The notes under the pieces: model-generated
Told to the model about the DNA's origin: nothing
Seen by the model: only the letters and a program-made list of their open reading frames with translations
Databases searched by the model: none
Source of the DNA: a virus
Reading direction: 5' to 3' (one strand)
Virus record (IMG/VR): IMGVR_UViG_3300020172_001949
Span: 1 to 29,294 of that record
DNA: 29,294 nucleotides
Part shown: in pieces, positions 1-29,294 of the stretch
Layout: each line of letters starts with the position of its first letter
How positions within the stretch are numbered: the stretch's first letter is position 1
Made by a program: the position numbers and the translations under genes

Positions 1-313
1 AAACTTCTATCGAAACATTAACTGCTGAAGATAATGTAATTAGCTATAACTTCACCTCCCGTGATGCAGTAGCATTGGCAGCCTAATCGGCCGCACATTC
101 AATATAATGATGTCTGATAATTATGTTGGGTGTAAAATATCAGGCTATATCAACAATTTGATTTGCATTGTTGATTGAGTATTTTGTAAATCTTTAGAAC
201 AATTAGTTTTGACATTTAATATAATTGTTCTTAACAACTAAAAATGTATACACACGTAGGCTGATTATGATAGTGTTTTAAAGACAAGGGTTCGACTCCC
301 TTTATGTCCACCA
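1..313 (+). ncRNA. ssrA: tmRNA (ssrA), 3' part; 5' end lies before the window
   Basis: Transfer-messenger RNA rescues stalled ribosomes by acting first as an alanyl-tRNA and then as a short mRNA that adds a degradation tag. The 3' end is tRNA-like: T stem 286-290/298-302 around the loop TTCGACT (291-297), acceptor strand TATGTCC (303-309), discriminator A310 and encoded CCA (311-313). No matching 5' acceptor strand (GGACATA or G-U variants) lies within tRNA distance, as expected if it sits several hundred bases upstream. A tag reading frame ending in ALAA plus UAA stops at 86. Between tag and T arm are helices typical of the pseudoknot domain: 114-119/138-143, 149-157/167-175 (9 bp, perfect) and 196-205/222-231 (10 bp). 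The stretch GTAGGCT (256-262) and the T arm resemble the 3' part of Bacillus tmRNA. The AT-rich composition matches the flanking phage genes. A host ssrA used as an attachment site is the alternative. Confidence 0.88.
24..86 (+). other. tmRNA tag-peptide reading frame
   Basis: From a GCT resume codon the frame reads AEDNVISYNF followed by TSRDAVALAA, then stop TAA at 84-86. The ALAA end is the classic ClpX-recognised terminus of ssrA tags (E. coli ends ALAA; the B. subtilis tag ends VALAA). The bases before the resume codon, TTAACT, resemble the ATAACT that precedes the B. subtilis resume codon. That is why I place the start here, although the frame is open to the window edge. At 20 residues it is longer than the 10-14 residues common in bacteria. 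The exact resume codon is inferred. Confidence 0.75.
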
Positions 314-338
314 ATTTAAACAAAGTAATAAATTAATT

Positions 339-509
339 ATGACAAAAATAGAAGCAGAAAAAAAGGTATATGAATTGACAGAGAAACTCTTATATGTAAA
401 AAGAGATTTCAAGGATGTTGCGGCGGGATATAAGGAAAAAATCAAAGAATTAGAAAATGAAATTAAAGCAGTAGTTGAAGAAGCAGAGTCATCTCCCAAA
501 GCACCATAA
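339..509 (+). CDS. Small charged helical protein, 56 aa, unknown function
   Basis: A short ORF from ATG 339 to TAA 507-509, beginning MTKIEAEKKVYELTEKLLYV and ending SSPKAP. It is almost entirely charged and helical with heptad-like spacing (KEKIKELENEIKAVVEEAE), so a single coiled coil is likely. No signal peptide or membrane segment is visible. It starts 25 bases after the tmRNA CCA end with no Shine-Dalgarno sequence, so it may be transcribed with the tmRNA. The even codon-like composition and a clean coiled-coil translation support it as real. I do not recognise the family; small coiled-coil proteins of this kind are common in large phages. Confidence 0.6.
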   Translation: MTKIEAEKKVYELTEKLLYVKRDFKDVAAGYKEKIKELENEIKAVVEEAESSPKAP

Positions 510-510
510 G

Positions 511-539
511 TTGACACTGTAGAGTGTATCAACTAGAAT
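511..539 (+). promoter_or_regulatory. Sigma70-like promoter for the 547 gene
   Basis: TTGACA (511-516), a 17-base spacer and TAGAAT (534-539) give a near-consensus sigma70 promoter. The expected start site, 6-7 bases after the -10 box, falls at about 546, directly on the ATG at 547, so the transcript may be leaderless. An imperfect dyad (GTTGA 510-514 with TCAAC 529-533, CAC 515-517 with GTG 524-526) spans the -35 box and spacer and could be an operator. Confidence 0.6.
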
Positions 540-546
540 AGTGTGT

Positions 547-948
547 ATGCCGAAAAAGTCTAAAGATGAATTTAAAAATTTAATAACTGAAAAGTTAGGA
601 AAATCTAAATCCAAACAAGTTGAAGAAATAAATGAATCTACTTATTCGGTATACACAAAAATATTTAATAATGAAAGCAGAGTTCAACATGAAGTGTTTT
701 CAAATGTTCCAGAAGATAAAAAGATAAGTGTATTAACAGAAAAAGGAACAAGAGTTGTAGTTGCAAAATATCCATCATTTTATAAAATTTATTTCATAGA
801 ATATATTGAATCAGGAGTGCCTTCATATCCAAGAGGCGGAATAAAAGTATACAATCAAACATTCGAACAAGTTCAATCATTTTATTATGAAAGTGTTGCA
901 ATTCATCCAACTAAAAAAGACAAATGTAAAATTTTTTCATACATGTAA
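547..948 (+). CDS. Hypothetical protein, 133 aa
   Basis: Begins MPKKSKDEFKNLITEKLGKS and ends CKIFSYM. The first ~45 residues are lysine-rich and probably helical; the rest (about residues 50-133) alternates hydrophobic and polar residues like a small beta-rich domain with many aromatics (YPSFYKIYFIEYIE). No membrane segment is seen. A GTG at 541 is in frame, but the ATG at 547 is preferred because the 511-539 promoter would start transcription there. There is no Shine-Dalgarno sequence. Another gene starting MPKK follows at 1596, but similarity does not extend beyond that. Function unknown; by position and promoter type it may be an early or middle gene. Confidence 0.72.
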   Translation: MPKKSKDEFKNLITEKLGKSKSKQVEEINESTYSVYTKIFNNESRVQHEVFSNVPEDKKISVLTEKGTRVVVAKYPSFYKIYFIEYIESGVPSYPRGGIKVYNQTFEQVQSFYYESVAIHPTKKDKCKIFSYM

Positions 949-952
949 TACA

Positions 953-981
953 TTGACAGTTGTATACAAGTATGATACTAT
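953..981 (+). promoter_or_regulatory. Sigma70-like promoter for the 1065-1520 pair
   Basis: TTGACA (953-958), a 17-base spacer and TACTAT (976-981; 4 of 6 match). The expected start near 988 leaves a leader of about 75 bases before ATG 1065, which contains a small hairpin (CAGT 987-990 with ACTG 996-999). It lies in the 116-base gap after the 547-948 gene and would drive the two small genes that end at the terminator at 1541. Confidence 0.55.
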
Positions 982-1064
982 GATTTCAGTTCGTGACTGG
1001 TTATCATGAATTGTCATATGTAATAAAACCAACAAGTAAAAATCAATAACATATAAAAACAAAT

Positions 1065-1286
1065 ATGTCTGATAAAAAAGTTAAGACTGGTAAAGTTGCC
1101 GAATCCGCCTCAGAAACAAAACGGTATGTTATCACACGAAGTGGATTGCGTGTGAGTGAGTTGGAGTATCAAACAAGAGAAGAAGCACAGGTTGAATATG
1201 ACCATTGGAAAGGAATTGTCACACGTTGGCCTGATGGAACAAAGATTGAGATTGTAGAATTCGATGATAAACGTCACAAGGTATAA
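1065..1286 (+). CDS. Small hypothetical protein, 73 aa
   Basis: Begins MSDKKVKTGKVAESASETKR. After a polar, probably disordered start (residues 1-18) there is a compact domain (about 19-73) with a beta-alpha-beta look: strand RYVITRSGLRVSE, a charged helix around TREEAQVEYDHWKGIVTRW, then strand TKIEIVEFD. Its base composition is visibly richer in G+C, and it uses more CGN arginine codons, than the AT-rich structural genes, so it may have a different origin or expression class. It is followed 3 bases later by the 1290 gene, forming a two-gene unit between a sigma70-like promoter and a strong terminator. Function unknown. Confidence 0.7.
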   Translation: MSDKKVKTGKVAESASETKRYVITRSGLRVSELEYQTREEAQVEYDHWKGIVTRWPDGTKIEIVEFDDKRHKV

Positions 1287-1289
1287 CAT

Positions 1290-1520
1290 ATGAACAAAGT
1301 ATACGGACTAAGAGAAAAGATTAAAAACGCGAACTCAAAGGAAGAAATTGATGAACTGTTGAAGACAGGAAAAAATTTCGAGTTTGCATCAGTTGAAACA
1401 AAACGTGCGTGGGTCTCGACTGCAAAGTTTAGAATTGCACAGTTGTCTAGTAATGATACTGTACAGACACCAGAAACACCTGTAAAGTCTGATAAGAATA
1501 AAACTTCTAAGAAAAAGTAA
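1290..1520 (+). CDS. Small hypothetical protein, 76 aa, lysine-rich tail
   Basis: Begins MNKVYGLREKIKNANSKEEI. The first ~50 residues look like a small helical bundle (helices around VYGLREKIKNA, KEEIDELLKTG and VETKRAWVSTAKFRIAQL); residues 55-76 are a polar tail rich in Thr, Pro and Lys ending in KKK. Only a weak AAGG lies before the start (1279-1282), inside the upstream gene. It is co-transcribed with the 1065 gene and followed at once by a rho-independent terminator. Small basic helical proteins can bind nucleic acid or RNA polymerase, but nothing specific supports that here. Function unknown. Confidence 0.68.
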   Translation: MNKVYGLREKIKNANSKEEIDELLKTGKNFEFASVETKRAWVSTAKFRIAQLSSNDTVQTPETPVKSDKNKTSKKK

Positions 1521-1540
1521 TTTTTTAATTTTACTTTTGG

Positions 1541-1576
1541 ATGCCGCCAAATAATTTTGGCGGCATTTTTGTTTTT
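1541..1576 (+). terminator. Rho-independent terminator
   Basis: Perfect 11-bp stem ATGCCGCCAAA (1541-1551) with TTTGGCGGCAT (1556-1566), loop TAAT, followed by a T-rich tract TTTTTGTTTTT to 1576. It ends the 1065-1520 unit and separates it from the phoH unit. Confidence 0.92.
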
Positions 1577-1582
1577 GTATGA

Positions 1583-1590
1583 TATTTATA
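1583..1590 (+). promoter_or_regulatory. Late-type promoter box TATTTATA
   Basis: TATTTATA, a variant of the T4 late consensus TATAAATA, lies between the upstream terminator and ATG 1596 with 5 bases to the start codon. The box centre is about 10 bases before the ATG, so transcription would begin at the start codon. Such a box can occur by chance in this AT-rich sequence; the support is its repetition before other first genes. Confidence 0.45.
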
Positions 1591-1595
1591 TCTGT

Positions 1596-1931
1596 ATGCC
1601 TAAAAAAGCATCGAAATATAAAATTTACGTGTTACCATCTAATTTTGATGAAATGGAGAGATTCATAGATTCACATAAAATTGAGATGACAGAACAAGTA
1701 GTTTCTTCAATAGAATACGCATTAAATAAAAAATTAAGTTTTGTTGAAGTTTTTTCATTTAAGAATTCTGACTTTGTAATAACTATTCCAATTGAAAGTT
1801 TTAGAGAAAACCTCAAAAACGTTTTTAATTATTACATTGATACTGAAAATTATGAGTTATGTGTTCGAATAAAATCGATAGAAACACTGTTGGAAAAAGC
1901 TCTCAAAAAAAATCTGCATGAAAAAAGATAA
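1596..1931 (+). CDS. Hypothetical protein, 111 aa
   Basis: Begins MPKKASKYKIYVLPSNFDEM and ends KKNLHEKR. It looks like a small alpha/beta protein: a strand (KYKIYVLP), a helix (DEMERFIDSHK), a longer amphipathic region (EQVVSSIEYALNKKLSFVEVFSFK), a strand (FVITI) and C-terminal helices (ENLKNVFNYYID, SIETLLEKALKKN). The frame is open further upstream, but earlier starts would overlap the terminator at 1541-1576, so the ATG at 1596 is used. Its last 14 bases overlap the start of phoH, which suggests translational coupling. No family is recognised; small uncharacterised proteins often sit next to phage phoH. Confidence 0.7.
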   Translation: MPKKASKYKIYVLPSNFDEMERFIDSHKIEMTEQVVSSIEYALNKKLSFVEVFSFKNSDFVITIPIESFRENLKNVFNYYIDTENYELCVRIKSIETLLEKALKKNLHEKR

Positions 1932-2670
1932 AAAACCAAAAACGGAAAATCAAACAACACATGATACCAACATTGACACAAGTCCAAAAATACCGCAACG
2001 ATCAAAATTAAAACACGAATTAAATATTATTGAAAGAGAGTTAACAGAAAAACAAAAAGAATTTATAAATATAGCGTTAGATAAAAATACAAAGATGATA
2101 TTTGTTAGCGGACCGGCAGGAACAAGTAAAACTTATATATCAATATACTCGGCATTAAAATTAATGAACCTTAAAAAGGTTAGTGATTTGTTATATTTAA
2201 GAAGCGCAGTTGAAAGTTCGGAAAATAAAATTGGATTTTTACCTGGAGAAGCACATGAAAAAATGTCTCCTTATATTCAACCACTTTTGGAAAAATTAAC
2301 TGAATTATTGCCTAAGAACAATATAGATTTGTTGGAGAAAGAAGAACGTATCGATAGTATTCCGATTGGATTTTTACGTGGATTAAATTGGAATGCCAAA
2401 GTCATAGTGGCAGATGAGTCTCAAAATATGACTCAAAAGGAATTAATTACATTGATTACTAGAATAGGCGAATTTAGCCGAGTGTTTATTTTGGGAGATC
2501 CTGATCAAAGTGATATCAACGGTAAAAGCGGATTCGTAAAAGTAATGAATCTATTTGATGATCAAGAAAGCAAAGATAATGGCATTCATATATTTAAATT
2601 TACTGAAGAAGACGTAGTAAGAAGTGGATTAGTAGCTTACATTATTAAAAAAATAAAAAAGTTGACATAA
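1918..2670 (+). CDS. phoH: PhoH-like P-loop ATPase
   Basis: PhoH-family proteins are cytoplasmic P-loop ATPases related to the N-terminal half of superfamily 1 helicases; a role in RNA metabolism is proposed and the function in phages is unsettled. The Walker A motif GPAGTSKT is at residues about 65-72, a Walker B-like VIVADESQN at about 162-170, and ILGDPDQSD (about 190-198) follows, all in the order expected for PhoH. The 250-residue length fits phage PhoH proteins. A lysine-rich tail of about 35 residues precedes the domain. The gene overlaps the 1596 gene by 14 bases and precedes the late tail-fibre block. phoH is widespread in T4-like marine phages, so its presence next to baseplate and fibre genes is not unusual. 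Confidence 0.93.
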   Translation: MKKDKKPKTENQTTHDTNIDTSPKIPQRSKLKHELNIIERELTEKQKEFINIALDKNTKMIFVSGPAGTSKTYISIYSALKLMNLKKVSDLLYLRSAVESSENKIGFLPGEAHEKMSPYIQPLLEKLTELLPKNNIDLLEKEERIDSIPIGFLRGLNWNAKVIVADESQNMTQKELITLITRIGEFSRVFILGDPDQSDINGKSGFVKVMNLFDDQESKDNGIHIFKFTEEDVVRSGLVAYIIKKIKKLT

Positions 2671-2690
2671 TGTATATTTATAAATATACA
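2662..2690 (+). promoter_or_regulatory. Promoter before the tail-fibre operon; exact late box TATAAATA
   Basis: TATAAATA (2679-2686) matches the T4 late promoter consensus exactly, with 8 bases to ATG 2695. The same stretch also offers TTGACA (2662-2667), 17 bases and TATACA (2685-2690), a sigma70-like layout whose start would fall inside the ATG. The TTGACA overlaps the last codons of phoH, so the late box is the simpler reading. The gap has no Shine-Dalgarno sequence. Confidence 0.6.
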
Positions 2691-2694
2691 TTTT

Positions 2695-5421
2695 ATGGGT
2701 CAAAAGTCAATCTCAGATTTAAATCAATTATCGAAAGCAAATCTTTCGAATAATGATTTATTGCTTATCACGGATTTAAGTGCCAAAGAAACTAAAAACA
2801 TTGAAGTTTCGGAATTTCAAGATTATACTGTTTCTAAATTAGATTATTTAACCACGGGATCTTTTTCAGGAAGTTTTCGTGGTAAATTGTATGGATCAAC
2901 TCTTACATCTTCATTTTCAAATTTATCCGATTTATCAATAAGTTCAAGTTTTCTATTATTTAATGGAAATGTTAATGGCACATCATCATATTCAATAAGT
3001 TCAAGCGTATCAACGTTTTCAATTTCATCTTCACAATCAAATACCGCGTCATATGCATTCAGTTCATCATATTCAAATGTAACGTTGTATGCAATTAAAA
3101 GTTCTTCTATACAATCTTTAAATTCTTCGTTGTCTATATATTCAGAAAGTTCTTTATTTTCAAATACATCATCTTTTTTAAATTATTACGGTCAAAATAA
3201 TGGAACTGCACATTCATCCAGTTTTTCTGAAATATGTAATTTATCCTCAGTTGCCGATAATATAACGGATAAAGCAAGCAGTATTGTAAGATATGCATCA
3301 AAAGCAAATGAAAGTAATTTTTCAAAATTTTCTAATTATGCGATCACATCATCAACATCTGAAAATTCAAAAACCGCTGATTCCGCATTGAATAGATTAT
3401 TTTCAAGTTTAGAGTTTAGAATAAGCACGGATGTTACTAATAAGAAAATAAATATTACTCCAATATCATGGAAAAATATAAGAAATATAGCGGCAGGCAC
3501 AGTTGGAAATTTATATACCGATTTCTATGTAACATTTAAAAATAAACCACCTTTTCCAATTGAACGACAAGCTGAAGCATCGAATTTAGCTACAGTTACG
3601 GTTGGATCTTTTCAATTAGGTGCCGATAATTTAATACGAAATATTCAACCTAATACAAAAAGTCCAGTTCCAATTTTTACTTCATATTTATTTCCCTGCG
3701 GTGTAGATGGATATGTAATTAGATTTGTAAATTGCACTTTATACGGAGAACAAAGACGAGGAACCGGCGGATTTTTCGGAGCTATTTTTAGTGGACTTCA
3801 AAGTTTTTTTGGAGGTGGAAGTAATGTAACTAGAAGATCAACTTCGGTATCTAATGATAAAGGAGCAGTATATTGGGATAAACAATTGAATGGTGTAGTG
3901 GTATCCTCGCAAACTTTCTGTAATACAGTTGATTTTCTTGATATGGGCCCACCAAATACATTAAGTCAATATCAAACGTTTTTGGCATCTAGATTTGGCA
4001 GTAAAACTTTGGTAAAATCCAATCAATTTGTAGGTTTTCCACAAGAATCAAATATATTATACGATTTATTTAAGTGGTATCCTCAACCAACGATTGAACA
4101 ACAAAATACAATTCCAAAAGATGTTCCTTTTAATGTTGTAAAATCTATAGCATATGCAAGTGGAAGTAATTATAATTTGTTATTATTAGAAAATGATACA
4201 TATTATCCAACCTTTTTAGGTAGACAAATTGCATTAGTAGAAGGAAAAACTTTTTATCAAAATAGTTTGCATTATCCAAAAACTGGATCGACGGTATCTG
4301 CATCAGTAAGTAATTGTAATTATTTGTATTATAATACTAGTTCAAATCAATATATTTGTGTTGATGATACAAAGGTATTGTATATTAATTCTAGTTCAAT
4401 CCATAATTATACAGGATCTTCAATTTATGGAAACAACCTTTATCTTAATGAATTACAATCAAAATTGCCAATTTGGAATGAATATAAAACCAATTTGACT
4501 AATTGTTCTAAAATATCTCATATAAGTAATAATAGATACATACTGATAAATGACGTAAATTATAATTTAAAAAATATAGGAGAAGCATCAAGTGGAATGC
4601 CTATTTATATAATTCCTGATATTACTTTGCAGTCAACTCCAATAATTCAATCAAATGATGTCTTAAATCTAATGTTAAAAAATGAAAATTTAATATTAGG
4701 ATATGATGGATCTACATCTGGAATTCCTAAAATTGAATTGACCCCCGATAATTATGTTGGCAATTACAGAAAAGTTACTATTAATAAAACCGTATTTAAG
4801 ACTATAAAAGTTTTAGATACAAAGAGAGCAATTATAGCAGGAGAAAATGGTATTATTGTTTATAGTAATAATATTAATACATCAAACCCAACATGGATAA
4901 GAGTTGATCCATTATCGCCTGGTCAGTTAAATACATCTATATATTTAAGATCTTCTACCGAATATTTGGTTGAAATCAATGACATGTATACAATTTATCC
5001 AAGTTCAATAGAATATGTAATTGTGTGCGGCCAAGATAATTCCGGTAGAGCATCAATGATAACTTGTAAAGTGCCAGTATCCGATGATCTTATAATTGCA
5101 AATTGGTCATGGCAGGGAATTCAAGGATTATTTTATCAAGATACATTAGATGTAGATAGTAACGGTAATTTATTACCTACTCAAATTGGTTCATCGTCAT
5201 TTAAATCCGTTTTTAAAGATACTAATAATGTTATAGCAGCTGGATATTCTACATTTCTAACTTCTTCTTATTATAGATACGCAACTGATAGAGAGGTTTA
5301 TCCTTATCAAATGGGTTCTTATGATACTTCTTCCATCATAAACGCAATCGGAAGAATCGAAAATGAAATGTATATATTTGGTGGAAAGAATACACTAGAT
5401 TTATATAAAATTGAAATATGA
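2695..5421 (+). CDS. Tail fibre-like protein 1, 908 aa, propeller-like C-terminal half
   Basis: First of four tandem fibre paralogues. Residues 1-50 form the shared head module (ISDLNQLSKANLSNNDLLLI), probably the virion attachment end. Then come GSFSGSFRG (about 57-65) and a Ser/Tyr/Asn-rich stalk to about residue 240, made of repeats such as SSYSISSS with an interspersed (N/Q)NGT element. A short module FRI...ISWKNI (about 240-265) is shared with the next two proteins. The rest is unique: a Gly/Phe-rich stretch (GGFFGAIFSGLQSFFGGG) and, in the last ~350 residues, repeats such as RAIIAGENGIIVYS and EYVIVCGQDNSG that resemble YCF48/BNR-like beta-propeller blades. The role is inferred as a host-recognition fibre. 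It ends in an ATGA overlap with the next gene. It is translated without a Shine-Dalgarno sequence. Confidence 0.75.
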   Translation: MGQKSISDLNQLSKANLSNNDLLLITDLSAKETKNIEVSEFQDYTVSKLDYLTTGSFSGSFRGKLYGSTLTSSFSNLSDLSISSSFLLFNGNVNGTSSYSISSSVSTFSISSSQSNTASYAFSSSYSNVTLYAIKSSSIQSLNSSLSIYSESSLFSNTSSFLNYYGQNNGTAHSSSFSEICNLSSVADNITDKASSIVRYASKANESNFSKFSNYAITSSTSENSKTADSALNRLFSSLEFRISTDVTNKKINITPISWKNIRNIAAGTVGNLYTDFYVTFKNKPPFPIERQAEASNLATVTVGSFQLGADNLIRNIQPNTKSPVPIFTSYLFPCGVDGYVIRFVNCTLYGEQRRGTGGFFGAIFSGLQSFFGGGSNVTRRSTSVSNDKGAVYWDKQLNGVVVSSQTFCNTVDFLDMGPPNTLSQYQTFLASRFGSKTLVKSNQFVGFPQESNILYDLFKWYPQPTIEQQNTIPKDVPFNVVKSIAYASGSNYNLLLLENDTYYPTFLGRQIALVEGKTFYQNSLHYPKTGSTVSASVSNCNYLYYNTSSNQYICVDDTKVLYINSSSIHNYTGSSIYGNNLYLNELQSKLPIWNEYKTNLTNCSKISHISNNRYILINDVNYNLKNIGEASSGMPIYIIPDITLQSTPIIQSNDVLNLMLKNENLILGYDGSTSGIPKIELTPDNYVGNYRKVTINKTVFKTIKVLDTKRAIIAGENGIIVYSNNINTSNPTWIRVDPLSPGQLNTSIYLRSSTEYLVEINDMYTIYPSSIEYVIVCGQDNSGRASMITCKVPVSDDLIIANWSWQGIQGLFYQDTLDVDSNGNLLPTQIGSSSFKSVFKDTNNVIAAGYSTFLTSSYYRYATDREVYPYQMGSYDTSSIINAIGRIENEMYIFGGKNTLDLYKIEI

Positions 5422-6641
5422 ACATAGTAGATCTAAATAAATTAAATAAAACGGATATATCAGCCATAGATCCATTGTTTATACAAGATGTAAGTAAATC
5501 AGAAACGAAACTTTTACTTTCATTTGATTTAAGTAAATACATTGTATCATCTTCCAATTTAATAGTATCTCTTAAATCTGGGAGTTTTACAGGAAGTTTT
5601 TATGGAAATTTGAATGGCATATCAACAAATGCATCTTCATCTTTTTTGTCAAAACATTCGAATAATTCTACATATTTAAATTATCCAAATTATTCTACGG
5701 CATCATATTCTTTATTTTCTATATCGTCTTCTAAATCAAACAATTCAGTTCAGATAATCTCGGCATCATATTCTATATCTTCTAGTAATTCTATAACATC
5801 ATCATATGCAAATACTTTCATAATAACAAATGCAATTACATCAAGTGTATCTAAATTATCATCGCTTTCTTTATATACTCCTTCATCAAATTATTTGGTT
5901 TATAATGGCAATGATAATGGAAAAATATATAAATCAATAATCAGTGAATATTCTCCAACTGCTTCTATAGCGGTATCTCTTATCGGTAATACAATTATTA
6001 ATGATGAAACTAGACCCGGACAAAATCTTATTGTAAACGATTCTAAAGCATCTGAAGTATATACATCATCACTTGCGATTAAATCAGATACCGCAAGATA
6101 TATAGACAATGTTGCTTTATCCGAAAAATCGTCATTTGCATTAAATACCGATTTGATTCCATTTGCATATATAAATTTTAAAATATCTCATACGGATGGA
6201 AAAAATTGGATGTTTAAAGTAAACCAATATAAAAATATTGCTGAGCCTGGTGTTGGAATTGCTTCTTTACCGAACCTAAATGATAGTATAGCTATTTTTA
6301 CCGGATCTTATAACATTCCGCCTACTACTCCCGCAAATGCATCGTTAATACCATCCGCAACTATTTTGGCAGAAACCAGTTTTAATTTTCCATTTGATAA
6401 TTTTGTAAATTATTGGTTTACAACATTTTCATTTCCAATTGGAACAGATAAATTTGGTATATGTATTAGAGTGGGAATTGTAGGCGAGGAAAGTATTGAT
6501 AATGTTTTATTTTCACTATTAAACAATGCAACAATTTCCGCAGTAATGTATTCAAATGTAACAGGCGAACAAACACCTCTTACAGTCAATACTTCAACTC
6601 AATTGAATGCTGCGTTATTAGAAGGATGTGCAAGAATATAA
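5418..6641 (+). CDS. Tail fibre-like protein 2, 407 aa
   Basis: Second tandem paralogue; its ATG overlaps the upstream stop by 4 bases (ATGA). The head module reads IVDLNKLNKTDISAIDPLFI (residues 3-22), followed by GSFTGSFYG (about 55-63) and a Ser-rich stalk to about residue 240 with units such as YPNYSTASYS and YNGNDNGK. After the stalk, FKISHTDGKNWMFKV...YKNI repeats the post-stalk module of its neighbours. The C-terminal ~150 residues (about 255-407) are a compact, aromatic and hydrophobic domain with no recognised family; they differ fully from the heads of the other three. The likely role is a fibre or fibre tip alternative to its neighbours, by position and shared modules. Confidence 0.7.
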   Translation: MNIVDLNKLNKTDISAIDPLFIQDVSKSETKLLLSFDLSKYIVSSSNLIVSLKSGSFTGSFYGNLNGISTNASSSFLSKHSNNSTYLNYPNYSTASYSLFSISSSKSNNSVQIISASYSISSSNSITSSYANTFIITNAITSSVSKLSSLSLYTPSSNYLVYNGNDNGKIYKSIISEYSPTASIAVSLIGNTIINDETRPGQNLIVNDSKASEVYTSSLAIKSDTARYIDNVALSEKSSFALNTDLIPFAYINFKISHTDGKNWMFKVNQYKNIAEPGVGIASLPNLNDSIAIFTGSYNIPPTTPANASLIPSATILAETSFNFPFDNFVNYWFTTFSFPIGTDKFGICIRVGIVGEESIDNVLFSLLNNATISAVMYSNVTGEQTPLTVNTSTQLNAALLEGCARI

Positions 6642-6644
6642 TTT

Positions 6645-7919
6645 ATGTCATACCAAATAACAAATTTAAATAAATTAAATACAACAGATATTTCTGGTGG
6701 TGATTTGCTTATTGTTACTGATGTGACAAGTAGTGGAAAAGTTGAGACAAAAAATATCACAGTCTCTGATTTATCGGATTATATTATTACGTCATCAAAT
6801 ATTTCAGATGAATTTAGAACAGGTAGCTTTACTGGGAATTTTTTTGGAATTTTAACAGGATCATCTAATTCGTCATCTTATTCTATATCATCAAGTCTTT
6901 CTGATGTCACAAATTGTTTGATATATTCTAGTAATAATGGCACATCATCCTATTCTATTAATTCAGATTATTCTTTTTCTACAAATAATTCATTGTATTC
7001 TGTTAGCTCATCGATATCTAATAATACAGATTATTCGATAAGTTCTTCTTATTTTTATAACAACAATATACTTAATCAAGACCGTGTAGATTATTCAAAT
7101 AATTCCGCTGTTTCTATAACATCATCCATTTCTCAAAAAACTTTTTATGTAACTCCAAATGATAATAACGGAACTGTTTATCATTCAATGTATAGTGACA
7201 AATCCGCAAAAGCATATAAAGTAAATAAATTGAGTGATAGTAATTCAGCAATAATGGAAAAAGCATATCTTGCAGATAGTGCAAATATAGCTAATACTGC
7301 TTCTTTTTCCCAAACGTCGTTGTATTCGTTTAAAACTAATAATGCACAACGTATTATTGGCGGAGAAGTAGATGCATGGGCACACTGTTCTTTTAAAATT
7401 GATGAAAATTATAATATTATTCCACTTTCATGGAACAATATAGGTTCAATAAAACTTATATTACAAGCTCAAGATTTTCCAGGTCCTCAAATTTTAATAA
7501 ATTATGATGTAGTTGCTCCGAGAAATATAAGTTTGGCAGTAAAATCATCATGTTCTCCATTTACATCTATTCCAATAACTGATTTTTCTAATATTAAATC
7601 GGTTATAAGTTCATCTAGAAGTTTACCGTCTAATGTTTTTGTATCATCATGGGCATCTGCATGTTCATCTACTACTGCCAGAATATCAATATATGGTTAT
7701 AAAATCGAATGGTCAGGAGAATATTGTATCAAAAGAACCTGGTTTGGTATATGCACCGTAAAAGAAAGAACATTATATACGTCTGAATTTGATGAAGCGC
7801 CATATTTAAAAAATACAATTTTTTCATTTGCGGCATTTCCAGTTCCATCTTATACAACGGATGAAATATCAGGATCTATTGTTGAAGCTCCTCCTACAAC
7901 ATTATCAACCAAATGTTAA
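6645..7919 (+). CDS. Tail fibre-like protein 3, 424 aa
   Basis: Third tandem paralogue, starting 3 bases after the second. The head module is ITNLNKLNTTDISGGDLLIV (residues 5-24), nearly the same as protein 2, then GSFTGNFFG (about 64-72) and a Ser/Asn/Tyr-rich stalk to about 240 with SNNGTSSYS and NDNNGTVYHS elements. The post-stalk motif FKIDENYNIIPLSWNNI matches that in protein 1. The C-terminal head (about 260-424) has four cysteines in a short stretch around YCIKRTWFGICTVKE and CACSS-like spacing before it; no family is recognised. The gene ends the three-gene coupled group; the next fibre gene has its own promoter box. A host-binding role is inferred only. Confidence 0.7.
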   Translation: MSYQITNLNKLNTTDISGGDLLIVTDVTSSGKVETKNITVSDLSDYIITSSNISDEFRTGSFTGNFFGILTGSSNSSSYSISSSLSDVTNCLIYSSNNGTSSYSINSDYSFSTNNSLYSVSSSISNNTDYSISSSYFYNNNILNQDRVDYSNNSAVSITSSISQKTFYVTPNDNNGTVYHSMYSDKSAKAYKVNKLSDSNSAIMEKAYLADSANIANTASFSQTSLYSFKTNNAQRIIGGEVDAWAHCSFKIDENYNIIPLSWNNIGSIKLILQAQDFPGPQILINYDVVAPRNISLAVKSSCSPFTSIPITDFSNIKSVISSSRSLPSNVFVSSWASACSSTTARISIYGYKIEWSGEYCIKRTWFGICTVKERTLYTSEFDEAPYLKNTIFSFAAFPVPSYTTDEISGSIVEAPPTTLSTKC

Positions 7920-7939
7920 TTATTTTAAACTATCAATGA

Positions 7940-7947
7940 TATATATA
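7940..7947 (+). promoter_or_regulatory. Late-type promoter box TATATATA
   Basis: TATATATA in the 35-base gap before ATG 7955, 7 bases from the start codon. The register is ambiguous because the AT alternation continues to 7954. It fits the same box-to-ATG distance seen before 1596, 10195, 12562 and 25243. Confidence 0.42.
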
Positions 7948-7954
7948 ATATAAT

Positions 7955-9505
7955 ATGCCAAGAATAAGCGAATTATCATCATATCCAGGACAAGTCACAG
8001 GCAGCGATTTTTTTCCTATTGTCCAGAGCAGTTCATTAGATACATACAGAGTATCTATTTCAGAGTTGCTTTTGTCTACATCGACCGGTAGTTTTACAGG
8101 ATCATTCGTAGGTGATGTTAATGGAAATATCACAGGATCATTATTTGGTAATGTTACAGGTATATCAACAACATCTTCATTGTCTTTAACATCTAAACAA
8201 TTACAATATCCTAATATATCTACCGCATCTTATTCTATTAATTCATTGAATTCTGCAACTTCTAGTGTTACAGTTACCGCACAATCGTTATCATATCCGA
8301 ATAATTCAACATCCTCATATTCAATAGTTTCTGTTTTTAGTGATACTTCAAGTTTATCGGTATCTTCTTCTTATTCATTGAGTAGTAGTTATAGTAGTTT
8401 ATCTTTGTTATCATCAACATCATCTTATACATTATTTGCCGATGCCGCTTTGAGTTCCGCATATGCACCTTCTTCAAGCGTATCAGTAACATCTTCGTAT
8501 TCATTAAATTCATCCAATTCAGATATTTCAATAACATCATCATATTCTAATACTTCTAGTTATTCTGTATCTGGGTCGTTTTCGGTTAGTTCAAGTTATT
8601 CGCTTAGTTCAAGTTATTCATTAAATGGGACGAGTGGAAGTTATTCTTTGAGTTCTTCATATTCGGTTACGTCAAGTAATTCATCTACTAGTGAATATTC
8701 TGTATATGCTGCTACTGCTGGAATATCTACGAATTCTACGAATTCGACTACTTCTTCATATTCATTGACATCAAGCGTATTAAGTTTTAATCCATCTAAA
8801 AAAATAATTTATTCTTCGCCAGGAACTCATTATTTCAGGTTTAAAAATAATTTAATGGGAAATTATAGTCCAGTATCTACAACATCGTCGCTATTATTAA
8901 GAATAACTGCAATTGGAGCAGGTGGCGGCGGCGGCGGTGCTACTTCAAATGGAAGCACCGTAGGAGGATCCGGTGGTGGTGGCGGTGCTTATGTTCAATC
9001 TTATTATACACTACCAACCGCATCATCCGATATATTGACATTAGTTGTTGGAACTGGTGGAACTGGTGGAACAGGTTCATTGGGATCTCCATCTGCATTT
9101 GGAAGTAAAGGCATCGCTGGTGAAGATTCTTATGTATATTTGACATCAAGCACAATGATTGTTCTTGCTGATGGAGGATATGGTGCAGAAGGCGGAGTTA
9201 CAACTCCAAATAGCGGATCTGGTGGAAAGGGATCATTGTGTTCTGGAAGTATAATTATAAGTGGTGAAGACGGATATATTTCAACCGAAGTTTCGGGTTC
9301 TGCTGGTGGTGCATGTTATTTTGGAGGTTCGGGTGGATTAATAAACACTAATATTTCTTCATCTGGTGTATTATCATCATCTTGGTTTGGATATAATGGA
9401 GAATCACCTGGCGGAGGGGGCGGTGGAGCAAGTTCATTCGCCACAACGACTACTGTTAATGGAGGAATTGGTGGTCATGGTCAAATTATAATAGAATGGC
9501 AATAA
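7955..9505 (+). CDS. Tail fibre-like protein 4, 516 aa, glycine-rich C-terminal domain
   Basis: Fourth paralogue. Its head module is more diverged (ISELSSYPGQVTGSDFFPIV, residues 3-22), but GSFTGSFVG (about 47-55) and a long stalk to about 285 with LQYPNISTASYS and SYSLSSSYSL repeats are shared. The C-terminal third (about 290-516) is a glycine-rich domain: ITAIGAGGGGGGATSNGSTV, GGSGGGGGAYVQ, LVVGTGGTGGTGS, ending GGIGGHGQIIIEWQ. This arrangement is that of the glycine-rich domain found at phage tail-fibre tips and adhesins, where Gly tracts can pack as polyglycine-II helices. The likely role is a receptor-binding tip. The gene has its own AT box and is followed by the hsp20 promoter. Confidence 0.78.
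   Translation: MPRISELSSYPGQVTGSDFFPIVQSSSLDTYRVSISELLLSTSTGSFTGSFVGDVNGNITGSLFGNVTGISTTSSLSLTSKQLQYPNISTASYSINSLNSATSSVTVTAQSLSYPNNSTSSYSIVSVFSDTSSLSVSSSYSLSSSYSSLSLLSSTSSYTLFADAALSSAYAPSSSVSVTSSYSLNSSNSDISITSSYSNTSSYSVSGSFSVSSSYSLSSSYSLNGTSGSYSLSSSYSVTSSNSSTSEYSVYAATAGISTNSTNSTTSSYSLTSSVLSFNPSKKIIYSSPGTHYFRFKNNLMGNYSPVSTTSSLLLRITAIGAGGGGGGATSNGSTVGGSGGGGGAYVQSYYTLPTASSDILTLVVGTGGTGGTGSLGSPSAFGSKGIAGEDSYVYLTSSTMIVLADGGYGAEGGVTTPNSGSGGKGSLCSGSIIISGEDGYISTEVSGSAGGACYFGGSGGLINTNISSSGVLSSSWFGYNGESPGGGGGGASSFATTTTVNGGIGGHGQIIIEWQ
8586..8619 (+). repeat. Short direct repeat in the stalk of fibre 4
   Basis: TTAGTTCAAGTTATTC occurs at 8586-8601 and again at 8604-8619, an 18-base period encoding the SSSYSL unit. 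It is the most exact DNA-level copy in a region where the Ser-rich protein repeat is otherwise blurred at the codon level, and marks a recent or slippage-prone duplication. Confidence 0.7.
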
Positions 9506-9510
9506 AAAAA

Positions 9511-9541
9511 TTGAATTTTTTCTTATAAATTGATATATATA
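9511..9541 (+). promoter_or_regulatory. Promoter for hsp20
   Basis: TTGAAT (9511-9516), 17 bases and TATATA (9534-9539) give a sigma70-like layout; the same bases contain TATATATA (9534-9541), the late-type box. Either reading puts the start near 9546, leaving a leader of about 88 bases, unlike the other box-bearing genes whose box abuts the ATG. Confidence 0.5.
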
Positions 9542-9546
9542 AGTTA

Positions 9547-9614
9547 GATGACTAAAGTCGTCATCCTTGTATGTCCCTGAAGGAATACATGAAAATGGGT
9601 CTATAATAGACCAT
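9547..9614 (+). promoter_or_regulatory. Structured 5' leader of hsp20 (three hairpins)
   Basis: Three consecutive hairpins fill most of the leader: GATGAC 9547-9552 with GTCATC 9560-9565; TGTAT 9568-9572 with ATACA 9585-9589 plus TCC 9574-9576 with GGA 9582-9584; and GGTCTA 9598-9603 with TAGACC 9607-9612 (loop TAA). Only hsp20 in this window has a long structured leader. Small heat-shock genes are often controlled by RNA thermometers in their leaders, so temperature or translational control is an inference; the start codon itself is not inside these stems. Pairing was done by eye. Confidence 0.5.
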
Positions 9615-9633
9615 TTAAGAAAGAAAAATATAT

Positions 9634-10116
9634 ATGATAGTAGTAAAACATCAAAATAATCCGTTATCCCGTGCAATTCATCGTGACGAGTTTTTACAAC
9701 CGTTCGACCAACTATTCGATGAATTTTTTAAAGCAAACGTTCCTTCATTTACTCAAGAATTTGGAGTAGACTTTTTTGAAAAAGGGTCTTATCCGAGAGT
9801 TGATGTTATTGACTTCAATGATAAAGTGGTAATAGAAGCCGAAGTTCCAGGTTTAACAAAAGGCGATGTAAATGTTGAAGTTCAACAAAATGTATTAACC
9901 GTAAGTGGAGGAAAGAGTAAAAACGTTACTGATACAGAAGGTGGGAAGTATATTAAGCGAGAATTAAAACGATCAAATTTCCGCAGATCATTTACTTTGG
10001 GTGAGAATATTGAAAAAGATACCGTTTCAGCAACATTTGAGAACGGAATTCTTCAAATAACTCTCAATAAAGTAAAACCTGTGGTTCCTGAGGTAAGAAA
10101 AGTTACAATTAAGTAA
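9634..10116 (+). CDS. hsp20: Small heat-shock protein, Hsp20/alpha-crystallin family
   Basis: An ATP-independent chaperone that binds unfolding proteins in the cytoplasm. The N-terminal arm (about 1-50) contains a Phe-rich segment (FDQLFDEFFKANVPSF); the alpha-crystallin domain runs from about 52 (YPRVDVIDFNDKVVIEAEVP) to about 148 and includes the family's ENGILQITL (G-x-L) motif; the tail ends VRKVTIK, a V-x-I form of the C-terminal I-x-I anchor. The 160-residue length is normal. Hsp20 genes are known in T4-like cyanophages, near virion genes. It forms a single-gene unit with its own promoter, structured leader and strong terminator. It is probably involved in virion protein folding or assembly. 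Confidence 0.95.
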   Translation: MIVVKHQNNPLSRAIHRDEFLQPFDQLFDEFFKANVPSFTQEFGVDFFEKGSYPRVDVIDFNDKVVIEAEVPGLTKGDVNVEVQQNVLTVSGGKSKNVTDTEGGKYIKRELKRSNFRRSFTLGENIEKDTVSATFENGILQITLNKVKPVVPEVRKVTIK

Positions 10117-10137
10117 TCGGTTATATATTTATATAAT

Positions 10138-10177
10138 AACCCTCTTGTGTTATAAACATGAGAGGGTTTTCTTTTTT
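10138..10177 (+). terminator. Rho-independent terminator after hsp20
   Basis: A 14-bp stem from AACCCTCT at 10138 pairs with AGAGGGTT ending at 10168 (two G-U pairs near the middle), loop ATA (10152-10154), followed by TTTTCTTTTTT. It isolates hsp20 from the membrane-protein unit. Confidence 0.93.
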
Positions 10178-10180
10178 GTC

Positions 10181-10188
10181 TATATATA
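10181..10188 (+). promoter_or_regulatory. Late-type promoter box TATATATA
   Basis: TATATATA directly after the hsp20 terminator and 6 bases before ATG 10195. No -35 element is seen upstream, since that space is the terminator T tract. An ATG at 10188 inside the box opens only a nine-codon frame and is not the start. Confidence 0.5.
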
Positions 10189-10194
10189 TGAAGT

Positions 10195-11190
10195 ATGAAA
10201 AACTTAATAAACTTTGAAAAACTTGTAGGATTATCATCATTATTCATCGCAAGTTGTGCAGCTTTCTTTAGTATTATAGGTATCGGAATGTTATTTAGTG
10301 GGTCATCTATCGCTGCAATGATAATGGCAAGTTCATTGGAAATAGGAAAACTTGTGGCTACAAGTTTTTTGTATAGATACTGGCAGAAATCTCAATTTTT
10401 ATTAAAGAGTTATTTAGTTATTTCTGTTTTAGTTTTGATGTTAATCACTAGTGCAGGTATATTTGGTTATTTGACAGGTGCTTATCAGCAATCAGCACTT
10501 GAAATGAAAATTTCAAATCAAAAAATAGAAATAATTGAAAGTCAAAAAAAATATTCACAAGATAAAATTGATGCATCCAAAAAGAGAATTGAAAATGTTA
10601 TATCTCTTCGTAATAGTCAAGAATCTAGATTAAATGAGAGTATGACTAATAATTTAATTGCGAGAAATCCTATACAATTACGTCAGATTCAACAACAAAC
10701 TGCTGATTTTATCGAACAAAGTCAAAAAGATATCGAATCTGAAAATCAAAAGATACAAAAGGGAATTGATGAACTTCAATCTTTTGACAAACAAATAACA
10801 GATTTGAGAATCCAAAACGGTTCAAAAAAAGATATTCAAACTTTTCAATTCATTGCAGATGAATTTGGTGTAGATTTGAATAAAGTAGTAAAATGGTTCA
10901 TTATAGCATTAATTTCTGTTTTTGACCCTCTTGCCGTATGTTTATTGTTGGCATATAATACCACTTTATATCAAAAAAACGATGAGATTAAAAATAATTT
11001 TTCTGAAAAGGAATCAAATAAGGAAACCGTTAAAGAGATCATTAAAGAAGTGCCAGTTGAAAAAGAAATAATTAAAAACGTAGAAATTCCTGTAGATAGA
11101 GAAGTTATTAAAGAAGTGCCAGTTGAAAAAGAAGTTATTAAAGAAGTTGCGACATCATCGGATGGATTGAAAGGATATTTTTCTTTTTAA
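10195..11190 (+). CDS. Membrane protein with coiled coil and C-terminal KEVPVEKE repeats, 331 aa
   Basis: Hydrophobic segments lie at about 7-34 (LVGLSSLFIASCAAFFSIIG), 36-52 (SIAAMIMASSLEIGKLVATS), 66-92 (YLVISVLVLMLITSAGIFGY) and about 236-258 (WFIIALISVFDPLAVCLLLA). Between the third and fourth is a long charged coiled coil (about 98-205). After the last membrane segment comes a charged tail with two copies of IKEVPVEKE in a 22-residue period. The layout predicts an inner-membrane protein with a large coiled-coil loop and an extended tail. I recall similar uncharacterised membrane proteins in T4-like phages but cannot name a function. It precedes a small acidic protein, another membrane-anchored coiled coil and the late sigma factor. 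Confidence 0.78.
   Translation: MKNLINFEKLVGLSSLFIASCAAFFSIIGIGMLFSGSSIAAMIMASSLEIGKLVATSFLYRYWQKSQFLLKSYLVISVLVLMLITSAGIFGYLTGAYQQSALEMKISNQKIEIIESQKKYSQDKIDASKKRIENVISLRNSQESRLNESMTNNLIARNPIQLRQIQQQTADFIEQSQKDIESENQKIQKGIDELQSFDKQITDLRIQNGSKKDIQTFQFIADEFGVDLNKVVKWFIIALISVFDPLAVCLLLAYNTTLYQKNDEIKNNFSEKESNKETVKEIIKEVPVEKEIIKNVEIPVDREVIKEVPVEKEVIKEVATSSDGLKGYFSF
11041..11133 (+). repeat. 27-base direct repeat, 66-base period
   Basis: The identical 27-base block at 11041-11067 recurs at 11107-11133 and encodes IKEVPVEKE in both copies; the intervening bases encode the related IIKNVEIPVDREV. Exact DNA identity within the coding tail suggests a recent tandem duplication of a 22-codon unit. Confidence 0.85.
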
Positions 11191-11231
11191 ATTAAAATTA
11201 AATATTTTATTGTTTTTTTCTTTTTAAATAC

Positions 11232-11239
11232 TATATTTA
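11232..11239 (+). promoter_or_regulatory. Possible late-type promoter box TATATTTA
   Basis: TATATTTA in the 64-base gap between the membrane-protein gene and ATG 11255, with 15 bases to the start, so the spacing is longer than for the other boxes. The gap otherwise holds only an A/T-rich tract with a T run (11211-11225) and no convincing terminator hairpin. Confidence 0.3.
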
Positions 11240-11254
11240 GATATCGACACAATT

Positions 11255-11398
11255 ATGGACCAAGCTGATATAAAAGAAATTTTGAATTTGTTAAAATCGT
11301 CACACAAAACTGAAGACTGGGATTTAGTCGAAGAATCAATATCTTATTTAGAAGAATATTTAGACGAATCCGAGTATGATGATTACGACGAGGAATAG
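11255..11398 (+). CDS. Small acidic protein, 47 aa
   Basis: ATG 11255 to TAG 11396-11398, beginning MDQADIKEILNLLKSSHKTE and ending in a strongly acidic tail (DESEYDDYDEE). It appears to be two short helices (DIKEILNLLKSS and WDLVEESISYLEEYLDE). The next gene starts 3 bases after its stop, and the GAGG that encodes its acidic end is the only good Shine-Dalgarno-like sequence in the window. Similar tiny acidic proteins occur next to late sigma genes in T4-like phages, as I recall, with no known function. The high density of acidic residues could suit binding to a basic partner such as the Lys-rich sigma N-terminus nearby; that is speculation. Confidence 0.7.
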   Translation: MDQADIKEILNLLKSSHKTEDWDLVEESISYLEEYLDESEYDDYDEE

Positions 11399-11401
11399 TT
11401 T

Positions 11402-11659
11402 ATGACAATAATATTAAGTGTGTTACTGACAGTATCAATATGCGCAAATATTTACTTTGCGATGTCAATTGATAGATTATACGAAAAGATAGATACACTA
11501 TCTAATTGGATATCTGAATTTAAACAAACGACTGAAAATACCCTTCAGAAGTTAAAAGAAATAGATGACAGACAAATTTTTCAGAAAGATGATGATGTAG
11601 GTTTTGTTTTTTCAGAAATTGTAAAGTTGATAGAAAAACTCAACAAAAGAACTGAATGA
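11402..11659 (+). CDS. Small membrane-anchored coiled-coil protein, 85 aa
   Basis: An N-terminal hydrophobic segment (TIILSVLLTVSICANIYFAM, residues 2-21) is probably a single membrane anchor, or an uncleaved signal. It is followed by a heptad-rich helix (RLYEKIDTLSNWISEFKQTT to about residue 55) and a second helix (VFSEIVKLIEKLNKR). The start has GAGG at 11390-11393, 8 bases upstream, an exception in this window. Its stop overlaps the next ATG (ATGA, 11656-11659), so it should be translationally coupled to the late sigma factor gene. The membrane layout suggests a small accessory to the cell envelope or to the 10195 membrane protein; function unknown. Confidence 0.72.
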   Translation: MTIILSVLLTVSICANIYFAMSIDRLYEKIDTLSNWISEFKQTTENTLQKLKEIDDRQIFQKDDDVGFVFSEIVKLIEKLNKRTE

Positions 11660-12531
11660 AAAAAATTAAAAAGTTAAAAAAATCCAAAAAAATAGGAAAA
11701 TTATTGCCTAAATCTAGAAAGATTAAAAAAGTAAGAAAAAAGAATAAATCACCTATTGTTCTAAAAAAAGAAAATAACCCAGTAACTAAATTAGTTGAAG
11801 AAACTAAACCAGTTAAGAAAAGAAAAAAAAGAAAACCATCTGTAACTAAGATGTATTTTACTGAAGAAACAGAGAAATATATCATTTTATACAACGAGAC
11901 GGACGATCAGTTTATTCGTAATGAGATATATGAAGGTCACATTAAAAATGCGTTTGATAAATTGGTAGAAAATATTTTTAATACTTTTAAATTTACTTAT
12001 TTTGATAATAGCCCTTCTGAAATTAAAAAGGAGACTGTTGCACATTTGGTAGCAAATATGCACAAGTTTGAAAAAGGTAAAGGAAAAGCATTCAGTTATT
12101 TTAGTATTGTCGCTAAAAACTATTTAATTTTTCATAATAATGGCAATTATAAAAAGTTTAATCAACATGTAAGTATTTCAGATACTCCGGATGAATCTAC
12201 TGTATGTTTACAAGTGGAAGATGCACATCACAAAAATACGGAAATGTCTGAGTTCATGAAGATTATGATTGCATATTGGGAAAAGAACATTCATAAAATT
12301 TTTACAAAAAAGAGAGATTTAGGTATTGCAAACGCAGTGATTGAATTATTTAGAAACGGTAATCGTATTGATTGTTTCAATAAAAAATCTCTATATTTGT
12401 ATATTCGTGAAATTAGTTCTTGTAAAACTCAACAAATAACTAAAGTTATAAATAAAATGAAACATTATCAAAGTATTATAACTAAATCTTATTTGGACAA
12501 AGGTGCTTTACAGACGGATTTATACAGATAA
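11656..12531 (+). CDS. gp55: Late transcription sigma factor, gp55-like, with Lys-rich N-terminal extension
   Basis: In T4, gp55 is a small sigma-family protein that replaces sigma70 on host RNA polymerase and recognises the late box TATAAATA. Here residues about 65-165 carry the sigma region-2-like part: HIKNAFDKLVENIFNTFKF followed by KKETVAHLVANMHKFEKGKG and KAFSYFSIVAKNYLI (about 144-158), a pattern I recognise from gp55-like proteins of T4-like phages. The protein is 291 residues against 185 for T4 gp55. The extra length includes a very basic N-terminus (about 1-60, mostly K) and a C-terminal part (about 190-291) with two helical segments. It is coupled to the upstream gene by ATGA overlap. 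The TATWWATA boxes in this window are its plausible targets. Confidence 0.72.
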   Translation: MKKIKKLKKSKKIGKLLPKSRKIKKVRKKNKSPIVLKKENNPVTKLVEETKPVKKRKKRKPSVTKMYFTEETEKYIILYNETDDQFIRNEIYEGHIKNAFDKLVENIFNTFKFTYFDNSPSEIKKETVAHLVANMHKFEKGKGKAFSYFSIVAKNYLIFHNNGNYKKFNQHVSISDTPDESTVCLQVEDAHHKNTEMSEFMKIMIAYWEKNIHKIFTKKRDLGIANAVIELFRNGNRIDCFNKKSLYLYIREISSCKTQQITKVINKMKHYQSIITKSYLDKGALQTDLYR

Positions 12532-12547
12532 AATCAATCGTTAACCA

Positions 12548-12555
12548 TATATATA
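12548..12555 (+). promoter_or_regulatory. Late-type promoter box TATATATA before the baseplate operon
   Basis: TATATATA in the 30-base gap after the sigma factor gene, 6 bases before ATG 12562. It would drive the long baseplate block, whose genes are nearly contiguous to 25204. An AAGG at 12555-12558 is too close to the ATG to be a good Shine-Dalgarno sequence. Confidence 0.48.
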
Positions 12556-12561
12556 AGGTAT

Positions 12562-12933
12562 ATGGATCTTGATTTTGAATTGTATAAAGGCAAAAAATAT
12601 TCTTCTGTATTAAAGGATATCGTAATAAATTCTGATGATAAAAGAAATCAAATAGATATTTTGATATCCGACCTCAGAAGTATGATAAAAACCGCCAATG
12701 ATGCTATAGTCATAGTTCCACTCATAAAAGATTATTTAGACGTTGGCGTTAGAAACGATGAACAATTAATTAAATTGGCCGCTATTGTTCAACGATTGAT
12801 TAGTTCAAATGCACAACCCGGAGAAAATCAATCTGGGTTTGCATTATCCGACGAAGAACGTAAACAACTAATGGAAGAAGCTGAGAAAATAACTAAAGAA
12901 TTAAATACTCCAATAGAATTTACTAAAAAATAA
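12562..12933 (+). CDS. Hypothetical protein, 123 aa, first gene of the baseplate block
   Basis: Begins MDLDFELYKGKKYSSVLKDI. It is predicted to be mostly helical: a helix at about 17-45 (IVINSDDKRNQIDILISDLR), another through NDAIVIVPLIKDYLDVG (about 50-66), a third at EQLIKLAAIVQRLIS, then a Gly/Gln-rich linker (NAQPGENQSG, about 85-94) and a charged C-terminal helix (SDEERKQLMEEAEKITKELN). There is no membrane segment or known motif. It starts 2 bases before the spike gene's ATG region and probably shares its transcript, so a role in baseplate hub or spike assembly is likely by position only. Confidence 0.68.
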   Translation: MDLDFELYKGKKYSSVLKDIVINSDDKRNQIDILISDLRSMIKTANDAIVIVPLIKDYLDVGVRNDEQLIKLAAIVQRLISSNAQPGENQSGFALSDEERKQLMEEAEKITKELNTPIEFTKK

Positions 12934-12935
12934 GT

Positions 12936-14726
12936 ATGTATACTGACGAAAACAAACATTTTTATGAATTCGAACCGGCGGTGGTATTGGATGTGATTTT
13001 AGATGAAAATCATCCTATATTTAAAACCAGAAATGTAATAATGGATAATACGTCTGTTCCTGATAAGTTTGATGGAACTCCTGTTTTAGAAAATTCTATA
13101 GATTATTCTTGGATCGGAAGAATTTTAGTTAGACCTCTTGTCTCTGCATATAAAATAAACAAAGATGATATTAATGATTGGGCAATTCCGATGGAAAACA
13201 CTGGAATCATCGAATATCCATTAGTTAATGAAACTGTAATCGTCGGAAGATACTTCAAAAAGTTATATTATTTCAAAAAATTAAATATACCAAATGGATT
13301 TTTAAATAATAGTGCAGATTTATCAAAAGAAAGAAATGCGGGACCATCCAAATTTAATACAGAGAAACGAGTAAATTCAAATGAGCCTATTGTTCCATAT
13401 AAAGGACCAGAATCAATAATGGTATCTAAAAAATATGCAAACAAGAATGACATTGGTGCATTAGGAAGATATTTTGTTGCCAATAAAAATATTAGAGCTA
13501 TAAAAAAATACGAAGGAGATACTGTAATTGAAAGTCGATTCGGACAATCTATAAGATTTTCTGCATACGATTCGAATAGAGATAATGACACTGGGACAAT
13601 AGAATACAGAGATTATTATAACAAAGTTAAAAATTCTTATACGAATATACCATCCGGCGGCGGAAACCCGATGATTTTGATTAGAAATCGTCAGAGACCA
13701 ATAAAAAATAATTTAACAGAATCCAATCCTGGGGGATTTGTAACCGAAGATATAAATGAAGACGGATCATCAATTCATATAACTTCTGGTCTTACTCAAT
13801 CACCGTTTATATCGACTGTATCAAAAAGAATATTTCAATCTCCCGATGTAATTCCATTGGAAAATCCCGCATTTTCGCCAAAAGGATCTACTAAATTCGT
13901 TTTTCCAAATAAATTGACTGGAGATCAAATAGTTATAAACACCGATAGATTGATATTAAGTAGCAAAGCAGAAGAAACGTTTCATTTTAGTAAAAAAAGA
14001 TATGCGATTGCCACGGACGATGAATATACCGTTGATGCAGAGAACCAAATCGTAATAACATCAAATACAAAAACTGTATTAAATTCTCCGGTGATATTTT
14101 TGGGAGAATATAATCAAACAAATGAACCGGCAGTATTAGGACAAACATTAGTAGATTGGTTATATGATCTATGTAATTGGTTATTAGATCACAAACACGG
14201 AAATAATCATATACATCCACATCCGCATGTTCATACACATCCACATATTCATCCAGACCCTCACGTTCATGTAGGTGGCGGCACAGGCGGAGATATCACC
14301 GGACCACCAATACCACCTCTTACATTAGATGGTATAACTACAGGCATACCAGATGACGGAACTATTGCTGCTCTAACTAGTATGGCAAGTCCACAAAGTA
14401 TAGATACTACGAAAACACTCGGAACTGGTCCTACATTGAATGCGGTGCCGTCAAATACATTAAATGCCGTGCCAACAAATACGGAAATTTCGACTGAACA
14501 ATTAGCTTTGCAAAAATTACGGGATTCTTTAGGTGTAATTTTGAGCAAAAGAGTATTTTTAACAGGAGGTGGATATGCTCCTGGATTATATTCTTCGATG
14601 CTTACTAAAACATTTATAAATCCCTATACCGGAGAAGGAGTTCCGGGTGGATATAAATCTGCTCCATTTGGAAATGTCAGAGGGCCAAATCCGTCTGAAA
14701 TTCATAAAAAATTTTCTAACTTATAA
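12936..14726 (+). CDS. Baseplate central spike/hub protein, gp5/gpV-like, with His-X-His track
   Basis: Trimeric spike proteins sit at the centre of contractile-tail baseplates and pierce the outer membrane. The order here (spike, two small proteins, gp25, gp6) matches T4-like baseplate clusters. The 596 residues compare with 575 for T4 gp5, but no lysozyme domain is evident. The stretch at about 320-418 (FPNKLTGDQIVINTDRLILS, IVITSNTKTVLNSPVIFLGE) looks like the beta-helix part, leading to VLGQTLVDWLYDLCNWLLDH, a helix typical just before the spike tip in gpV-like proteins. Residues 419-445 hold 12 histidines, 8 in strict alternation (425-439, HIHPHPHVHTHPHIH). In gpV-type spikes an HxH motif binds iron at the tip. 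About 150 more residues follow a GGG linker, ending EIHKKFSNL. Confidence 0.75.
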   Translation: MYTDENKHFYEFEPAVVLDVILDENHPIFKTRNVIMDNTSVPDKFDGTPVLENSIDYSWIGRILVRPLVSAYKINKDDINDWAIPMENTGIIEYPLVNETVIVGRYFKKLYYFKKLNIPNGFLNNSADLSKERNAGPSKFNTEKRVNSNEPIVPYKGPESIMVSKKYANKNDIGALGRYFVANKNIRAIKKYEGDTVIESRFGQSIRFSAYDSNRDNDTGTIEYRDYYNKVKNSYTNIPSGGGNPMILIRNRQRPIKNNLTESNPGGFVTEDINEDGSSIHITSGLTQSPFISTVSKRIFQSPDVIPLENPAFSPKGSTKFVFPNKLTGDQIVINTDRLILSSKAEETFHFSKKRYAIATDDEYTVDAENQIVITSNTKTVLNSPVIFLGEYNQTNEPAVLGQTLVDWLYDLCNWLLDHKHGNNHIHPHPHVHTHPHIHPDPHVHVGGGTGGDITGPPIPPLTLDGITTGIPDDGTIAALTSMASPQSIDTTKTLGTGPTLNAVPSNTLNAVPTNTEISTEQLALQKLRDSLGVILSKRVFLTGGGYAPGLYSSMLTKTFINPYTGEGVPGGYKSAPFGNVRGPNPSEIHKKFSNL

Positions 14727-14731
14727 AAAGT

Positions 14732-15301
14732 ATGGCAATACTAACACCACCACGATCATTAAATTTATCGAATCCACTTAGCGGTGTTTCAAATACTGCT
14801 AATTCTCTCACTGATATTAAATCAGCAAATCCAATTAAAACAGAACCAACAAAGACTGTTTCTGGTTTAAAATATAAAAAACCATTGATTGATTGCACTA
14901 AATTTCCACTTTTATCTTTGGATACAATACCATGTCCTCCTTTACCTGAAAGACCAAAGGTAGGATTACCTAGTAAGCAGGAATTAGTAGATAATGTCAC
15001 TAAATTTATACCGAAGGCTCCTGATCTATCCATTCCAGGAGTTCCAAATTTACCTTCTGTCAATCCTACAAATGTGATAAAAAATGAAATTGAAAAATTG
15101 GGATTGGTTCCATGTCCAGCAGTTCCAAGTTTAAATGCTTTAAAAGATATAATACCTAATTATAAAGCACAAGTAAAACTTTGGTTGAATGAACCAATTA
15201 CACTACCAAAAATTAAAGATTTGCTTCCAAATCTCCCAACAATTCCAAAACCACCATATTTTACATTGCCCTGCGATCTTACAAAACCTCCTACAAAATA
15301 A
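14732..15301 (+). CDS. Proline-rich baseplate-associated protein, 189 aa
   Basis: Begins MAILTPPRSLNLSNPLSGVS. Proline makes up a large share of the residues, in repeated motifs like PxLPxxPKVGLPS, PKAPDLSIPGVPNLPS and LLPNLPTIPKPPYF, with a few short amphipathic helices (KQELVDNVTKFI, VIKNEIEKLG, ALKDIIPNYKAQVKLWLNE). Cysteines occur in the repeated contexts DCTKFPLL, PCPPLP, PCPAVP and PCDLTKPP. No domain is recognised. It lies between the spike and gp25 genes in the same operon, so it may be a structural linker, scaffold or wrap within the hub. Proline repeats suggest an extended conformation threaded along other proteins. Confidence 0.68.
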   Translation: MAILTPPRSLNLSNPLSGVSNTANSLTDIKSANPIKTEPTKTVSGLKYKKPLIDCTKFPLLSLDTIPCPPLPERPKVGLPSKQELVDNVTKFIPKAPDLSIPGVPNLPSVNPTNVIKNEIEKLGLVPCPAVPSLNALKDIIPNYKAQVKLWLNEPITLPKIKDLLPNLPTIPKPPYFTLPCDLTKPPTK

Positions 15302-15332
15302 ATTACATATCAATTAATCTAATTTTATTTGA

Positions 15333-15340
15333 TAATTATA
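15333..15340 (+). promoter_or_regulatory. Possible internal late-type box TAATTATA
   Basis: TAATTATA in the 43-base gap between the proline-rich gene and ATG 15345, the only gap wider than 5 bases in the 12562-25204 block. It matches TATAAATA poorly and may be no more than AT-rich spacer; its position is the reason to list it. Confidence 0.25.
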
Positions 15341-15344
15341 CTAT

Positions 15345-15815
15345 ATGAAGACTAACGAATTAAAATCTATAATAAGAGGCATTATTCAAGAAGAATTAAA
15401 ATCTATATTGCCTACTATGATACCACAGATATTAACCGAAATATTGTCTAATAATGTTAAAGGCAATATCCAAGAATCATCTAAATCTGAAGAATCTATT
15501 CAAACTCCTTCGGTATCACAACCTACAAAACAGTTTAAGAAGTATACAAGTAACGAAACATTAAATAAAATATTGAATGAAACTGTTGGAGGAGTTCCAA
15601 AAGAAGGATCATTTGTAGGATATTCAAGTCCTATACAACCTTCTGGAATAAATTCTATTTTAAATGAATCCGTAGAAGAAGTTCCAACTCCTGTTAATAA
15701 AGAACAATCAAAGGTTCTTGGGATTATGAACAGAGATTTTAGATCTTTAATGAAAGCGGTAGATAAAAAGAAAAAACAAGGTAACATATCATCTCCGATG
15801 GTTCAAACTGAATAA
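15345..15815 (+). CDS. Hypothetical structural or assembly protein, 156 aa
   Basis: Begins MKTNELKSIIRGIIQEELKS, an amphipathic helix that continues to about residue 35 (ILPTMIPQILTEILSNNV). The start resembles helical N-termini, of the type MKxxELKxIIRxxIxEEL, seen in several small proteins of T4-like phages. The middle (about 40-75) is Ser/Thr/Gln-rich and disordered. Two similar segments, TLNKILNETVGGVPKEGSFV (about 71-90) and INSILNESVEEVPTPVNKE (about 103-121), form an internal duplication of an N-x-I-L-N-E-(S/T)-V-x-x-V-P motif. The C-terminus is basic (KAVDKKKKQG). It precedes gp25 by 2 bases. Role unknown; a short linear-motif assembly factor is a plausible reading. Confidence 0.66.
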   Translation: MKTNELKSIIRGIIQEELKSILPTMIPQILTEILSNNVKGNIQESSKSEESIQTPSVSQPTKQFKKYTSNETLNKILNETVGGVPKEGSFVGYSSPIQPSGINSILNESVEEVPTPVNKEQSKVLGIMNRDFRSLMKAVDKKKKQGNISSPMVQTE

Positions 15816-15817
15816 AT

Positions 15818-16210
15818 ATGACTACTATAGGATTAACTTTACCGATACAAAAGGGTAATAGTGGATATTTTCAACAATCATATGATTCGTTGACTCAAAT
15901 CCGTTCAAATTTATTGAATTTTTTCAATACCAGACCCAACGAACGTAGATTTAATCCTCAATTTGGCACTAGACTCTATAATTTTTTATTTGAGCAAAGA
16001 ACAGAAGATTTTGAGGAAATACTAAAAAACATTATAATAGAAGATATTAACACTTGGTTTCCAAATGTTTTTGTAAATCAAGTGTTTTTAGATATTTCTT
16101 CTGCTGAAAAAAACAGTGACATTAATAATTATATAATAAGAGTGAACGTTCAATTTACATATAACAAACAAACTAGTAGTTTTTCATTTGTAACTACCAA
16201 TAATATATAA
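15818..16210 (+). CDS. gp25: Baseplate wedge protein gp25-like
   Basis: gp25 joins the first sheath ring to the baseplate and helps trigger sheath assembly and contraction. The 130-residue length matches T4 gp25 (132). The N-terminal part reads GLTLPIQKGNSGYF then SLTQIRSNLLNFFNTRPNER, and RFNPQFGTRLYNFLFEQ follows, the conserved core of the gp25/W family with a PxFGT motif. NTRPNERRFNPQFG occupies the place of the family's E-P-R motif region. The C-terminal half (WFPNVFVNQVFLDIS, INNYIIRVNVQFTYN) is the usual beta-strand part. It sits directly before gp6, as in T4 and P2-like clusters. It starts 2 bases after the preceding gene with no Shine-Dalgarno sequence. Confidence 0.92.
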   Translation: MTTIGLTLPIQKGNSGYFQQSYDSLTQIRSNLLNFFNTRPNERRFNPQFGTRLYNFLFEQRTEDFEEILKNIIIEDINTWFPNVFVNQVFLDISSAEKNSDINNYIIRVNVQFTYNKQTSSFSFVTTNNI

Positions 16211-16215
16211 TTAAT

Positions 16216-18195
16216 ATGCCTGATATTATACAAAAATCATTCCAACCTCTGAATAAAGATGTTAAATATCTTAATAGAGATTTTAACTCTTTTAAACAGG
16301 GATTAATTGATTTTGCGAAAAACTATTATCCAAGAAGTTATCAAGATTTTAGTGATGCATCACCTGGCACAATGTTTATCGAACAGGCATCATATGTCGG
16401 AGATGTTTTATCTTATTATATTGATTATCAATTTAAAGAAAGTTTGATGCCATATGCAGAAGAACGAAAGAATGTTTTGACATTGGCAAAATATCTTGGG
16501 TATCGTCCTTCGGCTACAAAATCGGCAATTACTCAATTAGAACTTTTTCAATTAGTTCCATCAAAAATAGACAATGATGGAAATTATATACCTGATGATA
16601 AATATGCGTTATCATTGAGACAATATGCTCAATTCGAAAATACATCTGGCCAAAAATTTTTAACAAACGAACCGATTGATTTTTCGGTTGACACAAAGTT
16701 TTCACCAAGAGAAGTAACTATATATTCCAGAGATTCATTAGGAGTTCCGCAATTCTTTTTATTAAGAAAAGCAGTAAATGCCTTTGCGGGTGAATTAATT
16801 GTAAAAACAGTATCAGTTGGAAACTCCACTCCTTTTTATAAAGTGGAATTTGATGAAACAAATGTTTTAGAAATTGTAGAAATAAAAGATAGTAACAATA
16901 ACAAATGGTATGAGGTAGATTATTTAGCACAAGATGTAATATTTACAGATATCGATAATATTGAGACTAATGATGGTAGTTTTTATATTTATAAAACAGA
17001 AGTTCCTAAAATAATGAAGTCATTGAAGACTTCACGAAAATTTACAAGAAATATAACTGCAAATAATACAACATATTTGGAGTTTGGCGCAAATTTAGAC
17101 AATTCTGCGGACGAAATTATTTACCCAAATTCTGATATAATTGGTATCGGATTAGCTAATATATCAAATATTGACATTTCGTTAGATAGCAGCAATTTTT
17201 TGAAAACAAATACCTACGGCATATCTCCATCAAATACTACTTTGACTATAACTTATATAGTAGGAGGCGGATTATTATCTAATTGTAATGTAAATGAAAT
17301 TATAAGAATAAATTCTTATGAATTATTAAATGATGCATCATCGTTTAATCCAATTGAACAAAATTTATTTAATACAATGGTTCAATCTCTGAGAGTTAAT
17401 AATTTCATATCCGCAACAGGTGGAAAAGACGAAGAAAGCGTTGAGGAAATTAGACAAAATGCAATATCATTATTTGTTTCTCAAAACAGAGCAGTTACCA
17501 AAGATGACTATGTAGTTAGATCATTATCAATGCCTTCTAGATTCGGAAGCGTATCAAAGGCATATGTAAAATCAGACGTAGATTTGAATTTTAATTTACA
17601 AAAAAACGTTAGTGGATTTGTAGACAATAATAATAATGCCACCGCAACAACTGATGCGGTCGAGAATTATTTTAGAAAAATTAATTATGACATCAGCAAT
17701 CCATTTTCTATAAATTTATATGTGTTATCATATGATTCACAGAAACATTTGACTCAAATAAATGAGGCATTGACATATAATTTAAAACAATATTTATCAA
17801 AATATAGACTTTTGACAGATGGAATAAATATTATAGATGGATACATCATAAACATAGGTGTGAATTATAAAATTGTAATTTATAACAATTATAATAAAAG
17901 AGACGTATTAAATAATTGCAATCAAAAAGTTAAAGAATTTTTTGATATTGAAAAATGGGGATTTTCGCAACCGATAAATTTAAGTCAACTTGAATTAGAA
18001 ATTGCAAGAGTAGACGGAGTGCAATCTGTAGCAGAATTAGTCATACGTAATCTGAATATAAATGATGGAAATTATTCTCCACATCAATATGATATTGCCG
18101 CAGCAACCAAAAACAAAATAATATATCCATCGTTAGATCCGTGTGTGTTTGAAGTAAAATACCCAGAAACCGATATTGTAGGAGATGTAAATTAA
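16216..18195 (+). CDS. gp6: Baseplate wedge protein gp6 / gpJ-like
   Basis: gp6 (J family) dimers form the inner ring linking baseplate wedges around the hub. The length of 659 residues is close to T4 gp6 (660). The N-terminal signature is strong: LNRDFNSFKQGLIDFAKNYY (about 19-38), then FIEQASYVGDVLSYYIDYQF (about 54-73), ERKNVLTLAKYLGYRPSATK, the region most conserved across the J family. The C-terminal third carries GGKDEESVEEIRQNAISLFV and NRAVTKDDYVVRSLSMP (about 407-440), also typical of J proteins (xGKDxExxxExRxxA). It follows gp25 in the canonical order by 5 bases and is followed by the DNRLRE-like protein after 1 base. Confidence 0.93.
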   Translation: MPDIIQKSFQPLNKDVKYLNRDFNSFKQGLIDFAKNYYPRSYQDFSDASPGTMFIEQASYVGDVLSYYIDYQFKESLMPYAEERKNVLTLAKYLGYRPSATKSAITQLELFQLVPSKIDNDGNYIPDDKYALSLRQYAQFENTSGQKFLTNEPIDFSVDTKFSPREVTIYSRDSLGVPQFFLLRKAVNAFAGELIVKTVSVGNSTPFYKVEFDETNVLEIVEIKDSNNNKWYEVDYLAQDVIFTDIDNIETNDGSFYIYKTEVPKIMKSLKTSRKFTRNITANNTTYLEFGANLDNSADEIIYPNSDIIGIGLANISNIDISLDSSNFLKTNTYGISPSNTTLTITYIVGGGLLSNCNVNEIIRINSYELLNDASSFNPIEQNLFNTMVQSLRVNNFISATGGKDEESVEEIRQNAISLFVSQNRAVTKDDYVVRSLSMPSRFGSVSKAYVKSDVDLNFNLQKNVSGFVDNNNNATATTDAVENYFRKINYDISNPFSINLYVLSYDSQKHLTQINEALTYNLKQYLSKYRLLTDGINIIDGYIINIGVNYKIVIYNNYNKRDVLNNCNQKVKEFFDIEKWGFSQPINLSQLELEIARVDGVQSVAELVIRNLNINDGNYSPHQYDIAAATKNKIIYPSLDPCVFEVKYPETDIVGDVN

Positions 18196-18196
18196 T

Positions 18197-20596
18197 ATGC
18201 ATATATTTGTATATCCAGAAAAAGACACATATATTTCGAATGAAATTGCGTATGTCAATAAAAATTTCGGAATCGATGAAATTTTAGAATTAAAATCAAT
18301 TCCACAACTTACCAGAGTATTGAATTCATACGTGACACTTCCATTTAATGGATTTTTCAGTCAATCTTTTATAAATTATTCAGGATCAATTATCGGAGAC
18401 GTATCAGGAAAAGATAATCACTCAAGGTTGTATGTATCTGGATCTTCATATTTTAGTGCATCTATGTTTAATGGAGGATTATCCGGATCTTATAATGGAG
18501 GCGCAATTGCTCGGACAAATTTTTCCGATGGAAGTGGTCATTTTTCAGGATCAGTTACTGGAAGTGTAACGGGATCATTTACAGGATCTTTTTGTTATGT
18601 TAGTGGAACACTTTACAAATTTAATGGTTCTTTGAACGGTCAATTAAGTGGAACCGCTGATGTATATCAACCATACTATAGTTATATAAACGATCCAGAT
18701 TTAAGTAGAATTCTTTTAAAATTTGATTTATCATCTATTTCAAAGTCTTTGATTGACGGTGAAATCGAAACTAATGATATCAAATTTTATTTGAAATTAA
18801 AAGCCACAGAGACATCGCAAGTTCCTTTGAATTATCAAATTTATGCATATCCAATAAGTCATAGTTGGATTATGGGTGTGGGTAGATATGCATATGGAGG
18901 AGACAGTATTGGTGTAAGTTGGAATTATAAAACTGATTCAACTAATACAAAAGATTTTTGGTATGGAACTGGATCTGCATCTACATACGCATCTGGAAGT
19001 AATTATTTGATTTCTTCAAGTGTTGCATCTGCATCTTTTCAAAATCAAGGAGGAACTTGGTATTATTCCGTTCCAAATTCTTATGTCCAACCGTCATCTA
19101 GTATCAAGACAGTATTCTATAATACTGCTAGTTCCATTCCAACATTTCAAACACAATATTCTTCAAGTTTACAAACAAATTTGACGGCGAGTTTTCCTGC
19201 ATTATTATCTGGAAGTTTAAATACGGTAGTTACAGACTCATTAAATTCCAGTTCAAATGCATATCAAAATTATATTTTTGTAAATAATTTCGCCATATTA
19301 TCATATAATAATACTTCTGCAAGTATATCACAATCATTGACAACATTGGTGACTGGTAGTAGTTCATACAATACAGAATACACTGCAAGTATATTGTTCT
19401 TGAACAGTTTATCTTCAAGTATTCAAAATGTATTAAATGATTCCTCTTCATTGTCTAGTTACACAAGTCAGTCATATCAATATATACTTTCTTTGTCCAG
19501 CAGCGTATCATCCTCTACAATTTATTCACAATTATATACAAATATAAACAATTTAATCAGTGCAAGTATATCTGCAAGTGTATCTTCTTCGTATGATTAT
19601 AATGTTTACAATGGATTTTATACAAATTTAGTATCCACTTTGTCATCAAATTATTGGTATAGTTCAAGCGGATGTTCATGTTCTCTATCTGAACAATCTT
19701 CTAGTATATCTGCAAGTTTGTTAAACGATGAATTCTTATCATATTTGAGTTCTAGTATATCATCTTCGTTAATATCAAGTTCATTGATAGTTTCAAATAA
19801 TTCATTTTCTTCTAGTATTTTAAATTATTTCTCATCAAGTGTAATTTCTTATTTTAATAACGGGATTGAAAATATAAAGACATCAACATCTGCTAGTGTA
19901 GTATCTAGTTTAACTCAAGTATTTGCATCTAAATTCTGTGATATTTTAACAGGAAGTTCATTAATCGCATCCCAATCATTTAATTATCAAACATCTGATA
20001 TAAACATGGATGTTACTAATATAGTTAAAGGGTGGATATGTGGATGTGTTCCAAATGAAGGAATTATACTTTTGACATCGTTGGAACTAGCAGGTATAGA
20101 TAGTGTGAACGGAACTATAAAATTCTTTAGCAAAGAAAGCAATACCATATATTCTCCATATTTGGACATTGCATATGATGATAGTGAATATATAGTAGGT
20201 GATTTAACTCCGCTCAATACATTTAATCCATATACAATAATTGTAAAGAATTTAAATAAAAATTATAAATTCGGTTCTGTTGTCAGAATAAATGTATTTG
20301 CTAGAGAAAAATTCCCACTCAAGAATTTTACAAAAGGATATCAACAAACACAATATATGAATACTAGTTTGTTGCCTGAGGAGACATATTTTGCTATAAA
20401 AGATAATCAAAGTGAAAATATGATTCTCGATTTTGATGATTATACAAAATTAAGTTGTGATGGAACCATTCATTATTTTAATTTAGATACTACAACTTTG
20501 CCAGTTGAAAGATATTATCGAATTTTAATAAAAACAATAATTGATGGCGAAACTAAAATTTTTGACAATGGAAACATATTTACAATTACAAGATAA
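18197..20596 (+). CDS. Structural protein, DNRLRE-like fold split by a long Ser-rich insertion, 799 aa
   Basis: Residues 1-33 (IFVYPEKDTYISN...NFGIDEILEL) and about 157-250 (ILLKFDLSSIS, IKFYLKLKATE, YQIYAYPISHSW) look like the first strands of a DNRLRE/CBM96-like beta-sandwich. The closing strands reappear only at about 600-660 (MDVTNIVKGWICG, GIILLTSLELAG, GTIKFFSKES, PYLDIAYDD). Two insertions split the fold: about 52-155, with GSVTGSVTGSFTGSF, the motif of the fibre paralogues; and about 255-598, a Ser/Tyr/Asn-rich stretch with ASISASVSSSY-type repeats. Residues about 662-799 are a separate C-terminal part. It lies in the wedge block after gp6 where T4 has gp7, but shows no gp7 resemblance that I recognise. 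It is probably an elongated baseplate or fibre-connecting protein. Family assignment is inferred from motif order. Confidence 0.68.
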   Translation: MHIFVYPEKDTYISNEIAYVNKNFGIDEILELKSIPQLTRVLNSYVTLPFNGFFSQSFINYSGSIIGDVSGKDNHSRLYVSGSSYFSASMFNGGLSGSYNGGAIARTNFSDGSGHFSGSVTGSVTGSFTGSFCYVSGTLYKFNGSLNGQLSGTADVYQPYYSYINDPDLSRILLKFDLSSISKSLIDGEIETNDIKFYLKLKATETSQVPLNYQIYAYPISHSWIMGVGRYAYGGDSIGVSWNYKTDSTNTKDFWYGTGSASTYASGSNYLISSSVASASFQNQGGTWYYSVPNSYVQPSSSIKTVFYNTASSIPTFQTQYSSSLQTNLTASFPALLSGSLNTVVTDSLNSSSNAYQNYIFVNNFAILSYNNTSASISQSLTTLVTGSSSYNTEYTASILFLNSLSSSIQNVLNDSSSLSSYTSQSYQYILSLSSSVSSSTIYSQLYTNINNLISASISASVSSSYDYNVYNGFYTNLVSTLSSNYWYSSSGCSCSLSEQSSSISASLLNDEFLSYLSSSISSSLISSSLIVSNNSFSSSILNYFSSSVISYFNNGIENIKTSTSASVVSSLTQVFASKFCDILTGSSLIASQSFNYQTSDINMDVTNIVKGWICGCVPNEGIILLTSLELAGIDSVNGTIKFFSKESNTIYSPYLDIAYDDSEYIVGDLTPLNTFNPYTIIVKNLNKNYKFGSVVRINVFAREKFPLKNFTKGYQQTQYMNTSLLPEETYFAIKDNQSENMILDFDDYTKLSCDGTIHYFNLDTTTLPVERYYRILIKTIIDGETKIFDNGNIFTITR

Positions 20597-20598
20597 TT

Positions 20599-21018
20599 AT
20601 GTATCAAGAAAAATTAAATAAGTTTATATTAAACGGAACATATGATTACCAATTCGATACGGAGGGAAATCTTGTTATTAATGAAAATAATCCTAGTTTT
20701 GAAACCAAATATTTGAAGGTTGGATTATATGATTATTATTATGATATCAACAAAATAGAATCCGTGAATTCTACGGTATTTAAAGAGTTTATTCCGATTA
20801 TAAATGTTCCAATTGATACAAATGTGAATACATCAACTAATTTCGTCGAATCTATATTAAGAGCAAGTGGAAGTCTGAATATATCTGCAAACGGTATTAC
20901 TATAACTCCAGAAGCTCTTGCCGAATTAGAATACGCAATACTACAACTTAAAGCCGAAAGAGATGATGCCAATACAAAACTCAATGACATTGTTTCTCAA
21001 TTGACTCCACCATCATAA
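20599..21018 (+). CDS. Hypothetical baseplate-block protein, 139 aa
   Basis: Begins MYQEKLNKFILNGTYDYQFD. Residues 1-80 are probably beta-rich (YQFDTEGNLVINENN, YLKVGLYDYYYDINKIES, FKEFIPIINVPIDTN). Residues 81-139 switch to FVESILRASGSLNISANGIT followed by a coiled coil (EALAELEYAILQLKAERDDA to SQL). It is squeezed between the DNRLRE-like protein (2-base gap) and the 1394-residue protein (1-base gap), so it must be made in step with them and is likely a connector or assembly partner. No family is recognised. Confidence 0.68.
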   Translation: MYQEKLNKFILNGTYDYQFDTEGNLVINENNPSFETKYLKVGLYDYYYDINKIESVNSTVFKEFIPIINVPIDTNVNTSTNFVESILRASGSLNISANGITITPEALAELEYAILQLKAERDDANTKLNDIVSQLTPPS

Positions 21019-21019
21019 T

Positions 21020-24000
21020 ATGACTTTTCCGTATCCATATTTAAGTAATTTTACAAGTAGTTATAATACTGCTTCTTATTTTTCAGAAGCGGATGCTATT
21101 GTATATAATCAAAATACAAATTTACCCGATTTATTTTTTGGAAAATCCGCAAGAGATGTAAGTGAATTTTCATATTATAATACTACAGGCGACCAAAATG
21201 GATGGACATATAAAAAACCATCATTAAAATATTTTTCCGATATCGGAGTGTATAAAGATGTTGATAATAATTCTATAACATACAATTACAGAAAAATAAT
21301 AACGGATTATATAAATTATAATAGTAACTTTTTGGTTGATATTAAATCGGATCTGTCGTCATCTAATATTTTTGAAGGTCAACATGTAGTTTCTTATAAT
21401 TTTTTGAGAAATGTAGCAGGTAGTCAAGAATATCCATTAATAATTTCAGATATTTCTCCATCAAGAACTGAATTAAAATTGATACCTTCATTTGTAAAAA
21501 GATCAAATGACAACAATGTTTTTTATGAAAATTTGGCATATGAAGCATTTTCTAGAAAATTGGTTTTGATCGAAGATATAATAGAATTGTTATCAACTTC
21601 TACATCAAAATATAATTGTGACGAGACATATAAAAATTATTATATTCAATTTCCAGATCAAATTTTGTTTCTAAAAAAATCATTTGGTTTTAAAACAGAT
21701 GAAGATGTTATTAGTTTTATAAATAACATATACAATGGCGTTAACGAACTTAAATTAAATTTAGCGAATCAAATAACTATAAAAAATTTATTTGGGGTCA
21801 ATAATTATATAAAATATTGGTTGTATACATATTCTAAAAACATTATAACGTTTGATGAATTATTTCAACAAATACGTTACATAATTGAAAGAGAATACTT
21901 GACACAATTGACAATAATTAATATTTTCAATTCAAATCTAGCTATAAATTTACAAACCATATCTAATATTGTATATGAATTGTTTGTAAAACAAGTTATA
22001 AATCTTATTCAAAATGTATTTGTAAATAAATTTTATTCGTATTATAAAAACGGATTGAATTTTGGAAACGGAGTGATTATAAGATATTTAGATCATTCTT
22101 ATACCAATCAAAACGAAACGGATGACAAACATATAGAATTGTTGATAAAGTTAGATTCACCTTTGCCAAGTGAATATGATGTTAAAACTTTATGTTGGAT
22201 TTCAAATGTTAGTATTGCACCAATTGTTCAAAATGTAATCTTAATTGGCAAAACGGAACTCAAAACTTTCAAAATATCCGGTCCAGATTTTTCTATACCG
22301 ATGTTGAATTCAGAAAAAAATTCGGTTAAAAATATTGCTTCTTTGGGCGACAACGTTACTGATAGAGATTTGTCTTTAATTAATATAACAAAAAAATTAA
22401 ATACATTAAATATCGATTACTCAGATTTCTCAAATTTCATTGTATTTTCTTCGGCAGCAGTTAGAATAAAAGTATTTAAAAATAAATTAGAATCAATAAA
22501 TTCTATAAATTATTCGATAAATTTATTAAATACATCGGCATCTATTGCATCTAATTTTGTAATATCTTCATCATATATACCTCAAATAGACGCATATAAC
22601 AAAAAAGTAAATGAAATTTTAAATTCATTTGATGGATTTGAATCATATCTTTATGAAAATCAATCTATTGTAAGTGGATCATTATCAAATTCCAATTCGA
22701 ACTATTATAATTATGTTCTGGATGCCGAAGAATATGATACGCAAAATGTTGACAGTTTGACTAACAATACACCAGAAAATATTAAAAATGACGAAAACAA
22801 TTCTGATTATTTATTATTTTTAACGATGATAGGTCATCATTTTGACAATATCTATTCTTATATAAAATCATATCCTATATTAAATAATTCAGAGTCAAGT
22901 GATAGTTATGTTTCTGATTTTGTATACTATATGTTGAAAACTTTCGGGTGGAATACGTCCACAGATTTTTCAAATAAAAATGAAATTGATACATACATTT
23001 CCGATACACTATCATATAAAGATAGAACAGAAACTATTTGGAAACGTATTTTAGATACTTTGCCTCAAATTTATAAAACAAAAGGAACACAAGAATGTAT
23101 AAATTTGATACTTGCATGTCATGGTATTCCATTGAATATTTTGACGATTAGAGAATTTGGAAATAATGATATCTATAAAAATAAAAAGACTACATATTTA
23201 TTTGATCAAAAATATTATTTTACAAAATTTAAATCTAATAATGAATTTTTAAAAATTCCATATTCTGGTTCAAAAACAATAGAATTTACATTTAAATTAA
23301 ATAAAAACTTTGATCAGAACGAATCTATTGAATTGGCAAATAAAAATGTATCTGATTGGAAACTTTCTATCAGAAGAGGAAAACGTGATAATTATGGAAA
23401 TGTAATTTTTCAAATACAAGATAAATCTTTAGTAATAGAAGACGTTCCTGTATTCAATAGAGATTTATTTTTTAATGTATTATTACGTAGAAATGAAACT
23501 TCTTCATTATTAGATCCATCAAATGACGAAAATTATGTTCCAATTAAATATGATTTAATTCTAAAATCGTTTGAAGGCGATAGAGAATCTTTCAATCATT
23601 CATCTAGTATTATATTGACACGAACTTATAATGAATATTATTCTTCTAATGGATTTTTATATTTCGGAAATTATAATACCACAAATAATTTTACCGGACT
23701 TTTAGATAAAATAAATTTAATAGACAATCCAATTTCTGATTATGATTTTACTCAATATTGTAGAAATTATAATTTTTATGGAAACGATAAATCTTTAGAA
23801 ACATGGGATAATTTATTTTATAAATATAGTTATGATTATCCTATAAATTTACAGAGTTCTTCTGGCGTGGTTTCTTTGAGACCTGATTTTCCAGATGGAA
23901 AGTCATTGCCAAATCCAACCGCATCCGCATATAATTTTACATATAATTCGGTTACACAATCAAATGAATGCACATATTATTCTCATTCAGTATATCCATA

Positions 24001-25204
24001 TCAATTTGAAATTGTAGAAATTCCACAAACTATTATTGTATCCGAATATGGTCCGAACAAATTAAAAAATAATAAAATAAGAAAAATTGAACAAGAATTG
24101 ACAGCATTTCCATCTCCTGTTCAAAGTGTTGCAAAAAACATTAATGAGATGTCACCTGATTCTAATATACTCGGTGTGTATATTTCACCATTCAAAGTTA
24201 AGGACGATGACATTATTAATTTTTATGGTGATTTAGATTTGATGGATTATATAGGTGACCCTGGTAATATATTTGAATCCCAATATAAATCTCTAAACAC
24301 TTTACGTGAAAATTATTATAAATTTGATGGAGAAAAAGTATTATACCAAGAATTTTTGACTATATACAAAAATTATATTGATAATTCTATATTTGACACA
24401 ATTAAGAACATAGTTCCGGCAAGAACTAAATTTATAAGTGGAATTTTAATAGAACCATCTTTGTTAGAAAGACCAAGAATTCCAATAAAGCCAGTATATA
24501 AAGAAGAAATTATATCTTTGAATGGAAGTGTAAATCTTTATGATACTATGACTACGCAAATTTTCCCAGTCGATAGTTATAATGTAATAATAAATTCATC
24601 TGAACAAACTTCTTCTTATGTAAAATCTTATAACGTTAATAATGGTTATATATCATCAGATGGAAATGAATATTATTTCAATCAATATATTCAACAAGAT
24701 GGATTGTTTTATGATAATATCCAAAAATCATCATGTTATTTGAGAAAAATAGAAGAAGTTCAAGAACTATATGGAAATGAAAGTAAATTAAATCCTATTA
24801 CGGTTAATTTATACAAAGTGATATCAGTTCCATCATCCTCTTATGTGAAACAAATAGGAGAACCATATATTCTGAATGCAAACAATAGTTTATCTATAAC
24901 AAATATATATCCATTCCAACATTTATCTTATAAAAATAAACCACTGGAGAAATTTCAAATTTACTTGAATACTTCTTCTTATGTTCCTACTTATTATGAC
25001 AAAAACAACAATGCATTGACTGTTTCGGATTCATCTATAGCATCGATAAATGTTAATGTAGATCAAGTTTTTGTAAAATCGAGAAACACATCATTAACTA
25101 ACATAATTAGTCCGTATGAAATAACATCATCCGTTGATTCTATATCATACTCTCCAGTTTTGACTCAAAGTCTATCGTTAAGTCAAAGCATTTTCAATAT
25201 ATAA
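21020..25204 (+). CDS. Very large baseplate/tail protein with tail-protein-I-like and LamG-like parts, 1394 aa
   Basis: Residues about 670-715 contain TIWKRILDTLPQIYKTKGTQ followed by ECINLILACHGIPLNILTIREFG, the hallmark of P2 gpI-like tail proteins seen in large phages (LPxIYKTKGTxxxINxxL). Next, about 745-910, is a LamG/concanavalin-like beta-sandwich (IEFTFKLNKNFDQNESIELA, FNVLLRRNE, GFLYFGNYNTTNNFTGLLDK). The first ~660 residues are an Asn/Ser/Tyr-rich region with helical parts. After about 1000, YISPFKVKDDDIINFYGDLD (about 1053-1072) precedes a long C-terminal beta-rich stretch. T4 uses gp7 and gp8 here; no clear resemblance to either was seen. The likely role is a wedge or arm protein joining baseplate and fibres. 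It closes the baseplate block; the following 38-base gap carries a promoter box. Confidence 0.75.
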   Translation: MTFPYPYLSNFTSSYNTASYFSEADAIVYNQNTNLPDLFFGKSARDVSEFSYYNTTGDQNGWTYKKPSLKYFSDIGVYKDVDNNSITYNYRKIITDYINYNSNFLVDIKSDLSSSNIFEGQHVVSYNFLRNVAGSQEYPLIISDISPSRTELKLIPSFVKRSNDNNVFYENLAYEAFSRKLVLIEDIIELLSTSTSKYNCDETYKNYYIQFPDQILFLKKSFGFKTDEDVISFINNIYNGVNELKLNLANQITIKNLFGVNNYIKYWLYTYSKNIITFDELFQQIRYIIEREYLTQLTIINIFNSNLAINLQTISNIVYELFVKQVINLIQNVFVNKFYSYYKNGLNFGNGVIIRYLDHSYTNQNETDDKHIELLIKLDSPLPSEYDVKTLCWISNVSIAPIVQNVILIGKTELKTFKISGPDFSIPMLNSEKNSVKNIASLGDNVTDRDLSLINITKKLNTLNIDYSDFSNFIVFSSAAVRIKVFKNKLESINSINYSINLLNTSASIASNFVISSSYIPQIDAYNKKVNEILNSFDGFESYLYENQSIVSGSLSNSNSNYYNYVLDAEEYDTQNVDSLTNNTPENIKNDENNSDYLLFLTMIGHHFDNIYSYIKSYPILNNSESSDSYVSDFVYYMLKTFGWNTSTDFSNKNEIDTYISDTLSYKDRTETIWKRILDTLPQIYKTKGTQECINLILACHGIPLNILTIREFGNNDIYKNKKTTYLFDQKYYFTKFKSNNEFLKIPYSGSKTIEFTFKLNKNFDQNESIELANKNVSDWKLSIRRGKRDNYGNVIFQIQDKSLVIEDVPVFNRDLFFNVLLRRNETSSLLDPSNDENYVPIKYDLILKSFEGDRESFNHSSSIILTRTYNEYYSSNGFLYFGNYNTTNNFTGLLDKINLIDNPISDYDFTQYCRNYNFYGNDKSLETWDNLFYKYSYDYPINLQSSSGVVSLRPDFPDGKSLPNPTASAYNFTYNSVTQSNECTYYSHSVYPYQFEIVEIPQTIIVSEYGPNKLKNNKIRKIEQELTAFPSPVQSVAKNINEMSPDSNILGVYISPFKVKDDDIINFYGDLDLMDYIGDPGNIFESQYKSLNTLRENYYKFDGEKVLYQEFLTIYKNYIDNSIFDTIKNIVPARTKFISGILIEPSLLERPRIPIKPVYKEEIISLNGSVNLYDTMTTQIFPVDSYNVIINSSEQTSSYVKSYNVNNGYISSDGNEYYFNQYIQQDGLFYDNIQKSSCYLRKIEEVQELYGNESKLNPITVNLYKVISVPSSSYVKQIGEPYILNANNSLSITNIYPFQHLSYKNKPLEKFQIYLNTSSYVPTYYDKNNNALTVSDSSIASINVNVDQVFVKSRNTSLTNIISPYEITSSVDSISYSPVLTQSLSLSQSIFNI

Positions 25205-25229
25205 AATAATAAAAAACATAAATTTAAAC

Positions 25230-25237
25230 TATTTATA
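25230..25237 (+). promoter_or_regulatory. Late-type promoter box TATTTATA
   Basis: TATTTATA, 5 bases before ATG 25243 in an otherwise A-rich 38-base gap after the 1394-residue gene. Its centre lies 10 bases before the ATG, so the predicted start is the start codon itself. Same sequence and spacing as the box at 1583. Confidence 0.5.
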
Positions 25238-25242
25238 TACAT

Positions 25243-25869
25243 ATGGCATATCTAGATAATAAAACAATAATCGTCGATGCTACACTAACTAAAAAAGGTA
25301 GAGAGTTATTGGCACAAAATGGAAATTTAAATATAACTTCGTTTGCATTAGCCGATGACGAAATTGATTATAGTCTATATGACCCAAATCATCCACAAGG
25401 ATCTAATTTCAACGATTTTGCCATAAGAAAGACGCCAATTTTAGAAGCTTTTTTTGATGAGACTCAAGTAATGAAATATAAATTGGTTACATTGAATCAA
25501 GGAATTACAACAATACCCGTTATATCATTAAACGTGACTAATATAAATGTTCCTGCGACTTTCACAGGCGATTCTATAATTTCACCAAGCACAAATCCGT
25601 CATATAATACGACTTTGGGATATACTGCTATATTGGCAAATAAAAACGTAGGAACAATCGTTCCAACAATCAATGTAACTGCAAATACTGTGTCAAATAC
25701 TGTTACATCTTTTACAGGTGTTGCAGTCGAAAGTTCGCAAGTAGTAATCGGTTTACAATTTAAGTTTTTAGTAAATCCCGGAGTAGGAGAAACTACAACT
25801 ACAACTATAACAATTATCGGAAATGAAAGTGGTGGAAGCGTAACTATTCCTGTAACCGTAACAGTTTAA
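25243..25869 (+). CDS. Virion structural protein, 208 aa
   Basis: The N-terminus AYLDNKTIIVDATLTKKGRE then LLAQNGNLNITSFALADDEI and DYSLYDPNHPQ (to about residue 50) is a signature I recognise from uncharacterised structural proteins encoded beside baseplate genes in large T4-like phages. Residues about 75-208 are beta-rich with Thr/Val/Asn repeats (ITVTANTVSN-like segments ending GGSVTIPVTVTV), resembling an Ig-like or fibre-type fold. It begins a new transcription unit with its own box and lies 4 bases before the next gene. The exact role is unknown; a baseplate or tail-tip decoration role is an inference from position and family memory. Confidence 0.72.
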   Translation: MAYLDNKTIIVDATLTKKGRELLAQNGNLNITSFALADDEIDYSLYDPNHPQGSNFNDFAIRKTPILEAFFDETQVMKYKLVTLNQGITTIPVISLNVTNINVPATFTGDSIISPSTNPSYNTTLGYTAILANKNVGTIVPTINVTANTVSNTVTSFTGVAVESSQVVIGLQFKFLVNPGVGETTTTTITIIGNESGGSVTIPVTVTV

Positions 25870-25873
25870 TTTT

Positions 25874-26914
25874 ATGATATTTAAACAATTTGAATCCACT
25901 GATAAAATTGATGGAAAGATAAACAGAGTATCTTCACCATTGTGGCCAGCAGGCGATGTCAATGCGCTTCAATCTTCATTTTACACTAATCCATATCAAA
26001 CCGTATCAACCGGATCAAATATAAATGATTTGAAAAACGGATTGTATTATACTGATGTATATTATGCAGGCGAACCTGCATTTTCAGTTGCATTTGGAAA
26101 TCAATATGGAAGCGGAAGTTCAGTCACAGATGTAAATACTGTAAAAGCATTTCCAAGTAAAGTAGTATATTCTCAATTCAAAAATATACTATTAAATTCA
26201 TCTGATAGAACATTTACATTTGCTACATCTTCGGCAACAACTTATATAAGTTCGTCAAATGTTTATGTAATTTCATTTACAACTAGTAAATTTAAAGATA
26301 GATTAGATGAAGGACATGTACAATTTTCTCTCAGTGGAAGTAACGGAATATTCAATTTTGTAGACGATTCTTCACCAGATACTGTATTGGATAGTTATAA
26401 TATCGTTAGTGGAAGTATTCAAAACGGAGTATCAGTGACATATAAAATAAATGGTGCAACGGATTATCGTGGTTTAGGTAGAATTTATCCAAAAAATGGC
26501 ATAATCGTATTGAACGCGGATAAAATATCGCAATTAGTTGGAACAAACTTGACACCATTATTAGAAATGACAGGTTCTACATATCAACTAAACCAAAATA
26601 AAATATACGATTCTATTAAAGTATGTTCGAATAGTTATTTTCAAGTAAGAAAATCAGAATATTTGCCATCAAAATATTACTTTGTAAGAGTTAAAAATCA
26701 AGAATTTAATTATTCTAATAATCCAACATTTGTATTATCACCTACTACAGGAAAATTAAGATTTACTGAATTTTATACTGATCCACGAACATATATAACT
26801 ACTATTGGATTGTATAATGAAAATAACGATTTAGTTGCAGTAGCAAAAACTAGTCAACCAATCCTCAAAAAGTTTGATAACGAATGTTTGATAAAAGTTA
26901 GACTAGATTTCTAA
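25874..26914 (+). CDS. Virion structural protein, 346 aa
   Basis: The N-terminus FKQFESTDKIDGKINRVSSP with LWPAGDVNALQSSFYT and, around 55-75, YYTDVYYAGEPAFSVAFGNQ resembles structural proteins I know from large marine phages (the F-x-x-F-x-S-T-D start, a W-P-x-G motif, then an SVAFGNxxGSGS motif). The middle (about 95-200) has repeated TYISSSNVYVISFTTSKFKD-like beta strands, and the C-terminal part (about 225-346) is beta-rich with YFQVRKSEYLPSKYYFVRVK. Start is 4 bases after the previous stop. The next gene begins after 1 base. These three genes form a structural cassette often found together; their positions in the particle are unknown. Confidence 0.72.
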   Translation: MIFKQFESTDKIDGKINRVSSPLWPAGDVNALQSSFYTNPYQTVSTGSNINDLKNGLYYTDVYYAGEPAFSVAFGNQYGSGSSVTDVNTVKAFPSKVVYSQFKNILLNSSDRTFTFATSSATTYISSSNVYVISFTTSKFKDRLDEGHVQFSLSGSNGIFNFVDDSSPDTVLDSYNIVSGSIQNGVSVTYKINGATDYRGLGRIYPKNGIIVLNADKISQLVGTNLTPLLEMTGSTYQLNQNKIYDSIKVCSNSYFQVRKSEYLPSKYYFVRVKNQEFNYSNNPTFVLSPTTGKLRFTEFYTDPRTYITTIGLYNENNDLVAVAKTSQPILKKFDNECLIKVRLDF

Positions 26915-26915
26915 A

Positions 26916-29294
26916 ATGATTAAATCGTTAAAAAGAAATGATATCAGATACACCCCATTCGTTGCCAATAAATCCTGGAATTCTCAAAATCAAAGATTCG
27001 AAGATTTAATAAGTTGGCAAAGTGGAAGTGAAAGCGGTTCATTATTTTTGACTTTCTTTGATTACGGTGACGGAACGCAAATGTCATCTGTGTCATCTGC
27101 ATTTTCGTCTGCGATTGCATATCAACAACAAGATGCAGATTTTTTAAAGTTCAGAATTGGAAAGGAAATAACAGGTTCCACATTTTATCCATTAGGAAAT
27201 CAATATTATAATCCAGAAACAAATCCCGTTAATATTGATGAAACTTATCAATCATTAGTTTATAATAATGCAAAAAATTTCTATTATAAAGAGAGTGAAA
27301 ATCCTACACAAATATTTGGATTAGAATCTTTAGATCCAAGTAATGTAAATAGAACTTTGCCAAAACAAATATTTGTATTTAATGTTTCTGTGAATAAATT
27401 CGGAGAAAAAATACAACCAAAAAGTATTAAAATTACTCACGACCTTCCTATTGGATATACAACAGTAATTGATGACGGTAATAATAATTTAAAAGTGAGT
27501 GGTAGCACATTTGCCGATATTCAAAACGCAAGATATAATTGCGTTTCAGCTAGTATATCACATGCAAACTTAATTCAAACTTATAATGCAACTCAAAAAT
27601 CAGCATCAGTTTCTACATCACCTTCCAATTTAACCGTATCTACAACGTATAACGGAAATTCAAATTCCCCAACTAATGCTGGAATATATACAGTATTTTC
27701 AGAGATATCTGATGGATTTTATTGTGGAAATAAAACCGATTCTTTCATTATAAACAAATCACAAGCATCAATAACCGTCACTAATACTTCAAATACATAT
27801 ACAGGAAATAGATTTGATGTAACAGTAACCACCACTCCATCAAATTTAAATTATAACGTCGTTTATAGAAAAAACAACCCAACTGGCCCTATATCTGATC
27901 CTATTGATGTTGGAACATACTATGCAACCGTTACAATTGAAGATGTGAATTATTCAGGAACTGCCACAGGAACTTCAACAGTATCTTTGCCAGTTTCTGT
28001 CATAACTTTCAATTCTATTCCAAATGTTGCATACGGAGATACGTGGGAAATTAAACCAATTGCAGTTGACAATGTAAACAAATTTCCAGTTAATTTTACG
28101 ATTACTTCTGGAAATAATTTGGCAACAATAAGCGATAACAAAATTTCATTAATTCCTAGTAAAACCGCAACTTCTTTAGGAACAGTAACCGTGACGGCAA
28201 CAACTGTTCCAAATATCGTTGGAATAAGTCCTGTATCTACAACTCAGACATTCACGATAAATCAAAAACTACTTACAATAATTGGAGTCTCAACTACAAA
28301 TATAATAATTGGTTCTGGAACTACAATTTCTATTAATAATCAAAATCGAACATTGAATGGTATAATTGCAGGCGATTCGGTTTCTATAAACACATCACCT
28401 TCAACAGGAACAATTACTTCGGATTCTAACATGGGAATTTATCCAGTGTCATTTAGTAATTATACTGTATCAGGAACTCATTCGTCTAAATATACTTTAC
28501 AACAACCATATTTAACGGTTCAAGTTACATCAACAAAAATAGTTTTCAATTCAAATTTAAATTTTACTTACGATACTGCAGCAAGAAATGTTACAAGCAT
28601 ATTAACTAGGGAATCAATAAATTCTATAAATGATTTAACTATTAATTATTATTTAAATTCACAAAGAATAGGCGGAGAAAAATACAAAGGAGGAGTATTT
28701 TTATCTAAAGACGGAATTATACCAACAGACGTAGGAAATTATGTGGTGGAAGTTATAAATAATGAATTAATTGTAACAGAAGTTAGTAGCAAACAAATTT
28801 CTATAAAAAAAGCTCCTGCATATGTAAAATTTTTAAACTTAACTCAAGGTGGATCTTTCTGGATTACAACCGCTCAAAAATCTTCAAAAATAAAACCAAT
28901 CTCAGAAGAAATTGTTGATGTAAAAATTACAGATGTAGAAATACCAGACAGAAATAATAAATTAATAAGTTTACCAAATTTAATTTCGGGTGCTATTATT
29001 TTATACAACGGAAGCCCAACAAAACCAACCACAGTAGGATCTATAAATGTAAGTGCAACAATAAATTCTCCTAATGTATATTACGCAAATACTCAAACAT
29101 TAAGAGTTGGAAATTTCATATACATTGTAACTAAAGATTTATATGAAACATATGATTTTACATCGGATAATTTGGTAAAAGATTATAGTAGTTCTGTATA
29201 TAATTTGAGAAAATATTTCGACCCTTCCGTTACTGGAAGTTGGTCATCTGTTACATCTACATATTCTGAACTTTCAAATTTTCCATATAAAGAT
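26916..29294 (+). CDS. Partial virion structural protein with MBG/YDG-type adhesin repeats, at least 793 aa
   Basis: Begins MIKSLKRNDIRYTPFVANKS and runs off the window without a stop. The first ~190 residues match a structural-protein N-terminus I recognise in large phages (DIRYTPFVANKSW and, at about 143-175, QIFVFNVSVNKFGEKIQPKS). Then come surface-protein repeats: MBG-like units at about 208-280 and 281-357 (the second with SQASITVTNTSNTYTG then VGTYYATVTIEDVNYSGTAT), an AYGDTWEI beta domain (about 366-448), a YDG-like unit (about 449-538, IIAGDSVSIN and SSKYTLQQPYLTVQV), and a third MBG-like unit (about 541-633). These are typical of bacterial secreted adhesins. The last ~155 residues again look phage-like. 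The likely role is a tail-tip or fibre protein contacting the host surface. Confidence 0.75.
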   Translation, partial: MIKSLKRNDIRYTPFVANKSWNSQNQRFEDLISWQSGSESGSLFLTFFDYGDGTQMSSVSSAFSSAIAYQQQDADFLKFRIGKEITGSTFYPLGNQYYNPETNPVNIDETYQSLVYNNAKNFYYKESENPTQIFGLESLDPSNVNRTLPKQIFVFNVSVNKFGEKIQPKSIKITHDLPIGYTTVIDDGNNNLKVSGSTFADIQNARYNCVSASISHANLIQTYNATQKSASVSTSPSNLTVSTTYNGNSNSPTNAGIYTVFSEISDGFYCGNKTDSFIINKSQASITVTNTSNTYTGNRFDVTVTTTPSNLNYNVVYRKNNPTGPISDPIDVGTYYATVTIEDVNYSGTATGTSTVSLPVSVITFNSIPNVAYGDTWEIKPIAVDNVNKFPVNFTITSGNNLATISDNKISLIPSKTATSLGTVTVTATTVPNIVGISPVSTTQTFTINQKLLTIIGVSTTNIIIGSGTTISINNQNRTLNGIIAGDSVSINTSPSTGTITSDSNMGIYPVSFSNYTVSGTHSSKYTLQQPYLTVQVTSTKIVFNSNLNFTYDTAARNVTSILTRESINSINDLTINYYLNSQRIGGEKYKGGVFLSKDGIIPTDVGNYVVEVINNELIVTEVSSKQISIKKAPAYVKFLNLTQGGSFWITTAQKSSKIKPISEEIVDVKITDVEIPDRNNKLISLPNLISGAIILYNGSPTKPTTVGSINVSATINSPNVYYANTQTLRVGNFIYIVTKDLYETYDFTSDNLVKDYSSSVYNLRKYFDPSVTGSWSSVTSTYSELSNFPYKD

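Follow-up and report, generated by a model that had tools for sequence, protein, structure and literature searches.

The first 313 nucleotides of the stretch analysed here (the window: IMG/VR virus record IMGVR_UViG_3300020172_001949, 29,294 bases, classed linear) are very probably part of a functional phage-encoded tmRNA, from a large tailed phage whose lineage, judged from its sequences, has its own unusually long and well-conserved tag, a new tag family. The window is a fragment that begins inside the tmRNA gene (ssrA) and holds its 3' 313 nt (1–313), which lie on the plus strand, as do all the elements of the RNA described below. The first-pass annotation had read a tmRNA here, and the tmRNA covariance search agreed: cmscan matched RF00023 at 1–313 with 58.5 bits (cut-off 47; E 1.2e-20) over model positions 70–374, truncated on the 5' side by the contig end, and relatives matched the complete model. 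ARAGORN, which needs both ends, made no call on the window because the 5' half of the tmRNA is missing from the contig. The nearest complete relative, L050, whose tmRNA has the 5' end GGGCATATACTGGTCTCGATTT, is 99.7% identical over the full length of the window's part, and alignment to it places exactly the first 70 nt of the tmRNA beyond the contig end. The tmRNA itself is mostly ordinary, being of the standard one-piece form.

Using the window's PhoH (1918–2670) as a query, we fetched 36 related viral loci, and a degenerate tag pattern, A-[ED]-D-N-V-I-x-Y-x-F, yielded 38 viral stretches. Among the fetched loci, ARAGORN called 45 complete tmRNAs, their tags being of the same type; with whole-contig searches included, at least 27 distinct complete sequences of 382–388 nt were found in IMG/VR contigs, and the complete relatives examined scored 110–131 bits against RF00023. 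These relatives supply the missing 70 nt, including the 5' acceptor half that pairs with 303–309 and carries G3.U70. The 5' strand anticipated by the first-pass annotation is thus present, but its guessed sequence, GGACATA, did not hold: the closest relatives have GGGCATA, and G3.U70 is a wobble pair in every one of the 27 complete relatives. Several PhoH relatives had no tmRNA on their contigs, and many of these contigs were short or ended near the tRNA array. Searches with blastn found no match for window positions 1–2700 among phages, or for positions 1–330 among plasmids.

The 3' tRNA-like end, the ALAA tag and the 9- and 10-bp helices, read directly in the sequence, all lie where they had been placed at first reading. 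The tRNA-like domain consists of a 7-bp acceptor with G3.U70, a T-arm and a 3' CCA and lacks an anticodon arm; its 3' half lies in the window and its 5' half in the 27 relatives. G3.U70 is the alanine identity pair in tRNA biology. In the window, the T-arm (286–302; compensatory changes in four of five pairs) is followed by the 3' acceptor strand (303–309), including U70, and an encoded ACCA (310–313), all assigned from the Rfam match and, for the acceptor strand, the alignment. The 3' strands of H2, which join the mRNA-like and tRNA-like parts, occupy 252–282 (252–257, 261–267 and 275–282) and are 98–100% paired. Upstream of the tag, both PK1 helices are 100% paired in the alignment, with compensatory changes; the window holds a 3' strand only, that of the second helix (7–11; alignment columns 78–82 with 55–59, two pairs changed on both sides), its partner lying in the missing 5' part. 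An H5-like stem (78–94; 78–83 with 89–94; helix 7 of the alignment) carries the stop codon in its loop. Further downstream are a 9-bp helix, ATCAACAAT/ATTGTTGAT (149–175; 149–157 with 167–175), assigned from the sequence and the Rfam alignment to part of a downstream pseudoknot, and, in the last pseudoknot region, a 10-bp helix, AGAACAATTA/TAATTGTTCT (196–231; 196–205 with 222–231), in which six of the nine tested pairs changed on both sides.

Covariation was evaluated on an alignment of 28 sequences with a model comprising the acceptor, H2, both PK1 helices, the stop-codon stem, the last long helix and the T-arm. Changes on both sides were found in 26 of 58 pairs, compared with a shuffle mean of 12.3, and none of 500 shuffles reached 26. 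Paired cells amounted to 98.3%, versus 37–51% when partners were slid, a control that favours the model since the structure derives in part from RNAalifold run on these aligned sequences; we therefore regard the compensatory changes as the stronger evidence.

The tag frame (24–86) was identified by translation, by the ARAGORN tag calls in relatives and by third-position bias. It opens with the resume codon GCT (24–26), encodes the 20-aa tag AEDNVISYNFTSRDAVALAA and closes with GCA TTG GCA GCC TAA (72–86), that is, ALAA followed by the stop codon TAA at 84–86. The lineage has 12 distinct tags of 19–21 aa, in which the first ten and the last five residues are strongly conserved, the first half following A[ED][DE]NVI[SA]Y[DN]F. 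Codon differences within the tag number 370 at the third position versus 136 at positions 1 and 2, and most are synonymous (289 versus 118). Because the differences are mostly third-position and synonymous, the tag peptide itself is selected and, given that the structure also covaries, both the RNA and the tag are maintained. The tag motif had no match in 84,980 prokaryotic species genomes, using a strict pattern that would miss a differently formed host tag, and tblastn of the tag against phages gave no match.

Such conservation bears on whether the gene might be a decaying, functionless copy captured from a host. Relics of ssrA captured in prophages have been discussed (PMC9004378), and the H5-like stem of the window contains an A80.C92 mismatch where most relatives have A-U, U-A or G-U. 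However, the 27 distinct complete copies, although they diverge to about 73% identity, retain their length and fold, the G3.U70 pair and a tag frame with its stop, and we consider decay highly improbable.

The genomic setting also points to a phage gene. Nearly all loci share a conserved order of tRNA array, tmRNA, 56-aa open reading frame (ORF), small ORFs, phoH and structural genes, the fuller arrays upstream of the tmRNA reading Val-Pro-Leu-Ser-Gly-Gln-Ala-Gly. In the window, the 56-aa ORF (339–509, plus strand) starts 26 nt downstream of the tmRNA, is probably on the same transcript, and is conserved throughout the lineage, at 73–95% identity to 14 relatives, with weak PHROG matches. Its product is charged and probably coiled-coil, with 23 invariant columns in 15 sequences and no clear known family. 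The PhoH-like ATPase (1918–2670, plus strand; PF02562, 3e-49; phrog_170) served as a synteny marker, and baseplate wedge genes, gp25-like and gp6-like (15818–18195, plus strand), mark a contractile-tailed phage. Between tail genes, the window also encodes an Hsp20 small heat-shock protein (9634–10116), which is conserved in many relatives.

Being cut at the gene, the window would by itself also fit a host ssrA, or the 3' end of one, lying at the edge of a prophage. Integration at ssrA is common (PMC11915505), and many islands use this site. Among the relatives, however, the full gene is found deep within viral contigs, 22–28 kb into contigs of 105 kb and 71 kb into one of 89 kb, between the phage tRNA array and phoH and the structural genes, which supports the proposal of the first-pass annotation that the phage carries its own tmRNA. 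Nor did either observation that would point to a host gene appear: the 5' acceptor half is present in the relatives, and no bacterial chromosomal genes lie alongside. The tag motif is likewise absent from the prokaryotic genomes scanned, and no bacterial relative of the window's PhoH was found in prokaryotic genome contigs. Because the gene is so deeply embedded in viral contigs, the longest of them 105 kb, the prophage-edge explanation is largely refuted, and we assign it a minimal probability.

In Microcystis phage Mel-JY01, Flavobacterium phage immuto and a 484-kb uncultured phage (LR756508), related baseplate genes stand in the same order as in the window, the gp6-like protein being 38–41% identical. 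Only LR756508 among these has a tmRNA, very different from that of the window, and none was found in immuto or Mel-JY01, so not every member of the wider group has the trait. Immuto and Mel-JY01 share the baseplate block at this identity, but we rejected them as pointers to the host, as they show no tmRNA.

The case for a working phage tmRNA is built on features read from the sequence: a conserved fold, an apparently chargeable end (G3.U70 and CCA), a maintained tag frame with its stop codon in a stem loop, and a fixed place in the phage tRNA array. Following established trans-translation biology, the host alanyl-tRNA synthetase would charge the phage tmRNA in the infected cell, and host SmpB and EF-Tu would deliver it to ribosomes that had come to a halt on broken mRNAs. 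The growing chain would then gain an alanine and the phage tag ending in ALAA, ClpXP-type proteases of the host would degrade the tagged product, and the ribosome would be released. SmpB (PF01668) had no match in the contigs of 15 relatives, all of them fragments, so the host's alanyl-tRNA synthetase, SmpB and protease are probably used. The phage may gain a supply of rescue RNA, to go with its own tRNAs, at times when many ribosomes stall because of mRNA decay or nuclease-based defence. Of the roles suggested in the first-pass annotation, rescue on leaderless mRNAs found no support, and a tag tuned to the phage would be compatible with a tag that is conserved and specific to the lineage.

The tag raises the question of whether rescue is the main role. 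Its lineage-specific sequence, its length of 19–21 aa and a conserved first half in addition to the degron end would suit redirection, in which the phage tag, unlike host tags, would steer stalled proteins, chiefly those of the host, towards one specific protease, or the phage RNA would vie with host tmRNA for SmpB. The authors of the Melnitz study have suggested that host proteins are tagged so that their amino acids can be recycled (PMC9004378), and a phage tmRNA with only a tRNA-like domain inhibits host tmRNA (PMC4131195, PMC11915505). However, the ALAA/AVAA ending is an ordinary degron type and the presence of a complete mRNA-like domain speaks against a role as competitor alone, and redirection as the main role seems unlikely to us. 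In a further, speculative reading, which we also hold to be improbable, the phage tmRNA would be more than a copy of host ssrA: a specialised version with a long tag private to the phage, which would send stalled chains along another path than the host tag does, to another protease or adaptor or to a slower fate, and would so form the phage's own ribosome-rescue channel. With this lineage, one can ask whether phages alter the tag and not just the supply of rescue RNA.

Phage tmRNAs as such are already known; they occur in 402 of 18,146 phage genomes (PMC9004378) and contribute 79 of the 97,179 sequences in a 2025 tmRNA database (PMC11915505), and the first-pass annotation fairly called them uncommon. 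What is new, relative to that small set of 79, is a well-supported lineage represented by 27 distinct complete sequences, whose tag is conserved as a peptide but resembles nothing that was matched in bacterial genomes. With the bacterial one-piece tmRNA (RF00023), the window RNA shares the tRNA-like domain with G3.U70 and CCA, H2, PK1, a tag ORF with its stop in a stem loop, downstream pseudoknots and a length of about 385 nt; it differs in being phage-borne, in its tag of 19–21 aa, whereas the commonest tag length is 10 aa (PMC11915505), and in a motif for which the scan of prokaryotic genomes gave no match. Complete tmRNAs are likewise present in large Mycobacterium (Bxz1-like) and Streptomyces phages, with annotated tags such as ATDTDATVTDAEIEAFFAEEAAALV and ANSNFALAA, and the 25-aa tag annotated in mycobacteriophages is a precedent for long phage tags; these phages belong to another lineage, and their tmRNAs have no detectable sequence or tag similarity to that of the window. 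Methylophage Melnitz and the pelagimyophages (PMC9004378) are also T4-like myophages whose own tmRNA precedes a small phage gene, but their tmRNA is a permuted two-piece form with a glutamine riboswitch, unlike the one-piece tmRNA of the window, where the Rfam cmscan found no match to riboswitch families. The small gene downstream of the Melnitz tmRNA, a transcription coactivator, offers a possible parallel to the 56-aa ORF. Some huge phages encode a tmRNA together with SmpB (PMC7162821). Mycobacteriophage DS6A carries a phage-borne tmRNA relative that has a tRNA-like domain only and no tag, in contrast to the tagged RNA of the window (PMC4131195, PMC11915505).

A strict pattern scan combined with an acceptor and T-stem filter detected about 30 distinct tag-less RNAs of this kind in viral contigs; a looser first scan was dropped because it mostly caught the T-arms of neighbouring tRNAs. 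Twenty-eight are 79–88 nt long and two, in L082 and L202, are 112 nt; the sites are L095, L109 and L132–L177 (viral contigs), L082:1501–1612 (LR756508) and L202:889–1000. Each consists of a tRNA-like domain with G3.U70, a tmRNA-type D-loop, H2 and a T-arm, without an mRNA-like domain, and H2 is closed by a small loop, often AAAGCC...GG. H2 and the T-arm covary strongly in an alignment of 28. The L095 RNA had no RF00023 or RF00005 match at the curated cut-offs in cmscan and no ARAGORN call. A similar tag-less RNA lies within the tRNA array of Streptomyces phage Shaeky, in a gap that carries no annotation (L221:2992–3082). DS6A was the only phage precedent that we found for a tag-less tmRNA, and molecules such as its RNA inhibit host tmRNA (PMC4131195, PMC11915505); the tmRNA database lists nine 'standard, no CDS' forms (PMC11915505). 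The tag-less class thus seems much commoner in phages than recorded, and its abundance in phage contigs is relevant to the inhibition of host ribosome rescue by phages.

Other RNAs were met in passing. In LR756508, the 112-nt RNA, a tRNA-like domain with H2 and no tag domain (58.2 bits), occurs in addition to a full tmRNA in the same genome (L080:1501–1947; LR756508.1 92434–92880). The latter has an apparent tag frame of about 36 codons, GVNNADYESAGFTAEDFAQMDGESLYHGSERKPAAV, ending in KPAAV and not in the usual LAA; the ARAGORN tag call GRRKPLSW was judged from the sequence to be a miscall. In Maribacter phage Panino, the annotated tmRNA (L222:2936–3268) coincides in part with tRNA-Asp and tRNA-Thr and appears to have been called in error from two tRNA genes. 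Finally, crAss-like phage cr56_1 contains, just upstream of a large ORF, a 46-bp segment with 88% identity to the tmRNA PK1 region (L076:3001–3046; NC_055890.1 10077–10122). Both PK1 helices look possible there, with no surrounding tmRNA, and the match could be due to chance or to a pseudoknot reused in a leader.
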